This document shows positions 1-64,000 of a stretch of DNA of 64,000 bases, piece after piece (positions within the stretch are counted from its first letter, which is position 1; every line of letters starts with the position of its first letter). The notes below the pieces were generated by a model. The model had not been told where the DNA came from, did no database searches, and saw only the letters and a program-made list of their open reading frames with translations. The translations under genes were made by a program, and so were the position numbers. The stretch is taken from NCBI GenBank assembly GCA_029237775.1, contig JAQZBR010000005.1, positions 62,001 to 126,000 on the forward strand, read 5' to 3'. This DNA comes from Bacteroidota bacterium. GTDB lineage: Bacteria > Bacteroidota > Bacteroidia > 2-12-FULL-35-15.

Positions 1-152
1 GTTATGGAGACTTTATTGCCTTTCATAGGAACAATGATGTTATTCATCGAAACAAGGGGTGATTCATCTACACTTTTTCAACAATGGTAGTTGATTGTAA
101 ATCAATGGTCTAAATGTCGGGTTGTTAATAACTCAAAAGACGATTTATGTCG

Positions 153-160
153 TATCTTTG
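153..160 (+). promoter_or_regulatory. Bacteroidota -7 box before the first gene
   Basis: TATCTTTG fits the TAnnTTTG -7 element of Bacteroidota promoters and lies 24 bp before the ATG at 184. No TTG is seen 19-21 bp upstream, so only the -7 half is supported. The rest of bases 1-152 shows no gene that I can recognise. Confidence 0.5.
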
Positions 161-183
161 TAGTCCACTAATATAGGAAAGTC

Positions 184-636
184 ATGTTCGAAATATTAAA
201 AAGCTTTGAATCTAAATATGGTCACCTTAAAAAAAAGGGTTTGACAATTGAAGGATTAGCAATGGTAGATCCTAAGAAAAAGAAACACGTAATAAAGATC
301 AGCCGTCCGCTGGTTTTCGATAACCGCCTTTTACCGAAAAAGTTTGAAGGTCTGGATATCAAGACAAATATAAAAATGAGTGATGATATGCCTATTGAAT
401 TCAATGTTGACCGTTCACAACCGGAGTGGTTCAAATTGCAATACATTTGGGCGCCTGAGCGTTTTGAAAAATATGTTGATCGTTGTGAAAAAGAGATCAA
501 AGTTCAGTTAAACGATTCTCAGCTTACTAAAAAGGAAATGCTTGATGCACTTTGCTTTGGTAACTTCGAGGAGCACAAACAAAAAAGCATGCAATTGATC
601 AAAGAAGGAAAATTGCCTGCATACAGGGAAAACTAA
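184..636 (+). CDS. conserved hypothetical protein, 150 aa
   Basis: Family not recognised. The product is a soluble, highly charged protein of 150 residues with no signal peptide or membrane segment. It has a lysine-rich stretch near residues 31-35 (PKKKKH). Its C-terminal half (about residues 85-145) looks helical, with alternating charged residues. It starts at ATG 184, shortly after a Bacteroidota -7 box, and is closed by a strong terminator at 673-705, so it is probably monocistronic. Base composition matches its neighbours. Coding status is well supported by length, promoter and terminator; function is unknown. Confidence 0.75.
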   Translation: MFEILKSFESKYGHLKKKGLTIEGLAMVDPKKKKHVIKISRPLVFDNRLLPKKFEGLDIKTNIKMSDDMPIEFNVDRSQPEWFKLQYIWAPERFEKYVDRCEKEIKVQLNDSQLTKKEMLDALCFGNFEEHKQKSMQLIKEGKLPAYREN

Positions 637-672
637 GATATCTATTATAAGGGTTAGACAATTAGTTTAATT

Positions 673-705
673 AAGCATTCTGAGCAATCAGAATGCTTTT
701 TTTTT
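673..705 (+). terminator. rho-independent terminator
   Basis: An 11-bp perfect stem (AAGCATTCTGA / TCAGAATGCTT) with a GCAA loop is followed by a run of T. It ends the 184-636 transcript. Confidence 0.9.
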
Positions 706-764
706 ATATTCGCATTTCACAAGTCTAGCCCTGTTAACTAATAACCATTAACCACTCAACTAAG

Positions 765-1523
765 ATGGAAGGCCACATAAAATCAAATACATCAAACGGA
801 ATTGCAACAATTACTTTTTTTCATCCTCAAAGCAATTCAATGCCTGGAGCATTGCTTCGTCAGTTAGCTGAAGAAATCACAAAAGCGGGTAAAGATGATA
901 ACGCTAAGGTAATTCTTCTGCAAAGTGAAGGCGACAAAGCTTTCTGTGCAGGTGCTTCATTTGATGAGCTTATTTCAATCAAGGATCTTGAAACCGGAAA
1001 GAAATTTTTCTCTGGGTTTGCAATGGTAATAAATGCTATTCGCACTGCACCGAAATTTGTGATTGCACGTGTTCAGGGAAAAGCCGTTGGTGGTGGTGTT
1101 GGTATCGCAAGCGCAGCGGACTACACTCTGGCTGTTGATTCTGCTTCAGTAAAATTGAGCGAACTTGCTGTCGGAATCGGGCCTTTCGTGGTTGGGCCTG
1201 CGGTGGAAAGAAAAATCGGAAATTCTGCGTTCACATCACTTTCAATTAATGCGACTGAATGGCAATCAGCACAATGGGCAAAAGAAAAAGGATTGTATGT
1301 CGACATCTTCAAAACAACAGAAGAATTGGATGCGGCAATTGCTGCTCTTGCAGATAAGCTTTCGAAATCCAACCCTGAAGCAATGTCGATGCTGAAAAAA
1401 GTGTTCTGGAGAGGAACTGAAAACTGGGATACGTTATTGATCGAGCGTGCGGAAATGAGCGGCAAGCTGGTGCTTTCGGAGTTTACGGTGAATGCTATTA
1501 AAAAATTTAAAGCGAAGGCCTGA
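765..1523 (+). CDS. enoyl-CoA hydratase/isomerase family protein
   Basis: Crotonase-fold protein of 252 aa, the usual length for the family. The oxyanion-hole segment CAGASFDEL is at residues 61-69 and the second conserved glycine-rich stretch GKAVGGGVGIA is near 106-116. Glu133 in LSELAVGIGP sits where crotonases carry a catalytic glutamate. By family it would hydrate or isomerise an acyl-CoA double bond in the cytoplasm, as in beta-oxidation or a related acid degradation pathway. No other beta-oxidation gene is adjacent, so the substrate is open. The next gene starts 12 bp downstream, which suggests co-transcription with an unrelated membrane protein. Confidence 0.9.
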   Translation: MEGHIKSNTSNGIATITFFHPQSNSMPGALLRQLAEEITKAGKDDNAKVILLQSEGDKAFCAGASFDELISIKDLETGKKFFSGFAMVINAIRTAPKFVIARVQGKAVGGGVGIASAADYTLAVDSASVKLSELAVGIGPFVVGPAVERKIGNSAFTSLSINATEWQSAQWAKEKGLYVDIFKTTEELDAAIAALADKLSKSNPEAMSMLKKVFWRGTENWDTLLIERAEMSGKLVLSEFTVNAIKKFKAKA

Positions 1524-1534
1524 CGAAACCCACC

Positions 1535-2752
1535 ATGATCACAATTCGGAAAGAATTAATCATTCTAAATGCAGCAGCAATACTGATTTATTTTATTGTT
1601 CTTCTGAATTTAAATATCGGTATCAATAATGAGATCTTTTTTTCGACCCCGGATGCGCTCACTTTCCGGGATGTTTCCAACTTTTTGCTAAACGATCAGC
1701 CTGCTGATCACTCAGTTCTTATCAGGCCGTTCTTTTACCCACTTCTAATTACATTATTCTACAAACCATTCGGGGTGTTCGGACTTTGGTCCGTCCACTT
1801 TGTTTTCTGGATAGCTTCTTTAAATTTGCTTTTCCTTTCAATCAGAAAAACAACCGGGAGCCGCATCCTCAGCTTTACAGGCGCAATTATAATGTCATTA
1901 AACCTTACATTGATCACGCTGACACTGCACGCAATATCCGAAGTAAGCACAATATTTCTCTTATCGATAACTCTCTATTTTTTAACAAATAAGATCGAAG
2001 AACGCAGAACGCTTAATTTCTTCCATACTATATTTTTCTGTCTTGCACTGCTTTCTGTTTTAAAACCTCTCTTCTTCCCTTTTTTATTGCTCCTGACCTT
2101 TATAATTTTGCCTCTATTTTATTTAAGGGCTTATCTCAAAAAGCCGGCAAAGCTTCTTATTCTTATGCTACTCAGTCTTCCCGTGGTTTTCCAACTTAGC
2201 ATAATGAAAGTTAATTTCAACATGTTAAAAGTTTCGGACATAGACAGAGATACTTTCCGCGATTATATTTTCGCACAGGGTTATTCAAAGATCAATAACC
2301 TCAGCAGAAATGAAACCCTCGAAAAGGTTAAAGATTACCAAAAGCCAGATATATTCGCTTACATGGCCCGGCATAAATCTGTCTTCATTGATGTTTATCT
2401 TGAAAACCTGAAGGATAATTGTAATGGAAAACCGGGTTTTCTTTCATACCCGAAGGAATTCGAGCATGTGCCCTTTCGTGATTTTATGGTGGTCACCAAC
2501 TCCTATTATTCATCTGTCTATAAGATTTTATGGTGTCCGGCTCTGTTAATGAGCATACTATTTTTAAGAAGGAAAAGGTATCCTGAATTGATCTTAGTTT
2601 TCAGCAGTACGATAGTCATTTATTATATCCTGCTTACAAGCGGAATATCAGCCTGGCAGGATGACCGATTGGCCATCACAACTTTACCGCTATGGCTCTT
2701 TCTGTTAGCATTTATCATATTCTCTTTGAAAAAGATCAATACTTTGATCTAA
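1535..2752 (+). CDS. multipass membrane protein, GT-C-like
   Basis: A 405-aa integral membrane protein with roughly ten hydrophobic segments, the first at residues 7-27 and the last at about 380-397. A large hydrophilic loop lies at about residues 225-320. An acidic residue pair (Asp-Ala-Leu-Thr-Phe-Arg-Asp, about residues 39-45) follows the first segment, resembling the first loop of GT-C fold glycosyltransferases of the PMT/ArnT type (GT39/GT83), where an acidic residue is catalytic. This assignment is inference from architecture, not from a clear family motif. It lies 12 bp after the crotonase gene. Confidence 0.7.
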   Translation: MITIRKELIILNAAAILIYFIVLLNLNIGINNEIFFSTPDALTFRDVSNFLLNDQPADHSVLIRPFFYPLLITLFYKPFGVFGLWSVHFVFWIASLNLLFLSIRKTTGSRILSFTGAIIMSLNLTLITLTLHAISEVSTIFLLSITLYFLTNKIEERRTLNFFHTIFFCLALLSVLKPLFFPFLLLLTFIILPLFYLRAYLKKPAKLLILMLLSLPVVFQLSIMKVNFNMLKVSDIDRDTFRDYIFAQGYSKINNLSRNETLEKVKDYQKPDIFAYMARHKSVFIDVYLENLKDNCNGKPGFLSYPKEFEHVPFRDFMVVTNSYYSSVYKILWCPALLMSILFLRRKRYPELILVFSSTIVIYYILLTSGISAWQDDRLAITTLPLWLFLLAFIIFSLKKINTLI

Positions 2753-2771
2753 AATAAGGAACTGACATAAA

Positions 2772-2804
2772 TAAAAAACCGCCTTTGCTCAAGTGCAAAG
2801 GCGG
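2772..2804 (-). terminator. terminator of the csbD-like gene
   Basis: A 10-bp perfect stem (CCGCCTTTGC / GCAAAGGCGG) with a 6-base loop is followed on the minus strand by GG and then six T residues. It may also stop the plus-strand transcript from 2752, though the T run there is weak. Confidence 0.88.
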
Positions 2805-2820
2805 TGCTTAATTTTCGGAA

Positions 2821-3012
2821 TTACAAACGCTGGATCCAATCAATGATCTCGTCCTTTGTCTTTCCTACTTTCTTCTGAAGTCTTCCAACCAATTCATCAT
2901 CTTTCCCTTCTTCGTACTTCAGATCATCATCTGTGAGGTCAGCGTACTCCTGCTTTATCTTTCCCTTCACTTCGTTCCAACTGCCTCTTAACTTCAACCT
3001 CGTGCTGTCCAT
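2821..3012 (-). CDS. CsbD family stress protein
   Basis: Small hydrophilic protein of 63 aa from the ATG at 3012; a GTG at 3033 would add seven residues. The core reads [20 protein letters not shown] followed by an acidic turn and [16 protein letters not shown]. This is the CsbD pattern, a family induced by general stress in many bacteria and of unknown biochemical role. The ATG is preferred because CsbD proteins usually start a few residues before the conserved LKG/W segment. It is a single gene with its own strong terminator. Confidence 0.88.
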
Positions 3013-3131
3013 AACTTTATTATTTTGATTCACATTAATACTTTCAAATTATTCTCCAGCCGTTTTTTACAGCCCCTCGAGCAATTAAATCCGCATAAAT
3101 CGTATTTTAGTGTTTCAGCACCCGAAATTGT

Positions 3132-3413
3132 ATGTCGAAAGCAGAAGAATTATTCCACACTATTGCATCAGAATTACAAGGTGTGACAGAAGGTAAAATG
3201 TTTGACGCACTGTGCACAAAAACTCCGAACGGAAAAGCATCAACTATGTTCTGGAAAGAATATATGATCTTTAAATTACCTCAGGATGATGAAAAAGAAG
3301 CAATGAAGCTTGCGGGAGCTAAGCTTTTTGACCCCAGCGGAATGAATCGGTCTATGAAAGGATGGGTTCAATTATCCGATAAGCATTCTTCGAATGGAAG
3401 TCACTGGCTGTAA
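3132..3413 (+). CDS. small TfoX/YjbR-like protein
   Basis: A 93-aa soluble protein. The segment GVTEGKMFDALCTKTPNGKA followed by a short beta-rich stretch (FWKEYMIFKL) and then LAGAKLFDPSGMNRSMKGWVQL resembles the TfoX N-terminal / MmcQ-YjbR fold, in which a small alpha/beta domain ends with a conserved GWV-like stretch. The family function is not settled. It starts at ATG 3132 and precedes the sulfatase gene by 80 bp. The assignment is by overall pattern and is moderate. Confidence 0.7.
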   Translation: MSKAEELFHTIASELQGVTEGKMFDALCTKTPNGKASTMFWKEYMIFKLPQDDEKEAMKLAGAKLFDPSGMNRSMKGWVQLSDKHSSNGSHWL

Positions 3414-3493
3414 AGGCTACCGAGTATGTCCGTACCCTTAAGAAATAATAAAATATTCTTACAAATATCATATTTATCGAACAGAAATCATCA

Positions 3494-5437
3494 GTGAAGG
3501 AATTCAAAAACCATTTAAAGCCATATCTACCGCTATTCCGACTCAGCTTTGCTTCTATAGCAGCCTTCAGCGTTTATCGCTTATGTTTCATATTCTCCAA
3601 CACTGAAAACATCCCCGTAAACCCTGACCAACCGGGTTATCTCTATGGAAGATCGTTACTGTACGGGCTGAATTATGATCTCGTTATTACCTGTTATCTG
3701 GTAGCTCCGTTTGTTCTTTTTATCTTTATAAATAACACACTACAGAATAGATTATACAAAGTATTCAGTTTCTTTAAATGGTATTTCATAATAACATTTA
3801 CCATTTGTTTTTTCATTTGTGCAGCTGACATTCCGTTTTATAAACAATTCGGTAATCATTTAAATAAAGGTTTTCTCGTTTGGACCGAATCTCCTGCCTT
3901 TGTTGTGAAGCTTATTTTTTCAAATATTTCCTATTGGGGGTATCTTTTATTGTTTTTTGTTTTAAGCTTCTTTTTTATTCACCGGACAAAAAACACATTC
4001 AGAAACATTGATCAGGGACACACGTATTCGTCCCTAAAATATTCAGTTCCGATTTTCTTTGTTTTGGGACTTTTCACCTTCATCGGGATCAGAGGGCGAA
4101 CATCCCCAAAATCACCAATAAAGGTAGGAACCGCTTTCTTTTCCGAATATGCTTTTTTTAACCATCTCGGGTTGAATCCCTGTTATGTATTCATTCACAG
4201 TCTTACTGAGAAAAATAAAGAACGTAAATTCCTGACTGGTAGCTTTTCCGATGCTGAGCTTCAAAAAGCATTAAATAACATTGCTACCCAAAAAAGATAC
4301 ACTGTTAGCGGTGATGCAGAAAGAACTTATCCGGCCGACTCAGCCAAAAAAAATTACAATGTTGTTGTGGTGTTGATGGAGAGTATGTCGATGACAAAGC
4401 TGGGCTATCATAAATGCGACCGCCTTACAAGCCGCTTCGATTCCCTGATCTCAAAAGGATTATTCTTCGATCATTTTTATTCTGCAGGCATTCATACATT
4501 CAATGGCTTATTCAGTACAGAAACCGGATTCCCGGCTATTATGGACACTCATCCGCTGAATACATATACAGAAAAAGCATTCAAAGGAATTTCGTACTGG
4601 CTGAAAAAAAATGATTACACAAATTATTTTTTCACCTCGCATGATCCGCAATTCGATAATATGGAGGGCTTCTTCATGTTCAATGATTTCGATAAGATCT
4701 ACTCACAATATGACTTCACTTCGGATAAGACGAACGGTCCGCTTGGAGTATTTGATCATTATCTTTTTGAATCGGCAATCGAAAGAATGGATGAGCATGT
4801 GAAAACAACCAGGAAGCCGTTCTTCTCATACATACTTACTTCAAGCGATCATGGACCATGGGAAATCCCTGACAATATTTCTTTTAAGCCGGATGCAAAA
4901 ACCAAGCAGGATCGTGCTACGCAATATGCAGACTGGGCCTTAGGACACTTTATAGAAAATGCCCGGAAGCATGAATGGTTCAATAATACTTTATTTATTT
5001 TTGTTGCAGATCACGGAGGAAATCTCGGCCACACCTACTCTATGCCGCTTTCCTATAATCATATTCCGTGTTTGTTTTACATGCCATCGCAGATAAACAG
5101 TGATACAATTTCATCTGTGGGCGGACAAATTGATGTACTGCCCACATTGCTGAGTTTTTTGAATATTCCTTTTAAGAACACTTCGATGGGAATTGATCTT
5201 GTACATGAAAAGCGTCCATACATGTACTTTACAGCTGATTCTAAAATAGGCTGCATTGATGATAAGTATTATTACATCAATCTCCTTGATGATCAGAAAG
5301 AGCTCCTGTACGAATATAAAGATCTGGATACACACAGCTTCCTCGATAAAAAGAAAGCGAAAGCCGATTCAATGAAAACCTACGCCACACAAATGCTGAA
5401 AGCTGCGAATTATATTATTATGAATAAGAAATATTGA
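3494..5437 (+). CDS. LTA synthase family membrane sulfatase-like protein
   Basis: A 647-aa protein with about five N-terminal membrane segments (within residues 13-200) followed by a large extracytoplasmic alkaline-phosphatase-fold domain (about 285-620). Key residues of the LtaS family are visible: metal-binding Glu296 in VVVLMESM, the probable nucleophile Thr335 in AGIHTFNG, and Asp506-His507 in VADHGGN. In Gram-positives LtaS polymerises glycerol phosphate. In Bacteroidota such proteins are envelope phosphotransferases or phosphoglycerol/phosphoethanolamine transferases of unknown acceptor. The start is GTG at 3494; an alternative start further in would remove part of the first membrane segment. 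Transcription appears to be single-gene. Confidence 0.88.
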   Translation: MKEFKNHLKPYLPLFRLSFASIAAFSVYRLCFIFSNTENIPVNPDQPGYLYGRSLLYGLNYDLVITCYLVAPFVLFIFINNTLQNRLYKVFSFFKWYFIITFTICFFICAADIPFYKQFGNHLNKGFLVWTESPAFVVKLIFSNISYWGYLLLFFVLSFFFIHRTKNTFRNIDQGHTYSSLKYSVPIFFVLGLFTFIGIRGRTSPKSPIKVGTAFFSEYAFFNHLGLNPCYVFIHSLTEKNKERKFLTGSFSDAELQKALNNIATQKRYTVSGDAERTYPADSAKKNYNVVVVLMESMSMTKLGYHKCDRLTSRFDSLISKGLFFDHFYSAGIHTFNGLFSTETGFPAIMDTHPLNTYTEKAFKGISYWLKKNDYTNYFFTSHDPQFDNMEGFFMFNDFDKIYSQYDFTSDKTNGPLGVFDHYLFESAIERMDEHVKTTRKPFFSYILTSSDHGPWEIPDNISFKPDAKTKQDRATQYADWALGHFIENARKHEWFNNTLFIFVADHGGNLGHTYSMPLSYNHIPCLFYMPSQINSDTISSVGGQIDVLPTLLSFLNIPFKNTSMGIDLVHEKRPYMYFTADSKIGCIDDKYYYINLLDDQKELLYEYKDLDTHSFLDKKKAKADSMKTYATQMLKAANYIIMNKKY

Positions 5438-5448
5438 ATTTTTTCACC

Positions 5449-5491
5449 ACTCCGTAGGAGTCCTTGGGACTAAGGCACTGAGGCCACTAAG
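5449..5491. repeat. short intergenic repeat-like element
   Basis: The small palindrome ACTCCGTAGGAGT (5449-5461) is followed by a CTTAGTG/GCCTTAG-type phrase on the reverse strand (5463-5491). Phrases of this style recur between genes of Bacteroidota genomes. It sits in the convergent spacer between the sulfatase and helicase genes. Confidence 0.4.
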
Positions 5492-5606
5492 AATGATGGC
5501 CGCGAAGATCAGGAAATTCCAAAGCAAATAAAAGGCTGCAAACAAATCGCCTTACAGATCAAAGCGTTTTTGTAAATTTTTCGACAAAAAGTTAGAGATA
5601 TAATCA

Positions 5607-6920
5607 TTACTCCGAAACCGCCATCTTTATTTTCCTCCCCTTTATCTTTTCTTCCCTCACCAGACTAACAACCTTATTGATCTTATCTCTTCTAACCGCT
5701 GCGTAGGCCGACTTATCAAGCACTTCGATCAGGCCTAATTCATCCTTTTGTAATTTGCCCTTCTGCAAAAGCATGCCGACAATATCCATTTTATTGATCT
5801 TATCTTTTTTACCTGCTGCGATGTATAACGTGCTCCATGGGGTGTTTTCGGGAAGCGGATAATTTTCTTCTAATTCCTCAAACTCCGGTGTTTCCTTTAT
5901 AAAGGTCGGCACGTGGTCAGTGTCCGATAAAACCAGATATGAAGTTCCTTTCGCATTCATCCTTGCCGTCCGCCCGTTACGGTGAATAAAAGAATCCTCC
6001 GTTGTAGGAAGCTGATAATGAATTACAATTTCAATTTCAGGAATATCCAGTCCGCGCGATGCAAGATCTGTTGTAATTAAAATTCGGTGGCTTCCATTTC
6101 TGAACTTTATAAGAGCCCGTTCTCTGTCGTCCTGCTCCATGCCCCCGTGAAAAATGTCATGTGATAAGCCTTTATCTTTTAGTAACTGACTGATCCTTTC
6201 AACTGCATCGCGGTGATTACAAAAAACGAGTGTTGCTTTATCTCCGTATTTACAAATGAGCGAAAATAAAACATCCAGCTTATCTTTCCCTTTAACTATT
6301 TTAAGTTTTAAACCTGCGGGGCGTGACGGGACTTTACCGAGAAAGTTTATCTGAACCGGATCTTTTACTCCGGTGAATGCCGGGATCTCTTCCATATTGG
6401 TAGCGGAAGTAAGCATTCGCTTGTTCAGGTTTTTCAGGTCATAAATGATAGCCGACATGTCTTCCTTGAAACCGAACTCAAGTGATTTATCAAACTCATC
6501 CAGCACAAGCATGTTAACTGTACTTACATCAAAATTTGTATTTCTGATATGATAAGCAATTCGTCCGGGAGTGCCAACCAGTAAAGCTGGCGGATGTTCC
6601 AGGTTATTTTTCTCAATGCGGGTTGAATGTCCGCCATAACAACAATTAATCTTAAAGCCGGTTCCCATTTGTTTAAAAACAGTTTCGATTTGGATCGCCA
6701 GTTCCCTTGATGGGACCAATATTAAAGCCTGAACTCCTTTCTTGTCCTGTTTCAATTGCGATAAGACTGGCAAAAGAAAGCCAAGCGTTTTACCGGACCC
6801 TGTTGGTGAAAGCAATATCACATCACCTGATTTCGATGATGCCTTGATCACTGCGTTCTGCATTTCATTCAAAGCGCTGATCTTCAAATTTGCAAGTACT
6901 GATTTTATTGTTTCCTCCAT
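5607..6920 (-). CDS. DEAD-box RNA helicase, DbpA-like
   Basis: A 437-aa helicase with all the expected motifs: a Q-motif-like start (LNEMQNAVI, about 17-25), motif I SPTGSGKT (38-45), PSRELA, TPGR, the Walker B variant DEFD (the usual DEAD has A and D/Phe exchanged), SAT, and HRNGRTAR in the second RecA domain. The C-terminal 70 residues (IDKMD... to RGRKIKMAV-like end) fit the DbpA-type RNA-binding domain found in helicases of large-subunit ribosome assembly. It acts in the cytoplasm. DEFD instead of DEAD is seen in some family members and should not abolish activity. It stands alone on the minus strand. Confidence 0.92.
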   Translation of the reverse strand: MEETIKSVLANLKISALNEMQNAVIKASSKSGDVILLSPTGSGKTLGFLLPVLSQLKQDKKGVQALILVPSRELAIQIETVFKQMGTGFKINCCYGGHSTRIEKNNLEHPPALLVGTPGRIAYHIRNTNFDVSTVNMLVLDEFDKSLEFGFKEDMSAIIYDLKNLNKRMLTSATNMEEIPAFTGVKDPVQINFLGKVPSRPAGLKLKIVKGKDKLDVLFSLICKYGDKATLVFCNHRDAVERISQLLKDKGLSHDIFHGGMEQDDRERALIKFRNGSHRILITTDLASRGLDIPEIEIVIHYQLPTTEDSFIHRNGRTARMNAKGTSYLVLSDTDHVPTFIKETPEFEELEENYPLPENTPWSTLYIAAGKKDKINKMDIVGMLLQKGKLQKDELGLIEVLDKSAYAAVRRDKINKVVSLVREEKIKGRKIKMAVSE

Positions 6921-6977
6921 ACTGCAAAGGTAACAATATGGTAAGCGTTTCAGCCTGAAAAAGAATTATATTTGAAA

Positions 6978-8240
6978 ATGCTCAAAGCAAAAAATCATGT
7001 TTTCTTTTTTTTCATACTTCTGAATTATCTCGGTCATTCTCAAAGTTTCAAAGAAAAGATTGCTGCACTTCCAGGAATTACCTTTTCTTCGATTTTAAAT
7101 GAAAACAGCTCTGAACGATACGAAGTTTTTGTCGAGCAGGATCTGGACCACAACAATAGTTCAGCAGGAAAATTCAAACAAAGAATTGTTATCGACTTTA
7201 AATCTCTGGATTCTAATGTCGTAATGGACACTGACGGTTACGCAATCAATTACGCTGTTGCACCAATGCATCAGCATGAATTAGCCACACTCGTAAACGC
7301 AAACCTGATCATAATTGAACATCGCTTTTTCGGCCGTTCCGTGCCAGACAAAGTTGATTATAAATATCTAACCACTTCTCAGGCTGCTGCAGACGTGCAC
7401 TATATCAAAACACTTTTCAGCAGCATTTTCTATAAAAACAAATGGATTTCCACAGGAATAAGCAAGGGTGGACAGGCAGCTCTGGCGCATAAAATAAATT
7501 ACCCGGATGATGTTGCGTTGACAATTGTATATGGTACAGCGATTAAAAAAAATCTTAACGAGAATAAGATCGACTCCATGTTAACTGCGCTTTCTAACAC
7601 AGAATGCGGCAAAAAACTTTCTTTATTCCAGAATAATCTGTTTCTTAATAAAGCGTCATTACTCCCGCAGCTAAATGATTTCGTATTCAAAAACGGGATC
7701 AGCTTCGGGGATTTAGATACCGAAACGGTTCTTGATTATATGATCCTGGAGTTGCCTTTTTCATTCTGGCAGTCGGGTGGAGATTGTTCCAAAATTCCTT
7801 TAACAACCGAAGATCCTTTTGAAATGATGAAGTTTCTGTCTTCGGTCATTACGCCATCATTCTACTCCGTTAAAACATTAAAACGGCTGGAACCCTCATT
7901 CTATATGAGCTATCATGAATTAGGCTTTTACGAGTATGATATAAAAAAATTCAAGAACCATTTGAAACAAAAAAATTACTCAAATAAAAGATTTGCTCCA
8001 TCCGGAATTAACATCCCCTTTGACAAAACTTATCTCCGAAAACTTTCAGAATTTCTTAAAAGTCCGACAGCAGAAAAAGTCTTATTCATTTACGGTGAGA
8101 ACGATCCATGGTCCGCTATGCAATCAACAGGGAAATCAAAAAAGATCATTATTAAATATGGCTCTCATAAAAGCAGAATCAGGAACATGAGCGAACAGCA
8201 AAAGGTTGAGCTGGAAAAATTCGTCAAAAGAAATCTTTAA
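6978..8240 (+). CDS. secreted serine peptidase, S28/S37 type
   Basis: A 420-aa protein from ATG 6978; a TTG at 6972 would add two residues only. It has an N-terminal signal peptide (hydrophobic residues 8-19, ending near HSQ). The segment WISTGISKGGQAAL carries the G-x-S-x-G nucleophile elbow, and a late GENDPW plus KYGSHKSRI supply the expected Asp and His of an alpha/beta-hydrolase triad. Overall order and length fit the tripeptidyl aminopeptidase / prolyl carboxypeptidase clan (S37 PS-10 or S28). The protein is likely exported and cleaves dipeptides or tripeptides from protein N-termini. It is divergent from the helicase gene with 57 bp between starts. Confidence 0.82.
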   Translation: MLKAKNHVFFFFILLNYLGHSQSFKEKIAALPGITFSSILNENSSERYEVFVEQDLDHNNSSAGKFKQRIVIDFKSLDSNVVMDTDGYAINYAVAPMHQHELATLVNANLIIIEHRFFGRSVPDKVDYKYLTTSQAAADVHYIKTLFSSIFYKNKWISTGISKGGQAALAHKINYPDDVALTIVYGTAIKKNLNENKIDSMLTALSNTECGKKLSLFQNNLFLNKASLLPQLNDFVFKNGISFGDLDTETVLDYMILELPFSFWQSGGDCSKIPLTTEDPFEMMKFLSSVITPSFYSVKTLKRLEPSFYMSYHELGFYEYDIKKFKNHLKQKNYSNKRFAPSGINIPFDKTYLRKLSEFLKSPTAEKVLFIYGENDPWSAMQSTGKSKKIIIKYGSHKSRIRNMSEQQKVELEKFVKRNL

Positions 8241-8345
8241 ATAAGATTTGGAGCCCTCCTTTACAGGCATGTTTTTTACATCAATAAAGCATCATCTTCT
8301 TCAATATGATGAGACGTTTAACTTATATTTAAAACTAGTTATTGC

Positions 8346-9188
8346 ATGAAAACATTTGTTATTACCGGAGCTACCGGTGCGATTGGGAAAGCAACTGCAA
8401 TGGAACTTGCAAAGCCGGGAAATAAATTAATCCTTCTTGGAAGAAATAAACAAAAACTTGATCAGGTTATAAAGGAGATCAAATCTGCAACTGCGAATCC
8501 GAATATAGAGGGAGTCATTGCCGACTTTTCGGATATATCGTCAGTAAAAAAAGCTGCAGGCCAGATCAAAAACAAAATAACACAGTTGAACGGATTGATC
8601 AATATAGCTGCTTGTTATAAGGCGAAAAAAGAATTCACAAAAGACCTTTTCGAATTCATGTTCGGAGTCAATCACATGGCAGTTTTCGTTCTGACTAAAG
8701 AATTGTTAAGCCTGATCAATGCTACTCCGGGAGCCAAAGTGCTTACGGTTTCCGCGCCTTCCTCAACACCACTAAACTTTAGCGATTTAAACGGTGATAC
8801 AAAATTCAGCGCGTTCACTGCCTTTGGCGCTTCAAAAATGGCGAACCTGCTTTTCACATTTGCGCTGTCAAAAAGGATGCATGGTGTTGGGACAAGCGCT
8901 ATTGCCTTTCATCCCGGCCTGACAAAATCAAGTTTAACCCGCGAAATGCCTTTCTTCGTAAGAGGACTGCTTAACCTGATCAGCCATAAACCTGAAAAAC
9001 CTGCCCATTCTATTGCTCAACTTGTGAGCGGAATCCATTTCAATGATATGAATGGAAAGTTTTATGACTGTAAATTTAAAGAATTACCTAAGCCTGGTAA
9101 TTCCTCAGACGAAGCGATACAAGAAAAGCTTTGGAAAGTGAGTGAAGAAATAGCCAACAGGTTTGAAAAACCAGTTGCTGTACATTAA
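8346..9188 (+). CDS. short-chain dehydrogenase/reductase with Phe for catalytic Tyr
   Basis: A 280-aa Rossmann-fold protein of the retinol-dehydrogenase-like SDR group. The cofactor motif TGATGAIG is at residues 7-14, Asp60 follows the third strand, and Asn109 in VNH is the structural Asn. In the active-site helix the family has Y-x-x-S-K, but here residues 160-164 read FGASK, so the catalytic Tyr is Phe160 (codon TTT at 8823) while Lys164 is kept. The NNAG motif is also altered (NIAAC). It still should bind NAD(P), but redox catalysis by the usual mechanism is doubtful. It ends at a strong terminator, so it is its own unit. Confidence 0.85.
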   Translation: MKTFVITGATGAIGKATAMELAKPGNKLILLGRNKQKLDQVIKEIKSATANPNIEGVIADFSDISSVKKAAGQIKNKITQLNGLINIAACYKAKKEFTKDLFEFMFGVNHMAVFVLTKELLSLINATPGAKVLTVSAPSSTPLNFSDLNGDTKFSAFTAFGASKMANLLFTFALSKRMHGVGTSAIAFHPGLTKSSLTREMPFFVRGLLNLISHKPEKPAHSIAQLVSGIHFNDMNGKFYDCKFKELPKPGNSSDEAIQEKLWKVSEEIANRFEKPVAVH

Positions 9189-9207
9189 AGTGTACAGCTA
9201 TCAATAT

Positions 9208-9240
9208 AAAGGGCCGTCATTTCGTTACGGCCCTTTTTAT
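9208..9240 (+). terminator. rho-independent terminator
   Basis: Stem AAAGGGCCGT / ACGGCCCTTT with an A/T-rich loop, followed by TTTAT. It ends the SDR transcript. Confidence 0.9.
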
Positions 9241-9448
9241 TGATTCTCGCCAGAATAAAATACCGACAAAATAGCAAAATACAACATTTTATATTGCTTT
9301 TAATTACCATTAAAGAATTAAAGTAAATAATTTTTACATTGGACTACATTTTTATAAGGTTGGTCTAATACATTATGAAAACGATGGGGTGTTTCCTAAT
9401 TTTAATATTGTATATATCATGAGGGACTAACTCATCTATCAACACACC

Positions 9449-11539
9449 ATGGCGGAATCAGTAATGGATAAAAAAAGGAAAATAAATTCTTCACTCTCTG
9501 AAGAAACTTTGTTAAAAGGCTTTGAATTAATGTGTACTGCGAAATCTCTTGCGGAACTATATGAAGCAAACAAAGAAGTTACAGCTAAATATGTTCACGC
9601 TACTTCGCGTGGACATGAAGCGATCCAGTTAGCAGTCAGTTTACAACTTAAGCCGCAGGATTTTCTTTCAGCTTATTATCGCGATGATAGTATGCTATTG
9701 GGAATTGGTATGACTCCCTATGAACTAATGCTGCAGGTGCTTGCAAAAAGAGACGATCCTTTTTCGGGTGGAAGAACATATTATTCTCACCCGAGTTTAC
9801 GCAGGGATAATATGCCAAAGATCCCGATGCAGTCATCTGCTACAGGAATGCAGGCTATCCCGACCACCGGTGTAGCTATGGGTTTACAATACCTGGAAAA
9901 ACAAGGCCTTGCTGTTGATTATGGTGATGATAAACCAATCGCTGTTTGCTCACTGGGTGATGCCTGCATTACTGAAGGAGAAGTTGCTGAAGCATTCCAG
10001 ATGGCTGTTTTAAAGAAAATGCCCATCCTATACGTTGTGCAGGATAATGAGTGGGATATTTCCGCGAATGCAAAAGAGATTCGCGCACAGGATGCAACTG
10101 AATATGCAAAAGGCTTCAAAGGACTTGAAACACGCACAATTGATGGAACGGATTTCGAGAAGTCATATAATACAATCAAAGAAGTGATCGCGATCATCCG
10201 TAAGGAGCGCAGACCATTTCTGATCCATGCAAAAGTTCCATTATTGAATCATCACACTTCTGGAGTTCGTAAAGAGTGGTACCGCGATGATCTTGATGAA
10301 GCGCAAAAACGCGATCCTTTTCCAAAGCTTCGCAACCAGATGCTGGTGGCAGGATTTGAGGGATCAGAGCTTAGCGCAATAGAAAAAAATGCGAAAATAA
10401 AAGTAGAAGAAGATTATCAGAAAGCATTGCTGGCTGAAGATCCGCAACCATCAGACCTTTTCGATCACGACTTCGCTCCTACCCCGGTAACAGAAGAAAA
10501 AGGTGAACGTGAACCTGCAGGAAAAGAAAAAACCGTAATGGTGGATTCTGCATTATTTGCGATTCGTGAATTAATGGCGAAACATCCTGAATGCCTGTTA
10601 TACGGACAAGACGTGGGTGGCAGGCTTGGCGGTGTTTTCCGTGAAGCAGCTACACTTGCTCAAACCTACGGTGATAACAGAGTTTTTAACACACCTATCC
10701 AGGAGGCGTTTATTATCGGCAGCACTGTTGGAATGAGTGCTGTCGGATGTAAACCAATTGTTGAAGTTCAGTTCGCTGATTACATCTGGCCTGGCTTAAA
10801 TCAGTTATTCACTGAAGTGAGCCGTTCATGTTATTTATCAAACGGTAAATGGCCGGTGAGCTGTATTATCCGCGTTCCTATTGGAGCTTATGGCAGTGGT
10901 GGTCCGTACCATTCATCAAGCGTTGAAAGCGTGCTTGCGAATATCCGCGGAATAAAGATCTGCTATCCTTCAACCGGTGCCGATCTGAAAGGGCTGATGA
11001 AAGCAGCTTACTATGATCCTAATCCGGTGATCATGCTTGAGCATAAAGGTTTATACTGGAGCAAGATCAAAGGAACAGAAGATGCACGCACTATCGAGCC
11101 TGATGAAGATTATATCATCCCTCTCGGAAAAGCAAGAATGGTTCAGGAGGTTGAAAAGAGCACAGAAAAAGCAACCTTAACCATCATCACTTACGGGATG
11201 GGCGTTTACTGGGCAAAGAATGCAAGTAAAGAATTTGCCGAACAAGTAGAGATAGTGGATCTACGAACGATCAATCCACTGGATGAAGCAACTGTATTTG
11301 CATCTGTAAGAAAACACGGAAGATGTATGGTGCTGACTGAAGAACCTTATAACAACGGCTTCGCGCAAGCGCTTGCTGGAAGAATTTCCAAATTCTGTTT
11401 TGAATCGCTGGATGCTCCTGTTGAAATTATCGGTGCAGAAAATTTACCTGCGATTCCGTTAAATTCAACTTTGGAAACAACAATGCTTCCCAACGCAAGT
11501 AAGGTTGCCAAAGCGATTGATCAATTATTAAAGTATTAA
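9449..11539 (+). CDS. 2-oxo acid dehydrogenase E1, fused alpha and beta subunits
   Basis: A 696-aa thiamine-diphosphate enzyme that joins E1 alpha (about residues 20-340) and E1 beta (about 363-696) in one chain. The alpha part has the TPP/Mg motif, GD at 170-171 through N200 (QDNEWDIS). The beta part has PIQEAFIIG and a transketolase C-terminal domain. It would decarboxylate a 2-oxo acid (branched-chain 2-oxo acid most likely, pyruvate or acetoin possible) and pass the acyl group to a lipoyl E2. No E2 or E3 gene is in the window, so partners are encoded elsewhere. A linker rich in Glu, Pro and Lys (about 335-365) joins the halves. Confidence 0.93.
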   Translation: MAESVMDKKRKINSSLSEETLLKGFELMCTAKSLAELYEANKEVTAKYVHATSRGHEAIQLAVSLQLKPQDFLSAYYRDDSMLLGIGMTPYELMLQVLAKRDDPFSGGRTYYSHPSLRRDNMPKIPMQSSATGMQAIPTTGVAMGLQYLEKQGLAVDYGDDKPIAVCSLGDACITEGEVAEAFQMAVLKKMPILYVVQDNEWDISANAKEIRAQDATEYAKGFKGLETRTIDGTDFEKSYNTIKEVIAIIRKERRPFLIHAKVPLLNHHTSGVRKEWYRDDLDEAQKRDPFPKLRNQMLVAGFEGSELSAIEKNAKIKVEEDYQKALLAEDPQPSDLFDHDFAPTPVTEEKGEREPAGKEKTVMVDSALFAIRELMAKHPECLLYGQDVGGRLGGVFREAATLAQTYGDNRVFNTPIQEAFIIGSTVGMSAVGCKPIVEVQFADYIWPGLNQLFTEVSRSCYLSNGKWPVSCIIRVPIGAYGSGGPYHSSSVESVLANIRGIKICYPSTGADLKGLMKAAYYDPNPVIMLEHKGLYWSKIKGTEDARTIEPDEDYIIPLGKARMVQEVEKSTEKATLTIITYGMGVYWAKNASKEFAEQVEIVDLRTINPLDEATVFASVRKHGRCMVLTEEPYNNGFAQALAGRISKFCFESLDAPVEIIGAENLPAIPLNSTLETTMLPNASKVAKAIDQLLKY

Positions 11540-11545
11540 TTTAAA

Positions 11546-11570
11546 CTTCGCGTCTTGGCGCCTTCGTGGT
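11546..11570 (+). repeat. short G/C-rich intergenic phrase
   Basis: A CTTCGCGTCTTGG phrase followed by CGCCTTCGTGGT lies between the E1 gene and the DUF1456 gene. It is of the CTTnGTGnCTT style common between Bacteroidota genes, and it forms the immediate leader of the DUF1456 gene. Confidence 0.4.
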
Positions 11571-11581
11571 AAAATAAAATT

Positions 11582-11827
11582 ATGCTCTCAAATAACGACA
11601 TACTAAAAAAACTTCGCGTAGCTCTAGAACTTAAGGATGAAGACATTGTAAAGATCCTGAAGCTTGTTGATTTCGATATCACGAAAAGCGAAGTGAACGC
11701 ACTTTACAGAACTCCTGACCATCAGAACTTCAAAGAGTGTGGTGATCAGCTACTCAGAAATTTTCTGAACGGACTCATCATTTACAAACGCGGGCCTTTA
11801 CCTCCAAAGCCGGAAAAGAAAGCCTAG
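11582..11827 (+). CDS. DUF1456 family protein, single-repeat form
   Basis: An 81-aa protein matching one repeat of the DUF1456 (YehS) family: an N-terminal NNDILKKLRVALELKDEDIV, then a helical segment with YRTPDHQNFKECGDQLLRNF and a basic, proline-rich tail (PLPPKPEKKA). The E. coli family member has two such repeats in about 156 residues, so this is half-size. The function of the family is not known. No frameshift or second repeat is visible downstream before the next gene, so the short form looks genuine. Confidence 0.85.
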   Translation: MLSNNDILKKLRVALELKDEDIVKILKLVDFDITKSEVNALYRTPDHQNFKECGDQLLRNFLNGLIIYKRGPLPPKPEKKA

Positions 11828-11884
11828 CAGTAATCACTTCCTGCCCCCAGGTGAGGTATTCAATTCAAGTTATCGAACCAAGGT

Positions 11885-11911
11885 TGTCATCCCGACCGCA
11901 GCGGAGGGATC
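11885..11911 (+). repeat. REP-like intergenic hairpin
   Basis: GTCATCCCGAC...GGAGGGATCT: the ends ATCCC/GGGAT pair and the centre holds CCGCAGCGG. Elements starting GTCATCCCGA and ending GGATCT are widely dispersed between genes in Bacteroidota. It lies just before the GNAT gene. Confidence 0.6.
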
Positions 11912-11923
11912 TAATTCGAAATT

Positions 11924-12358
11924 ATGTCTTCCTACATTCTAAAAGAAATCAATACCGTCACAGAAATGTTAAACTACATTTCTGTGATCAGGGAACTCAG
12001 CGGACCAGGTTTAACAAAAGAAGCTTACCAAAAGAACTTGGAAGCGATGATTCCGTCCGGTTATAGCCAGGTCGGAGTTTTCGAAGGTGATACATGCATT
12101 GCCCTGTCCGGCTTCTGGATCAACACGAAACTTTATTCCGGAAAATATCTGGAGATGGATAATGTTGTTGTGCTTCCGGAATATCGTTCAAAAGGAATTG
12201 GAAAGCTCCTTTGCGATTGGTGCGAAAATAAAGCGAAAGCAAATGACTGCAAAACCTTGATGCTTGATGCGTATTTGGAAAATGAGAATGCCCATAAATT
12301 TTATGAGAGAGAAGGTTACTTAAAAAGAGGTTATCATTTTTTGAAACACATTAAATAA
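11924..12358 (+). CDS. GNAT family N-acetyltransferase
   Basis: A 144-aa GNAT protein. The acetyl-CoA pyrophosphate-binding motif A is clear: NVVVLPEYRSKGIGKLLCDW (R/Q-x-x-G-x-G/A form, here RSKGIGKL). It is followed by the LMLDAYLENENAHKFYEREG segment typical of the C-terminal strand and helix. It would acetylate a small amine or protein amino group; the acceptor cannot be read from sequence. It starts at ATG 11924, just after a REP-like hairpin, and is convergent with rocD. Confidence 0.9.
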   Translation: MSSYILKEINTVTEMLNYISVIRELSGPGLTKEAYQKNLEAMIPSGYSQVGVFEGDTCIALSGFWINTKLYSGKYLEMDNVVVLPEYRSKGIGKLLCDWCENKAKANDCKTLMLDAYLENENAHKFYEREGYLKRGYHFLKHIK

Positions 12359-12386
12359 AAAATGCTCCATTCAGGAGCATTTACTT
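12355..12386. terminator. bidirectional terminator between GNAT gene and rocD
   Basis: Stem AATGCTCC / GGAGCATT with loop ATTCA. The minus-strand side is followed by TTTTATTT and serves rocD. The plus side is followed by TACTTT and is weaker. Confidence 0.85.
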
Positions 12387-12409
12387 TGGGTCTGCGCATG
12401 AGCGTATAA

Positions 12410-13657
12410 TTAGAATCCTTTTATCACTTTTCTGATAATATCAACGCATTCCATTAATTGAGATTCGGTGATCACCAAGGGAGGAGCAAAACGAATAATA
12501 TCACCATGAGTAGGCTTCGCTAACAAACCTTGTTTTGATAATTCAACACAAACATCCCACGCGTTCTTCCCATTTCTTTCAGCGATTACCATCGCGCAGA
12601 ATAAGCCTTTTCCGCGAACGGTTTTAATAAGCTCAGGATATGAAGCCTGGATCCCTTTTAATTCGTCCAATAATATTTTACCTAAGCGTTCTGAATTCTC
12701 AGAGAGCTTTTCTTCTTTCAATACTGTAAGGGCTGTAATTGCCACTCGGCATGCTAAAGGATTTCCTCCGTAAGTGGAACCATGTTGCCCCGGCTTAATG
12801 CAAAGCATGATCTCATCGTTTGCTAAAACCGCAGACACCGGATAAACTCCGCCTGCCAAAGCTTTCCCAAGGATCAACACATCAGGTTTAACACCATCAT
12901 GATCACATGCAAGCAATTTACCTGTACGCCCAAGTCCCGACTGAATCTCATCTGCAATGAATAATACATCGTTCTTTTTGCACAGCTCGTAACACTTTTT
13001 TAAATAACCTTCATCAGGAACAACAACTCCTGCTTCACCCTGTACAGGCTCAACAAGGAATGCAGCAATATTTTTATTTTTCAATAGCTCTGCTAAAGCT
13101 TCAACATTGTTATATTCAACAGCAATAATTCCGGGAGTGAATGGCCCGAAATTCTTTCTTGCATCAGGATCATTGCTTGCTGAAACAATAGAGATCGTGC
13201 GGCCGTGAAAATTATTTTTACATACGATGATCACTGCTTCGTTCTCCGCAACTCCTTTTTTCTCATATGCCCATTTTCTAGCCAGTTTAATGGCCGTTTC
13301 TACACCTTCTGCTCCCGTGTTCATCGGCAATACTTTATCAAAACCAAAATAGGAAGTGATGAACTTTTCATATTCACCTAGCGTATCGTTATAAAAGGCT
13401 CTTGAAGTAAGAGTCAGTTTTTTCGCTTGCTCAGTCAGTGAATCAATGATCTTCGGATGGCAATGCCCCTGATTAACCGCACTATAAGCAGCAAGGAAAT
13501 CGAAATATTTCTTTCCATCCACATCCCATACATATACACCCTCACCTCTTTCAAGCACAACCGGCAGCGGATGATAATTGTGTGCACCGTATTTCTCTTC
13601 CAGATCGATCGCCTCTTGCGAGCTTAGTTTTTTACTGTTCATGGTTGCCATATTCAT
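12410..13657 (-). CDS. rocD: ornithine aminotransferase
   Basis: A 415-aa class-III PLP aminotransferase. The PLP lysine is Lys265 in [10 protein letters not shown], the cofactor Asp is in [15 protein letters not shown], and [11 protein letters not shown] plus [13 protein letters not shown] are typical of ornithine 5-aminotransferase. It moves the delta-amino group of ornithine to 2-oxoglutarate to give glutamate semialdehyde, linking arginine and proline metabolism. Arginine decarboxylase at the window end is another arginine-using enzyme. A minus-strand TAATTTTG box at 13672-13679 would leave a very short leader before ATG 13657; in-frame ATGs at 13651 and 13642 are possible alternative starts. 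Confidence 0.95.
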
Positions 13658-13734
13658 TCAATTTAAGGGTACAAAATTAACAAAAAAAGCGGAATAACCT
13701 TTGCAATATTCGACAGTCGAAAGCGTTTAACACC

Positions 13735-14523
13735 ATGTCTTTTCCCTTTACCAGAAAGCTAATAGCATTATTTACAGCAGTTGTTTTTCAGGCGGGCCTT
13801 TTTGCCCAAGTTGCTGAGACTGATTCTGATTTTTCAGATCCGGAAGGGGTGAATACCGGAGCAAAGATTACGCAAGTGGTCTCTGTTTCGAACAATTATT
13901 CTTCCGTTGACGCTTATTCTCTCAGGTTAAAAAACAAGTATAAAAAGATCCCTGAACTCGCCACAGATCTTACCGCTCCCTTTTCAAATGATCAGGACAA
14001 AGTGCGTTCCATCTTCATCTGGATCACCGATAACATCGCCTATAACTGCTCTGAATTTCATTCACAAAAAGCACAGAGGGTCAGTTTCTCATATCGCACT
14101 GCTCAGGAGCTTAACGATAAACGGAACAAATTTTATTATGATTATGCTACGCGCGTATTGAAGAGCCGTAAAGGAATCTGTGAAGGTTATGCGGTGCTTT
14201 TTCAACAGCTTTGTCTTGCCAATAATATTCCATGCGAAATTGTAATCGGAACAGCAAGCGGAAACATTGCCAAAATTCAGCGCCTAAAAGGCAAGAAAAA
14301 CTTCGGGACCAACCATGCCTGGGTCAAAGTGAAACTGAATAATTCCTGGTATTATGTTGATCCTACCTGGGCAAGCGGGTATTGCGATAAAGGTGTAAGA
14401 AGATTTTATAAAGAATTCAATCCTGAATATTATCTTACTCCAACGGATAAGCCTTATCCAACGCATGCTGCGAACGAAAAAGAGACAGAGCGCAGGAATA
14501 ATGTCTTTGTAAAAAATCATTAA
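13735..14523 (+). CDS. secreted transglutaminase-like domain protein
   Basis: A 262-aa protein with a signal peptide (hydrophobic residues 9-23, ending AQ near 25) and a transglutaminase/protease-like fold. The triad is visible: Cys149 in KGICEGYAV, His194 in TNHAWVKV and Asp209 in YVDPTW. The order matches the CYK3/YebA-like transglutaminase group, which in bacteria is often an exported peptidase or transamidase of unknown target. It is divergent from rocD, with a 77-bp spacer. Confidence 0.88.
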   Translation: MSFPFTRKLIALFTAVVFQAGLFAQVAETDSDFSDPEGVNTGAKITQVVSVSNNYSSVDAYSLRLKNKYKKIPELATDLTAPFSNDQDKVRSIFIWITDNIAYNCSEFHSQKAQRVSFSYRTAQELNDKRNKFYYDYATRVLKSRKGICEGYAVLFQQLCLANNIPCEIVIGTASGNIAKIQRLKGKKNFGTNHAWVKVKLNNSWYYVDPTWASGYCDKGVRRFYKEFNPEYYLTPTDKPYPTHAANEKETERRNNVFVKNH

Positions 14524-14634
14524 TCTTAGCATTATTCATCCCCATTTTTCGCTTGTTTCCGAAGCATTAATTAAGACTGTTTATTCAAAGGGTTTTAGTA
14601 AATTTACATCCCTGCTGAAAAGCCAGAATTAATT

Positions 14635-16071
14635 ATGAGAGCGACTAATAAAAAGCCTTTACCCATACTTGAAAATATTACAGTTACGGACACCAGTTCT
14701 GATGGACATTCCATTGCCAGAACTGATGAATATGTGATTTTCATTAAAGGCGCAGTTCCCGGTGACGTGGTGGATCTACAGATCACCCGAAAGAAAAGTA
14801 AATACCGCGAAGCAAATACAATCGCGGTTAAACATCCTTCTGAAAAACGTACGGAGGCTGTCTGCAAACATTTCGGAACATGTGGTGGCTGTAAATGGCA
14901 GAATATGGATTACGAATGGCAACTGTTCTACAAACAAAAGCAGGTGACAGATGCCCTTACAAGGTTGGCCAAGATCGAGCTTCCTGAGATCCAAAAGATT
15001 TTCCCCTCCCAAAAAGTTTACTTCTACCGCAACAAGCTGGAATATACTTTCTCCAATAAAAAATGGCTTACACTCAATGAGCTGAATGATAAAACGCTTG
15101 TTTTTGGTGAGGAAGAAGGCCAGATGAACCGCAATGCTCTCGGATTTCATATTCCGGGTGCTTTCGACAAAATTCTTGACATTGATACCTGCTATCTTCA
15201 GGAAGAGCCTTCTAATGCTATCAGAAATGAGATAAAGAATTACGCATTAGAAAACAAGCTCACTTTCTTCGATCTGAGAGAACAGGTTGGCTTACTGAGA
15301 AATATTATTATCAGGAGCACTTCTACAGGTGAATGGATGTTGATCGTATCTTTCTTTTACAACGATAAAGAAAATATCGAAAAGCTTCTGAATCATGTTT
15401 CAGAAAAATTCCCGCAGATCACTTCGCTTCAATACGTGATCAACTCGAAGCGAAATGATACCATCGGTGATCTGGAGATCATCCCTTACAAAGGAAATGA
15501 CAGCATCTACGAAAATATGGAAGGCTTGAAATTCAAGATCGGGCCGAAAAGCTTTTACCAGACCAACTCAGAACAGGCCTACGAACTTTATAAGATCACG
15601 CGAGATTACGCAGGAATAAAAAACACTGATGTCGTTTATGATCTTTACACAGGAACAGGGACAATTGCCAATTTCGTTGCTCATCAGGCTAAAAAAGTTG
15701 TCGGTGTTGAATATGTTCCCGCTGCGATAGAAGATGCAAAGATCAACTCCCGGATTAACAACATTTCCAATACTGTGTTCTTTGCAGGTGATATGAAGGA
15801 TGTGCTGAATGATGCATTCATCACTGAAAACGGCAAACCCAATGTGATCATTACAGATCCTCCGCGCGCGGGGATGCATGATGATGTGACAAACAAGATC
15901 CTTGAAATAGCACCGGAAAGAATCGTTTATGTGAGCTGTAATCCCGCGACACAAGCAAGAGACTTACAGCTGCTTGACGCGAAATACAAAGTAGCGAAAG
16001 TTCAGCCGGTGGATATGTTTCCACAGACACATCACGTTGAGAACGTAGTTTTACTGGAATTAAAAAAATAA
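14635..16071 (+). CDS. rlmD: 23S rRNA (uracil-C5)-methyltransferase RlmD-type
   Basis: A 478-aa RNA m5U methyltransferase. An N-terminal TRAM domain (about 10-65) precedes cysteines 77, 83, 86 and 186 that would hold the 4Fe-4S cluster. The SAM domain has VYDLYTGTGTI. The catalytic pair is ITDPPRAGM and VSCNPATQA with the nucleophilic Cys near 435. It would methylate a specific uridine of 23S rRNA (U1939 in E. coli for RlmD). RlmCD-type dual specificity is possible in this phylum. It is probably followed in the same direction by the DUF5686 gene 29 bp later. Confidence 0.92.
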   Translation: MRATNKKPLPILENITVTDTSSDGHSIARTDEYVIFIKGAVPGDVVDLQITRKKSKYREANTIAVKHPSEKRTEAVCKHFGTCGGCKWQNMDYEWQLFYKQKQVTDALTRLAKIELPEIQKIFPSQKVYFYRNKLEYTFSNKKWLTLNELNDKTLVFGEEEGQMNRNALGFHIPGAFDKILDIDTCYLQEEPSNAIRNEIKNYALENKLTFFDLREQVGLLRNIIIRSTSTGEWMLIVSFFYNDKENIEKLLNHVSEKFPQITSLQYVINSKRNDTIGDLEIIPYKGNDSIYENMEGLKFKIGPKSFYQTNSEQAYELYKITRDYAGIKNTDVVYDLYTGTGTIANFVAHQAKKVVGVEYVPAAIEDAKINSRINNISNTVFFAGDMKDVLNDAFITENGKPNVIITDPPRAGMHDDVTNKILEIAPERIVYVSCNPATQARDLQLLDAKYKVAKVQPVDMFPQTHHVENVVLLELKK

Positions 16072-16100
16072 GATGATTTCAAATTTCAGATTCGTTCACT

Positions 16101-18623
16101 TTGTCATATAAAAACATAATACTTCTTTTTATTTGCATTGTGTTTTCAGTTCAGACACGAGCTCAAAACGAAACTGTCATTTCCGGACATGTTACCGAAA
16201 AAGGAACCAACGCAGGGATACCATTTGTAAACATTTATTTTAAAGGAACTGTCATCGGAACTGTCACTGACTTTGAAGGAAATTATATTATAAAAACGAA
16301 TACTCCAAAAGACTCTATTTACATTTCACTTATAGGCTATAAATCCAAAGCCAAAGCAGTAAAAAAGGGACAGACGCAGGTTATAGACTTTCAGCTCAGT
16401 CCGGAAGCGCTCACCTTAAATACTGTTGAGATCCATCCCGGAATTAATCCTGCATTGCGGATCATCAAAAATGCGCAGGAAAACAAATCGAAGTACAATC
16501 GCGATAATCTAAATTCGGTTCAATATCTAAGCTATACAAAACAGGAAGCGGACGTAGATAACATCACTCCAAAAATGCGGAAATGGAGGCTCTTCCGGCC
16601 TTTTATAAATATGTGGGACAGCCTGGATGTGTTGGCAGGCGAGGAAAGTAAAGCGAACCTGCCTGTGATGATGAGTGAAGTTTTATCTGAAATCTATTCA
16701 TACAAGGATGCAGAAAAAAAACGTGAAAATGTTGAAGCCGTGAAGATAAAGTTTGTCGGAATGAAAGACGGCAGCGCAGTTTCACAGCTGACGGGAACTG
16801 ATTTTCAGAATTACAATTTCGCGAATAACTCTGTCGCCATACAAGGCAAAGACATCCTCTCTCCTATTGCTGATAATGCAATGTTGTTCTACAATTATTA
16901 CCTGATCGACAGTGTTGTGATCGACAGCTTCAAATGTTATAAAATTGATTGCAGGCCGAAAAACAAAAAGGATCTTGCCTATACAGGTACGCTCTGGATT
17001 ACTGATACAACCTTTGCTATCAAGCAACTGGATGTTGAAATCACCCCGGATGTAAATGTGAACTGGATTGACCGGGCTAGGATTCAACAAGTTCTTATTC
17101 CTACCGAGGTGGGACCATGGGTTCCTTCCCAGACACGTACTGTCGTAGATTACACCACCGTTACCAGCAAGTTTGTAAGTATGGTTGTAAGAACATATAA
17201 TTCCAACAGGAACTTTGTAGTCAACAAACCAAAGCAAAAAGACTTTTACGAAACGAGCACTGTTTACGCGGAAGATGCCCTTTTAAAAGACACTACCTGG
17301 TGGAGGGGCAACAGACATGAACGATTGACAAAAATGGAATCCAAGTCATACGATATGATCGATACCGTTCGGCAGATCCCTTTTATCAAGACAGGAGTGA
17401 ATGTTCTTTACTTTTTATTTTCAGGCTATAAAGATTTTGGGCCGGTTGATATTGGCCATTACATGCAGCTGTACAGCCGAAACAAATACGAAGGCGATAA
17501 GGTCAGAATAGGCTTCCGGACGAATACAAAATTCAGCAAATCGTGGATCATCAGGGGGTACGGAGCTTATGGATTCAAAGACAAAGGCTTCAAATACAAT
17601 CTTCAACTGGAAAGGATCCTCACGCGGTTTCCATGGAGTAAGGCCGGAGTTCAATACAGAAGTGATATTGACCAGCTAGGAACGAATTACAGCTTTTCAG
17701 GAAATATGAATCTGGGGCAGTCGCCAAACAACCTCTTTAATTTTGCCGCAGGCATCGGACCTGTTTCAAGGCTTGTAAAAAAGCAGGAAGCAAGGATCTG
17801 GTATGAAAAGGATTTTAATGTCGGATTAAGTTCAAAGATCACATTTCATAACATCAGAACCAATCCGTTGTTTCCAGTTGCTTTGGGAGACCAGTACAAT
17901 ATCTTTCTTCAGAGGAAATTCTCTATTACAGAAGCTTTATTGGATCTCAGATATTCAGTTAAGGAACGTTATGTACAAAATGGCACTGAAAGGATCAGCT
18001 TCGGAAATAAACGGTCGGCAGTAATCAATTTCAATTATACACTCGGACTCAAAAACGTGTTTGACGGAGATTTTAATTATCACAAAACAAGTATTTCCTA
18101 CTCCAATCGCTTCAGGTTTGCCACACTTGGATATTCACAGGTATTTATCAAGATGGGTAAGGTTTTTTCGAGGATTCCTTACACTCTGCTCGAAATCCCC
18201 AGAGGAAATGAGACTTTCATTTATGCCAGCAATTCATTCAATCAAATGAGCAATTTTGAATTTGTAAGTGATCAATATCTGGAAGCATTCTTGCAGCATC
18301 ATTTCAGCGGCCTGCTCTTTAACAGGATCCCTCTTCTAAAAAAATATAACTGGAGAGAGGTTGTCGGGATCAATATGTTTTATGGAACCCTCAGCTCAAA
18401 AAACCAGGAGTTCAATGCCAACAATTATTTCACGGCAATGGAGGATGTTCCGTATTTTGAAGCGGATCTCGGCATAGAAAACATCTTTAATATCTTCCGC
18501 ATCGATTATTTGTACAGGCTCACCTATAACGATGATTTTTATTTAAGAGATTACCGCAAAGCAAACCCGGATGACAAGATCAGTAATTGGGGAATAAAAG
18601 TGGGGGTACAGTTTTCATTTTAA
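16101..18623 (+). CDS. DUF5686 / carboxypeptidase-regulatory-like outer membrane protein
   Basis: An 840-aa exported protein: signal peptide (residues 1-21, ending RAQ), a carboxypeptidase-D regulatory-like beta-sandwich (about 25-115, with ISGHVTEKGTNAGIPFVNI), then the DUF5686 region with a long alternating-hydrophobic C-terminal part (about 440-840) ending in GVQFSF. The terminal Phe is usual for outer-membrane beta-barrels. In Bacteroidota such proteins resemble TonB-dependent receptors without a plug and have no proven function. The start is TTG at 16101, the only start that keeps an intact signal peptide. It follows rlmD by 29 bp. Confidence 0.88.
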   Translation: MSYKNIILLFICIVFSVQTRAQNETVISGHVTEKGTNAGIPFVNIYFKGTVIGTVTDFEGNYIIKTNTPKDSIYISLIGYKSKAKAVKKGQTQVIDFQLSPEALTLNTVEIHPGINPALRIIKNAQENKSKYNRDNLNSVQYLSYTKQEADVDNITPKMRKWRLFRPFINMWDSLDVLAGEESKANLPVMMSEVLSEIYSYKDAEKKRENVEAVKIKFVGMKDGSAVSQLTGTDFQNYNFANNSVAIQGKDILSPIADNAMLFYNYYLIDSVVIDSFKCYKIDCRPKNKKDLAYTGTLWITDTTFAIKQLDVEITPDVNVNWIDRARIQQVLIPTEVGPWVPSQTRTVVDYTTVTSKFVSMVVRTYNSNRNFVVNKPKQKDFYETSTVYAEDALLKDTTWWRGNRHERLTKMESKSYDMIDTVRQIPFIKTGVNVLYFLFSGYKDFGPVDIGHYMQLYSRNKYEGDKVRIGFRTNTKFSKSWIIRGYGAYGFKDKGFKYNLQLERILTRFPWSKAGVQYRSDIDQLGTNYSFSGNMNLGQSPNNLFNFAAGIGPVSRLVKKQEARIWYEKDFNVGLSSKITFHNIRTNPLFPVALGDQYNIFLQRKFSITEALLDLRYSVKERYVQNGTERISFGNKRSAVINFNYTLGLKNVFDGDFNYHKTSISYSNRFRFATLGYSQVFIKMGKVFSRIPYTLLEIPRGNETFIYASNSFNQMSNFEFVSDQYLEAFLQHHFSGLLFNRIPLLKKYNWREVVGINMFYGTLSSKNQEFNANNYFTAMEDVPYFEADLGIENIFNIFRIDYLYRLTYNDDFYLRDYRKANPDDKISNWGIKVGVQFSF

Positions 18624-18671
18624 TTTTCACACGGGGGGAGCAGAACTTAAGTTTTACAGAGAAAAAGCAAA

Positions 18672-19253
18672 ATGTTACTCGATAAAAACTACTGGACAGA
18701 ACGTTATCTTAATGATGATGCAGCATGGGATACCGGCAGTATCACCACTCCTTTGAAAGAATACATCGATCAGCTAAAGGATAAGAATATTCAGATTCTT
18801 ATTCCCGGTGCGGGGAATGCATACGAAGCGGAATACTTGTTTAATAACGGATTTAAGAACATCACGGTTATAGATCTTTCTTCTGAACCATTAAACAATT
18901 TACAAAAACGAATTCCCGACTTTCCGGCTGAAAATTTGATTCAGGGCGATTTCTTTGAGCATAGCGGACAATACCATCTTATCCTTGAACAAACCTTCTT
19001 TTGTGCCATTGATCCCTTATTACGAATAAAATATGCCGAAAAGAGCCATGAATTATTGAAACCAAAGGGAGTTCTTGCAGGCGTTTTGTTCAACGATAAA
19101 TTAAATAGCGATAAACCTCCTTTTGGCGGTAATAAAGAAGAGTATATATCATATTTCGACAAATATTTCACCTTCAAAACCTTTCAGCTCTGCTACAACT
19201 CTATTAAGCCGAGGTCCGGGAGAGAGCTATTTATTAATTTTATCCGGAAATAA
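18672..19253 (+). CDS. TPMT-like class I SAM-dependent methyltransferase
   Basis: A 193-aa methyltransferase of the thiopurine/thiol methyltransferase-like group. WDTGSITTPLKEYIDQL is the N-terminal signature seen in this group in Bacteroidota. ILIPGAGNAYEAEYLFNNG is the SAM-binding motif I, and EQTFFCAIDP is the motif IV equivalent. Substrates for the family include thiols, halides, thiocyanate, selenium or tellurium species. It follows the DUF5686 gene by 48 bp and ends at a terminator shared with the convergent pirin gene. Confidence 0.88.
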   Translation: MLLDKNYWTERYLNDDAAWDTGSITTPLKEYIDQLKDKNIQILIPGAGNAYEAEYLFNNGFKNITVIDLSSEPLNNLQKRIPDFPAENLIQGDFFEHSGQYHLILEQTFFCAIDPLLRIKYAEKSHELLKPKGVLAGVLFNDKLNSDKPPFGGNKEEYISYFDKYFTFKTFQLCYNSIKPRSGRELFINFIRK

Positions 19254-19254
19254 A

Positions 19255-19282
19255 AAAGAGAAAAGATCTCTCTTTTCTCTTT
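19255..19282. terminator. bidirectional A/T-rich terminator
   Basis: Twelve-bp stem AAAGAGAAAAGA / TCTTTTCTCTTT with loop TCTC, between convergent genes. T-rich on the right arm, A-rich on the left. Confidence 0.75.
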
Positions 19283-19305
19283 CATATTCTCTAAGCAAAG
19301 CCCAA

Positions 19306-20016
19306 CTAATTCATAGGTACATCAATCACTAAAATTTCAGATCCTGCCGCAATGTCCATTGAAAATTTATCCGTTTCTGAAATTCCCATAGCATCCCGTT
19401 TTCCAAGCTTCTGGCCATTAATAGTTGCTCCGCCCTCTATAACAAAAACGTAAGCGCCATTGCCAGCGTGTTTTATTTCGTATTCCTGCGTGGACGCATC
19501 ACTGAATTTACCCAATGAGAAATAAGCATCCTGGTTTATCCACATCACATCATCTGAACGTTCGGGAGCCACAACCGTTTTAAACTTCCCCTCTTTATCT
19601 GAAGCAGAGAACACCTTCTGGTCATAACGGGGCTTTATATTTCTTTCTTTCGGGAACACCCAGATCTGAAGTAAATTTATCGGTTCAGTCTTGGAGTGAT
19701 TGTACTCCGAGTGCATTAATCCGGAACCCGCGCTCATTGCCTGAATTTCATTAGGTTTTATAACACCAATGTTTCCCATGCTGTCGCGATGTTCCAAAGT
19801 TCCGCTTAATGGAATTGTAACGATCTCCATGTTATCATGCGGATGCATTCCGAACCCTTGTCCGGGCGCAACAATATCGTCATTTAGTACACGGAGTAAT
19901 CCGAAATGAACTTTAGACGGATCGTGATAACTAGCAAAGCTGAATGAATGGTGGGCATTTAACCAGCCATGATCTGCATGGCCGCGTTCATTTGAGCTGT
20001 GAAATACAGTCTTCAT
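19306..20016 (-). CDS. pirin family protein
   Basis: A 236-aa bicupin. The pirin metal site is present in the N-terminal cupin (GFGMHPHDNMEIVT, with a Glu/His set further on), preceded by HHSFSFASYHDP. Bacterial pirins such as YhhW have quercetin 2,3-dioxygenase activity; the true substrate is unknown here. It is the last gene of a four-gene minus-strand run starting at yceI, with only 20 bp to the preceding gene. It is therefore likely under the MarR-type regulator whose putative operator lies before yceI. Confidence 0.93.
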   Translation of the reverse strand: MKTVFHSSNERGHADHGWLNAHHSFSFASYHDPSKVHFGLLRVLNDDIVAPGQGFGMHPHDNMEIVTIPLSGTLEHRDSMGNIGVIKPNEIQAMSAGSGLMHSEYNHSKTEPINLLQIWVFPKERNIKPRYDQKVFSASDKEGKFKTVVAPERSDDVMWINQDAYFSLGKFSDASTQEYEIKHAGNGAYVFVIEGGATINGQKLGKRDAMGISETDKFSMDIAAGSEILVIDVPMN

Positions 20017-20036
20017 ATATTGTTTTACTTTCTTTT

Positions 20037-20342
20037 TTAGTTCATTATTAATTTAGGCAATTCGTTTGAAACACTGTTATGAAATGCCAGTTCCGTAATG
20101 ATCGGGCTCATGAATTGAAATAATGGAAACGATCTTAAGATCCCCATCACCTTCTGCTCCGATTCTGCTACAACTGTCACCCACAAAAAGCTTCTGTCTG
20201 CTGCCAGCGAATACTGCAGCACTTTGCCTTCGTCCATTAACTTATCAATATGCGCACGCTGTTTGGGTATCAACAACACGAACTCTTCTGTGAGCTCATT
20301 CGGCAGTTTTATTATCACCATGTAAGGATTCATTATTTCCAT
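20037..20342 (-). CDS. YCII/muconolactone isomerase-like small protein
   Basis: A 101-aa soluble protein with a ferredoxin-like pattern: MVIIKLPNELTEEFVLLIPK, then HIDKLMDEGKVLQYSLAADR, then a strand VTVVAESEQKVMGILRSFPL. This resembles the dimeric alpha/beta-barrel folds of YCII-related and muconolactone-isomerase-like proteins. No catalytic residue can be identified with certainty. It lies 3 bp after the DOPA-dioxygenase-like gene and 20 bp before pirin, so it is surely in the same transcript. An in-frame ATG at 20333 is an alternative start. Confidence 0.8.
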   Translation of the reverse strand: MEIMNPYMVIIKLPNELTEEFVLLIPKQRAHIDKLMDEGKVLQYSLAADRSFLWVTVVAESEQKVMGILRSFPLFQFMSPIITELAFHNSVSNELPKLIMN

Positions 20343-20345
20343 TAT

Positions 20346-21128
20346 TTAATTCAACAATATATGGCGCATGCTCATTGTCCCATATTGCCAGCTCATGTGC
20401 GGAAACTCCACCTTATCCTTCTCATTCCTTAAACCCATAAGGTAAAGAAGAGGGATAAAATGATCATCTGTGGGATGATTGATCCGGTAAAGCTCAGTCT
20501 GATGTTTAATTCTTACCAGCTTTTCCGGAGCATTGTTCAAGAACGCATTTTTCACTAACTCATCAAACTGCACTGCCCAGTCAAAAGGTGACGCATTCTC
20601 ATTCGCAAAATTGATATGCGAAAAATTGTGTGTCATGTTACCGCTTGCAAGGATCAAAACGTTTTGTTCGCGAAGCGGAGTGAGCTTCTTTGCAAACTCC
20701 AGATGCTCTGCAAACGTCTTGTTTCGGTCGATGCTTAGCTGCAGCACCTTTATTTGTTTTTGAGGAAATAAATGTACCAGCATACTCCATGCACCGTGGT
20801 CGAGACCACGCTTTGTATCGCGCTGAACCACTTCACCTGTGAGCTTTTCAATTTCCGGAATTAATTCCAAAGCAGCTTTCACCGGGTATTTTACCGCGAA
20901 TAGCTCTTCAGGAAACCCTCTGAAATCATGATATGTCGAAAGCTCATCACTTGCAGTCGTAAATAAACCCTTGGTTTCCCAATGCGCTGAGATAACTAAA
21001 ATAGCACTCACATCCTTCAGTCTGTTGCCTAGAGCATTGAGGTCCTGTGTGTATTTATTTTCCGCAATCGCATTCATTGGTGAGCCGTGGCTGACAAATA
21101 ATGCCGGTGTGATATGATGGTTTGACAT
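20346..21128 (-). CDS. ygiD: 4,5-DOPA dioxygenase extradiol family (YgiD-like)
   Basis: A 260-aa class III extradiol ring-cleavage dioxygenase (LigB fold). Metal-binding histidines appear in FVSHGSPMNAI (near the N-terminus), ISAHWET and the later GNMTHNFSHI, with GLDHGAWSML also conserved. YgiD of E. coli cleaves DOPA in the 4,5 position; the natural role in most bacteria is unclear. It sits between yceI and a small cupin-associated protein in the putative MarR operon, a setting that suggests response to aromatic or quinone compounds. Confidence 0.93.
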   Translation of the reverse strand: MSNHHITPALFVSHGSPMNAIAENKYTQDLNALGNRLKDVSAILVISAHWETKGLFTTASDELSTYHDFRGFPEELFAVKYPVKAALELIPEIEKLTGEVVQRDTKRGLDHGAWSMLVHLFPQKQIKVLQLSIDRNKTFAEHLEFAKKLTPLREQNVLILASGNMTHNFSHINFANENASPFDWAVQFDELVKNAFLNNAPEKLVRIKHQTELYRINHPTDDHFIPLLYLMGLRNEKDKVEFPHMSWQYGTMSMRHILLN

Positions 21129-21157
21129 GATGATAAATGTATTGATATTATTTAATA

Positions 21158-21709
21158 TTACTTAGGTGTGACAATCTCGATCTCAGCCTGAAGCTTAACT
21201 GTTTTTCCAACCATTGCACCGCCCGTTTCAATTAGCGCATTCCAGGTAAGTCCGAAATCAAACCTGTCGATAGAGCTTTCCAGTGTGAACCCGGATCTGA
21301 TATTTCCCCATGGATCGATCACCTGTCCCCCATAGTTTACTTTAAATTCAATCGGTTTTGTCACATCTTTGATGGTGATATTACCTTTCAAAAGGTAATC
21401 CTCCTCATTTGTCTTTTTCATTTCTGTTGAGACAAATCTGATTACAGGATATTTCTCAGCATCAAAGAAATCTGCGGAACGAAGATGATTGTCCCTGTCA
21501 GCCATTTTTGTGTCGATACTCTTTACATCTATTTCAAGTTCTATCGAGGCGTTTTCAAACTCGAGTCCGCTGGTTGTCACATTGAGCTTGTAATTCTCGA
21601 ATGAACCTTTTGTCTGACTGATCACCATGTGCTTTACTGCGAAGTGTACACTTGAATGTGTCGGGTCAAGTGCCCATGTTTTAACTTCATTTTTCATTGC
21701 TGTTTCCAT
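21158..21709 (-). CDS. YceI family protein
   Basis: A 183-aa lipocalin-like YceI protein: TWALDPTHSSVHFAVKHMVI at the start, NLDVTTSGLEF-like strands, RDNHLRSADFFDAEKYPVI in the middle and DRFDFGLTWNALIETGGAMVG near the end, all in the usual order. YceI proteins bind polyisoprenoids or amphiphiles. This one has no clear signal peptide, so a cytoplasmic form is likely. It is the first gene of the run yceI-ygiD-small protein-pirin. A palindrome 64 bp upstream of its ATG matches one upstream of marR. Confidence 0.93.
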   Translation of the reverse strand: METAMKNEVKTWALDPTHSSVHFAVKHMVISQTKGSFENYKLNVTTSGLEFENASIELEIDVKSIDTKMADRDNHLRSADFFDAEKYPVIRFVSTEMKKTNEEDYLLKGNITIKDVTKPIEFKVNYGGQVIDPWGNIRSGFTLESSIDRFDFGLTWNALIETGGAMVGKTVKLQAEIEIVTPK

Positions 21710-21772
21710 TTTTATTTGTTTTTAGACTGATTTAATTATTTATTATTTATTATTTATTTGTAATAACATTTA

Positions 21773-21784
21773 ATGTATATACAT
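21773..21784. promoter_or_regulatory. palindrome before yceI, probable MarR operator
   Basis: The perfect 12-bp palindrome ATGTATATACAT lies 64 bp upstream of the yceI start. The same palindrome occurs at 22304-22315 before marR. The identity extends to about 19 of 20 bases when one copy is reverse-complemented. MarR-family dimers bind such palindromes; the assignment to this MarR is inference. Confidence 0.7.
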
Positions 21785-21801
21785 ATATTTTGGTAAAAAA
21801 A

Positions 21802-22251
21802 TTATCCTCTCAGCTTGTCGAGCAACTCATTGATCTGCTCCGCTTCCTTTTGCGAAAGATTTTTCAGCTCTTTCAAAAAAGCGGCTTCATTCTCATCGAT
21901 CTCTGTTAATAGGTCCAACCCTTTCTGAGTGATGATCACATTTACAGCTCTTCTGTCTTCCGGACAAGTGGCCCGCTCCACCAACTTTTTCAACCTTAGT
22001 TTCTCAACTAAGCGTGACGCGTTCGAATTTTTATCCAGCATCCGGTCGATCAATAAATTAACCGTAGCAGGTTTTGGATGTTGCCCCCTTAAAATTCTCA
22101 ACAAATTAAATTGTTGCGAGGATATCCCATAAGGCTTTAAAGTACAGGCATGCTTTGCGCTGAGCCAGTTGCTTGTAAACAAAATATTGATCAGCATCTT
22201 TTGATGCTCGTTCTTAAATTTTGCTTGTTTTATTTCCTTACCGATTTCCAT
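21802..22251 (-). CDS. MarR family transcriptional regulator
   Basis: A 149-aa winged-helix regulator with the MarR layout: dimerising helices at both ends, a recognition-helix region around NLLIDRMLDKNSNASRLVEKL, and the wing stretch TCPEDRRAVNVIITQKGLDLL with the conserved D-x-R-x-x. It lies 92 bp upstream of yceI in the same direction. Its promoter has a TATCTTTG -7 box and a perfect palindrome near the -33 region, which fits autorepression. MarR proteins of this kind often respond to phenolic ligands or to oxidation. There is no conserved N-terminal redox Cys, though one Cys is at about residue 37 and another in TCPEDRR. Confidence 0.92.
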   Translation of the reverse strand: MEIGKEIKQAKFKNEHQKMLINILFTSNWLSAKHACTLKPYGISSQQFNLLRILRGQHPKPATVNLLIDRMLDKNSNASRLVEKLRLKKLVERATCPEDRRAVNVIITQKGLDLLTEIDENEAAFLKELKNLSQKEAEQINELLDKLRG

Positions 22252-22269
22252 TTATTCTTAATTACAATA

Positions 22270-22277
22270 CAAAGATA
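22270..22277 (-). promoter_or_regulatory. -7 box of the marR promoter
   Basis: TATCTTTG on the minus strand matches TAnnTTTG and lies 18 bp before the marR ATG. The palindrome at 22304-22315 starts 26 bp further upstream, at or next to the -33 position. Confidence 0.65.
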
Positions 22278-22303
22278 CAAAAATTTAAATACAAATACAT
22301 TAT

Positions 22304-22315
22304 ATGTATATACAT
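22304..22315. promoter_or_regulatory. palindrome before marR, probable autoregulatory operator
   Basis: Perfect palindrome ATGTATATACAT, identical to the copy at 21773-21784 before yceI and 52 bp upstream of marR. Its place beside the -33 element would let a bound repressor block the promoter. Confidence 0.7.
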
Positions 22316-22333
22316 TTAATTTATTTTTCACAA

Positions 22334-23059
22334 TTAATAGGGATTCTTGCTCTTTGCTCTCTTTTGAAGCTGTTCGTCCGTAACGATTTTTACATGTACC
22401 GTCTTTGCTACATAAGTTACATTGATCTCTCCTTTACGTTTACTTCCTTCCCTGATCACATTTCTGATAGTCCTTTCAAGGCTAAATAGGGCGGGTCCTG
22501 CTCCATAAGTTTGATTCACCGGATAAAACACTTCATTCCCATAACGTGAACCAGCTGGAAATAGCTTCCCTTGCGAATCTTGTATTGTAAAGGCAATCCA
22601 TTCGCTTTTCTTAATTTGGTCTCCAATGAATCTGAATGATAATTCATAATTTACATTAAATTCATCAAAATGTGGAATAGCGATACGACTTGGAGCTTCC
22701 ACCCTATTTCTCTGCTTATTGCTGTTTGCATCTTCCCAAACGAATTCGCCAGCTTTAACCAAACCAATAAAAATTTTGCGATACTGAAACGGACTGGTCT
22801 GATCTAATAAAACTCCATTAAAGCTTACGCGACTACCTTTGGCCAGCCCTTTAGGCCTCGGGGCCCTACAACCAGTCATTCCATCTTTTTCAACAATAGG
22901 CTTGAGAGGTTCATAAAACATCGCTAAAACCGTTGTTGAGTCAGTATTTTCATTATAAGTTACCTGATAACTAAAATCAGTATTATCCATTTCTTTCTCT
23001 TGGCCCTTGCAGGCTAACGTGAAGATTAGAATAAATAGTGATTTGAAAATTTTTTTCAT
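22334..23059 (-). CDS. putative lipoprotein of unknown function
   Basis: A 241-aa exported protein with a lipobox: the N-terminus MKKIFKSLFILIFTLAC ends in a Cys followed by KGQEKE, so it is probably lipid-anchored and periplasmic-facing or outer-membrane. The body is beta-rich and holds repeated DxNSNK/RNR-type turns but no family motif that I recognise. The start at 23059 is fixed by a four-base ATGA overlap with the stop codon of the flavoprotein gene upstream, showing translational coupling. A start nine bases earlier at 23068 is less likely. Confidence 0.78.
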   Translation of the reverse strand: MKKIFKSLFILIFTLACKGQEKEMDNTDFSYQVTYNENTDSTTVLAMFYEPLKPIVEKDGMTGCRAPRPKGLAKGSRVSFNGVLLDQTSPFQYRKIFIGLVKAGEFVWEDANSNKQRNRVEAPSRIAIPHFDEFNVNYELSFRFIGDQIKKSEWIAFTIQDSQGKLFPAGSRYGNEVFYPVNQTYGAGPALFSLERTIRNVIREGSKRKGEINVTYVAKTVHVKIVTDEQLQKRAKSKNPY

Positions 23060-24282
23060 TGTATACAATTACTTGCCGCAACCCAGGCTGTACTCCAGGC
23101 ATTTTGAAAATTGAAGCCACCCGTTACCCCATCAACATCTATTACTTCTCCGGCAAAGTAAAGCCCCGGAACAATCTTACTCTGCATGGTACTAAGATCA
23201 ATTTCCTTCAGATTTATTCCACCGCATGTTACAAACTCCTCCTTAAAAGTAGTTTTCCCTTTCACTTTATATTCATCATTTAAAATATGGTTGACCAATA
23301 AATTCATGTTCTTTTTAGACAGATCGGCCCATCTGACCTCCTCGCCTATCCCCGATTTAATAACATGGTATTCCCATAACCTGCGCGGCAATTCTACCGG
23401 ACAATTTCCATAAATAAGCTTTGCGGGCGATTCTTCTTTCTGATTATTGAATTCAATTCTAAGTTTTTCTTCAGTATATTTAGGAAGCCAGTTGATAAGC
23501 GCGCTGAAATTATAATTCAGATCACTTAAAATTCTTGCTCCCCATGCAGAGGCCTTAAGGATTGCAGGACCGCTTAAGCCCCAATGAGTGATCAACAGAG
23601 GACCATCAGTTTCGAGCTTTGTTCCTGCCACTTTCACTTTAGCCAGTGGCACTGAAACTCCCATTAATTTGGTCACCGGATTATCGGGAATATTAAAAGT
23701 AAAAAGCGAAGGAACAGGCTTAGTAATTGAATGTCCTAGCTTTTCAAGCCATTGATAGGCTTCCTGTTTTGAATTTCCACCGGTTGCAACGATCAGTTTA
23801 TCGCACTCGAACTCTCCCCCACCGTTTATTTTTAAAAGAAATCTTTCTGACTCTTCTTTTACAATTTCTTTTACATCTGTACCCTGCTTCACAATTACAT
23901 TTAGTTTCTCCGATTCCCTTACCAAACAATTTATTATCGTTTCTGAATTATCACTTTCCGGAAACATTCTTCCGTCAACCTCCGTTTTTATTTTTACCCC
24001 CCGCTCTTCAAACCATTTTATCGTATCGTTTGTCGTAAAGCGGCTGAATACATTTCTTAATTCCTTTTCTCCCCGAGGATAATTTTTAACCAGGCTGCCA
24101 TTATCAAAACATGCGTGCGTTACATTACATCTGCCTCCCCCGGAAACTCTGACTTTAGATAAAAGCTTATTTGTTTTTTCGAGCAAAAGAATCTCAGCTT
24201 CGGGATCTAACTGCGCAGCATTAACAGCAGCAAAAAATCCGGCAGCACCGCCCCCAACAACTATTATACGTTTCCGATCCAT
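23056..24282 (-). CDS. HI0933-like NAD(P)/FAD-dependent oxidoreductase
   Basis: A 408-aa flavoprotein of the HI0933/BaiN/YhiN family. The FAD dinucleotide-binding motif is VVGGGAAGFFAAVNAAQ at the start, followed by the family phrase VSGGGRCNVTH, LIVATGGNS in the middle and GLYFAGEVIDVDGVTGGFNFQ at the end. The reaction is not firmly known for most members; some reduce bile-acid or enone substrates, others are linked to tRNA or membrane biology. The downstream lipoprotein gene overlaps it by 4 bp, so the two are made together. Confidence 0.92.
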   Translation of the reverse strand: MDRKRIIVVGGGAAGFFAAVNAAQLDPEAEILLLEKTNKLLSKVRVSGGGRCNVTHACFDNGSLVKNYPRGEKELRNVFSRFTTNDTIKWFEERGVKIKTEVDGRMFPESDNSETIINCLVRESEKLNVIVKQGTDVKEIVKEESERFLLKINGGGEFECDKLIVATGGNSKQEAYQWLEKLGHSITKPVPSLFTFNIPDNPVTKLMGVSVPLAKVKVAGTKLETDGPLLITHWGLSGPAILKASAWGARILSDLNYNFSALINWLPKYTEEKLRIEFNNQKEESPAKLIYGNCPVELPRRLWEYHVIKSGIGEEVRWADLSKKNMNLLVNHILNDEYKVKGKTTFKEEFVTCGGINLKEIDLSTMQSKIVPGLYFAGEVIDVDGVTGGFNFQNAWSTAWVAASNCIQ

Positions 24283-24354
24283 TTGTTAAAAGTAAGTTTT
24301 TTCCTAAAACGCGAATGAACTTTCTATTTTGTTGATTTTATGTATTCAAATTAA

Positions 24355-24385
24355 TTTGATTTTTCTGCTTTTTACGTTATGTTTG
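24355..24385 (+). promoter_or_regulatory. consensus Bacteroidota promoter for the SPFH gene
   Basis: TTTG at 24355-24358, 19 bp spacer, TATGTTTG at 24378-24385. The ATG follows 26 bp later. This is a near-ideal -33/-7 pair. Confidence 0.75.
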
Positions 24386-24410
24386 AAATACAGAAATCAA
24401 AACACACATC

Positions 24411-25520
24411 ATGGGATTATTTGACAAACTCAAAGGAGAATTTATTGACGTCATTGAATGGACGGATAGTTCGAACGACACAATGGTATGGCGCCATCCG
24501 CGCTATCAGAATGAAATAAAAATGGGGGCTAAACTTACTGTGCGTGAATCACAGGTCGCGGTATTTGTAAACGAAGGCCAAATGGCTGATGAGTTCAAGC
24601 CCGGACTTTACACGTTGCAAACCCAGAACATGCCGATCATGACCACGCTGAAAAGCTGGAAATTCGGTTTTAACAGCCCGTTCAAGGCAGAAGTATATTT
24701 CGTCAACACAAAACAATTCACGAATCAAAAATGGGGAACTAAAAATCCGATAATGCTTCGCGATGCTGAATTCGGACCTGTTCGTCTGCGTGCATTCGGG
24801 ACCTATGCGTTACGTGTGGTAGATGCAAAAAAATTCCTGAAAGAAATTGCCGGCACCGATGCTCATTTTACAACAGAAGAAGTTACCGAACAGCTAAGAA
24901 ATCTCGTTATAACAAGATTCACTGATGCTGTGGCAGAAAGCAAGATTCCGGTTCTCGATCTCGCTTCAAACTATGATGAGCTTTCTAAATTTGTCGGAAC
25001 CAAGATCAATCCTGAATTTCAGGAGCTGGGTATCGAAGTGACGAAACTTTTAATTGAGAATATTTCACTACCACCCGAAGTGGAAGCTGCATTGGACAAG
25101 CGCAGCAGCATGGGCATAATTGGAAATCTCGGTGCCTACACTCAGTTTCAGGCAGCCAACTCAATGGAGAAAGCAGCAGAGAACGGGAACAGCATCATGG
25201 GTGCGGGTGTCGGAATGGGGATGGGTTTCGGAATGGCAAACCAAATGGGAAATATGTTTAATCAGAATCAATTCAACCCTAACCAGAATCAGAACACACC
25301 TCCCCCACCTCCACCTGCAAGTCAGTATTACGTTGCGGTGAACGGGACTCAAACCGGCCCTTTCAGTGAGCAAACGCTCAGCCAGATGATCTCGCAAGGC
25401 ACATTCAAAAAGGAATCAATGGTTTGGAAAAATGGGATGAATGCATGGGCTGCAGCAGAATCGCTTTCTGATCTTAATAAATTATTCAGCGCAGTTCCGC
25501 CACCGCTGCCTCCAATGTAA
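24411..25520 (+). CDS. SPFH domain protein with C-terminal GYF-like domain (YdjI-like)
   Basis: A 369-aa protein. An SPFH/band-7-type domain of the YdjI class spans about residues 20-235 (MGLFDKLKGEFIDVIEWTDS at the start and VTEQLRNLVITRFTDAV in the middle). A Gly/Met/Asn/Gln-rich linker and a polyproline stretch (PPPPPPASQ) follow. The end is a GYF_2-type domain (YYVAVNGTQTGPFSEQTL ... MVWKNGMNAWAAA). YdjI-like proteins in Bacillus work with membrane-bound zinc-ribbon partners in envelope stress; the next gene encodes such a protein. It lacks a membrane segment, so it is likely recruited to the membrane by its neighbour. Confidence 0.88.
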   Translation: MGLFDKLKGEFIDVIEWTDSSNDTMVWRHPRYQNEIKMGAKLTVRESQVAVFVNEGQMADEFKPGLYTLQTQNMPIMTTLKSWKFGFNSPFKAEVYFVNTKQFTNQKWGTKNPIMLRDAEFGPVRLRAFGTYALRVVDAKKFLKEIAGTDAHFTTEEVTEQLRNLVITRFTDAVAESKIPVLDLASNYDELSKFVGTKINPEFQELGIEVTKLLIENISLPPEVEAALDKRSSMGIIGNLGAYTQFQAANSMEKAAENGNSIMGAGVGMGMGFGMANQMGNMFNQNQFNPNQNQNTPPPPPPASQYYVAVNGTQTGPFSEQTLSQMISQGTFKKESMVWKNGMNAWAAAESLSDLNKLFSAVPPPLPPM

Positions 25521-25597
25521 ACTAGTGATTGGTTATTGAGTTAATTTAGGCTTAGCCTGATGAACCCATTCCACTATTAACTATTCAACCAAACAAA

Positions 25598-26722
25598 ATG
25601 GAATTAGAAGAAACAATACAAGCCACCAGCAAACAGCTCGACTGCCGTGAGTGCGGAGCATTATTGAAATATGCGCCCGGAACTTTGCATTTGAAATGCG
25701 ATTATTGCGGTTGTCAGAATGAGATCAAGGAAGCTTCAACACCTTCAATTGTTGAGGAGATCGACTTCGAAAAGTTTTTGAACGAAAATGATGTGAGTGT
25801 TGAAAAGCATGAGGTGACAACTATCAAGTGCGGAAATTGCGGTGCTTCATCAAGCTTAAAGCCCAACATCACTTCAGACAGCTGTCCTTTCTGCGCTTCA
25901 CCAATCGTTGTTTCCGGAGGTGGAGTGGCGACCAGCATCATTAAGCCTAAATATCTACTTCCTTTTAAAATCGACCAGAAAACAGCTTTTGCAGATTTTA
26001 AAAAATGGGTAGATGGGTTGTGGTTTGCACCAAATGACCTGAAAAAATACGTGGACAATGCAGATAAGCTTAGTGGTATGTACATCCCCTATTGGACGTA
26101 TGATTCTAAGACTGTAAGTGAGTACACCGGCCAGCGGGGCGACAATTATACTACAACAGAATCCTATACGATCACTATTAATGGAAAAACAGAACATCGC
26201 ACCAGAACAGTCACCAAAATAAGATGGAGCTATGCGAGCGGCACTGTGTATAATGATTTTGATGATGTATTGGTATTAGCCAGCAATTCACTACCGGAAA
26301 ATTACACAAATGCACTTGAGCCCTGGGACACCGAAAACCTCACTGATTACAATGATAAATTCCTGAGCGGCTTCAGGTCCGAAAGCTATCAGATAGATGT
26401 TAAAACGGGATTTGAAAAATCAAAACTGGTGATGGATGCTGGTATCCGCACCTCCATCTGCAATGATATTGGTGGCGACCACCAGCAGATCAGTTCTGTG
26501 GACACACGTTACAATGATATCACCTTCAAGCACATTCTTTTGCCAGTCTGGTTAAGTGCTTACCGTTACAATAAAAAAGTTTACCGGTTCATGATCAATG
26601 GTCGCACTGGTGAGGTACAGGGGGAACGTCCTTATAGCGCTATTAAAATAACCTTAGCTGTGCTTGGAGTAATCGCGCTTGGTGTAGGAATCTACTTTGG
26701 AATACAGATGTATAATCAATAG
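25598..26722 (+). CDS. zinc-ribbon membrane protein, partner of the SPFH protein
   Basis: A 374-aa protein. Two zinc ribbons open it: CRECGALL...CDYCG (about 16-38) and CGNCGAS...CPFC (about 78-100), TFIIB-like in spacing. A long soluble middle with a repeated-Thr region (YTTTESYTIT) follows, and a single membrane segment lies at the C-terminus (about 348-370). This build matches the YdjG type, which anchors the YdjI SPFH protein to the membrane in Bacillus. The 77-bp spacing and common terminator support a two-gene operon. The precise role, likely envelope stress or membrane organisation, is inference. Confidence 0.82.
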   Translation: MELEETIQATSKQLDCRECGALLKYAPGTLHLKCDYCGCQNEIKEASTPSIVEEIDFEKFLNENDVSVEKHEVTTIKCGNCGASSSLKPNITSDSCPFCASPIVVSGGGVATSIIKPKYLLPFKIDQKTAFADFKKWVDGLWFAPNDLKKYVDNADKLSGMYIPYWTYDSKTVSEYTGQRGDNYTTTESYTITINGKTEHRTRTVTKIRWSYASGTVYNDFDDVLVLASNSLPENYTNALEPWDTENLTDYNDKFLSGFRSESYQIDVKTGFEKSKLVMDAGIRTSICNDIGGDHQQISSVDTRYNDITFKHILLPVWLSAYRYNKKVYRFMINGRTGEVQGERPYSAIKITLAVLGVIALGVGIYFGIQMYNQ

Positions 26723-26730
26723 AGTGGTGA

Positions 26731-26760
26731 AACGCGCTCTTACGCGCGTTTTTCTTTTCT
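26731..26760 (+). terminator. rho-independent terminator
   Basis: Stem AACGCGC / GCGCGTT, then TTTCTTTTCT. It closes the SPFH / zinc-ribbon operon. Confidence 0.88.
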
Positions 26761-26831
26761 CTTTTCCCTGCAAAAAAGCTGAGTAAAAATTTCCTCAAAC
26801 CTCACGGCAAATACTTTTTATACTTAAGAGT

Positions 26832-27074
26832 ATGGAACAGTATAAAAAGAATAATTCCGGTACTTCCGGAGTTGAGTTTTATGAAATTGAAGATAAAGAT
26901 ATAATTGTTCAATTCATAGATGGCTCCATCTACAGATATACCTACAAAAGCGCAGGAGAAGAAGCCGTAGAGCACATGAAAGAGCTTGCAATTGCAGGTC
27001 AGGGCCTCACAACATTCATCGAACAGCATGTAAAAGATAAGTACGAGGCGAAACTAAACGAGTCTAATTATTAA
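26832..27074 (+). CDS. small KTSC-like protein
   Basis: An 80-aa soluble protein. The pattern DIIVQFIDGSIYRYTYKSAGEEAVEHMKELA, with an YxYxxV/A-type strand followed by a helix, is similar to the KTSC fold found near DNA/RNA-handling proteins. The canonical KTSC letters are not all present, so this is a fold-level guess. It starts at ATG 26832 and has no obvious partner. Confidence 0.65.
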   Translation: MEQYKKNNSGTSGVEFYEIEDKDIIVQFIDGSIYRYTYKSAGEEAVEHMKELAIAGQGLTTFIEQHVKDKYEAKLNESNY

Positions 27075-27225
27075 GCTGAACAATCGAACTTTTCGTTGTT
27101 GTTTTTCCCCAATTTCTGTTTCTGAAGATCTTTGCCGGAAAAGCAGAATGGCAAGTTATTCCAAAACTATTTGCTCTTAAAAAGGAAACACTTATCTTAC
27201 ATCCGATTTCAATTTATTATAAATA

Positions 27226-27630
27226 ATGGAAATACCGAAGGATGCTAAAATCATTGACTGGCCAACGAGTGTTCTATGGTTTGACGAATACGGAATTTTA
27301 TATTCGAAACCAAAGCCGGGTGCGGAACAGACCGTGATTTCTAGGGAACAAACCCTGCGGCAGATGAACGAGGTTAAAAGGTTGACCGGGAATAAGAAAC
27401 TTTGCATGATCCTTGAAACGAACAGTAATTCGAAACCTCCGCAAAAAGAGGACCGAGACTTTCTTTCCGAGCAACTGAGCCTGATAACAAAAGCAATGGC
27501 AATAATCTCTTCCTCTCCTCTCAGCAGAATGATCGCGAATCTTTTTTTCGGGCTTAAGCCACCGGAGTATCCTGTAAAGTTTTTCTCAAATGAAAAAGAA
27601 GCACAAGCCTGGATCAAACAATATTTATAG
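27226..27630 (+). CDS. STAS/SEC14-like single-domain protein
   Basis: A 134-aa soluble alpha/beta protein: a strand with SVLWFDEYGILYSKPKPG, a conserved helix QTLRQMNEVKRLTGNKKLCM, then ILETNSNSKP, a helix, and IANLFFGLKPPEYPVKFFSN with the end EKEAQAWIKQYL. This is the layout of the STAS/SEC14-like proteins that often accompany two-component genes in Bacteroidota. It lies 9 bp before the histidine kinase gene and probably feeds into that pathway, for instance as a partner or anti-sigma-type regulator. No phosphorylatable Ser is evident. Confidence 0.72.
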   Translation: MEIPKDAKIIDWPTSVLWFDEYGILYSKPKPGAEQTVISREQTLRQMNEVKRLTGNKKLCMILETNSNSKPPQKEDRDFLSEQLSLITKAMAIISSSPLSRMIANLFFGLKPPEYPVKFFSNEKEAQAWIKQYL

Positions 27631-27639
27631 ATCAGAACA

Positions 27640-28752
27640 GTGAAAGAACAATCAAAATATAAGAATGATGAACGGATAGAGCAGATTTATGCTTTACTGG
27701 TTCAATATACAGTTGCCGATTTTAGTGGTCGCATTCCTGTATCAGACAACGGGGATGAGTTGGATGCTATCATTGTAGGGCTAAACACGCTTGGAGAAGA
27801 ATTACAGGCCTCCGGTAAAGCAGTGAAAAAATTCAATGAGAGAATCAATTCTTTGATGGAAGTACTCTTGAAATATACCGTAATGGATTTTTCCGCGAAG
27901 GCTGAGATCACTTCAGAAGGCGATGAGTTGGATGCAATTGCGGTAGGATTGAATACACTTGCAGAAGAGTTGCAGGCGGCTAAGGAAGCGGAAGAATTAC
28001 ATGCAAAAGAACTGGAAGAAAAGGCTGAAGAGGTTTCGAGGCTTAATAAAAAAATGGAGAGAAATCTTGAGGAGCTTGAAATTGCCAATAAAGAACTTGA
28101 AGCTTTTACATACTCTGTTTCGCATGACCTCCGCTCACCATTAAGAGCAATTCATGGCTATACGAAAATCATTGCAGCTGATTATGGCGATAAGATTGAT
28201 GGTGAAGGAAAAGAATTGATGGAAGGTGTTATGCGTAATGCAATCCGCATGGGACAGCTTATTGACGACCTTCTTGCTTTTTCCCGGACAGGAAAGAAAG
28301 AACTTGTGAAGCAGGATATTGATATGACCAATCTTGCAAATGCGGTTGTTGAAGAAGTAAGGGTTTCAACAGGTAATCGGAAAGGGAAGATTGAAGTGCA
28401 GGAATTACCCCCTTCATACGCTGATCACAGTCTGTTAACGCTTGTATTCACCAACCTTATAAACAACGCTCTCAAATACAGCAGCACGAAAGAAAATCCT
28501 GAAATCACTATCGGGTCAATGAAAAAAAACAATGAAACCATTTATTATATCAAGGACAATGGTGTTGGGTTCGACATGCAGTATTACAATAAGCTTTTTG
28601 GTGTTTTCCAGCGATTGCATTCTGCCCAGGAATTTGAAGGGACCGGTGTCGGACTTGCATTGATCAAAAGAATTATTTTACGCCATGGCGGCAGAATATG
28701 GGCAGAAGGCAAAAAAGGAGAAGGAGCAATATTTTATTTCACATTAAATTAA
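27640..28752 (+). CDS. soluble sensor histidine kinase with duplicated linker domain
   Basis: A 370-aa kinase without any membrane segment. Two copies of a 34-residue HAMP-like unit lie at about 23-56 and 79-112, each with YTVxDFSxxxxx-x-GDELDAIxVGLNTL. A coiled coil at 115-155 leads into HisKA with the phospho-accepting His162 (SHDLRSPLRA). The ATPase domain has NLINNALKY, DNGVGFDM and GTGVGLALI. It probably receives a signal through the upstream protein or through its coiled coil and phosphorylates the adjacent response regulator. The start is GTG 27640, 9 bp after the previous stop. Confidence 0.92.
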   Translation: MKEQSKYKNDERIEQIYALLVQYTVADFSGRIPVSDNGDELDAIIVGLNTLGEELQASGKAVKKFNERINSLMEVLLKYTVMDFSAKAEITSEGDELDAIAVGLNTLAEELQAAKEAEELHAKELEEKAEEVSRLNKKMERNLEELEIANKELEAFTYSVSHDLRSPLRAIHGYTKIIAADYGDKIDGEGKELMEGVMRNAIRMGQLIDDLLAFSRTGKKELVKQDIDMTNLANAVVEEVRVSTGNRKGKIEVQELPPSYADHSLLTLVFTNLINNALKYSSTKENPEITIGSMKKNNETIYYIKDNGVGFDMQYYNKLFGVFQRLHSAQEFEGTGVGLALIKRIILRHGGRIWAEGKKGEGAIFYFTLN

Positions 28753-28757
28753 AAATT

Positions 28758-29198
28758 ATGAATACAGGTTTAGAGATCATTCTTATTGAAGACAATGTGG
28801 ACGATGCTGCACTCGTAATACGTGCATTAAAGAAAAATAATCTTGCGAACAAAATGATCCATCTTAAAGATGGCGCAGAAGCGCTTGAGTTTTTTTTCGG
28901 GAAAGACGATAAAAATCCTGAACTCCCAAACGTGGCGGCTAAAGTTGTCCTGCTCGATCTTAAAATGCCTAAAATAAATGGAATGGAGGTTTTGGAAAGA
29001 GTAAAATCAGATCCCAGAACCAAACAGATTCCCATTGTAGTTCTTACCTCTTCTGCCGAAGATCCGGATATCAAACGCTGTTATGAACTGGGCGCTAACA
29101 GTTATATAGTAAAACCTGTGGAATTCGATAATTTCTCGAAAGCGGTTGCTGATCTCGGTATGTACTGGCTGATTCTGAATAATCCTCCCACAGTATAA
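28758..29198 (+). CDS. single-domain response regulator (Rcp1-like)
   Basis: A 146-aa receiver domain with no output domain. The acidic pair is in LIEDNVDD, the phospho-Asp in VVLLDLKMPKINGMEVL, Thr/Ser in VVLTSSAED and Lys in SYIVKPVEF. Rcp1-like receivers of this kind hand a phosphate on to another protein or act by binding. The start at ATG 28758 gives the standard receiver N-terminus. It begins 5 bp after the kinase stop, so the pair is co-expressed. It is convergent with the oxidase gene, the two stops being one base apart. Confidence 0.93.
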   Translation: MNTGLEIILIEDNVDDAALVIRALKKNNLANKMIHLKDGAEALEFFFGKDDKNPELPNVAAKVVLLDLKMPKINGMEVLERVKSDPRTKQIPIVVLTSSAEDPDIKRCYELGANSYIVKPVEFDNFSKAVADLGMYWLILNNPPTV

Positions 29199-29199
29199 T

Positions 29200-30606
29200 T
29201 CAGACGTTTTTTGTATTGAACATTTTACCCGGATTCAGAATATTATTCGGGTCAAACACCTTTTTAATTGAACGCTGCAGATCGAGCGCTTTTTCAGCAA
29301 ATACTATATTCATGTATTCCTGCTGAACAAGTCCGATCCCATGCTCGCCACTTATCGTGCCTCCTAACTCCTTGCAAATAGTGAAGATCTCGGCAATCGC
29401 TTTTTTAATATAATCACCATCCCACTGCTCGTCAGTGAGATCCCCTTTGATCAAACGAATATGAAGATTACCGTCTCCGGCATGTCCATAGCATACAGTT
29501 TTAAAATTATATTTTGCACCAACAACTTTTACTCCTTTAACAAGTTTCGGAAGTTCCGCTCTCGGGACAACGGTGTCCTGCTCTTTACTGATCGCATTAT
29601 TCTTCACTGCTTCATTAATTCCTCTTCGCAACCTCCACAATTCATTTTTTTGTGCCGCGCTGTCGGCAAATAAAACGTCAGCCGTGTTGTAACGGGCCAT
29701 TAGTTCTGCAATCGCTTCCATTTCTTTCATCAATGCATCAGGATCATTACCATCAACTTCAATCAATAAATGTGCGTGTATATCTTCTTCCAGCTTCACA
29801 ACATTGCTTTGCACATATTTGCTTACCCAATCAAGAGCGTCACGTTCCATCAGCTCGAGTGCACTTGGTGTAAATCCTGCACGAAACACTTCACTGACTG
29901 CAGCACAAGCTTCGTCCAGACTCCTGAATGGAACCAACATCAGCAGATCGTATTTTGGTATAGGAAGAAGCCTAACTATGATCTTTGTGACGATTCCGAG
30001 TGTACCTTCACTTCCAACCATCAGCTGAGTGAGGTTATATCCTGTGGAATTCTTCAAAGTATTTGCTCCGGTATAAATGACCTCTCCTGTCGGTAGAACG
30101 ACTTCCAGGTTTAGAGTGTAATCCTTAGTTGTTCCATATTTCACACACTTAGGGCCTCCACTGCTTTCTGCCACATTACCTCCCAGAAAACAACTTCCTT
30201 TACTTGCAGGATCCGGAGGGTAAAACAAACCTTTTTCAGCGACCGCATTTTTGAATATCTCATTGATCACACCCGGTTCAACAGTTGCCTGAAGATTGCG
30301 TTCATCAATCTCAAGAATTTTATTAAACCGCTCCATTGATAAAATTATTCCTGCGGCCACCGGAAGTGCTCCTCCGCTTAGCCCCGTACCTGCTCCGCGA
30401 GGTGTTACCGGAATTAAATTATCGTTAGCAAGCTTCATGATCCCTGATATCTCCGCAGCTGTTCGTGGCTTTACAACGACTTCAGGGAGAAACACCAGCT
30501 CTTCCGTTTCATCATGTGCATAATTCCGGAGTGTTTCAGTATCAGCAAAAACATACTGTTCACCGGTTATCCCTTTTAAGGAGTTAATTATTTGCTGAGT
30601 TATCAT
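29200..30606 (-). CDS. glcD: FAD-binding oxidase, GlcD/D-lactate dehydrogenase type
   Basis: A 468-aa PCMH-type flavoprotein. The FAD-binding segment is VTPRGAGTGLSGGALPVAAG, the family phrase is SEGTLGIVTKI, and the C-terminal cap has CYGHAGDGNLHIRL and GEHGIGLVQQEYM. It would oxidise a 2-hydroxy acid such as glycolate or D-lactate, giving electrons to a membrane acceptor. No glcE or glcF gene is adjacent, so the single-subunit D-2-hydroxyacid dehydrogenase role is as likely as glycolate oxidase. The symbol names the family. Confidence 0.88.
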   Translation of the reverse strand: MITQQIINSLKGITGEQYVFADTETLRNYAHDETEELVFLPEVVVKPRTAAEISGIMKLANDNLIPVTPRGAGTGLSGGALPVAAGIILSMERFNKILEIDERNLQATVEPGVINEIFKNAVAEKGLFYPPDPASKGSCFLGGNVAESSGGPKCVKYGTTKDYTLNLEVVLPTGEVIYTGANTLKNSTGYNLTQLMVGSEGTLGIVTKIIVRLLPIPKYDLLMLVPFRSLDEACAAVSEVFRAGFTPSALELMERDALDWVSKYVQSNVVKLEEDIHAHLLIEVDGNDPDALMKEMEAIAELMARYNTADVLFADSAAQKNELWRLRRGINEAVKNNAISKEQDTVVPRAELPKLVKGVKVVGAKYNFKTVCYGHAGDGNLHIRLIKGDLTDEQWDGDYIKKAIAEIFTICKELGGTISGEHGIGLVQQEYMNIVFAEKALDLQRSIKKVFDPNNILNPGKMFNTKNV

Positions 30607-30663
30607 TATATGATGGATTTATTGCTGTTTTGCAAAACTACAATTTTAAGCTCTCACTGATAT

Positions 30664-30698
30664 AAAAACGCCACCCATGTTTACTAACAAGGATGGCG
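30664..30698 (-). terminator. terminator of the 30723-31652 gene
   Basis: On the minus strand CGCCATCC pairs with GGGTGGCG (one G-T wobble), followed by TTTTTAT. Confidence 0.75.
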
Positions 30699-30722
30699 CT
30701 GCCGATGTAGGATATTAAACAA

Positions 30723-31652
30723 TTACATATTTCTGTACGAAGTGTTCTTTTTGCGAGGGTATAAATTGAACTGAAGTCCGTATGAAGGAACAAATGTCCA
30801 ACCCTTCAATGTTACATTATTTCCGCCAAGGAGCGGGAACGTACCATACTTTTGATAGTAAGCAGCAAGTCCAACATTGAAATAAATAAATTTATAGCCC
30901 GCCTTTAAGTTCATTGTGGCACCGTAAGCCCCGTAGTGCTTTTTCACATTAAGCGGTTCCATTGCACGCTGAACACCTTCGTTATCCTTCAAATACACAT
31001 TAACAGGATTTATATTATACTTCACAAAACTGTGAGTGTAGATCAATCCCATGGATATGGCACCGAACTTTTCCTCAGCCCCGAAATCCTTACTGAATAT
31101 CAAAGGAACAGAGATATCTTTTCTTGACATACTCATATCAAATATTCGCTTCAGCTGATCGAATTTTCTGTCATTGAAGCCATAATTTTGCCAGCCATAC
31201 TGAACACCTACACTACCATTTATTCCTTTATGCTCGGAATATTGATAGGTACTGTTTGAACCCAGGAACTGGTAACGTGCGTCCACAAGGTGTGATTTTC
31301 CTGAATACCTGTACCCAACATCGATATTGTGCCCAAGACCATAACGGAGATAAAGGTCGGTTTTATAGCCGATCGGATCGAGAGAATATGCCAAAGCAGC
31401 CGCGTTTAGATGTTCCAGTCCCTGGTTAAATTCAAATGAATCCTTATTTCCCATCTGGCTGAATTCTTCAACACCTTTGATAGTTTCCTGAATGGGTGAA
31501 GTTGATACATTCACCGAATAGTTGTTTCCAAAACGAATTTGATTTTTCGTGACCACTTTTCCGGAATCTACAATAGAACGCGGGGGACTGCAGGCAAAAA
31601 AACCTGTCAATGGTAAAAGTATTAAGCTAAGCTTCTTGATGTTTTTCTTCAT
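30723..31652 (-). CDS. putative outer-membrane lipoprotein, beta-barrel-like
   Basis: A 309-aa exported protein. The N-terminus KKLSLILLPLTGFFAC ends with a lipobox Cys at about residue 21. The rest is rich in aromatic residues with alternating hydrophobic strands (for example LYLRYGLGHNIDVGYRY and MNLKAGYKFIYFNVGL), as in an outer-membrane barrel. The function is unknown; no domain is recognised. It is single-gene, with its own terminator, and divergent from the slipin-like SPFH gene. Confidence 0.75.
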   Translation of the reverse strand: MKKNIKKLSLILLPLTGFFACSPPRSIVDSGKVVTKNQIRFGNNYSVNVSTSPIQETIKGVEEFSQMGNKDSFEFNQGLEHLNAAALAYSLDPIGYKTDLYLRYGLGHNIDVGYRYSGKSHLVDARYQFLGSNSTYQYSEHKGINGSVGVQYGWQNYGFNDRKFDQLKRIFDMSMSRKDISVPLIFSKDFGAEEKFGAISMGLIYTHSFVKYNINPVNVYLKDNEGVQRAMEPLNVKKHYGAYGATMNLKAGYKFIYFNVGLAAYYQKYGTFPLLGGNNVTLKGWTFVPSYGLQFNLYPRKKNTSYRNM

Positions 31653-31738
31653 TTCGTGATTTAGTTTGTAAAAGCACAGCTGTGACTATCAGATAACTGA
31701 TTGGTTTAAGCCGGCTTAATAAATAATAACGATTTTAC

Positions 31739-31770
31739 TTGACTTTTATTATATTAATACAATATCTTTG
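31739..31770 (+). promoter_or_regulatory. consensus Bacteroidota promoter
   Basis: TTG at 31739-31741, 21 bp spacer, TATCTTTG at 31763-31770. It directs the SPFH / ribbon-helix-helix pair, whose ATG is 45 bp downstream. Confidence 0.8.
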
Positions 31771-31814
31771 TGATATCAAATTAATATCAAAAAACACTTT
31801 ACAACTACTATACC

Positions 31815-32672
31815 ATGATCACAGAAAAAAACCTAAACCCGATATCCGGATACGGAATGTTGGCTCTGAGCTTCCTCCTTCTTGGGGGAGCTATCTTTAG
31901 TATGATCTCCGCGCTTGTCTTTCCGGGCATTCTCCTCATACTTCTTTTTACATTTACACTTATAGGTCTAGTTATCATTAACCCAAATGAAGCGGTGGTG
32001 TGTACGCTTTTCGGGGATTACAAAGGAACGATCAAAAAAAACGGATTCAATTGGGTCAACCCGTTCTATCTGAAAAAGAAGATCTCACTAAGAGCCCGCA
32101 ACTTAAACGGACAGTCTTTAAAGGTCAATGACCACATCGGTAATCCGATCGAAATTGCTGCTGTTATCGTATGGCAAGTTGAGGACACAGCCAAAGCCGT
32201 TTTTGAGGTGAACGATTACTCACAATACGTTTCCATTCAGAGTGAGGCTGCTGTGCGTCACCTTGCCGGACTTTATCCTTATGATGATTTTAACGAAACG
32301 GGCACAGCGCAAATTACATTACGCGGTGGGGCCGACAGTGTAAGTGAATTATTGGAACAAGAGCTGAATACACGCCTTGCTCCTGCCGGTATTAAGGTAC
32401 TCGAAGCCCGCATCTCTCATCTTGCCTATGCTCCGGAGATAGCAGGAGCAATGTTAAGAAGACAACAAGCTGCTGCGGTAGTTGCGGCAAGAAGACTGAT
32501 CGTAGAAGGCGCTGTTGGAATGGTTGAAATGGCATTGGCCAAGCTTTCAGAAAGAGAGATCGTTCAATTGGATGAGGAAAGAAAAGCCGCTATGGTAAGT
32601 AATTTACTTGTGGTTTTGTGTGGCGATAAAGACGCAAGCCCGGTGATCAACGCAGGAACACTTCATAATTAA
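31815..32672 (+). CDS. SPFH/slipin-like membrane protein
   Basis: A 285-aa SPFH protein with two N-terminal membrane segments (about 13-35 and 38-54) before the band-7 domain ([20 protein letters not shown] onward). The typical end-of-domain phrase is [20 protein letters not shown], followed by helices. Proteins of this group are bacterial stomatin/flotillin relatives that organise membrane patches. It is followed 8 bp later by a small ribbon-helix-helix protein, an arrangement that recurs in many bacteria and suggests a functional pair. A consensus promoter drives both. Confidence 0.9.
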
Positions 32673-32680
32673 TTAATATC

Positions 32681-32863
32681 GTGGCAGAAAAAAAAGCATT
32701 TGTACTTCGTATTCATCCCGACACACTCAAAGACCTTGAGAAGTGGGCGGATGATGAGTTCCGCAGTGTGAACGGCCAGATCGAATATCTCCTGCAGAAA
32801 GCCTTAAAAGAAAGTAAGCGCATTGCCAGCGAGAAAAAAAATCAAAAAAAGAATCCTGAGTGA
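32681..32863 (+). CDS. Arc-type ribbon-helix-helix protein
   Basis: A 60-aa protein: one ribbon (KKAFVLRIHP) and two helices (TLKDLEKWADDEF and NGQIEYLLQKALKES), the Arc/MetJ fold. A basic, Lys-rich tail follows. RHH proteins bind DNA as dimers, and here the SPFH partner makes either membrane-linked regulation or autoregulation possible. The start is GTG 32681. The terminator begins inside its last codons. Confidence 0.85.
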   Translation: MAEKKAFVLRIHPDTLKDLEKWADDEFRSVNGQIEYLLQKALKESKRIASEKKNQKKNPE

Positions 32864-32878
32864 TCAGGATTTTTTGTT
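32852..32878 (+). terminator. rho-independent terminator overlapping a stop codon
   Basis: Stem AATCCTGA / TCAGGATT with loop GTGA, followed by a T run. It begins inside the ribbon-helix-helix gene, and the TGA stop lies in the loop. Confidence 0.88.
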
Positions 32879-32982
32879 TAAGCTTATCCATAAATACTAC
32901 CATTCATCATTTCCTGCACAGGGATGAAAATTATTTTCCTATTTTCGTACCTATCCACTCTGGAAAAATAAATATTATCCTT

Positions 32983-35175
32983 ATGAAACACCTGTCAGTC
33001 TTTACAATTTCAATATTGCTTCTGGGCAATGTTAGCGCTCAGAAAAAAAACATCTCACTTGATGATATCTGGAAAACCGGAACTTTTCGTGCAAACGGAG
33101 TTTATGGTCTTGTTTCAATGAATGACGGACTTCACTACAGCGCTTTCGGTAATACCGATAAAGATGCATTTATTTTACGTTATGAATATGCAAAAGCATC
33201 GAAGCCTGATACTATTTTAAAAGAAAGCCAGTTAAAGGTTGATGGCAAAACCATCTCGATTGATAATTATTCGTTCAGCCCGGATGAGAACAAAGTATTG
33301 ATCTCTTCAGCTACAGAACAGATCTACCGCCATTCAACACGTGAGAATTATTATGTTTATGACCGTAAGACCAAAACGACAACACCTGTCACTTCCGGTG
33401 AAAAACAAAGCTATGCTAGCTTCTCGCCTGATGGAACTAAAGTTGGATTTGTTCGCGGGAACAACATTTTTATCAAAGATTTAGCCTCAGGAAAGGAGAC
33501 GCAGGTAACAAATGATGGTAAATTCAACAGTATTATCAATGGCGCTACCGACTGGGTTCATGAAGAGGAGTTTGCTTTTTCGGTTGCTTATTTCTGGAGC
33601 CCGGACAGTAAAAAGATAGCGTATTATAAGTTTGACGAAAGCGCTGTAAAAGAATTTTCTTTCAATGAGTTCAATAACATGCTTTATCCAACAGAATATA
33701 AATTCAAATATCCGAAGGCAGGAGAAGCAAATTCAGTTGTAACAATCCACACATTCGATCTCGGATCCGGTTCTGATAAACTAATGGATATCGGAAAAGA
33801 AACTGATCAGTATATTCCCAGGATCAAATGGACAAAAGATCCGAACAAGCTTTCAATTCTTCGGATGAACCGCCACCAGAATAAACTCGAGCTGATGATG
33901 GCTGATGCGTCTACGGGAGGTTCCTCCACCATATACACCGAAAGCAGCGACACTTATCTTGATATTCATGAAGGTGAAGGTGATTACGTTTATTTTACTG
34001 CGGATGGAAAAAAATTTCTGATCCAGAGTGAAAAGGATGGCTTCAATCACCTGTACTTATTTGACATGAATGGTAAGCTTGTGAACCAGATCACAAAAGG
34101 AAAGTGGGATGTTGTTGAGTTGAAAGGCATCGATGAAAGAACAAAAACTGTATTTTATATTGCTTCAGAAACTACTGCAACAGAAAAAGATGTTTATTCG
34201 GTAAAGCTGGATGGAACAGGAAAGAAGAAAGTTTCTTCTGAAAAAGGAACACATGCACCGGAGTTTAGCTCAGGTATGAAATATTACATTGACGTATTTT
34301 CCGATGCTAACACTCCTCCTGCTTATACAATTGTCAGCTCAGATGGAAAACAGGTTCGTGTTCTTGAAAACAATTCCGCACTGGCCACTAAGATCAAAGA
34401 ATTTAACACCAGCCCGAAAGAGCTTTTCATGTTTAAAACTTCTGAAGGCGTTGAGCTGAATGCATGGATGATCAAACCGGCCAACTTCGATCCTAAAAAT
34501 CAGTATCCTGTGTTCCTTACCTTTTATGGAGGGCCGGGACGCAATATGGTGAACAATGCGTTTGACGGTCGTGACTATTATTGGCATCAGATGCTCGCGT
34601 CAAAAGGGTATATTGTAATGTGTGTAGATAATCGCGGAACAATGTACAGAGGTGTTGCGTTCAAAAAATCCACCTACAAACAGCTTGGAAAACTGGAAGT
34701 GGCTGACCAGATCGAAACTGCGAAGTACCTTGGAACATTATCCTACGTAGATAAATCGCGGATTGGAACATTTGGTTGGAGTTACGGTGGTTACCTGAGC
34801 TCATTGTGTATCACCAAAGGAGCCGACTATTTCAAAACAGCAATTGCAGTTGCACCTGTTACAAACTGGCGTTACTACGATAATATTTACACTGAAAGGT
34901 TTATGGCGCTTCCGCAGGAAAACGCGAGCGGTTATGATGACAATTCCCCTATCAATCACGTAAAGGAGTTAAAAGGTAAATACTTACTGATTCACGGAAG
35001 TGGTGATGACAACGTGCATGTCCAGAACAGTATGGAAATGATAAGCGCTCTTGTTGCCGCAAATAAACAATTTGACCTCTTCATTTATCCGGACAAAAAT
35101 CACAGCATTTACGGAGGGAATACACGCTTACATCTTTATACTAAGATGACCGATTTCTTACTGAATAATTTGTAA
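32983..35175 (+). CDS. secreted dipeptidyl peptidase IV (S9 family)
   Basis: A 730-aa exported exopeptidase: signal peptide (MKHLSVFTISILLLGNVSAQ), an eight-bladed propeller with the DPP4 mark DWVHEEEF (the double Glu that binds the substrate N-terminus), and a C-terminal hydrolase domain. The triad is Ser600 in FGWSYGGYLS, Asp at about 675 in HGSGDDNVH and His707 in DKNHSIYGG. It would cut X-Pro or X-Ala dipeptides in the periplasm or outside. The start at ATG 32983 gives a clean signal peptide; an upstream in-frame start would add 41 residues without one. Confidence 0.93.
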   Translation: MKHLSVFTISILLLGNVSAQKKNISLDDIWKTGTFRANGVYGLVSMNDGLHYSAFGNTDKDAFILRYEYAKASKPDTILKESQLKVDGKTISIDNYSFSPDENKVLISSATEQIYRHSTRENYYVYDRKTKTTTPVTSGEKQSYASFSPDGTKVGFVRGNNIFIKDLASGKETQVTNDGKFNSIINGATDWVHEEEFAFSVAYFWSPDSKKIAYYKFDESAVKEFSFNEFNNMLYPTEYKFKYPKAGEANSVVTIHTFDLGSGSDKLMDIGKETDQYIPRIKWTKDPNKLSILRMNRHQNKLELMMADASTGGSSTIYTESSDTYLDIHEGEGDYVYFTADGKKFLIQSEKDGFNHLYLFDMNGKLVNQITKGKWDVVELKGIDERTKTVFYIASETTATEKDVYSVKLDGTGKKKVSSEKGTHAPEFSSGMKYYIDVFSDANTPPAYTIVSSDGKQVRVLENNSALATKIKEFNTSPKELFMFKTSEGVELNAWMIKPANFDPKNQYPVFLTFYGGPGRNMVNNAFDGRDYYWHQMLASKGYIVMCVDNRGTMYRGVAFKKSTYKQLGKLEVADQIETAKYLGTLSYVDKSRIGTFGWSYGGYLSSLCITKGADYFKTAIAVAPVTNWRYYDNIYTERFMALPQENASGYDDNSPINHVKELKGKYLLIHGSGDDNVHVQNSMEMISALVAANKQFDLFIYPDKNHSIYGGNTRLHLYTKMTDFLLNNL

Positions 35176-35190
35176 TTACGAAATCGATAA

Positions 35191-35228
35191 AAAAGAAACC
35201 GCAGCATCCAGCTACGGTTTCTTTCTTT
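35191..35228. terminator. bidirectional terminator
   Basis: Stem AAAGAAACCG / CGGTTTCTTT between the convergent DPP4 and PIN genes, with T-rich or A-rich ends on both sides. Confidence 0.85.
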
Positions 35229-35233
35229 ATTCA

Positions 35234-35659
35234 TCAGTATTTTTTAAAAACATGCTGTTCTAAAAAATCCCTGCTGTTCATTACGTCTATCTCGGAAAAA
35301 TAAAAGTCTTCCCTGTCCTCCGTGATAATATATCTACAATGACTTTCAAGCGCTGAGTAATACTGCAATCCATCTTCGAAATCATGGATCTTCTTATTTT
35401 TTTCAACCGCAATCACCGTATCCTTATCCATAGAAGTGAAATTCAACTTATCGGTTAGGAGTTTAATTTTCTTTCTCGCCATAGCGTTCCCGCATTTTTT
35501 TTCAGCAAAATAGAATGCGATCGCCATACAAAGCGGTGAAGTATATACTTTAAACTTAGGATCATCAATTAGACTTAATACTCTCGAGCTATAAGTAAAA
35601 ACCGGATATTCTTTATTTAAAACAGATACAAGTACATTCGCATCAAGGAAGATCTTCAT
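35234..35659 (-). CDS. PIN domain toxin-like ribonuclease
   Basis: A 141-aa PIN protein. The acidic catalytic set is in MKIFLDANVLVSVL (start), HDFEDGLQYYSAL (about 90-102) and IITEDREDFYF (near the end). Family members cleave RNA, often tRNA or mRNA, as VapC-type toxins. It overlaps the upstream antitoxin gene by four bases (35656-35659, ATGA), which is the standard coupling of antitoxin first and toxin second. Confidence 0.88.
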   Translation of the reverse strand: MKIFLDANVLVSVLNKEYPVFTYSSRVLSLIDDPKFKVYTSPLCMAIAFYFAEKKCGNAMARKKIKLLTDKLNFTSMDKDTVIAVEKNKKIHDFEDGLQYYSALESHCRYIITEDREDFYFSEIDVMNSRDFLEQHVFKKY

Positions 35660-35913
35660 TTTTTGCGGTTTTTGTATTCATCCTTAAGCTTTGAGCGCTT
35701 CCTTTTTTTTGTGATGTACTCTGCCTTACCTTCCGATACGGCTGTGACCCAGTCGGAAACCGGGAGATCTTCTAAGGAAGAATAATCATCAGACGTTATT
35801 TTATCAAGGAGGTACTCCATTAGCCTGGATAAACTTATATTTTGCTTTTCAGCATACTGTTTAGCTTTTTCAATTATTTGCTTATCGAACGACAGTGTGA
35901 TCTTTGCATCCAT
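35656..35913 (-). CDS. DUF6364-like antitoxin
   Basis: An 85-aa protein with an Arc-like start, DAKITLSFDKQIIEKAKQYA (a ribbon then a helix), and a basic C-terminal tail rich in Lys and Arg. It precedes the PIN gene with a four-base ATGA overlap, which fits an antitoxin that binds DNA by its N-terminus and its toxin by its C-terminus. The start at ATG 35913 is preferred to an upstream one that adds a hydrophobic 12-residue leader. Confidence 0.82.
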   Translation of the reverse strand: MDAKITLSFDKQIIEKAKQYAEKQNISLSRLMEYLLDKITSDDYSSLEDLPVSDWVTAVSEGKAEYITKKRKRSKLKDEYKNRKK

Positions 35914-36062
35914 AACTTTTAATTTATACGACAAAAATAATAAAATCATACGTATAAGTCAATTTTTTTTAGCTTTCTTACCATTCAACCCATTCAGCTA
36001 TATAAAGTCATTATTTTACTTATATTCGCAACATTCAATTAAAAACTTAACAGAACAATTAC

Positions 36063-37757
36063 ATGTCGACAGAAATAGCTGCAAAGGGTGGACACCCTAA
36101 AGGATTATGGGTTTTATTCGGTACTGAAATGTGGGAAAGGTTCAACTTCTATGGGATGAGAGCTTTATTAACCCTTTTCCTGGTTAATTCCCTGATGATG
36201 AAAGAAGAAGATGCCTCACTTATTTACGGAGGTTTTCTTGGCTTATGCTACTTAACTCCTATGCTTGGTGGATTTGTCGCTGATCGTTTTTTAGGTAACC
36301 GTAACTGTATCCTTTTAGGGGGAACAATGATGGCGATAGGACAATTGTTCCTCTTTGCAAGTGCTTCTGTTTTCTCTACAAACCTCCCTTTAGCGACAAC
36401 ATTGATGTGGACCGCTCTTGCCATTATTATTTTTGGTAACGGTTTTTTCAAGCCGAACATCTCCAGCATGGTTGGAAGTCTTTACCCTAAACAGGATAAA
36501 AGCAAGCTGGATTCAGCCTTCACGATTTTTTACATGGGTATCAACCTTGGTGCATTCCTTGGCCAATTGATCTGCCCAATCGTAGGAGATGTTAAAGACA
36601 GCGGTGGAATCAGAGATATTTATGCTTTCAAATGGGGTTTCCTTGCAGCTGGTATAGCGATGATCATCGGAACGATCATATTCCTTATCCTTAAAAACAA
36701 ATACGTAGTAACACCGGAAGGAAAGCCTTTAGGTGGTTTACCATCAAAAAATGATGCTTCGGATTTTGAAGAAGGTGAAGTGCAAAAAGCTGTATTCAGC
36801 ACAAAATCACTGATCGTTGCTGCAATTTCATTTGTGGTTCTGTTCTTTGGAATTCAATATTGTATTTCGGGGACTAACGTAGTTAAAACAATTATTTATC
36901 CGATCATTTACGCCAGTGGTTTAACTCTTGCCGGATTAATTATTTCTGATACTTCCCTGACAAAAGTGGAAAGAGACAGGATTATAGTGATTTACATCGT
37001 TGCATTCTTCGTCATCTTCTTTTGGGCGGCATTTGAGCAAGCGGGGTCATCATTAACCTTTATCGCGGACAATCAGACTGACAGAAATTTCTTCGGATGG
37101 CAGATGCCTGCTTCCATGGTTCAAATCTTCAATGGATTATTTGTAGTTGCATTCGCTGTTCCTTTCAGCATGCTTTGGGACAGATTAAGATCTAAAGGAA
37201 GAGAGCCAATTGCTCCTGTTAAGCAGGCGATCGGACTTGCATTAATCGCATTAAGTTATTTCATCATCGCGCATAATGTGAAAGATCTTGGCAATAATGG
37301 ACTTCTGGCTATCAAATGGTTGATCCTTCTTTATTTGATTCAAACTGCGGCAGAATTATGTCTTTCTCCGATAGGCTTATCACTTGTAGGAAAACTTTCA
37401 CCTAAACGTTTTGCATCGTTACTTTACGGTGTCTTCTTCCTATCAAATGCAGCAGGTTATGCATTAGCCGGAACATTGGGCTCGATCTTACCTGCAACAG
37501 GTGACAAATTCAACAAAGCAAATGAGCTTGGCATTAACCTTCAGGGCGTATTAGACAAAACGGTTACCCTTACCCCGGAACAAGCGGAATTGCTTTCTAA
37601 AAATCAGATCAGCACAGACTACCCTGTATTCGCTGGGTTTCAGATCCATAATTTATTTGAATTCTTTATGGTGTTTGTTGTTCTTACCGGTTTAGCCGCT
37701 ATTATTCTCTTTTCTCTGCGTCCGTTATTAAAACGAATGATGCACGGTGTAAAATAA
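36063..37757 (+). CDS. POT family proton-coupled oligopeptide transporter
   Basis: A 564-aa transporter with about 14 membrane segments. The family mark is at the start: FGTEMWERFNFYGMRALL (the E-x-x-E-R-F motif for proton coupling). It also carries AFEQAGSSLTFIAD and, near the end, LCLSPIGLSLVGKLSP. It imports di- and tripeptides together with protons across the inner membrane. A secreted DPP4 upstream in the window releases dipeptides, so the two would work together, though they are separate transcripts. Its -7-like box TATATTCG is at 36021-36028. Confidence 0.93.
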   Translation: MSTEIAAKGGHPKGLWVLFGTEMWERFNFYGMRALLTLFLVNSLMMKEEDASLIYGGFLGLCYLTPMLGGFVADRFLGNRNCILLGGTMMAIGQLFLFASASVFSTNLPLATTLMWTALAIIIFGNGFFKPNISSMVGSLYPKQDKSKLDSAFTIFYMGINLGAFLGQLICPIVGDVKDSGGIRDIYAFKWGFLAAGIAMIIGTIIFLILKNKYVVTPEGKPLGGLPSKNDASDFEEGEVQKAVFSTKSLIVAAISFVVLFFGIQYCISGTNVVKTIIYPIIYASGLTLAGLIISDTSLTKVERDRIIVIYIVAFFVIFFWAAFEQAGSSLTFIADNQTDRNFFGWQMPASMVQIFNGLFVVAFAVPFSMLWDRLRSKGREPIAPVKQAIGLALIALSYFIIAHNVKDLGNNGLLAIKWLILLYLIQTAAELCLSPIGLSLVGKLSPKRFASLLYGVFFLSNAAGYALAGTLGSILPATGDKFNKANELGINLQGVLDKTVTLTPEQAELLSKNQISTDYPVFAGFQIHNLFEFFMVFVVLTGLAAIILFSLRPLLKRMMHGVK

Positions 37758-37773
37758 ATTTATTCTTTTCATT

Positions 37774-37804
37774 AAGCCTCCGTCTCAAGCGGGGGCTTTT
37801 TTAT
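37774..37804 (+). terminator. rho-independent terminator
   Basis: Stem AAGCCTCCG / CGGGGGCTT with one G-T wobble, followed by TTTTTTAT. Ends the POT gene. Confidence 0.85.
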
Positions 37805-37855
37805 GCCCGGAATTTTCACCATAATTATTTACCTTTACTATAGAATTTAATAATC

Positions 37856-38422
37856 ATGATTAAAAAGATTTTTATAGCACTTGGGATTGCAGCGTTAATA
37901 GTTATTGCTCAAAGCTTTATCACTAATATTCAGTCTCCTGCAGATGAGCACCCGGGTCCTGTTCACTGGTATTCCTTTTCGGAGGCTGTTGCCTTGCAGA
38001 AAAAAGCACCAAAGCCTATTATGGTAGATATTTACACCAGTTGGTGCGGTCCTTGTAAGATGATGAGTACTAACACATTTGGTAACGCTGAAATCGCAAA
38101 GTATCTGAATGAGAACTTTTATCCGGTTAAGTTCAATGCCGAGACTTATGACAGCGTAAGTTTCAACGGATATGTTTTTAAAAACAAGAATGCTCCCGGT
38201 ACCAACCGTCCGGTGCATGATTTCGCAGTTTCAATACTTGATGGGAAACTCGTTTATCCTTCTATTGTATTCCTAAATGAGCAGATCCAAAGAATTCAGG
38301 TGATCACAGGGTATTATCAGCCGGCTCAATTTGATCCCATCATGAAGTTCTTTGGAAGCGGCAAATACAAAGAGATGAGTTATGAAGATTTTCAAAAAAC
38401 GCTTGCAGTTCCCGTAAAATAA
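37856..38422 (+). CDS. thioredoxin-fold protein, membrane-anchored or exported
   Basis: A 188-aa protein. An N-terminal hydrophobic segment (about 5-22) is a signal peptide or anchor. The active site TSWCGPCKMM is at 61-70 (Cys64 and Cys67), with the cis-Pro region VYPSIVFLNE. It belongs to the thioredoxin/DUF255-like group that keeps exported protein thiols reduced. It is separate from POT by a terminator. Confidence 0.9.
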   Translation: MIKKIFIALGIAALIVIAQSFITNIQSPADEHPGPVHWYSFSEAVALQKKAPKPIMVDIYTSWCGPCKMMSTNTFGNAEIAKYLNENFYPVKFNAETYDSVSFNGYVFKNKNAPGTNRPVHDFAVSILDGKLVYPSIVFLNEQIQRIQVITGYYQPAQFDPIMKFFGSGKYKEMSYEDFQKTLAVPVK

Positions 38423-38498
38423 GACGGCTGGTATTTCGTTTATATTTATAACCTTTTTAAAGATTTAACGTAGAACGAGTCAGTCAAAATTACCCAAT

Positions 38499-38894
38499 AT
38501 GAAAGTTACAACGGTCCAAATGGTTAACCTGAAAGCCAAAATTCTTCAGGTACTTGAAATGAAAAAATTTACGTATGCTGATATGGCATCGTATCTTAAT
38601 ATTTCTGAGTCAGACCTGGACTACGCCCTTGAAAATAACACCCTCGAAATCAGAACCTTAGAGTTGATTTCAAAAGAATTACGCATTCCTCTATATAGCT
38701 TTTTCCGTGAAAATTTTGAAAGCTTTGATTTTGAAAAAGAGCCATACTACAATGTGAATATCTGGAGTAAGGAAGAAAGCAAATTCACCCTTGAATTAAA
38801 AGCTTTGCGTCAGGAAATCGATCAGCTTCGGATTGACCTGAGAAATAAAGACCTTCTTATTGATGCTCTTGAGGCTCAAATTGCTAAAGGTTAA
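38499..38894 (+). CDS. helix-turn-helix protein with coiled-coil tail
   Basis: A 131-aa protein. A Cro-like HTH (about 10-65: NLKAKILQVLEMKKFTYADM ... LELISKELRIPLYSFF) is followed by a linker (EKEPYYNVNIW) and a leucine/Lys/Glu-rich coiled coil (about 93-131). This is a regulator or adaptor of a type frequent in Bacteroidota. It has its own terminator and lies before the DUF2339 gene, but their relation is unclear. Confidence 0.8.
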   Translation: MKVTTVQMVNLKAKILQVLEMKKFTYADMASYLNISESDLDYALENNTLEIRTLELISKELRIPLYSFFRENFESFDFEKEPYYNVNIWSKEESKFTLELKALRQEIDQLRIDLRNKDLLIDALEAQIAKG

Positions 38895-38896
38895 TC

Positions 38897-38930
38897 AGCC
38901 GGCAACTCCCGGCTCCTCTTTTTTTTCCCT
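38897..38930 (+). terminator. rho-independent terminator
   Basis: Stem AGCCGG / CCGGCT followed by CCTC and a run of eight T. Confidence 0.82.
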
Positions 38931-39014
38931 TTATTTTATCATACATTTACATATAATCCACAGATTCATTGTCTGTCCGGATTCTTATGCTGAACGGGTT
39001 TAACCACAAAATTC

Positions 39015-41420
39015 ATGACAAAAGAGGAAAAGATCAATCTGATAGGCCAGAAGATCATGTTGCTGTCCAACGATCTCGATAAATACAAAAAAGAACTTGA
39101 TCTTCTCAAAGAGCAGTTGCAGGCCTTTCAAAATTCTGAGCCTCTCATATTCCCTGTTCTTTCTCCGTCTATTGATCCTATCTTAGAAAAAGAAGAGAAA
39201 ATAAGCTCCGTGAGACCTGCAGTTGAAATTGTAACAGCTCAACATGAACCACAGAAACCTGCTGCAAAGCCTCAATCTGCATTTAATTTTGAGGCATTTA
39301 TAGGCGGAAAGCTTATCAGTATCATCGGTATTGTTGTTTTGGTTGTTGGACTTTCCATCGGGGTTAAATATGCGATCGACAAGGACCTGATCAACCCTTT
39401 AACACGTATTGTACTCGCTTATGTCGCAGGAGGAATATTACTTGCTATTGCTCTTAAGCTGAAGGAGAATTATAAAGGTTTCAGCGCAGTTCTTCTTAGC
39501 GGTGCGATGGCATCTCTATATTTTACCACATTTTCAGCTTACAGCATGTATTCTTTGTTTCCTCAAATGGCTGCATTCGGGATCATGGTCATATTTACCG
39601 CCTTCACGGTTTATGCTGCGACTGTTTATTCTCTTGAAGTAATCGGTGTAATTGGTTTGGTCGGTGCTTATGCAGTACCAATGCTTCTTAGTGACGGAAG
39701 TGGTAAGATCCAGGTGATGTTTTGTTACATGCTTATCATTAACTGCGGAATTCTCTACCTCTCGTTTAAAAAATACTGGCAGGTATTAAACCATGTTGCA
39801 TTTGGGTTTTCCTGGTTGATTGTCGGTGTGTGGGTAGCCACCAAATATGATTACACACAGCATTTTCCCATGGTGCTCATGTTGAGCTTTCTGTTTTTCA
39901 TCATTTTTTACATAAGTAACATGTCTTATAAGATCGTAAAACAGGAAAAGTTTGCTGTTATTGATATTATACGATTACTCAGCAATAGCTTCATCTTCTT
40001 TGCAATTGGTTATGGAATATTGAATAATTCTTATTATGAAAATTTACTCGGTTTGTTTACTCTCTGCAATGCCTTAGTTCATCTGGTATTCAGCTATATA
40101 GTATTCAAAAACAAACTGCTCGACCGGAAGTTATTCTATTTACTAATTGCAATGGTTTTAACATTTGTCACCATTGCAGTTCCTGTCCAACTTGAAGGCA
40201 ACTGGGTAACGCTTTTCTGGAGCCTGGAAGCTGCTCTTTTATTTGGAATTGGCAGATATAAAGATGTCCGGTTTTATGAATGGCTTGGAGGCATTATGAT
40301 AATGCTGGCAATGTTTAGTCTGATCGGTGATTGGAGCAACTCTTATTACGTTTCTTATTATCCTGAATTATTCCGCTTCTGGGATCCGGTATTTAATATT
40401 TACCTGCTCACTTCGATTCTATTTACTGGAGCTCTTGCCAGCATTGTGTATATCCATTTTAAAAAGCCATTGAGCGATGAAGAGTCCGTAAAATATAAAC
40501 TCTCTTTAGTGTACAGTCATTTCTTCCCTGCGATACTTTTCATTTTTACCTATTTAACGTTCAGTAATGAGATAAGCGCTATTTTTAAATCTGCCTTTGA
40601 CCGATCTCTAATAAAAGTTCCTTCAAAAGAATACGGTGATATTATTGAAGAGTACAATTACACGCTTCAAACTTTCGGTGGTCTCTCGCAAAGTATTTAT
40701 TGTGTTTTATTTTTCTGTATAGTAACTTTCTTCGGTATATGGAAATGGAAGAATTATATGACCAGATGGATCATTTTCTCACTAAATATTTTCAGCGCCT
40801 GTGTGTTTCTTTTAGTCGGATTAGATCTCCTTTCCGAACTACGAACTGATTATTTAAGCCAAGCATCCCGCTATTATCCTGTTGAACAATGGGTGCTTAT
40901 ACTTCGATACGGGTGCTTTGCCTTTATCGCTGTCCTTTTGTATGTTACTTACAGGCTGCTTCAAACTGAATCGTTCAGACGATACAAAATTTCGAACATC
41001 TTCACCGGTTCTATCATCCATTTTATAATCTTAGTAATCCTTAGCAACGAACTTATTAATCTGGATATACTCAGCGGCAGCAAGGATGTTTACAGTGCAG
41101 GCAATGCGACCTACAAGCTTGGATTCACCGGGCTCTGGGGAATTTATTCATTTGTTATGATCGCATGGGGAATATTTAAAAGGAACCGAATTATGAGGAT
41201 CTTTGCCATATCTCTTTTCGGAATAACATTGATCAAGCTGGTAACGTTTGACACATGGGACCTTTCTACCGGCTATAAAATAATTGCATTCCTTATGCTG
41301 GGAGTTATATTACTTGTTGTTGCATTCCTTTACCAGAAATTTAAAACGCTTATATTCGGGGATGACGCAATACAGCCTGAGGCAGAAGATGCGGAAGAAA
41401 AGGAACTTGAAATCTTATAG
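39015..41420 (+). CDS. DUF2339 multipass membrane protein
   Basis: An 801-aa membrane protein. An N-terminal coiled coil (about 1-45) leads into a linker and then more than 20 membrane segments. The phrase NFEAFIGGKLISIIGIVVLVVGLSI marks the first membrane segment, as in DUF2339 proteins. The function is unknown; the family is frequent in Gram-negative envelopes. The next gene, 11 bp away, encodes a DUF3999 protein, and this pair is found together in many genomes, suggesting a joint envelope complex. Confidence 0.9.
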   Translation: MTKEEKINLIGQKIMLLSNDLDKYKKELDLLKEQLQAFQNSEPLIFPVLSPSIDPILEKEEKISSVRPAVEIVTAQHEPQKPAAKPQSAFNFEAFIGGKLISIIGIVVLVVGLSIGVKYAIDKDLINPLTRIVLAYVAGGILLAIALKLKENYKGFSAVLLSGAMASLYFTTFSAYSMYSLFPQMAAFGIMVIFTAFTVYAATVYSLEVIGVIGLVGAYAVPMLLSDGSGKIQVMFCYMLIINCGILYLSFKKYWQVLNHVAFGFSWLIVGVWVATKYDYTQHFPMVLMLSFLFFIIFYISNMSYKIVKQEKFAVIDIIRLLSNSFIFFAIGYGILNNSYYENLLGLFTLCNALVHLVFSYIVFKNKLLDRKLFYLLIAMVLTFVTIAVPVQLEGNWVTLFWSLEAALLFGIGRYKDVRFYEWLGGIMIMLAMFSLIGDWSNSYYVSYYPELFRFWDPVFNIYLLTSILFTGALASIVYIHFKKPLSDEESVKYKLSLVYSHFFPAILFIFTYLTFSNEISAIFKSAFDRSLIKVPSKEYGDIIEEYNYTLQTFGGLSQSIYCVLFFCIVTFFGIWKWKNYMTRWIIFSLNIFSACVFLLVGLDLLSELRTDYLSQASRYYPVEQWVLILRYGCFAFIAVLLYVTYRLLQTESFRRYKISNIFTGSIIHFIILVILSNELINLDILSGSKDVYSAGNATYKLGFTGLWGIYSFVMIAWGIFKRNRIMRIFAISLFGITLIKLVTFDTWDLSTGYKIIAFLMLGVILLVVAFLYQKFKTLIFGDDAIQPEAEDAEEKELEIL

Positions 41421-41431
41421 CTAGTCTAAAC

Positions 41432-42691
41432 ATGCAGAAAACATTATTGCTTTTTTTTATGACACTCCTTTGCTCACACAAAGTGAATGCTCAATTCGCA
41501 GATTTCCAGTTTCACAGAAAGCTTGATAAAGTCGGGACCGAAAATTATTACTCAGTTCCACTTTCACCCGCTATAATAGCAAACATGCAAAATCCGCTTG
41601 ATGATCTGCGGATCTATAACATTGACGGAAAGGATACCATCGAAGTTCCGTTTCTGCTTGAGTATCACGGGGATGAAACTATTGAAACACCTGTTAAGTT
41701 TGAATTAATCAATGATGTTACGCGGTTAAAGTGTTGCTCTTATATCACCTTAAAGATGCCAAAGAAAATGGTCATAAACATGATCAATCTGAAGGTTCTT
41801 GAAAATAATTTCGATAAGATACTCAGTGTCGAAGGGAGCAACGATAATAAAGAATGGTTCACGATCGCCAGCCATTTAAGGATCACAGGCTTCGAAAATT
41901 CAAACTCAAGCTTTCGTAGCACATCGGTAAGGTTCCCTTCCTCTGAATTTGTTTACTTCAGAATTAAATTTGATGATGATTCAAGTCCTAAGATCACGGT
42001 AACCGATGCTAATGCTTTCGAAAACAAAACTATCAAAGGTAACTATGATGAAATCGCGATAGTTAAAAGCAGTCAAGTGGAAAACAAGAAAGAGAAGACC
42101 TCTGAGCTGATACTTGAGTTGAAGGGGAATAACAGGCTTAGCTATATTCTTTTGAAAAGCAACGCAAAGAATGACTTCTATAGGAATATTAATATATACA
42201 AATCAAACGGAAGTTACCAGACCCCCAAAGGTCCTGAAGAAGCCTGGCAGATAATAAATTCCGGAGTGGTTATTTCAAATACAAGCAATGAGCTTTCATT
42301 ACAGAATGAACATTCCTCAAAATTAAAAATTGAAATTATCAATCATGATAATCAACCTATTTCCTTTGATGAGATAAAACTTTATTCAGAAAAGATAGAG
42401 ATGAAGGCGAAATTACCTGCCAGTGAAAATCTTTTTCTTGTGTATGGGAGTAAGTCGATAGCTGCACCCGTGTATGACCTGGTACATTTTCAAGAAAAGA
42501 TTCCGCAATCCCTATCTGTAATAAATTCTGGGAAAGAAGAAATTCAAGCGGCAGTATTGGTGGGGAAAGCGAATGAGCCGTTCATACAAAACAAAAAGTG
42601 GCTTTGGCTTATCATGGGTTCTTTAATAATTCTGATTGGATATTTTGCATTCAGCATGCTGAAAAAAGAAAACAGCGAAGATAATGTTTAG
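41432..42691 (+). CDS. DUF3999 family exported protein
   Basis: A 419-aa protein with a signal peptide (MQKTLLLFFMTLLCSHKVNA), a long extracytoplasmic beta-rich region and one C-terminal membrane segment (about 388-408). DUF3999 proteins are the usual neighbours of DUF2339 membrane proteins. Being anchored with a large external domain, it may receive or bind something in the periplasm for the DUF2339 partner. The stop overlaps the stop of the convergent phosphatase gene by three bases. Confidence 0.82.
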   Translation: MQKTLLLFFMTLLCSHKVNAQFADFQFHRKLDKVGTENYYSVPLSPAIIANMQNPLDDLRIYNIDGKDTIEVPFLLEYHGDETIETPVKFELINDVTRLKCCSYITLKMPKKMVINMINLKVLENNFDKILSVEGSNDNKEWFTIASHLRITGFENSNSSFRSTSVRFPSSEFVYFRIKFDDDSSPKITVTDANAFENKTIKGNYDEIAIVKSSQVENKKEKTSELILELKGNNRLSYILLKSNAKNDFYRNINIYKSNGSYQTPKGPEEAWQIINSGVVISNTSNELSLQNEHSSKLKIEIINHDNQPISFDEIKLYSEKIEMKAKLPASENLFLVYGSKSIAAPVYDLVHFQEKIPQSLSVINSGKEEIQAAVLVGKANEPFIQNKKWLWLIMGSLIILIGYFAFSMLKKENSEDNV

Positions 42692-43971
42692 AGCTTTAAT
42701 CCGAACAAAAGCATGTCATCCACTTGTTCATGATCTCCTTTCCAGTCATTCATATAGTTTTCAATAATCACCTTCTGTTGAATCATATGCTTGAAGCGGA
42801 GTGATGAAAGAAATGTTTTAAATCTCTTTTTCATAAGCTTCTTACTTTTCTCTCCGCCAAACTGATCAATAACACCATCTGTAAATAAGTAGAGCATGTC
42901 ACCGGGTTCTGCTTGTTTAAAATTTGTTTTAAATCCGGGGAGTTCATGATCATTGTCGCGGGTTCCGCTGATCGCCCGTTTAGTGCCTTTTATTTCTTCC
43001 AGTCCGTGCTGGTGCATGATCCACAAAGGCCGGTTCGCACCTGCAAATTCAATCAGATGTGTATTAAGATTGATACTGCAAACGGCTACATCCATTCCGT
43101 CTTTTGGATCCTTTTGACGAAAAAAATTAGAAATTTCAACGTTGAGCTCGTCTAAAATATCAGCCGGTTTAGTGATCTGTTTCTCATTTATGATTTTATT
43201 CAGCATGATCGTCCCTGCAACACTCATTAACGCACCGGGGACACCATGGCCTGTGCAATCCACTACAGCGATGATAAGTTTATCATCGCATTTTTCCAAC
43301 CAGTAAAAATCTCCGCTGACAATATCTTTCGCCTGATTGTACACGAACCAATCAGAGACAAGCTCATCGAGCATATCTGTTTCAGTAAGCATCGCTTCCT
43401 GTAACTTCCTGGCATAAATTATACTATCCGTTATATTTTTGTTTTTTTCCTCAATCTCCCTGAATGCATTTTTCAATTGTCTGTGCAATTCTTCTACTGC
43501 TTCTTTCTCACGCTTTATAAGATCTCCAGCCAATATATTTTCGATGGACGCAGGCAGCCTTTTCAAGGAATGTTTAAGAATATAGTCATTCACTCCTGCT
43601 TTCATGCATGACACTGCAAACTCTTCAGATACAGTGCCTGTAACGAGTATAAAAGGTATGTTGTAGTTCTTATTAACAATAGCAAAAGCATCAAGAGAAT
43701 TGAACTTTGGAAGTGCATGATCAGAAAGAATGATATCAGGTTCAAAATTATTCAACCCTATAATAAAATCCTCTCTTGTATCAACCACATGAAGGGTGAA
43801 AACCAATCCTGACATACTTAACTCGCGTTTGATCAGTCCCGCATCGGATGGATTATCCTCCAGCAATAATATTTTCAGATGCTTCTTCATAGAAATTGCG
43901 GGCGATTGACAGGGAGATTCAATCTTTTTATGAAGTTCACGAAAACTTTGTGCCCGACTATTTTTATTCAT
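42688..43971 (-). CDS. response regulator with SpoIIE-type PP2C phosphatase
   Basis: A 427-aa protein: receiver domain (about 33-150; phospho-Asp84 in IILSDHALPKF, Lys in DYILKHSL), a coiled coil (about 155-195) and an SpoIIE PP2C phosphatase (about 200-427; SGDFYWLEK, VDCTGHGVPGALMS and LYLFTDGVID with metal-binding Asp residues). It dephosphorylates a serine/threonine-phosphorylated partner, typically a STAS anti-anti-sigma protein. ATG 43971 directly follows the stop of the kinase gene; an in-frame ATG at 43890 is an alternative. Receiver residues closely match those of the neighbouring kinase. Confidence 0.9.
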   Translation of the reverse strand: MNKNSRAQSFRELHKKIESPCQSPAISMKKHLKILLLEDNPSDAGLIKRELSMSGLVFTLHVVDTREDFIIGLNNFEPDIILSDHALPKFNSLDAFAIVNKNYNIPFILVTGTVSEEFAVSCMKAGVNDYILKHSLKRLPASIENILAGDLIKREKEAVEELHRQLKNAFREIEEKNKNITDSIIYARKLQEAMLTETDMLDELVSDWFVYNQAKDIVSGDFYWLEKCDDKLIIAVVDCTGHGVPGALMSVAGTIMLNKIINEKQITKPADILDELNVEISNFFRQKDPKDGMDVAVCSINLNTHLIEFAGANRPLWIMHQHGLEEIKGTKRAISGTRDNDHELPGFKTNFKQAEPGDMLYLFTDGVIDQFGGEKSKKLMKKRFKTFLSSLRFKHMIQQKVIIENYMNDWKGDHEQVDDMLLFGLKL

Positions 43972-45060
43972 TTAATTCAGGGCAAGATCAGGCAGATCAA
44001 GAATAACTGTAGTCCCCATCTGCTCCATGCTAGTTATTTCAATTTTCCCATCGAGCTTATCTGTTCCTATTTTAACAAGATAAAGGCCCAGTCCAATTCC
44101 GTCTGATTCAGTGTTTGCTCTGTAAAACATATCGAATACCTTTGGAAGGCATTCCTCCTTAATACCCGCTCCGTTATCTGCTATGGATATCGAGGCTCCA
44201 TTCTCATTCGACCATATATTTATATTAACATAAGGCCCCGGAACGGAGAAATTCTGGAATTTCACAGCATTATCGATAATACGTTTCAGAACGAGTGTAA
44301 TGATCTTTGAATCAGAATAAAATGATGACTGCAGGTTTGATTCAATACTAAACTTGAGTTTATTACCGGTTTGTGTGGTATAACCTGCTATAATTTCATT
44401 AACAATCGCCTTTAGATTCACTTCTTCTTTCACAACATTCATATCACGAACTCCAAGGGTTTCGATAAGATCAACGACAATCCTGTCCATTCGTTCAGCG
44501 CTTACATTCATCATATCAATAAGCTTCATAAGTTCGGAAGGCTCATTTTCGATCTTTGCGATGTTTATCAAACCTTTCATAGAGCTTAATGGCCCGCGAA
44601 TATCGTGCGAGGCCCGATACATGAAGGTCTTAAGTTCATGATTGACCTCCTGCAGTTTGAGAATGTTCTGCTCTCTTTCGCTTTCCGCTTTCTTTTTAGT
44701 GAAAGCGTTAATAATGGCGGAGGGCAAGCGGGTTAGTGATGATTTCAGAACGTAGTCGTTGGCACCTGCTTTTAGAATGTTAACGGCAAATTCTTCCGAA
44801 ACGGTGCCGGTTACTAATATAAAAACACATTCACGGCAATATTGGTGAGCGAGAGGAAGGGCTTCTTCTGAAGTAAAGGATGGGAGGGAATGATCCGATA
44901 AAATTACATGTGGCTTAAATTCAAGAAGAGCAGCAATAAAATCATCTTTATTATCGACTACCCTGTGTTCATAGCGAAGGTCCGACATCTTCAATGCTCT
45001 AACTGTAAGACCTGCATCAGCAGGATTATCTTCCAAAATCAAAATCTTCAGCACAAACAT
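43972..45060 (-). CDS. receiver-histidine kinase hybrid
   Basis: A 362-aa soluble protein: receiver (about 4-120; phospho-Asp56 in VILSDHSLP), a short coiled coil, HisKA with His152 (SHDIRGPLSS) and an ATPase domain with DNAVKFQ, DNGAGIKEE and DGIGLGLYLVK. With the abutting phosphatase protein it forms a linked module. The receiver shares the phrase ILVTGTVSEEFAV with that protein. The kinase may phosphorylate one or both receivers. A terminator at 45083-45134 isolates it from the small-protein genes upstream. Confidence 0.92.
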   Translation of the reverse strand: MFVLKILILEDNPADAGLTVRALKMSDLRYEHRVVDNKDDFIAALLEFKPHVILSDHSLPSFTSEEALPLAHQYCRECVFILVTGTVSEEFAVNILKAGANDYVLKSSLTRLPSAIINAFTKKKAESEREQNILKLQEVNHELKTFMYRASHDIRGPLSSMKGLINIAKIENEPSELMKLIDMMNVSAERMDRIVVDLIETLGVRDMNVVKEEVNLKAIVNEIIAGYTTQTGNKLKFSIESNLQSSFYSDSKIITLVLKRIIDNAVKFQNFSVPGPYVNINIWSNENGASISIADNGAGIKEECLPKVFDMFYRANTESDGIGLGLYLVKIGTDKLDGKIEITSMEQMGTTVILDLPDLALN

Positions 45061-45082
45061 ATTTATCTCCTTCTTTTAATAA

Positions 45083-45134
45083 AAAGAGCAAGGTGTCAAC
45101 GACTACTTCCCCCGTTAAACACCTTGCCTTTTTA
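45083..45134 (-). terminator. terminator of the small-membrane-protein operon
   Basis: Stem GCAAGGTGT / ACACCTTGC around a 22-base loop, followed on the minus strand by a T run. It ends the transcript of 45187-45793. Confidence 0.75.
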
Positions 45135-45186
45135 GCTTAATAACCAAATTGTTTATTAAACCCTTGAACAAAAACTTATATAAAAA

Positions 45187-45495
45187 TCAGTAGGTATTAA
45201 CCGCAATCTCATCTCCTATCGATAAAACATCTGCCACATGATATTCCCCATTCTTCACCAAAAATGCGAGCCACTGATTTGTGTTTTTAACCGGACTAAT
45301 GCTACAAACTATATAACCTTTATCTGTGAGATATTTATCAACTTGTTTAGCTGTTTTATAGGCCGAAGCATTGGTCTCCGGTTTTCCAATCTCTTTTATT
45401 ATCAGACTCCCGAACGTATATAACAAGATTCCGATTGCTGTAATAAACACAAGAAAGAATACTATTTCCGGAAAGGAGGTGAAGGCTGATTGCAT
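45187..45495 (-). CDS. small membrane protein, paralog of the next gene
   Basis: A 102-aa protein with one membrane segment (about 8-33) and a soluble domain: NASAYKTAKQVDKYLTDKGY, VCSISPVKNTNQWLAFLV, then AVNTY at the end. No family is recognised. The stretch NASAY...VDKYLTDKGYIVCSISP aligns with the upstream gene's NAASY...VNEYLVSHGYTVVSLAP, so the two are paralogs. It is 4 bp after the upstream gene and is second in a two-gene operon. Confidence 0.75.
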   Translation of the reverse strand: MQSAFTSFPEIVFFLVFITAIGILLYTFGSLIIKEIGKPETNASAYKTAKQVDKYLTDKGYIVCSISPVKNTNQWLAFLVKNGEYHVADVLSIGDEIAVNTY

Positions 45496-45499
45496 ATAT

Positions 45500-45793
45500 T
45501 TATAGTGGCATGTCTGTATTTCCTACAATACTAGTTTCTGTGCAATACACTGTAGTGGTATATCGAACAAGATTCTTAGATGTCTGAGCTGTCCAATCCA
45601 TACTTCCTGACTTTGGTGCTAGACTAACAACGGTATATCCGTGCGATACTAAATATTCATTTACCTGACTATATGAGGCAGCATTCGCCTCGCTTACTGT
45701 CTTAATTCCCTTGGTTGATAATACTACTGACCCACCTGTAAATAAAGCTATTAATAATACACCCTTAAGCACTAATTTCACGACCTGTCTCAT
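45500..45793 (-). CDS. small exported or membrane protein, paralog of the previous gene
   Basis: A 97-aa protein with a membrane segment or signal peptide (about 8-26) and a C-terminal soluble domain. The core VNEYLVSHGYTVVSLAPKSG and MDWTAQTSKN correspond to the downstream paralog. Its own start is ATG 45793. Across a 347-bp divergent spacer lies a large helical-repeat protein gene. It is the first gene of a two-gene operon ended by a terminator at 45083-45134. Its function is unknown. Confidence 0.75.
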   Translation of the reverse strand: MRQVVKLVLKGVLLIALFTGGSVVLSTKGIKTVSEANAASYSQVNEYLVSHGYTVVSLAPKSGSMDWTAQTSKNLVRYTTTVYCTETSIVGNTDMPL

Positions 45794-45864
45794 GTTTTGT
45801 TGATTTATAAGTTAAACTGTTACTTTGATTGATACAAAGTAACATCTGTCAGAATAATAAAACA

Positions 45865-45891
45865 TGGACAAATCGTACAATCACGCAACAT
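45865..45891 (+). promoter_or_regulatory. first copy of the TGGACAAAT...GCAACAT repeat
   Basis: TGGACAAAT, N11, GCAACAT. Copy 2 is at 46043-46069 with the same 11-base spacer. Both also share GT two bases into the spacer. It lies 72 bp from the minus-strand start at 45793. It is a candidate binding site of a regulator that acts on both transcripts. Confidence 0.6.
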
Positions 45892-46042
45892 CCTCAAAGA
45901 CGTTTATTTTAAAGGGATTTATATAAAAATATAGCATATTTTTACATCGCAGTTAATTTTTGTTTTTTCTTTAACACATCTCGTTTTTTCAGAAATGCAT
46001 TAATTTTATTTACAAAACTCGCGAACTTCACGAACATACAAC

Positions 46043-46069
46043 TGGACAAATGGTCTATTTATGCAACAT
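46043..46069 (+). promoter_or_regulatory. second copy of the TGGACAAAT...GCAACAT repeat
   Basis: TGGACAAAT, N11, GCAACAT in the same orientation as copy 1, 178 bp apart and 71 bp before the ATG at 46141. Confidence 0.6.
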
Positions 46070-46140
46070 TCAATAAACCATTAATAACAGTAGGTTTCCT
46101 GTCAAAAAACAGCTTTTTTTAATTAATAAATCAAACAAGA

Positions 46141-47601
46141 ATGGCACAGTTTATCGATTCAATATTGGAAAGTTTAACCGATTCTGAAAAATGGGTAGTT
46201 GAGCGTTTTTTTTCCTTACAACAGAAAAACAACAACTATTTAACAAGAAAATATATTGTTAATAAAATCAAAAAAGTCAAAGCTGACAAGTCGAATGTTT
46301 TCAGCAGGACCTTAGTTTCAAGAGCTTTTGACGAATTGAGTGAGGTATTGACTTCTACCTATCATTTAAATAATGGAAATTTCAGTCGACACGATAGAAT
46401 TCTTTTACAATTAAAAAAGAAAATTTTGCTAGCAAGAATAATATCGAAGAATCTAAATCAAAATAAGATGAAATCTTTTAAGGTTTACTTGAATGTACTG
46501 ATTTCCGAAGCCTTAAAGAACGAAATATATGAGGTTGCGATAGAAGCGTTGATTATTAAGAAATACGCATATGCCCTGAAAGAAGGTTCCAGAGAATTTC
46601 AGAAGACCAATCAGCTCATTGATTACCTAGAACTCTGTCAAAAGAAAACCTTTTATGCAGCTGATTGCTATTTTATCATTGTCAGTAATAACGACTTATT
46701 AAAATTAAAAGATAGTAAAGCACTACACGACTATATACTGAAAACTATTAGAATCCTTAAGGCTGATTACAAAAAATTTAAATCGTCTCAGATCAATTAT
46801 TATTTACAAATTATTCTAATGTATTATAATGAGAAACGAAAAAAGTACAATTTGGCGAGCAAATATGCGAAACAAATCTTCGACCTAGTAAAGAATTCCC
46901 CTGTATTGTACAGAGAAGAAAGATTGGGATTTGCAATGATAAATTTAAGTCAATACAAAACACTTACTGGAAATTATTCCTCAGCTGCTAAATACATAAA
47001 GTTATCGCAAGCCTATTATATCGAAAGCTCCAATAATTATCTTATTTCGAAAAATCAGGAATTTTTAATTTTTTTATATCAGAAAAAGTACGATAGAGCA
47101 CAAAGTTGTTTAAATGAATTGATGGAACACAAACTTTCCGATAGCGGTACTTTTAACCACGCGAAGTATATATATTATAATGCAGTGCTCCTTTTTCAGC
47201 GAAAAGAATTCAAGAAGTCTTTAACAGTACTTGCAAAGTCGCTCGAAATTGAAAAAGATAAAACAAGATGGAATATTTCTGTACGAGTACTAAGTATCAT
47301 GCTATTTATCGAACTAAGAAAAGTGGATGAAGCTATTTTAGCATTGCAATCGTTGCGGAAATATGTTGAACGACAAAATAAAACAAAGGAAATAACTAAA
47401 AGAGATATTTTAATAGTGAAACTACTGCTAGAACTGGAAAAATCAGGGTTTGACTATGATAAAAACAATTTCACATTAAAAAGAGGCTTTGAAAAGCTTT
47501 CAGAAATCAACTCAATATATTCCTGGCAGTATTTCAGCTCTGAACTTATCCCCTTTCATGAATGGGTCAATAAATTCATCATTTCTAAACATATGGATTA
47601 A
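46141..47601 (+). CDS. AT-rich helical-repeat (TPR-like) protein of unknown function
   Basis: A 486-aa, all-helical, lysine-rich protein without a signal peptide or membrane segment. The first 60 residues (LTDSEKWVVERFFSLQQ ... SRTLVSRAFDEL) could be a small DNA-binding or dimer domain, but no clear HTH is visible. The rest has repeated helix pairs with TPR-like phrases (AGNYSSAAKYIKLSQAYY and FNHAKYIYYNAVLLF). One sample line of the gene counts 25% G+C against 40% in the neighbouring ATPase gene, a sign of transfer or fast change. It might regulate the divergent small-protein operon; this is inference from place. Confidence 0.75.
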   Translation: MAQFIDSILESLTDSEKWVVERFFSLQQKNNNYLTRKYIVNKIKKVKADKSNVFSRTLVSRAFDELSEVLTSTYHLNNGNFSRHDRILLQLKKKILLARIISKNLNQNKMKSFKVYLNVLISEALKNEIYEVAIEALIIKKYAYALKEGSREFQKTNQLIDYLELCQKKTFYAADCYFIIVSNNDLLKLKDSKALHDYILKTIRILKADYKKFKSSQINYYLQIILMYYNEKRKKYNLASKYAKQIFDLVKNSPVLYREERLGFAMINLSQYKTLTGNYSSAAKYIKLSQAYYIESSNNYLISKNQEFLIFLYQKKYDRAQSCLNELMEHKLSDSGTFNHAKYIYYNAVLLFQRKEFKKSLTVLAKSLEIEKDKTRWNISVRVLSIMLFIELRKVDEAILALQSLRKYVERQNKTKEITKRDILIVKLLLELEKSGFDYDKNNFTLKRGFEKLSEINSIYSWQYFSSELIPFHEWVNKFIISKHMD

Positions 47602-47647
47602 TCGGACTAATTTTTTTCTTTTAATTTCCACTAATTGTAAAAAATAG

Positions 47648-47655
47648 TATATTTG
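47648..47655 (+). promoter_or_regulatory. -7 box of the tRNA-His gene
   Basis: TATATTTG fits TAnnTTTG and ends 14 bp before the mature tRNA. No TTG at the right spacing was found. Confidence 0.5.
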
Positions 47656-47669
47656 CAGCCTTAAATATG

Positions 47670-47743
47670 GTGGCCATAGTTCAGTTGGTTAGAATATCGG
47701 TTTGTGGTACCGAGGGTCGTGGGTTCGAGCCCCATTGGCCACC
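47670..47743 (+). tRNA. tRNA-His (GTG)
   Basis: A cloverleaf with acceptor stem GTGGCCA / TGGCCAC, anticodon GTG in the TTTGTGGTA loop, T-arm GGGTTCGAGCCCC and discriminator C. A G at 47669 could be the G-1 typical of histidine tRNA. CCA is not encoded in full (CCAA). Confidence 0.95.
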
Positions 47744-47750
47744 CAAAAAA

Positions 47751-47780
47751 AAGTCTTAGTGAAAACTAAGACTTTTTTTA
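47751..47780 (+). terminator. terminator of the tRNA transcript
   Basis: Stem AAGTCTTAG / CTAAGACTT with loop TGAAAA, followed by a T run. Confidence 0.88.
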
Positions 47781-47872
47781 TGCAAGATCTCGCGGGAAGT
47801 CGATCATAATTCATTAATCAAAAGCCTCCTCTATTCCGCTGATGACTTATATTTCGTAAATTCGCCAATATC

Positions 47873-49996
47873 ATGGCATCCCGATCAAATCATATTACAT
47901 TACTTGTCGAGGGTATGGATTGCGCAAATTGTGCCCTTGGAATCACAAAGGATCTCAAAAAAAAGGGTTTGCAGGATGTCCACGTAGATTTTGCCACCGG
48001 TGAAGCGACCTTTGTTCTTGACGACAAATCAAAGCTGCCTTCAATTATTGATGGCATTCATAATATAGGTTATAAAGTAGTCGATAGTAAGACACGCGAA
48101 GAAAACGAAGGCAAAATCTCGCCTGTTGAAAAGCTTTTTTATTTCACCCTTCCTTTTACCATCCCGCTTTTTTTCGGACACATGTTCTTTCCACATGATT
48201 TTATTATAAATCAGCCGTTTGTTCAGCTTTTATTATGTCTCCCTGTTTTTATTACCGGCATTTTACATTTTGGCAGAAGCGCCTGGAGCTCATTAAGAAC
48301 AGGCGTTCCAAATATGGATGTGTTGATATTCATAGGTTCAACCTCTGCATTCGTTTATAGTCTGGCGGGCCTTTGGCTTTACAATGGCGATCATCGGTAC
48401 CTTTTCTTTGAAACCTCTGCCACGATAATTACTTTGGTGTTATTGGGGAATGTCTTTGAACACCGTTCTGTAAGACAAACTACTTCTGCTCTGAAAGATC
48501 TGATCAGGATTCAGAAAAGCACTGCAAGACTCGTTAGCCTTCAGATGGGCAGGGAGATCATTACAGAGATTGAATACAAAAGCATTCATACTGGCGCTAT
48601 TTTACAAGTCAACACGGGCGATAAAATTCCGGTTGATGGCGAGCTGATCTACGGAAGCGCAGAAGTTGACGAGTCAATGATCACCGGTGAAAGTATCCCC
48701 TCAGGAAAAAAAACGGGTGATAAGGTTATTGGCGGAACAATCGCTGTCAGCGGATCTTTCAGGATGCGCGCTGAAGCAGTAGGCGATGAAACCGTACTGG
48801 CAAAAATCATTGAGCTTGTAAAGAAAGCACAGCATGAAAAACCTGCGATTCAAAAGCTTGGTGACAGGATAAGCGCAATCTTTGTCCCTGTCGTATTAGG
48901 AATCTCGATACTTACATTTCTTATTTCCTATTTTTTTGTTCATATAGAACTTAAAGATGCGGTAATGCACAGTATAGCGGTGATGGTGATCTCTTGTCCC
49001 TGCGCGATGGGTTTAGCTACTCCAACTGCAGTAATGGTCGGCATCGGCAGAGCTGCTAAAAAGGGGATTATAATCAAAGGCGGCAGTACGCTGGAAGAAT
49101 TTGCAAAAGTTCATACTATCGTCTTTGATAAAACGGGCACCCTCACCACAGGTGACTTTAAAATCAAAAAAATCGCAGTCTTCAACAACACATCAAAAGA
49201 AGAAGCCGAACAAATTATATACAATCTTGAACTGCACTCCTCCCACCCGATTGCGCGTTCTGTTGTTAAAGAACTCAGCCATTGTCCTACAAAGGAAGTT
49301 CAAAACATCCACGAAGAAAAAGGTTCAGGGATTTCAGGAATCATTGATGGCTCTAATTACTTCCTAGGTTCTCACAAGGCGGCCTCACTAACAACAGCCG
49401 ATTCACATAATCTTTATCTCTTAAAAAACAAGATCCTTATTGCAGCATTAGATATTGAGGATGCGATAAAACTGAATGTAAAAGAAACAATTCAGGACTT
49501 GCATACTTCCGGGATCACTACAGTTTTACTAAGCGGGGATAAACAGAGTAAATGCGAAGCGCTTGCTAAAGAAATCAATATCGATAATGTTTACAGTGAG
49601 CAACGTCCCGAAGAAAAGCTTGATGTTATCGAAAAGCTCAACAATCTAAGTCCTGTAGCCATGGTTGGAGATGGCGTAAATGATGCTCCGGCCCTTTCAA
49701 AAGCTTCTGTAGGCATTTCTTTAAGTAATGCCAGTCAGGTAGCCATCCAGTCGGCACAAATCATCCTGTTAAAAAAAGATGATCTCTCACAGCTTAGTGA
49801 AGCCTATCTCATCAGCAAACACACTCTGATCACTATCCGTCAGAATTTATTCTGGGCATTTTTTTACAACATCATAGCAATACCCATAGCTGCAATGGGG
49901 TTTCTCAGTCCTGTATTTGGTGCTCTTATAATGGCGTTTTCAGATGTGATCGTGATCGGCAATTCTATCCGTTTGAAAACAAAAAAATTAAAATAG
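47873..49996 (+). CDS. heavy-metal P1B-type ATPase, CopA-like
   Basis: A 707-aa ATPase: an N-terminal heavy-metal-associated domain (CxxC at Cys17/Cys20 in GMDCANC), about eight membrane segments, CPC at 375-377, phospho-Asp419 in VFDKTGTLT, HP at 457-458 and GDGVND at 599-604. CPC plus YN at 665-666 points to Cu+ export. In the last segment the copper motif M-x-x-x-S reads MAFSD, so the serine ligand position is Asp691. This could change affinity or metal. The next gene follows with no gap, so expression is coupled. Confidence 0.92.
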   Translation: MASRSNHITLLVEGMDCANCALGITKDLKKKGLQDVHVDFATGEATFVLDDKSKLPSIIDGIHNIGYKVVDSKTREENEGKISPVEKLFYFTLPFTIPLFFGHMFFPHDFIINQPFVQLLLCLPVFITGILHFGRSAWSSLRTGVPNMDVLIFIGSTSAFVYSLAGLWLYNGDHRYLFFETSATIITLVLLGNVFEHRSVRQTTSALKDLIRIQKSTARLVSLQMGREIITEIEYKSIHTGAILQVNTGDKIPVDGELIYGSAEVDESMITGESIPSGKKTGDKVIGGTIAVSGSFRMRAEAVGDETVLAKIIELVKKAQHEKPAIQKLGDRISAIFVPVVLGISILTFLISYFFVHIELKDAVMHSIAVMVISCPCAMGLATPTAVMVGIGRAAKKGIIIKGGSTLEEFAKVHTIVFDKTGTLTTGDFKIKKIAVFNNTSKEEAEQIIYNLELHSSHPIARSVVKELSHCPTKEVQNIHEEKGSGISGIIDGSNYFLGSHKAASLTTADSHNLYLLKNKILIAALDIEDAIKLNVKETIQDLHTSGITTVLLSGDKQSKCEALAKEINIDNVYSEQRPEEKLDVIEKLNNLSPVAMVGDGVNDAPALSKASVGISLSNASQVAIQSAQIILLKKDDLSQLSEAYLISKHTLITIRQNLFWAFFYNIIAIPIAAMGFLSPVFGALIMAFSDVIVIGNSIRLKTKKLK

Positions 49997-51184
49997 GTGA
50001 AGGATAAAAAACTAAACATTCTATTTTTATCCGGCTGGTATCCAAACCGCGTTGCACCAACACTCGGCAATTTTGTACAGAAACATGCAGAAGCAGTTGC
50101 AATGCATTCAAATGTCATTGTTTTAAATGTATGCGCGGATAGATCGTGTAAAGAGACCGTAGAAGTAGCTGAAAGCTGGTTAAACAATGTTTACACTATC
50201 AATGTATACTATAAAAAGGTTGATCATAATATTCCCGTTCTTTCCCAATTTCAGAAACTTATCCGGATTACTAGAGCATACCAGCTTGGAATAAATATCG
50301 CCTTAACAAAATTGGAAAGAATAGATCTAGTTCATCATAACATTTTATTTCCTTCCGGAATAGTAGCATTTTTGATAAAAAAGAAATACAAAATTCCATA
50401 TATCATCACCGAGCATTCTACCCGATACCTGCCATTAAAAAATATAAAAATTGGAGCGATAGAAAGATTCATCTCTTCTAAGGTTGCATCAGCTGCCGGA
50501 TTCATTACACCTGTATCAGATGATCTTAAAACCGCCATGATTCAAAAAGGCATCAATGGAAACTATAAAATAGTTTATAATGTTGTTGACACCAAGGTCT
50601 TTCATCCAACTTTAAATCAAACCACAAGTTCAAAAATAAAATTCCTTCACATCTCAACACTTGATGATGCTCAGAAGAACATTTCAGGGATGCTTCGGGC
50701 TACAGCCGAATTATCAAAGACACGACACGATTTTGAGTGCTATTTCATAGGTGACGGAGATACAAGTCCTCACAAACAAACTGCTAAAGAATTAAATATC
50801 CTCGATTCATTTGCATTTTTTGAAGGCACGAAAACAACCGCTCAAATCGCAGAGCTTATGAGGAATGCGCACTGCTTTTTATTATTCAGCAATTATGAGA
50901 ATCTTCCTGTGGTGATCATCGAAGCGTTTGCTACGGGCCTTCCGGTTGTTTCTTCAAATGTCGGTGGCATAGCTGAACATTTGAATGAAGAGCGTGGAAT
51001 ACTTGTAAGAAAAGGTGACGAAAAAACGTTGCTCCAGGCTATGAATCAAATGATTGATGCAGTTAAAGCGCGAAGATATAATAATGAAGACATTGCGCGA
51101 TACGCAGCGAATCATTTCAGCTATGAAGCTATTAGTGAAAATTTTCATGATCTTTATCACCAGACACTAACCAGGCATGTTTAG
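49997..51184 (+). CDS. GT4 family glycosyltransferase
   Basis: A 395-aa GT-B glycosyltransferase. The N-terminal domain has LFLSGWYPNRVAPTLGNFVQ and the C-terminal donor domain ends with the E-x7-E motif region VVIIEAFATGLPVVSSNVGG. It would build a cell-surface polysaccharide from a nucleotide sugar. The start is GTG 49997, the base right after the ATPase stop, and it overlaps the flippase gene by 8 bp. The three genes look like a surface-sugar group attached to a metal pump by chance of location or a joint promoter. Confidence 0.9.
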   Translation: MKDKKLNILFLSGWYPNRVAPTLGNFVQKHAEAVAMHSNVIVLNVCADRSCKETVEVAESWLNNVYTINVYYKKVDHNIPVLSQFQKLIRITRAYQLGINIALTKLERIDLVHHNILFPSGIVAFLIKKKYKIPYIITEHSTRYLPLKNIKIGAIERFISSKVASAAGFITPVSDDLKTAMIQKGINGNYKIVYNVVDTKVFHPTLNQTTSSKIKFLHISTLDDAQKNISGMLRATAELSKTRHDFECYFIGDGDTSPHKQTAKELNILDSFAFFEGTKTTAQIAELMRNAHCFLLFSNYENLPVVIIEAFATGLPVVSSNVGGIAEHLNEERGILVRKGDEKTLLQAMNQMIDAVKARRYNNEDIARYAANHFSYEAISENFHDLYHQTLTRHV

Positions 51185-52454
51185 AAAGATCGCTTTCACT
51201 TTCGGAATTAAGATCATCATTGCTATCCTTAACCTTGCCATTGTTGTAACGTTGTCGAGGTACACAGGTGCGGCAGGCAAAGGTGAGGCCAGTCTGATCA
51301 TTACAACCATTGCAATGATCCTTTTGTTTTGCAATATGGTTGGAGGATCATCACTCGTTTATTTTGTCCCGCGAAATAATATTCTGCAGCTTTTTATTCT
51401 CAGCAATAGCTGGTCGCTGATCGTATCTGTAGTCGCTTATTTTATTTTCATTTTTTTCCCCTTTGTAAATCCAACAGTGATAATACCGGTCCTTATTCTT
51501 TCACTTCTTAACGCATTGCTCGCCACGAACCTTAATATCCTTCTTGGCAAAGAACGAATCAATGATCACAACCTGGTTTCACTTTTACAAACAGTTCTTA
51601 ATATTATTGTTTTGTGGTTCATGGTGATGCAACCCGATGAACAAAATGTGACGGCATATATCTATTCTCTTTATGCTGCTTTTGGAATTTGTTTTATTGT
51701 AAGCCTCGTACTTATCCTAGCGATTTTAAAACATGACAAATCTGAAAGGGAAAAAGGCCTTTTCACCAAACTTTTTCAATACGGGATTTATAGTCAGGCC
51801 GGCCATATCATGAAATTTGCAAGTTTCCGATGCACCTATTATCTGCTCGTTAATTCAGCGGGCGAAACGATTCTTGGTATATTTTCTAATGGAATTTCCC
51901 TGGTGGAATCGGTGCTTCTGATCAGTAACAGCATTTCCACGGTATTATATCCCAAGGTTTCCAACTCAGAGGACCCATCCTATTCACAAATGCTGACGCT
52001 CAAGCTAACACGGCTTAGTATTATATTATGCTTTGCGGCATTAGTAATTTTGACAATTCTGCCCTCCGGTTTCTTTGTTTGGCTATTTGGCCCTGAATTC
52101 AGTGAGGTAGATCGTGTGATCAGAATACTAGCTCCGGGGATTTTATTTTATAATGTAGCCCTCGTCATTGGACATTATTTTTCGGGAATCGGTCAGTTCA
52201 GAGTTAACACTTTTGCAAACCTTACAGGTCTCATCACAACACTTATCTGTGCGACAATATGGTATCCTCACTTCGATATCATTTCAATCAGCTTGATTTC
52301 CTCGATTTCATATTTAACAACTGCAGGCTTTATAATGATTTATTTTACAAGACAAAGCGGCTTAAGTTTATTCAGTGTTCTTCCCCAAATAGGAGACATT
52401 AAATTATTGATCACTGAAGTAAAAGGTTTGCTGAAAAAAAACAGCAGCATTTAA
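51177..52454 (+). CDS. polysaccharide flippase-like membrane protein
   Basis: A 425-aa protein with about 12 membrane segments and the MATE/Wzx (polysaccharide biosynthesis, MVF) layout: a first segment FGIKIIIAILNLAIVVTLSR and the phrase YTGAAGKGEASLI. It would flip a lipid-linked sugar across the inner membrane. It overlaps the glycosyltransferase gene by 8 bp, so they are co-translated. Confidence 0.88.
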   Translation: MFRKIAFTFGIKIIIAILNLAIVVTLSRYTGAAGKGEASLIITTIAMILLFCNMVGGSSLVYFVPRNNILQLFILSNSWSLIVSVVAYFIFIFFPFVNPTVIIPVLILSLLNALLATNLNILLGKERINDHNLVSLLQTVLNIIVLWFMVMQPDEQNVTAYIYSLYAAFGICFIVSLVLILAILKHDKSEREKGLFTKLFQYGIYSQAGHIMKFASFRCTYYLLVNSAGETILGIFSNGISLVESVLLISNSISTVLYPKVSNSEDPSYSQMLTLKLTRLSIILCFAALVILTILPSGFFVWLFGPEFSEVDRVIRILAPGILFYNVALVIGHYFSGIGQFRVNTFANLTGLITTLICATIWYPHFDIISISLISSISYLTTAGFIMIYFTRQSGLSLFSVLPQIGDIKLLITEVKGLLKKNSSI

Positions 52455-52488
52455 TTCATACATTACATTTTTTTATTTCTTTGTCGGA

Positions 52489-53298
52489 ATGAATAAGCTC
52501 AACAAATTATTTAAAGCCATTTCATTGATCATTGCACAACCTGCGCTTCTTAATAAAGTGCTGGATGATCAGGATGTGAACAGGATACAGGTTGACAAAC
52601 AACATGGCTTTGCCAAGGGTTTGCCTGCAGTTGACATCTGTGATTTACTTCCCGGTTTTAACGAAACTGTCGAGCCCTTCTGTTATCTCGATGGCGGCTC
52701 CACCCCTATCGATCTTGCATTATTAAAAGGACTCGCTAAAAGATATAAGGATTGTAAATATTTTGAGATTGGGACATGGCGCGGAGAAAGTGCGGCCAAT
52801 GTTGCATCTGTTTCAGGACACTGCACTTCGTTGAACCTGCCTGATGCGGATATGATCGCAATGGGCTTGTCAAAAAAATATGTGCAATTGCATCGTTTTT
52901 TTTCAAACAAGCTTCCAAACGTAACGCATATTCAGGCAGATTCTCTCAAATTTGATTATTCATCACTTCGTAAAAAAATGGATCTTGTCTTTATTGATGG
53001 AGATCATCATTATGAAACTGTAAAAAGCGATACGGAGAATGCGTTTGAACTTTTGAAAAATGATGATTCGGTGATAGTATGGCACGACTACGGTAATACA
53101 CCAAATGATGTAAGGTGGGATGTTTTGCGCGGAATTCTTGACGGCACACCGGCTGACAAACGAAAAAAATTATACAGAGTTTCCAATACGCTTTGCGCGA
53201 TTTACATAAATACTCCTTTAAATTCGTTTCATCAGGAACAATTCGAAACGCCTTCAAAATCCTTCACTGTCAACATACAGGCGAAGCCAATCAATTAA
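52489..53298 (+). CDS. class I SAM-dependent methyltransferase
   Basis: A 269-aa protein. Motif I is KYFEIGTWRGESAANVASVSG, and DLVFIDGDHHYETVKSDTEN is the typical phrase of Methyltransf_24 / CmcI-like enzymes that often methylate sugars or phenols. It lies 34 bp after the flippase gene, which fits a role in surface-polysaccharide modification. Confidence 0.85.
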   Translation: MNKLNKLFKAISLIIAQPALLNKVLDDQDVNRIQVDKQHGFAKGLPAVDICDLLPGFNETVEPFCYLDGGSTPIDLALLKGLAKRYKDCKYFEIGTWRGESAANVASVSGHCTSLNLPDADMIAMGLSKKYVQLHRFFSNKLPNVTHIQADSLKFDYSSLRKKMDLVFIDGDHHYETVKSDTENAFELLKNDDSVIVWHDYGNTPNDVRWDVLRGILDGTPADKRKKLYRVSNTLCAIYINTPLNSFHQEQFETPSKSFTVNIQAKPIN

Positions 53299-53360
53299 TG
53301 TGGAGATTATTGCCCAAATTGAAAAGTTTTTAACAATCTACGTCAAAACCTTTATCACTA

Positions 53361-53392
53361 TTGGTTTTCCCGGCATCTGATATTTATATTTG
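53361..53392 (+). promoter_or_regulatory. consensus Bacteroidota promoter, first T9SS gene
   Basis: TTG 53361-53363, 21 bp, TATATTTG 53385-53392. The leader and start region closely match those of the second T9SS gene. Confidence 0.85.
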
Positions 53393-53428
53393 GCTTTATC
53401 AATACACGTCTAACAAATATAAAATGCT

Positions 53429-55309
53429 ATGAAAAAACAATTACTTTTTACCCTCGCGGTGGGTATCGGCTTTTGTGCAATTGCGCAGACAAGACAAAAC
53501 TCACAACCACTTAAACCTAACAACAAGTTTTTAAATGACCCGGAATCGGGCTCATTTGTAGCGAAGCCTCGGCCTTCATCCTTTTCCGGATCACGCGCTA
53601 TCGGTTGCACGCCATTAGGCACCTCTGCTAATGCGATCGGTTTATCAGGTGGAGCCAGAACTGCATTAACTGCTGATCCGGCTTTGAATACGATTGTGCT
53701 CACTCATCGTGCTTCCACAAGTCCCGGAAGCGGATATTTGCAATTCGACAAATCTACAGATGGCGGAGCTACATTTACCACTAACACTACAATGTACAGT
53801 CCGAGCGGAGCTAACGCACGCTATCCACAAGGATTGATCTATAACCCGGCAGGGAATACGGATCCTAACAATGCTTATGTCACATATTTTGCTCCGGGCC
53901 AGGATGCCAGTAATGGTGCTACCTGGGGAGCTTATGTTTATGGCGTTGAAAAGCTGAATGGAACAGGTGCAACTCAAAATGTTCTTCCTTCCAATTCATC
54001 ACAAATGCAATACATCCCGGATGCAATGACTGTTACACAAGGCGCTAACCCGACAGTGTTTGTTGTTGATGCAGAATATGACGTGTCTTCTGGTTCACTT
54101 GTATATCAGGGAAATATCATTATCGGCAAAGGAACTTTTACGGGAACAGATATTTCTTATACGTTCACTAAGCTGCCTGTTCCTGTTAGCCTTGATAATA
54201 CTGGAGCATCGGTAGGCATTGCTGCTTACAACATCGCGTTCGGGCCTGACGGACAAACAGGATATATCGGCTTACTTACACACCTTGATTATACTGCACG
54301 TCCTGATTCATCGTTCTATCCTGTATTCTACAAAACAACAGATGCGGGTACAACCTGGTCGGGACCTTATAGTGTGAACATTGATAATGTTTACAGCTTA
54401 CTTGGCGGAGCTTCGGGTGACTTCTATACCACGGCTTTCGAATTAGACATGGCTGTAGACGTTAATAATGATCTTCACATGACAATGGCAATCGGGCCAT
54501 CAAGCAATGGATGGTCTATCTATACAACCCCCGGAATATGGGGCCTTTTTGATGTATATACTTACGGAAGCCCTTTAGTTACGAAAGCTAAACTTCTGAT
54601 CACACCACAAACTTTCCGCGGAACATTCGGTGCATTGAGCGAAGATTCACGCCCGCAGATCTCAAGAACAGTTGCAGGGGATAAATTATTTTTTTCCTGG
54701 TTTGATACGGACACTGCAACTTTCGGTGCAGGGGACAATGCATATCCGGACCTTTTTACGATGGCAGCAGATATAACTTCTGCTAACCTTTGGACATCTC
54801 CTGTAAACAAAACTGTTGGGACATGTGCAGATGGAGCAGTCACTTTCGGCAGTGTTTCACCTCTTGTTTTCGGAACGTCCGGGACTTATACTATTCCTGT
54901 GGCTTATCAGCAGATCCTTACAGATGATGCATCACCGGTGCAGCTTCAATATCTTCAGGGAGTTCAGATCACTGATGCTGCATTTACTGATCCCGGCAAT
55001 GCAATTTTATTAAGCTCAACAGTCGGAATCGATGAAGACGCCACTAATTCTTTGGTTTCAGCAGTAATTTATCCTAACCCGGTTTCAAGTTCAGCTTCTC
55101 TGAATATTACATTGAATAAAGCTGCTACTGTTTCCGTTGGAGTTTACAATTCCCTGGGTCAAATCGTAATTATGAATAAATCAGAAACTCTAAGCGCTGG
55201 AGCCCACACAATCACTCTTGATGCCGGCACACTTGAGAGTGGATTATATTTCTATACAGTAAGAACCGGAGATTTCTGTGTTACAAAGAAAATGGTTGTA
55301 CGCAAATAA
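53429..55309 (+). CDS. T9SS type A cargo protein with Asp-box repeats
   Basis: A 626-aa secreted protein. The signal peptide is MKKQLLFTLAVGIGFCAIAQ. BNR/Asp-box-like phrases (STDGGATF, TTDAGTTW) suggest a sialidase-type propeller. The C-terminal T9SS sorting domain begins near IYPNPVSSSASLNITL (about 548) and ends with TKKMVVRK. It is exported and attached to or released from the cell surface by the type IX system; the binding partner or substrate is unknown. It is followed by its own terminator and a second related gene. Confidence 0.92.
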   Translation: MKKQLLFTLAVGIGFCAIAQTRQNSQPLKPNNKFLNDPESGSFVAKPRPSSFSGSRAIGCTPLGTSANAIGLSGGARTALTADPALNTIVLTHRASTSPGSGYLQFDKSTDGGATFTTNTTMYSPSGANARYPQGLIYNPAGNTDPNNAYVTYFAPGQDASNGATWGAYVYGVEKLNGTGATQNVLPSNSSQMQYIPDAMTVTQGANPTVFVVDAEYDVSSGSLVYQGNIIIGKGTFTGTDISYTFTKLPVPVSLDNTGASVGIAAYNIAFGPDGQTGYIGLLTHLDYTARPDSSFYPVFYKTTDAGTTWSGPYSVNIDNVYSLLGGASGDFYTTAFELDMAVDVNNDLHMTMAIGPSSNGWSIYTTPGIWGLFDVYTYGSPLVTKAKLLITPQTFRGTFGALSEDSRPQISRTVAGDKLFFSWFDTDTATFGAGDNAYPDLFTMAADITSANLWTSPVNKTVGTCADGAVTFGSVSPLVFGTSGTYTIPVAYQQILTDDASPVQLQYLQGVQITDAAFTDPGNAILLSSTVGIDEDATNSLVSAVIYPNPVSSSASLNITLNKAATVSVGVYNSLGQIVIMNKSETLSAGAHTITLDAGTLESGLYFYTVRTGDFCVTKKMVVRK

Positions 55310-55330
55310 TTTTGCTTGATTATAAAACAA

Positions 55331-55360
55331 AAACTCCGCTTTAGAGCGGAGTTTTTTATT
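55331..55360 (+). terminator. rho-independent terminator
   Basis: Stem AAACTCCGC / GCGGAGTTT, then TTTATTTT. Confidence 0.9.
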
Positions 55361-55371
55361 TTATAATATGA

Positions 55372-55402
55372 TTGGATATACAAAATCCCTTCATTATATT
55401 TG
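55372..55402 (+). promoter_or_regulatory. consensus Bacteroidota promoter, second T9SS gene
   Basis: TTG 55372-55374, 20 bp, TATATTTG 55395-55402. The -7 box is identical to that of the first T9SS gene. Confidence 0.85.
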
Positions 55403-55444
55403 TTAAATCAGAATGCACGTCTAACCATTAAAATAAAAAATGCT

Positions 55445-57331
55445 ATGAAAAAACAAGTACTCTTAGGAGTTGCTTTGGGTGTTGGTACATTTGCGTTCGC
55501 GCAAAGAACTTATACCGGAGTTACTGCACAAAAAGTTAAAGCAGCAGCAGCAAACAGAGCTGAGCTTTACATTAAGAATCAGCAGGCAGGAGCAGAAGCT
55601 TCTTCTTTTTCCGGGCTGGCTTCAAATTCAAATAATGCTCCGCAAAACAGAGCTTATACAACAACAACGATCGGAACAACTGGTTATCAACTGCAAACAA
55701 ACGCTTCTATCTGTAACCGTTTGATCAATAGTCCCGATGGAACCTTAAGCGCAACCTGGACTTTTTCAACTCAGGCAAGCTCATGGTCGGATCGCGGTAC
55801 AGGTTACAACTATTTCAACGGAACTTCATGGGGGCCTAATCCTACGACACGTATTGAAAACACAAGAACAGGTTTTACCAACATCGGTATTACTTCAGGA
55901 GGTGCAGAAGTTGTTGTTTCCCACGAAGCATCAGATCTTCACATCTCTAAACGTGCTACCAAAGGTATGGGAGCATGGTCTAACGCAGCGTTCTTAGGTT
56001 CTCCTGATGTATGGTCGCGTTTAGCTGTTGGCGGTGCTAACGGTACAACACTGCATGTTATTTCTCAGACAACAGGTACCGCAAATCCTCCTTTCCAGGG
56101 GCAGGACGGAGCTTTAGCTTACTCTCGCTCTCTTGACGGTGGAACTACATGGGATAAGTTACACACAGTAATCCCGCAGATTGACGTAAACAGCTACCTT
56201 GGTTTTGGCGGTGATTCATATTCAATTGACGCAAATGGTGATGTTATCGCTATTGTTGCAGGCGGTTTTGATGTTGACGTTGTGTTGATCAAATCAACAG
56301 ACAACGGTGAAACATGGACTAAAACAATTGTTAATTATTTCCCGATACCATTATTTGATTATACCGCTACAACTTCGGATATTGACAATGACGGAAATCC
56401 TGACACGTTAGAAACTAACGATGCATCAGTGCATGTGATGCTTGACAACCTAAACAGAGCTCATGTTTGGTTTGGCCGTATGAGAATTTTCCATGATGAT
56501 GTCACTGCAACAGGAGTTAGCTACTTTCCCGGAACTGACGGTTTAATGTACTGGAATGAAAGCATGGGCGCTTCAAACGCTACCACTTCAACTCCTGTAA
56601 TGATCGCTGCGGCTGAAGATATTGATATGGATGGAATTTTAAATGTTACCGATTGGGGAACATACCAAACGTCTTTAACGTCTATGCCATCTTCAGGAAT
56701 TGATGCTAACGGAAATCTTTATCTTTCTTATTCAAGCATTTATGAAGGAAACGCTGAGAATGGCGCTCCAGGTGACGGAAAAAGCTACAGACATACTTAT
56801 GTAATGCGTTCTAATGATGGTGGAATGAACTGGTGCCCACCACAGGACATCACAGATCCGGGTGGAGTTATTGATTTAACAGAAGGTGTTTATCCTGCAA
56901 TGGCAAAACGTGTTGATGCAAATGTTCATGTAATTGTTCAGGTGGATGGTTCTGTCGGACACGGTGTATCTGCAAATTCTACTGATCTTCAAAGCGGTGA
57001 TGCAAACATTGATTATGTGAAGATCCCTACAGCAGATCTTACATGTGCGGTTGGTGTTGCTGAAAACACTTCTTTATTAAGTTCTTTCGAAGTATATCCT
57101 AACCCTGCAACTGAAAACATTAACCTTGCTTTCTCTGTAAAGAACAATGGAAATGTGATCATTCGTGTTTACAATGTAACAGGACAAATGGTTGCTGAAT
57201 TAGCTAACCAGGATCTTACTGCAGGAAAGCATTCAATGAATGTAAATACCACCAAATTCAATTCAGGTATCTACATGATCAACATGATCTCTGCAGAAGG
57301 AACTGCAAGTCAGAAAGTGATGATTAAGTAA
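55445..57331 (+). CDS. T9SS type A cargo protein, paralog-like
   Basis: A 628-aa protein from ATG 55445. The signal peptide (MKKQVLLGVALGVGTFAFAQ) and start context mirror the previous gene. Asp-box phrases SLDGGTTWDK, STDNGETWTK and SNDGGMNW are spread along the chain, and DIDNDGNPD / DIDMDGILN look like calcium-binding loops. The T9SS domain starts at VYPNPATENINLAF (about 553). It is likely a surface sialidase-like or adhesin protein. A start 15 codons upstream is possible but would break the signal peptide. Confidence 0.92.
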   Translation: MKKQVLLGVALGVGTFAFAQRTYTGVTAQKVKAAAANRAELYIKNQQAGAEASSFSGLASNSNNAPQNRAYTTTTIGTTGYQLQTNASICNRLINSPDGTLSATWTFSTQASSWSDRGTGYNYFNGTSWGPNPTTRIENTRTGFTNIGITSGGAEVVVSHEASDLHISKRATKGMGAWSNAAFLGSPDVWSRLAVGGANGTTLHVISQTTGTANPPFQGQDGALAYSRSLDGGTTWDKLHTVIPQIDVNSYLGFGGDSYSIDANGDVIAIVAGGFDVDVVLIKSTDNGETWTKTIVNYFPIPLFDYTATTSDIDNDGNPDTLETNDASVHVMLDNLNRAHVWFGRMRIFHDDVTATGVSYFPGTDGLMYWNESMGASNATTSTPVMIAAAEDIDMDGILNVTDWGTYQTSLTSMPSSGIDANGNLYLSYSSIYEGNAENGAPGDGKSYRHTYVMRSNDGGMNWCPPQDITDPGGVIDLTEGVYPAMAKRVDANVHVIVQVDGSVGHGVSANSTDLQSGDANIDYVKIPTADLTCAVGVAENTSLLSSFEVYPNPATENINLAFSVKNNGNVIIRVYNVTGQMVAELANQDLTAGKHSMNVNTTKFNSGIYMINMISAEGTASQKVMIK

Positions 57332-57350
57332 TCAATATTTTTTAATAAAA

Positions 57351-57390
57351 AACGCCTTCCCAATAATCCGGGAAGGCGTTTTTTTATTTA
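57351..57390 (+). terminator. rho-independent terminator
   Basis: Eleven-bp stem AACGCCTTCCC / GGGAAGGCGTT with a T run. Confidence 0.92.
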
Positions 57391-57391
57391 C

Positions 57392-57399
57392 TATTTTTG
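57392..57399 (+). promoter_or_regulatory. -7 box of the 57418 gene
   Basis: TATTTTTG fits TAnnTTTG and lies 18 bp before ATG 57418. It overlaps any upstream in-frame start, supporting the choice of 57418. Confidence 0.6.
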
Positions 57400-57417
57400 T
57401 GTACTAAAAAAAATGTT

Positions 57418-57834
57418 ATGCTAAAAAATGCACTTGCAGTCATACTTGGATTAGTTGGAAGCTCTTTCATTATTTTCGCGTTGGAGGTCATTAGCCATAT
57501 CATTTATCCTCCTCCCGCCAATCTGGATATTAATAACCTGGAGCAGATCAAAGAATTCACCGGCTCTGCACCAAAGATCGTTTTCATCCTTGTCATCTTA
57601 TCTTATGCAATTGGTTCCATTGTCGGTGGACTTATTGCTGCAGCTGTCGCTCCAACCAATAAGATCACCAAGGCAATAACTGTAGGGGGAATTCTAATGG
57701 GGTTAGGTGCATATAATCTTTTCATGATCCCTCATCCGATCTGGACGATTGTCATTTCGATCTTTCTTTTTATTCCCTGCTCCTATCTAGGTGGTTATTG
57801 GGGAATGAAAATCTCTTCAAAAAAAGAGAAATAA
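57418..57834 (+). CDS. small four-helix membrane protein
   Basis: A 138-aa integral membrane protein with four hydrophobic segments (about 5-27, 52-75, 83-101, 107-130) and a lysine-rich end. No family is recognised. The glycine-rich pattern in segment 2 (SIVGGLIAA) is common in small envelope proteins. It is a single gene between terminators. Confidence 0.75.
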   Translation: MLKNALAVILGLVGSSFIIFALEVISHIIYPPPANLDINNLEQIKEFTGSAPKIVFILVILSYAIGSIVGGLIAAAVAPTNKITKAITVGGILMGLGAYNLFMIPHPIWTIVISIFLFIPCSYLGGYWGMKISSKKEK

Positions 57835-57862
57835 AAAACCCTGCCTTGCAGCAGGGTTTCCT
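57834..57862. terminator. bidirectional terminator
   Basis: Stem AAACCCTGC / GCAGGGTTT between convergent genes. The minus strand has TTTTATTT after it. Confidence 0.88.
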
Positions 57863-57880
57863 TAATATTTTGATTTAAAA

Positions 57881-58522
57881 TTATCTCAGATCTTCAACTG
57901 AAATTCCAGGGTAAGCTTTTGTGTTGAACGTAAAATCGGTATCCGGTACAGCTACATTTGGGGTAAAAGATTTTATAGCGTAAGTCTGCGTGGACCCATC
58001 CTTCATCATCATTTTTGCACTTGAGATCTGCTTCTTGGTTTTATCAACGTACAATTTCACTGTGTGAAATTTTTTCTTGTCAGGATTTTCCGGGAAAAGG
58101 CTGATGGTTTGTGTTGTAGCGTCTTCACCATCAAACTTATATTTGAATCCTTTTTCGTAGATCGTGAAGATCGTTGTCGGGTTCATTGCATCTTCACCAC
58201 CGGTTTCCATATCTTTAATCTGAACTTCGTTAGATGCTTTAATATAATCCCAGACTGTTTTTCCATCGCAATAAATTACATGTCCCGGGATCTCCAACTT
58301 ATACTTGTTACCTTTTGTTTCAATCTTGCCGTTCTGCACATCTTTTGATTTATCCTTCTTCTCATTTGTGAAGCTAAACTCGGCTTTAATAGATGTATAT
58401 GCTTTTGTTTTTGCACTTAATTCGTCAAGGATCACTTTTGCCTTGGGATCGTTCTGAGCTGCTAATGAACAAAAACTTCCCACTCCCAACAATGCGATAA
58501 TTATACTTTTTTTAGAAAACAT
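57881..58522 (-). CDS. LolA-like outer-membrane lipoprotein carrier
   Basis: A 213-aa exported protein: signal peptide (IIIALLGVGSFCSLAAQ) and a LolA-like half-barrel with ELSAKTKAYTSIKAEFSFTN, GHVIYCDGKTVWDY and TDFTFNTKAYPG at the end. It would carry lipoproteins through the periplasm. It follows ftsK by 11 bp, an arrangement frequent in Bacteroidota. Confidence 0.88.
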   Translation of the reverse strand: MFSKKSIIIALLGVGSFCSLAAQNDPKAKVILDELSAKTKAYTSIKAEFSFTNEKKDKSKDVQNGKIETKGNKYKLEIPGHVIYCDGKTVWDYIKASNEVQIKDMETGGEDAMNPTTIFTIYEKGFKYKFDGEDATTQTISLFPENPDKKKFHTVKLYVDKTKKQISSAKMMMKDGSTQTYAIKSFTPNVAVPDTDFTFNTKAYPGISVEDLR

Positions 58523-58533
58523 CTTTAATTTTT

Positions 58534-61053
58534 TTAAGGTTTGTCTGTGTTATTCAAAAACTGTTCCAAAGATAGCATATCTTTTATGAGAACCTCTCTC
58601 GCCTTCGATCCCTCAAAAGGCCCAATGATTCCGGCCGATTCGAGCTGATCTACGATTCTACCGGCACGGTTATATCCCAGCTTCAACCTTCGCTGTAAAA
58701 GTGATGCCGAACCTTGCTGTGTTGAAACAACAATTTCTGCTGCCTGGTTAAAAAGACCATCTCTTTCGGAAGGATCATCCATTTTTCCGCTACCCTCACC
58801 CGTTTCATCAACATACTCCGGTAACATGAACGCTGTTGGATAACTTCTCTGACTTCCGATGAAATCGCAGATCTTATCCACTTCCGGAGTGTCTACGAAT
58901 GCACATTGAATACGGATCAGATCGTTACCGGTTGACAAAAGCATATCACCTCTTCCTATCAGCTGATCTGCCCCACCTGCATCTAAAATAGTTCTTGAAT
59001 CTATTTTTGAGGTTACCCTGAAAGCAATACGGGCAGGGAAGTTAGCTTTAATGGTTCCCGTGATAATATTCACTGAAGGCCTTTGTGTTGCAATGATCAG
59101 ATGTATCCCGATAGCACGTGCAAGCTGTGCCAGGCGAGCGATCGGTGTTTCCACTTCTTTACCGGCAGTCATAATAAGATCGGCAAACTCATCCACTACC
59201 AAAACAATGTAGGGAAGGAACTTATGACCGTTATTCGGGTTAAGCTTTCTGGAAATGAACTTCGCGTTGTATTCTTTCAGATTTCTTACCTGCGCATCTT
59301 TTAGAAGATCATATCGCTGATCCATTTCTATACAAAGTGAATTCAGAGTATGTACTACCTTTTTTGTGTCTGTAATGATCGCCTCAGCGCTATCAGGCAG
59401 CTTTGCCAGGAAATGGCGCTCAATTTTGTTGAATAAGGTTAATTCAACCTTCTTCGGATCGACAAGAACAAACTTAATCTGGGAAGGATGCTTCTTGTAT
59501 AAAAGTGAAACGAGGATTGCGTTCAAACCAACGGATTTACCCTGTCCTGTAGCACCCGCCATCAGCAAGTGCGGCATTTTAGCAAGATCCGCGATGAATG
59601 TTTCGTTACTGATAGTTTTTCCTAATGCAATAGGAAGGTCCATTGAAGTGTTCTGGAATTTCTCAGAAGCAAGGATAGTCCTCATCGGAACCATTTCGGC
59701 ATGCTGGTTCGGAACTTCGATCCCGATGGTTCCTTTACCCGGAATAGGCGCGATTATACGGATCCCGAGTGCAGATAAGCTAAGCGCAATATCATCTTCC
59801 AGATTTTTGATCTTCGAAATTCTGACTCCCGCAGCAGGTATAATTTCATATAATGTTACTGTCGGGCCGACAGTTGCTTTTATCTTTTCTATCTCAATTC
59901 CGTAATCACTAAGAGTTTTAAGGATCCTGTCCTTATTTGCATTAAGCTCCTCTGTATTAATCACAATATCCTTTGAACCGCCATAATTCTCGAGAAGATC
60001 TAAAGGAGGAAATTGATAATGTCCCAGATCCAAAGTAGGATCGTACTCTCCTACCTGTGCTACCAGCGCTTCCGAGATTTGTTCCGGAGTCAGCTCCTGC
60101 TCCCGTTCCTCATTCTTTTCAACAGTGAACTGAACCGAATCCGTTTCCGCGGAAAGAACTATAGGCTCTGATTCCACCGGCTTTTCCACCTCTTCAACAA
60201 TATCGTGCTTCACTTCATTTGTGATCGTTAGATCCTGTTTATTCGATAGGATTTCAGGAACTTCCGGTTCATCTTCCTCTTCAACAAACTCTTCACGCAA
60301 AGTATTCAAAGGTAATATTTTCTCTTCCGGTTCCGGATCCGGTTCGGGAGTTTCATCAGTGATCGGATCCTTTTTACCAAGATCAAATGAGAAGTTAAAG
60401 GCTGCAACAAGAAACACGACAAACGCAAAAAACAGTAAAACGCCTGTTCCGATATGTCCGAGATAAAGATCCAGCTTATTGGTCATTGTGTAACCAAAAG
60501 CACCGCCCAGGTAAAACAACATATCATTGAAAATGTAACCGAGTGTAAGTGAAATGAAGATCAGGAAGAAGAATGAGTATGCGTATACTTTACCGATATT
60601 AAAAAATGCAATATTAAATGTGATTCTCATTCCTGTTACAAATGCTACAAAAGCGATAATGTAAGAAGCGACTCCAAACCATTTGTGCACGAAGATGTGA
60701 GACAGCAAGGCCCCGAATTTCCCAAGCCAGTTCTCCACCTTTACATCAGGTGAGAAGAGATCTCCAAGTACTTTATCCTGATCTACCTGCCATGTGAAGG
60801 CAAAAGATGTAAAAGCAATGCAGAGGTAAACCGAGAACAAAAGTAGGGTCAGTCCGAAAATTTTCTGAAATCTTTCATTGCGTGCAAAGGCGAAAGCGTT
60901 TGTCACTTTTTCAGAAATTCCGGGCCCTTTGCTTTCAGATACAACCTGTTTTTCCTTTTTAAGTTTTGTATCTTTTTCTTTTGATGAAGCTTTCTGCTCA
61001 GGCTGTTGTTCCCTGATCGTGTTTTTTAAGGTATTTTTCTTGGTCTCAGCCAT
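58534..61053 (-). CDS. ftsK: FtsK/SpoIIIE DNA translocase
   Basis: An 839-aa translocase: four N-terminal membrane segments (about 66-88, 125-142, 155-182, 200-222), an acidic linker (230-340), Walker A GATGQGKSV (about 499-507), Walker B VLVVDEFADLI (near 625), and a C-terminal winged-helix gamma domain that reads KOPS-like DNA sites (QRRLKLGYNRAGRIVDQLES). It pumps chromosome DNA at the division site. Co-transcribed with the lolA-like gene. Confidence 0.95.
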   Translation of the reverse strand: MAETKKNTLKNTIREQQPEQKASSKEKDTKLKKEKQVVSESKGPGISEKVTNAFAFARNERFQKIFGLTLLLFSVYLCIAFTSFAFTWQVDQDKVLGDLFSPDVKVENWLGKFGALLSHIFVHKWFGVASYIIAFVAFVTGMRITFNIAFFNIGKVYAYSFFFLIFISLTLGYIFNDMLFYLGGAFGYTMTNKLDLYLGHIGTGVLLFFAFVVFLVAAFNFSFDLGKKDPITDETPEPDPEPEEKILPLNTLREEFVEEEDEPEVPEILSNKQDLTITNEVKHDIVEEVEKPVESEPIVLSAETDSVQFTVEKNEEREQELTPEQISEALVAQVGEYDPTLDLGHYQFPPLDLLENYGGSKDIVINTEELNANKDRILKTLSDYGIEIEKIKATVGPTVTLYEIIPAAGVRISKIKNLEDDIALSLSALGIRIIAPIPGKGTIGIEVPNQHAEMVPMRTILASEKFQNTSMDLPIALGKTISNETFIADLAKMPHLLMAGATGQGKSVGLNAILVSLLYKKHPSQIKFVLVDPKKVELTLFNKIERHFLAKLPDSAEAIITDTKKVVHTLNSLCIEMDQRYDLLKDAQVRNLKEYNAKFISRKLNPNNGHKFLPYIVLVVDEFADLIMTAGKEVETPIARLAQLARAIGIHLIIATQRPSVNIITGTIKANFPARIAFRVTSKIDSRTILDAGGADQLIGRGDMLLSTGNDLIRIQCAFVDTPEVDKICDFIGSQRSYPTAFMLPEYVDETGEGSGKMDDPSERDGLFNQAAEIVVSTQQGSASLLQRRLKLGYNRAGRIVDQLESAGIIGPFEGSKAREVLIKDMLSLEQFLNNTDKP

Positions 61054-61173
61054 TTATATTTCAAATTTCAGATTGTCGAATTGAGCGCCTGAATTATCGG
61101 CTTTTAAAATTACCAAATCGTTAAGCCTTAACGCGGCAATTAAGAAAATCTTATAAACTTGAAATTGTGGAAA

Positions 61174-61210
61174 ACAAAAAAGCCTTCCGGAGATCCGAAA
61201 GGCTTTCTGG
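61174..61210 (-). terminator. terminator of the DUF4412-like gene pair
   Basis: Stem AAAGCCTTCCGG / CCGAAAGGCTTT (one mismatch), with T-rich sequence on the minus side. Confidence 0.8.
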
Positions 61211-61225
61211 TAAAGAATTATAGTA

Positions 61226-61903
61226 TTATTGTCCCATCTGCTGCATTGATTTCTGAAAATCTTCCATGGTAGTTTCCTTATAACCATCCGTTGGCACATC
61301 GAATTTGCTATCAGGTACAGGATCTTTTGAAACGGATTTGGTTGTGAACGTCATCTTAAGGCCACCCTGATTCATTGCGAATTCCATTGGGAAACCTTTC
61401 AACCCTTTATAAGCTGCTTTTAGATCAGAAGTCGGAATTTCTTCAGTGTAATAGACATTCATCACATCTTCCTTACCTTCTTTGGATTTAACTGTCACCT
61501 CCGCTTTTTTACAATTATATCCCGCAATCATTTTTTTCTCATCTATGTATTTGATGCTTGTTTCAGGGGCTTTCGCCTCTTCCTTTTTAATATCCGCTTC
61601 GTTCATTTTTATCATGTATTTCTGTCCCATGATATCCATAAGCGTGATGATCTGTTTTGATTTCGTGTCCATTAAAGACGTGGTGCTCTGAATAGCCATA
61701 TTCAGATCCGTTCTGCGTTTATCACCTTTGATATACGTCACGGATTCAGCTCCGTTCAGCATTGTTAAAGCTTCCGGAGGCAAACCCGAACCTTCAAAAG
61801 AAATACCGTAGGTTACAGTTCCTTCAAAAGGAACCGCTTTTTGGGCAAATGAGTAAACAGTAGAACATGCTACCAGAACAGCAGTAAAAAATAGTTTTTT
61901 CAT
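61226..61903 (-). CDS. DUF4412-like exported protein
   Basis: A 225-aa protein with a signal peptide (LFFTAVLVACSTVYSFAQ) and a beta-rich domain: FEGTVTYGISFEG, IAGYNCKKAEVTV and MTFTTKSVSKDPVPDSKFDVP. It matches the DUF4412/GLPGLI-like group of periplasmic proteins of unknown function. It is second in a two-gene unit with a paralog that bears a lipobox; 9 bp separate them. Confidence 0.8.
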   Translation of the reverse strand: MKKLFFTAVLVACSTVYSFAQKAVPFEGTVTYGISFEGSGLPPEALTMLNGAESVTYIKGDKRRTDLNMAIQSTTSLMDTKSKQIITLMDIMGQKYMIKMNEADIKKEEAKAPETSIKYIDEKKMIAGYNCKKAEVTVKSKEGKEDVMNVYYTEEIPTSDLKAAYKGLKGFPMEFAMNQGGLKMTFTTKSVSKDPVPDSKFDVPTDGYKETTMEDFQKSMQQMGQ

Positions 61904-61912
61904 GATATGGAT

Positions 61913-62590
61913 TTATTGAAGACTTAAAAAGAAATTGTCCATTTCCTCTTTTGAAATGGTTTTATAATCTGCCGGCAATTCAAATGTTGAATCGTCAATA
62001 TCTTCCGGCTTAACCGATTTAGCGGTGAACTTCATTTCAAGCCCGAATTTTTTCATCTGATATTCCATCAGCACACCTTCTATTTTACAGAAAGGATTAG
62101 CAAAATTTGGATCTTTTATATCAAGATCGTTCGTGTAAAAAATGTCGAATTCACTTGCCGTCTCATCGTTAACCTTAACGTGGGCCTTTTTACATTTATA
62201 ACCTGCAATAACTTTCGTTTCCTTTAAAGGAGTGATCTCAACAGGAAAGGCGGAGTTTTCTTTTTTGATATCCGCTTCCGACTGGATCAGAGAAAACTTC
62301 TTGTTAAGAAGCTTAACAAGCTGGATCATGGATTTAGTTTCAGGATCTGAGATAAAAGAAGTGCTGAATAGACCCATCCCTGCGCTCATTTCAGCACATG
62401 ACTTGTTATTCTTAAACTTAATGGTCATTTTATTAGGAGCCATGCTGGCCATGGAGTTACTCTGGTCAACAGCCACTGCATCATATTCAATGATACCTTC
62501 CGCGATGAACTTTTCATCGGTATTACCGCATCCCGTAAAACTTAATATATAAATACAGCTCGCAAAAGCTATGAGTAGTGACTTTTTCAT
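61913..62590 (-). CDS. DUF4412-like lipoprotein, paralog
   Basis: A 225-aa lipoprotein: MKKSLLIAFASCIYILSFTG followed by Cys21. The body is paralogous to the next gene (IAGYKCKKAHVKV, MKFTAKSVKPEDIDDSTFELP). The start at ATG 62590 fits the lipobox; an upstream start adds 15 residues. Function is unknown. Confidence 0.8.
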   Translation of the reverse strand: MKKSLLIAFASCIYILSFTGCGNTDEKFIAEGIIEYDAVAVDQSNSMASMAPNKMTIKFKNNKSCAEMSAGMGLFSTSFISDPETKSMIQLVKLLNKKFSLIQSEADIKKENSAFPVEITPLKETKVIAGYKCKKAHVKVNDETASEFDIFYTNDLDIKDPNFANPFCKIEGVLMEYQMKKFGLEMKFTAKSVKPEDIDDSTFELPADYKTISKEEMDNFFLSLQ

Positions 62591-62691
62591 ATCGGTCATG
62601 CGTACCGGATGCTCTGTGTAAACAACCGAAGGCACATATAATTACGATTAAGGTGCGAAAGGTAGCGATAAAATGAGATAAGTCAAAATAA

Positions 62692-64000
62692 TTAATATCC
62701 CAGAGTTTTCAACATAGATTTAAAGCTCTGCTCCTTCGCAAACAGCCTTGTACTTACTTCGCCATCCTCATCACGGTCAATGATCACATGCTTTGGTGCC
62801 GGAATCAGGCAATGCTGAATCCCGCCATAACCACCGAGTGATTCCTGGTAAGCCCCTGTATGGAAAAACCCTAAGTACTGCGGGATTTTCTGCTTTTCGG
62901 TCACAATAGGCATATAAACCTGATTCAGGTGAGACTCCGCATTATAGTAATCCTCGCTGTCACATGTCAATCCCCCCAGATTCACGCGCTGATATTCTTT
63001 TTCCCAGTTATTAATGGCAAGGAGAATGAATTTCTGCTTTATTCCCCATGTATCAGGCAAAGTTGTGATGAATGAACTGTCGATCATATACCATAACTCA
63101 TTGTCATTCTGCTTCTTAACGTCCACGATCGAATATAGTGCTGCTCCGCTTTCTCCTACCGTATAGCTCCCGAATTCTGTAAAAATATTCGGCTCGTCCA
63201 CATCGCGTTCATCACAGATATTTTTGATCTTCTGGATGATCTCGTCAGCCATGTATGAATAGTCGTAACTGAATCCCAGGGATGTCCTGATCGGAAAACC
63301 ACCTCCGATATCAAGGGAATCCAGTGTAGGACAAACCTTTTTCAGATCACAGTATACATTGATGCATTTCGATAACTCCGACCAATAGTAAGTCGTGTCC
63401 TTGATACCTGTATTGATAAAGAAATGCAGCATTTTCAACTCACATTTTGAGCTTTCTTTGATGCTTGTGTTATAATAATCGATGATATCCGCTTCACGGA
63501 TCCCTAAACGTGAAGTGTAAAATTCGAATTTCGGTTCCTCATCTGTTGCAACACGGATCCCTACTTTGAACTTCTTCTTACAAAGTTTTTCCAGCGAGGG
63601 AAGCTCTTTCTTGTTATCAAGGATTGGAATTGCATTTACAAAACCATCATTGATAAGCTCTGAAATGTATTTAAGATACGTAGGGCGCTTATAACCGTTA
63701 TTGATGATATATGTATCCTTGTTGATTCTCCCTGAGCTGTAAAGGGAACGGATAACCGGGACATCAAATGCAGATGAGGTTTCGAGGTGAATATCGTTTT
63801 TAAGGGCTTCCTCCAAAACAAAAGAGAAATGGGAGCTCTTGGTACAGTAACAATATGTATATTTGCCCTTATAGTCAGCCCTTGCCATAGCCACGTTGAA
63901 TAATTTCTTGGCTTTCTGGATCTGAGCGCTGATCTTAGGTAAATAGCTTATTTTTAATGGAGTGCCATACTTTTTAATGATATCCATAAGAGGAATATCA
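62692..64000 (-). CDS. speA: arginine decarboxylase, 5-prime end beyond the window
   Basis: At least 435 codons of a fold-III PLP decarboxylase, cut by the window edge; the reading frame stays open to base 64000. The PLP lysine is in YCYCTKSSHF, and LDIGGGFPI, FTEFGSYTVGESGAAL, LGGLTCDSEDYY and ESLGGYGGIQHC are in the order of biosynthetic arginine decarboxylases. It makes agmatine for polyamines. The ATG at 63987 is internal; the true start is upstream of the window end. Confidence 0.9.
   Translation of the reverse strand, partial: DIPLMDIIKKYGTPLKISYLPKISAQIQKAKKLFNVAMARADYKGKYTYCYCTKSSHFSFVLEEALKNDIHLETSSAFDVPVIRSLYSSGRINKDTYIINNGYKRPTYLKYISELINDGFVNAIPILDNKKELPSLEKLCKKKFKVGIRVATDEEPKFEFYTSRLGIREADIIDYYNTSIKESSKCELKMLHFFINTGIKDTTYYWSELSKCINVYCDLKKVCPTLDSLDIGGGFPIRTSLGFSYDYSYMADEIIQKIKNICDERDVDEPNIFTEFGSYTVGESGAALYSIVDVKKQNDNELWYMIDSSFITTLPDTWGIKQKFILLAINNWEKEYQRVNLGGLTCDSEDYYNAESHLNQVYMPIVTEKQKIPQYLGFFHTGAYQESLGGYGGIQHCLIPAPKHVIIDRDEDGEVSTRLFAKEQSFKSMLKTLGY

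Follow-up and report, generated by a model that had tools for sequence, protein, structure and literature searches.

A candidate RRNPP-like peptide-signalling module in Bacteroidota: short precursor genes facing a TPR receptor gene

Introduction

Two small genes face a large one in the window analysed here (the whole stretch of 64,000 nucleotides from a Bacteroidota chromosome), which raises the question whether the three products belong to one system, and of which kind. The layout of a receptor gene facing a gene for a short exported protein is well known in Gram-positive bacteria, and cytoplasmic peptide-pheromone receptors have been described for Firmicutes. The initial annotation accordingly offered two readings, an RRNPP-type peptide-sensing system or a toxin/immunity system. 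The analysis favors the former: the locus is probably an RRNPP-like module, in which a peptide derived from a precursor is sensed by a tetratricopeptide repeat (TPR) receptor. That the precursor tail and the TPR protein form a ligand-receptor pair is held with good confidence; that the module serves signalling between cells appears rather likely, on balance.

Organization of the locus

The three open reading frames (ORFs) are present as annotated, with 102 aa (P0002) and 97 aa (P0003) on the minus strand and 486 aa (P0001) on the plus strand (Table 1). The paralogy proposed for the small proteins was confirmed in a whole-genome search (26% identity, E 2e-5), which revealed no further paralogue of either in the 4.08-Mb genome. 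Their genes are separated by 4 bp and form an operon, which is closed by a genuine terminator: the hairpin with its T run is strong (-25.3 kcal/mol, z -5.0), and was overlooked by a simple terminator scan because of its long loop. The P0001 gene is divergent from that of P0003, with an AT-rich gap of 347 bp between them. It is indeed AT-rich itself (30.5% G+C vs. 39.4% for the window), the 25% given in the initial annotation being a local low, and fits a trend of the family, whose genes have a mean G+C 3.8 points under that of their neighbors (122 comparisons). A tRNA was the sole match in an Rfam scan; tRNA-His lies at 47670-47744, directly downstream of the P0001 gene, and, together with the patchy distribution of the receptor, could mark an insertion site.

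Table 1. Features of the locus (positions in the window).
Feature	Position	Strand	Basis
Receptor candidate P0001, 486 aa	46141..47601	+	ORF list; AF2 model; family profile
Precursor candidate P0003 (97 aa): Sec-type signal peptide, then a domain of about 59 aa with tail SIVGNTDMPL	45500..45793	-	orthologues always beside receptor
Predicted P0003 signal peptide, residues 1-38, cleavage between ANA and ASYS	45680..45793	-	sequence, conserved AxA
C-terminal tail of P0003 (SIVGNTDMPL), predicted signal region	45503..45532	-	mature ends inferred
Second small gene, P0002 (102 aa): TM segment at the N-terminus, P0003-type domain, diverged tail	45187..45495	-	paralogy; orthologues
Terminator closing the P0003-P0002 operon	45083..45134	-	hairpin plus T run
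Promoter/operator signature TTTGTCC-N23-TTACTTTG upstream of P0003	45835..45872	-	kept in orthologous loci
Distal second TTTGTCCA box	46043..46050	-	orthologous loci comparison
Perfect inverted repeat (10 bp) that overlaps the -7-like element in the promoter of P0003	45818..45844	-	

Both small proteins had been annotated as membrane proteins. This seems to hold for P0002, which looks membrane-anchored, whereas P0003 is better read as secreted: it has an n-region with K/R and a hydrophobic core, and its AxA site is kept in most orthologues (ANA/A, AKA/A, AHA/S), the signal peptide having been read by eye from the sequence and the orthologue alignment. The predicted signal region of P0003, SIVGNTDMPL, fits the tail theme of the family, i.e., a hydrophobic pair, then acidic residues and a hydrophobic end; it is assigned by analogy, as the window has neither a repeat nor a duplicate tail. 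Orthologues of P0002 are found at five loci (L041-L043, L045, and L046). At three of these (L041:9820-10140, L042:6750-7070, L043:9985-10300), the P0002-type gene is split in two, such that a TM ORF of 32-36 aa overlaps the start of an ORF for the soluble domain (~77 aa) in another frame, while TM segment and domain are fused in the window, L045, and L046. The split arrangement suggests translational coupling or frameshifting.

Upstream of the small gene, the signature TTTGTCC-N23-TTA[CT]TTTG is invariant in all eight orthologous loci, most of which carry a second TTTGTCC box farther upstream; the inverted repeat is weakly conserved, with an 8-bp version in L045 only. Across 59 genomes, the full signature was found at the orthologous loci and at one stray site, and in the window's own genome its own site alone matches without mismatch. 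A signature search for a regulon in this genome gave nine matches, looser ones included, vs. 19 for the reversed control, and thus revealed no regulon. The near-confinement of the signature to the orthologous loci fits local autoregulation.

A candidate TPR receptor family with a patchy distribution

In line with the initial annotation, P0001 is predicted to be all-helical, with a TPR array and, at the N-terminus, a helical domain of some 80 aa, in a confident AF2 model (pLDDT 90.3, pTM 0.86). Foldseek against the PDB returned modest matches only (RapF, LGN, STAND TPR; about 4e-4). With VIA-align, the nine top rows and 13 of the top 16 are Rap or NprR structures (Z 18.7-20.5), led by Rap of pLS20 (6t3h_A, Z 20.5, rmsd 3.0 over 271 residues) and followed by RapI (Z 20.4), a phage Rap, and NprR (19.9); rows of AimR cover residues 1-486 at Z 15.9-16.2. 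Since LGN reaches Z 19.1, close to the 20.5 of Rap, the fold match alone is unspecific and supportive only. RRNPP receptors have at the N-terminus either a DNA-binding helix-turn-helix (HTH; PlcR, NprR, AimR) or a Rap-type helical bundle. The N-terminal domain, folded separately (pLDDT 87.8), has no significant fold match in the PDB; comparison with the PDB gives no support for an HTH, nor does the absence of a match count against one.

By sequence, a Pfam scan of 43 family members yielded essentially generic TPR models and none of RapH_N, HTH_3 plus TPR, or ComR_TPR, RRNPP receptors were absent from a PDB profile search with the family, and searches of Pfam, NCBIfam, and PHROGs gave nothing past weak TPR models. 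PADLOC contributed a single weak partial match (PDC-S05, residues 8-49, E 0.002). A single-sequence search found relatives of P0001 in 24 of 99 related genomes. A profile built from 43 members of this unnamed family, about 480-560 aa in length across the family, matches 103 of the 296 class genomes sampled (E 1e-10), with up to five members per genome. The count takes in a remote group, for the most part single-copy, with E near 1e-11 to 1e-20; members also occur in other classes of Bacteroidota. A related-locus search with P0001 in named genomes found no relatives, and one with a single receptor clade returned 24 loci, nearly all from metagenome-assembled genomes of Bacteroidia or Flavobacteriales. 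P0001 matched neither plasmid nor phage records.

Some members of the family, in receptor clusters 1, 7, and 12, lack a visible precursor. The window's own genome encodes a distant paralogue of P0001 (L138, G000:C3:596906-598345). It belongs to a widespread group, largely single-copy and with no precursor in sight, which may represent the ancestral housekeeping form. Precursors are likewise missing in a receptor clade (L030, L102, L112, L113, L119) of which several members adjoin long enzyme genes, one of them resembling a cobalamin-dependent mutase by eye; the receptor family may have additional uses.

Linkage of candidate receptor and precursor genes

Within the window's genus, nine of 36 genomes have the receptor, and precisely these nine also have the small proteins, always adjacent; in the co-occurrence test proposed with the initial annotation, small and large genes were therefore never found apart. 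Among 99 genomes, 22 of 23 small-protein matches have a receptor gene as their neighbor; the remaining match is marginal (E 6e-4). The linkage extends beyond the genus, as the layout of receptor and short ORF recurs in several classes of the phylum. That the genes are neighbors merely by shared inheritance of a stable locus, as the same flanking genes retained at several loci of the genus might suggest, is the least credible reading, given their joint patchy presence and absence (9/36 genomes) and a pairing that also holds where the sites are paralogous or unrelated, and in other classes.

Outside the genus, the place opposite the receptor is taken by other short ORFs, which have a hydrophobic helix at the N-terminus and often come in two to five tandem copies or are internally repeated. 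A strongly hydrophobic divergent ORF accompanies 57 of 101 family genes, compared to 28 of 126 controls (p 1e-7), i.e., other genes on the same contigs with comparable intergenic space; repeats within precursors or tandem ORFs occur at 15 of the 101 and at one control (Fisher p 3e-5), whose repeat is low-complexity. Examples are a 55-aa ORF ending in IIVDELQH in five copies (L107), a 29-aa ORF in four copies (L058), and internal repeats of IIVDEIGH (three, L037), KPSTMFDQTDGVRA (five, L038), GGTGGWVGDIAAV (six, L039), and GAGGWGGD (six, L176). In clade f2, the likely precursor lies downstream and is convergent, with tails that contain IIVIED, IIIFED, and IIVVDD (L029, L078, L091).

Compared to the 97 and 102 aa of the window, precursors beside receptors elsewhere measure 29-130 aa and fall into two classes. 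In long precursors (85-130 aa, P0003 among them), a basic n-region, a hydrophobic core, and in most cases an AxA site precede a domain of ~60 aa, at the end of which lies the tail. Short precursors (29-75 aa) nearly all lack a basic residue before the hydrophobic core and carry charged residues after it; without K/R before the core, a standard Sec signal is doubtful, so that the tail could stay intracellular. The class tracks the receptor tree (40 changes vs. 68 when shuffled). At seven loci from three receptor clades (L026, L027, L028, L033, L034, L040, L065), two conserved small genes (about 120 and about 95 aa) without Pfam match follow the precursor; they are possible output genes.

Conservation centered on the tail

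An identical tail of at least five residues is shared by divergent ORFs at 22 of 179 family genes (18 once duplicate contigs are removed), vs. one of 485 controls. At five loci, the shared tail sits on dissimilar bodies, 18-51% alike: AIVVVDTLEMN (L179, 18%), IIVDELQH (L110, 21%), IIDRGEEN (L180, 27%), IGTEQSGWGLK (L072, 32%), and DGSGFDLE (L075, 51%), where the ORFs of L179 and L180 have no hydrophobic leader. At L180, two ORFs of 24-26 aa that lack a leader and end in TLPYIIDRGEEN lie near two normal precursors, whose ends are IDRTED and IDRRED. When the precursors of 29-59 aa from one clade are aligned from the stop codon, they follow the pattern x-I-[IV]-x-x-[DE]-[DEQ]-x-[GD]-hydrophobic, with positions -9, -8, -5, and -4 most conserved and a drop beyond the last nine residues. 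Ka/Ks is 0.02-0.16 for short precursors and 0.40 for the long class; purifying selection at 0.02-0.16 indicates that the short ORFs are genes. The more alike two receptors are, the more alike are their tails (Mantel r 0.65, 0/5000 permutations; r is still 0.33 among receptors less than 40% identical), a correlation that is indicative only because the tails were hand-picked. On the receptor side, R421 is invariant, and K374, R382, R406, and R411 are conserved basic residues with which the acidic tail might pair.

A model of peptide sensing

The structure match, the strict linkage of small and large genes, tandem or repeated precursors, tails kept over dissimilar bodies, and recurrence across classes speak for the peptide-sensing reading of the initial annotation. 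The divergent small gene would encode a precursor that starts with a segment for export or membrane anchoring and whose C-terminal tail or repeated internal unit, about 8-11 residues with a hydrophobic pair, two spacers, and an acidic pair (e.g., IIGHEDVVM, IIGLEETDY), would be the ligand. P0001 is the putative cytoplasmic TPR receptor, which would bind the ligand and thereby change its activity. Computed support comes from the pairing of the genes, the RRNPP-like fold, the purifying selection that acts on precursors, and a tail that is both conserved and repeated. Against the model count the short precursors without K/R before the core, the LGN score close to that of Rap, the lack of sequence similarity to RRNPP proteins in Pfam and PDB profile searches, the family members without visible precursor, and the signal region of the window, which is assigned by analogy. 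For signalling between cells, the precursor would have to be cleaved, released, and re-imported. In RRNPP systems, precursors leave by Sec, and mature peptides re-enter through Opp; four OppA-like and two OppC-like genes in the genome show the possibility of re-import only. Peptides of the short class might be exported and taken up again to reach the receptor, or meet it from the membrane, and P0002 may be a membrane-held second ligand or a decoy. At the TTTGTCC-N23-TTACTTTG promoter, the module might regulate itself, and its output might run through binding to DNA or through a protein target, for instance from the adjacent two-component genes. Two response-regulator genes, for a REC-SpoIIE phosphatase and a REC-histidine kinase, lie at 42688-45060 just past the precursor operon, and in several clades REC genes are again found close to receptors. 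As response regulators are what Rap proteins act on, the adjacent REC genes are candidate targets. A universally conserved third partner was rejected, as recurrent neighbors are confined to few receptor clades.

The most serious alternative, though unlikely, is a ligand-receptor pair that works within a single cell, where a membrane peptide stays uncleaved in N-out/C-in orientation and its acidic cytosolic tail recruits the TPR protein or inhibits it. Such a topology would suit short-class precursors, with charged residues after the core and no K/R before it, the membrane-anchored look of P0002 and its orthologues, and the separate domain ORF without signal peptide in L041-L043. It does not account for the K/R n-regions and AxA sites of the long class, including P0003, nor for internal repeats such as IIVDEIGH and GAGGWGGD, which suggest that many units are released.

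Type I toxin loci also hold small hydrophobic proteins in tandem identical copies, and the tandem identical precursors seen here could in principle be membrane toxins with the TPR protein as antidote. This toxin-antitoxin or immunity reading, the second proposal of the initial annotation, is very improbable, as selection and sharing center on the tail rather than on the hydrophobic part, the long class has domains of 60 aa, and no toxin family was matched beyond the weak partial PADLOC hit. A leader plus a conserved or repeated core is the anatomy of RiPPs, too. Precursors of RiPPs or bacteriocins with the TPR protein as regulator are nevertheless just as hard to credit, since no recurrent modification enzyme or dedicated transporter was found in the neighborhoods across receptor clusters.

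Comparison with known systems

A large RRNPP survey covered Firmicutes and viral genomes only (PMC10075063). A search of the mainly open-access journal literature found no description of peptide signalling with TPR receptors in Bacteroidota, where the module is apparently undescribed so far. Among individual receptors, those of the arbitrium system (AimR; 6hp3, 6s7i) are the sole rows whose alignment with P0001 starts at residue 1-2 and runs through to the C-terminus (Z about 16), but P0001 is chromosomal and matches neither phage nor plasmid. The eukaryotic LGN/Pins and kinesin light chain likewise have a peptide-binding TPR superhelix (Z 16-19); their biology is unrelated, and the N-terminal domain of P0001 lies outside the match.

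With the RRNPP systems (RRNPPA; Rap-Phr, NprR-NprX, PlcR-PapR, AimR-AimP), the module shares a small precursor gene adjoining the gene of a TPR receptor. Their receptors, of about 250-500 aa, are the best structural matches of P0001, which at 486 aa lies within this range (many family members lie slightly above) and, as modelled, has a TPR peptide-binding domain; the window precursors are encoded adjacently, against a size of 10-100 aa in RRNPP systems. Further likenesses are a signal, here predicted, at the precursor C-terminus or in repeats, and many family members per genome with differing signals. On the other hand, the host is a Gram-negative member of Bacteroidota and not of Firmicutes, Pfam and PDB profile searches detected no sequence relation to a known subfamily, and Pfam assigns the N-terminal domain to neither HTH_3 nor RapH_N. 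The tails are acidic-hydrophobic, precursors are mostly divergent to the receptor, the short class lacks a basic n-region, and the long class has a conserved domain of ~60 aa. The module is thus RRNPP-like by anatomy, its sequence falling outside the known subfamilies. Chances seem about even that Bacteroidota own a phylum-wide family of peptide communication, independent by sequence of Firmicutes RRNPP, with many specificities per community and an acidic-hydrophobic tail ligand from multi-copy or multi-repeat precursors that crosses, or is anchored in, the Gram-negative envelope. If so, it would be a candidate peptide language for a major phylum of soil, water, and gut. Since the sequence alone gives both genes and the likely signal, the idea lends itself to direct testing.

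Follow-up and report, generated by a model that had tools for sequence, protein, structure and literature searches.

What do two direct repeats in the gap between two divergent genes of a Bacteroidota bacterium control, and which protein is likely to bind them? The window, that is, the whole stretch of 64,000 nucleotides that was analysed, contains a gene for a 97-amino-acid protein starting at position 45793 on the reverse strand and a gene for a 486-amino-acid TPR protein starting at position 46141 on the forward strand, with a 347-bp intergenic gap between them. The repeat TGGACAAAT-N11-GCAACAT is found in this gap at 45865–45891 and 46043–46069, and its 16 fixed bases are exact in both copies, just as a preliminary description of this DNA had reported. 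The start codon nearest to each copy is 71 bp away, in agreement with the approximately 72 bp given there, and from this placement it was proposed that one regulator could control both divergent genes, with one copy for each.

The 27-mers of the two copies are identical at 21 of 27 bases, and when the 347 bp were shuffled 300 times with dinucleotides preserved, 3 of the shuffles contained an equally similar pair, so that the repeat on its own, at about 1%, is suggestive but not overwhelming. The 4.08-Mb genome contains two exact sites and two more at two mismatches, and thus no scatter of copies. The earlier statement that chance is an unlikely origin draws only this suggestive support from shuffling, while the retention of both copies in three relatives settles that the repeats are real. 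When the 486-amino-acid protein was searched against 59 genomes, 58 from relatives in addition to the window's own, matches were found in 14, its own genome counted. In the three closest relatives (L034, L035 and L036), where the TPR homologues are 54–56% identical, both copies are retained without a change of orientation, in the form TGGACAAA[TC]-N9-[AG]TGTAACAT. Their copy-to-start distances are 73–83 bp and 87–88 bp, and the near-equal distance to both starts is therefore a property of the window genome only. Loci L037–L040 contain two TGGACA-type copies, in which the second half is altered, and in loci L042–L047, where the gap measures about 110 bp, there is one copy only, with TGTCC beginning 45–54 bp from the ATG of the TPR gene in the single-copy loci of the genus.

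Read leftward, each copy ends with TGTCCA, which is followed by a 22-bp gap and then by an 8-bp box ending with TTTG. The left copy (45865..45891, reverse strand) reads ATGTTGCGT-N9-ATTTGTCCA and is followed by the box TTACTTTG at 45835..45842, while the right copy (46043..46069, reverse strand) reads ATGTTGCAT-N9-ATTTGTCCA and is followed by the box GAGTTTTG at 46013..46020, both boxes being on the reverse strand; each copy is a pair of tandem half-sites, of a putative proximal and a putative distal promoter, respectively. The 27 bp are not the whole unit, since each copy has a TTTG box to its left at a constant spacing. This geometry was spotted by eye within the genus and counted afterwards, with TTTG scored at every offset from -70 to +69 relative to TGTCC. 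At +32 it is present in 8/8 left copies, 7/8 right copies and 7/7 single copies, only the right copy of L040 departing from this, with TTTA. The only other offset common to most left and right copies is -2, where TTTG overlaps the element itself; with the box centred at -7, this TTTG overlapping TGTCC would lie at about -40, and it occurs in 15/16 two-copy sites and 0/7 single sites. Each of the 22 elements within the genus also has a second half-site, NGT, whose first base lies between -19 and -21, and the 22-bp gap stays constant in these relatives while the remaining intergenic region diverges.

The same arrangement extends beyond the genus, where TGTC[CT]-N27-TTTG, read leftward, is found in 7 of 16 intergenic regions, as compared with 14 of 14 within the genus. 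The pattern is absent from the other 9 out-of-genus loci, and the strict form TGTCC-N27-TTTG, which was relaxed after inspection of L092, L093 and L137, is present in 3 of the 16; the out-of-genus expectation from 500 shuffles has a mean of 0.048 and a maximum of 1. Leftward gaps of 20–26 and 28–35 yielded no hit in either set of intergenic regions. In six of the seven out-of-genus elements NGTC, as the second half-site, lies at -19 or -20. Later start codons were taken for L045, L090, L094 and L096, and L133, where the two genes are tail-to-tail, was excluded from the intergenic set.

The accounts of Bacteroidota promoters in PMC7366714 and PMC2483708 place TAnnTTTG near -7 and TTTG near -33. 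Both TTACTTTG and GAGTTTTG fit TAnnTTTG at 5 of the 6 specified bases, a close but imperfect match, and the TGTCCA half is positioned about where the -33 box would be; the distance from the -7-like box to the start of the small gene is 24–55 bp for the left and single copies. In view of this fit and position, the copies are read as upstream elements of predicted leftward promoters. The module thus shares with the Bacteroidota housekeeping promoter a -7-like box ending with TTTG, but it has TGTCCA and an upstream half-site in place of the -33 box, and the gap is exactly 22 bp. The repeat had been described as unlike a Bacteroidota promoter element, which holds for the motif itself, though not for the -7 box of its predicted promoter. 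A search of Rfam for a known RNA element gave one match, far below the gathering score.

With both copies read as leftward promoter elements, they would form tandem promoters of one gene and not one operator for each gene. The separate assignment of the copies, as proposed in the preliminary description, draws on the 71 bp between each copy and a different start codon in the window genome, and it appears quite improbable: the distances are unequal in relatives, and both copies point in one direction, each 22 bp upstream of a leftward -7-like box of the same kind, with no rightward equivalent in the 14 in-genus intergenic regions. The rightward pattern, toward the TPR gene, gave one hit in total, at a gap of 22, and none at a gap of 27.

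Looping between the copies in helical phase was also considered; their spacings of 178, 187, 189, 189, 135, 141, 134 and 123 bp do not all correspond to an integral number of 10.5-bp turns, and the idea was dropped for this reason. Duplication of a longer unit is evident in L052 (L035 being the same gene), with 102 bp at 72% identity, and weak in L036 and L039, and it is claimed for these loci only; in the window it is undetectable beyond the element itself. A perfect 10-bp inverted repeat, TGTTACTTTG / CAAAGTAACA, at 45818–45844 overlaps the proximal -7 box, and its left arm is absent from the three close relatives.

The composite pattern ATGTTRCAT-N9-ATTTGTCCA-N26-TTTG, with at most three mismatches, matches 9 sites in four genomes, 8 of which are at the module formed by the TPR gene and the small gene, while the reversed control of the pattern matches 0 sites in the same genomes. 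The pattern is local to the module, and a dedicated regulator of one operon is therefore favoured, in line with the earlier suggestion of a dedicated regulatory site, which is also borne out by the persistence of the two copies in relatives that keep the genes. Another possibility is that an alternative sigma factor uses the TGTCC box as its -35-type element, with no separate activator, as the rigid spacing of the two boxes would allow. This is very improbable, since the pattern is confined to a single operon, the TTTG box downstream is the one described for the main sigma factor in PMC7366714, and the conserved second half-site two helical turns upstream would be left unexplained.

Among the gene clusters shared between module neighbourhoods, the two largest are those of the TPR gene (23 loci) and of the small gene. 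With a profile built from 14 small proteins, hits were obtained in 15 of 395 genomes of the class; 10 of these lie outside the genus, and in all 10 a divergent TPR gene accompanies the small gene. A wider profile detected 23 of the 395 genomes, and in the 11 further, weaker hit regions a TPR gene is present in 7 (6 divergent and 1 tail-to-tail) and in none of the other 4 (L131, L136, L138 and L139), which were set aside as the fetched stretch held no TPR gene. Sequence identities of the TPR and small proteins correlate (r 0.65 over 25 pairs), a value reached by 0 of 2000 permutations. In a sample of the phylum, 6 of 395 genomes gave hits, of which only the window's own is convincing; the other five are weak, and the frames that contain them span about 700 codons in four cases and 170 in the fifth. 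Among TPR-family genes away from a divergent small gene, 0/9 carry the pattern in the 600 bp upstream. No relative was found in the plasmids and viral contigs searched. A defence system was rejected, the single PADLOC hit being weak (E 0.002).

As judged from sequence comparison, the TPR gene and the small gene thus constitute a recurring module, which has no name and is scattered in Bacteroidota; the named records holding its loci are assemblies of uncultured Bacteroidetes or Bacteroidota, and no description of such a module was found in the open-licence literature. Its occurrence in the genus is patchy, as the small gene is present in 9 of 36 genomes. The stretch 46000–46999, which covers the start of the TPR gene, has a G+C content of 0.30, against 0.34–0.42 in its surroundings; together with the patchy occurrence, this makes a horizontal gain possible. 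In L042 (5683–7206) and L089 (4748–6230) the TPR gene is in two frames beside an intact small gene, which would reflect either a broken gene or an assembly error.

The 97-amino-acid protein (45500..45793, reverse strand) comprises a hydrophobic N-terminus and a domain of about 57 residues with a predicted fold. Hydrophobicity of the N-terminus is common to 24/24 aligned members (12-residue mean hydropathy of 1.68–2.95), and judged from this feature, export of the small protein by the Sec system appears likely. Members are 87–114 residues long, some thus exceeding 100 residues. The domain is confidently predicted to consist of one helix and four strands, and a search with this fold returned nothing with E below 0.4. 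No Pfam family scored above the cut-off for either the small or the TPR protein of the window, and among the aligned members only generic TPR models were matched by many.

The small gene is followed on the same strand by a gene for a 102-amino-acid paralogue (45187..45495) and, as probable further genes of an inferred operon, by a response regulator-histidine kinase (43972..45060) and a response regulator-SpoIIE phosphatase (42688..43971), the latter being the probable operon end. Genes similar to the response regulator-histidine kinase follow the small gene in L037, L038 and L039, and across module loci the downstream genes are often a second small paralogue and response regulator or kinase genes. 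The paralogue at 45187–45495 has a membrane-like N-terminus in the window, in L038 and in L039, and none in L034 or L036, a variation that suggests exported and retained forms of one domain.

The 486-amino-acid TPR protein (46141..47601, forward strand) is the candidate receptor or regulator. Its model is all-helical and built of repeats, matching TPR proteins, with a mean pLDDT of 84.9 and block means of 61–72 over the first 80 residues. In Pfam, TPR families match the window protein with scores under their cut-offs. The open frames of certain relatives extend further, to about 540 residues. The best structural alignments of the model are to RapI (Z 20.9, 298 residues aligned, 4.1 A) and NprR (20.6), with the Rap of pLS20 at 20.6, the animal TPR protein LGN at 19.3 and AimR with DNA at 16.8. 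The identity to RRNPP receptors in these matches is only 9–13%, with unrelated TPR proteins close behind. The predicted likeness to the Rap/NprR fold is real but not exclusive, and it may be no more than the TPR fold, since eukaryotic TPR proteins score nearly as high. A sequence search of the PDB with the whole TPR profile at E <= 1 gave no Rap, NprR or other RRNPP receptor; its three hits were rat RAP, a Hop TPR construct and the ribosomal protein eL36. The match to rat RAP (E 0.0006, 62 positions) is a likeness in name only and was ignored, as was a PDB hit to a cytochrome c trimer, a weak match repeated three-fold.

Searches of the N-terminal 110 residues recognised no DNA-binding domain, the model being weakest over the first 80 of these. 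A winged helix at the N-terminus was considered from helix-turn-helix-like spacing seen by eye in the alignment; it was supported by none of the searches and is not claimed. LytTR and SARP-type activators recognise direct repeats placed at a set spacing from the promoter, to which the tandem half-sites of the module, about 20 bp apart and at a fixed distance from the -7 box, bear a resemblance, but neither of the two DNA-binding domains was found in the TPR protein.

The explanation favoured here, with a confidence a little better than even, is that the repeats are upstream elements of predicted tandem leftward promoters of the operon of the 97-amino-acid gene, with the TPR protein as the likeliest activator. 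Both promoters would read leftward into the gene of the exported protein and its operon. Each element would be bipartite, with half-sites about 20 bp or two helical turns apart and a TGTCCA end 22 bp from the -7-like box. A factor bound at the element could touch RNA polymerase and would therefore most likely act as an activator of weak promoters. That factor is most likely the divergently encoded 486-amino-acid protein, a plausible binder of the candidate sites, and this protein may respond to the exported small protein, whole or as a fragment, which would close a feedback circuit. The sites, their orientation, fixed geometry and conservation, and the recurrence of the gene pair, follow from the sequences themselves, whereas promoter activity, binding by the TPR protein, an activating role and the sensing of the small protein are inferred. 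The predicted folding of the small protein, unlike the short linear precursors of pheromones, speaks against this explanation.

The TPR protein might instead bind the same sites as a repressor, with the exported protein or its fragment relieving the repression. A site near -36 could block as well as recruit the polymerase, and in the single-copy loci of the genus the element is close to the start of the TPR gene. Repression is nevertheless considered unlikely, as a repressor would be expected to tolerate more variation than is seen in the 22-bp gap, fixed amid a diverging intergenic region, and as -7 boxes one base off TAnnTTTG might suit an activator-dependent promoter.

The twin promoters could also be bound by another transcription factor, for instance a response regulator, with the TPR protein binding that factor in a Rap-like manner, an arrangement that is likewise considered unlikely. 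The closest structural matches of the TPR model include regulator-binding Rap proteins (RapF-ComA and RapH-Spo0F), several loci have signalling genes downstream of the small gene, and the TPR protein itself has no recognised DNA-binding domain. However, inspection of the ORF list by eye for L043 and L044, both single-copy loci, revealed no recognisable gene of this kind next to the small gene, and a general factor should have further targets, yet 8 of the 9 composite hits are at the module.

The module invites comparison with the RRNPP systems of peptide quorum sensing, which include Rap-Phr, NprR-NprX, PlcR-PapR and AimR. A short peptide, in most cases the C-terminal end of a propeptide, serves as their mature signal, and their receptors contain a DNA-binding helix-turn-helix or act by regulator binding of the Rap type. 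The module is similar in that a small protein with a hydrophobic N-terminus is encoded beside a TPR protein, whose model is closest to RapI, NprR and the Rap of pLS20. The criteria set out in PMC10075063 include a Sec-exported propeptide of 10–100 residues, a receptor of 250–500 residues with TPRs, and adjacent genes, -60 to 400 bp apart. Four of these five features are found in the module, namely a small protein of 97 residues, a receptor of 486 residues, the TPRs and the 347-bp adjacency. The module differs in belonging to the phylum Bacteroidota, while the large survey of RRNPP systems, as presented in PMC10075063, analysed Firmicutes only. It differs further in that its small protein is predicted as a folded domain and not as a short tail peptide, its TPR protein has no recognisable helix-turn-helix, and its TPR profile has no sequence match to Rap or NprR in the PDB at E <= 1. 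The predicted folding of about 57 residues argues against a short C-terminal mature peptide. On these grounds the module is described as possibly working like an RRNPP system and not as a member of that group.

A wider reading, which is tentative and more doubtful than the promoter assignment, is that the module mediates cell-cell signalling by a peptide or mini-protein in Bacteroidota, where a Rap/NprR-like receptor would sense the divergently encoded exported small protein and switch the twin promoters on, a system that would have evolved independently of the RRNPP systems of Firmicutes or be very distantly related to them. If true, the module would be a concrete candidate for receptor-and-signal communication in Bacteroidota, and its promoters would represent a class with a rigid distance between the upstream element and the -7 box, usable for finding further modules.

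Two further sites resemble the promoters of the module. An orphan copy, TGTCCA-N22-GACCTTTG, is located at 1471–1527 of L146 (G003 contig 10); no module gene was recognised beside it, its flanks resemble the module intergenic region, and it is perhaps a relic of a lost module. In L039, a second TPR gene (8962–10422) is preceded by TGGACAAATCAACCACCAAAATGACAT 60 bp before its start, with TTTC and not TTTG as the downstream box, and its divergent neighbour is a 298-amino-acid ORF of another family.
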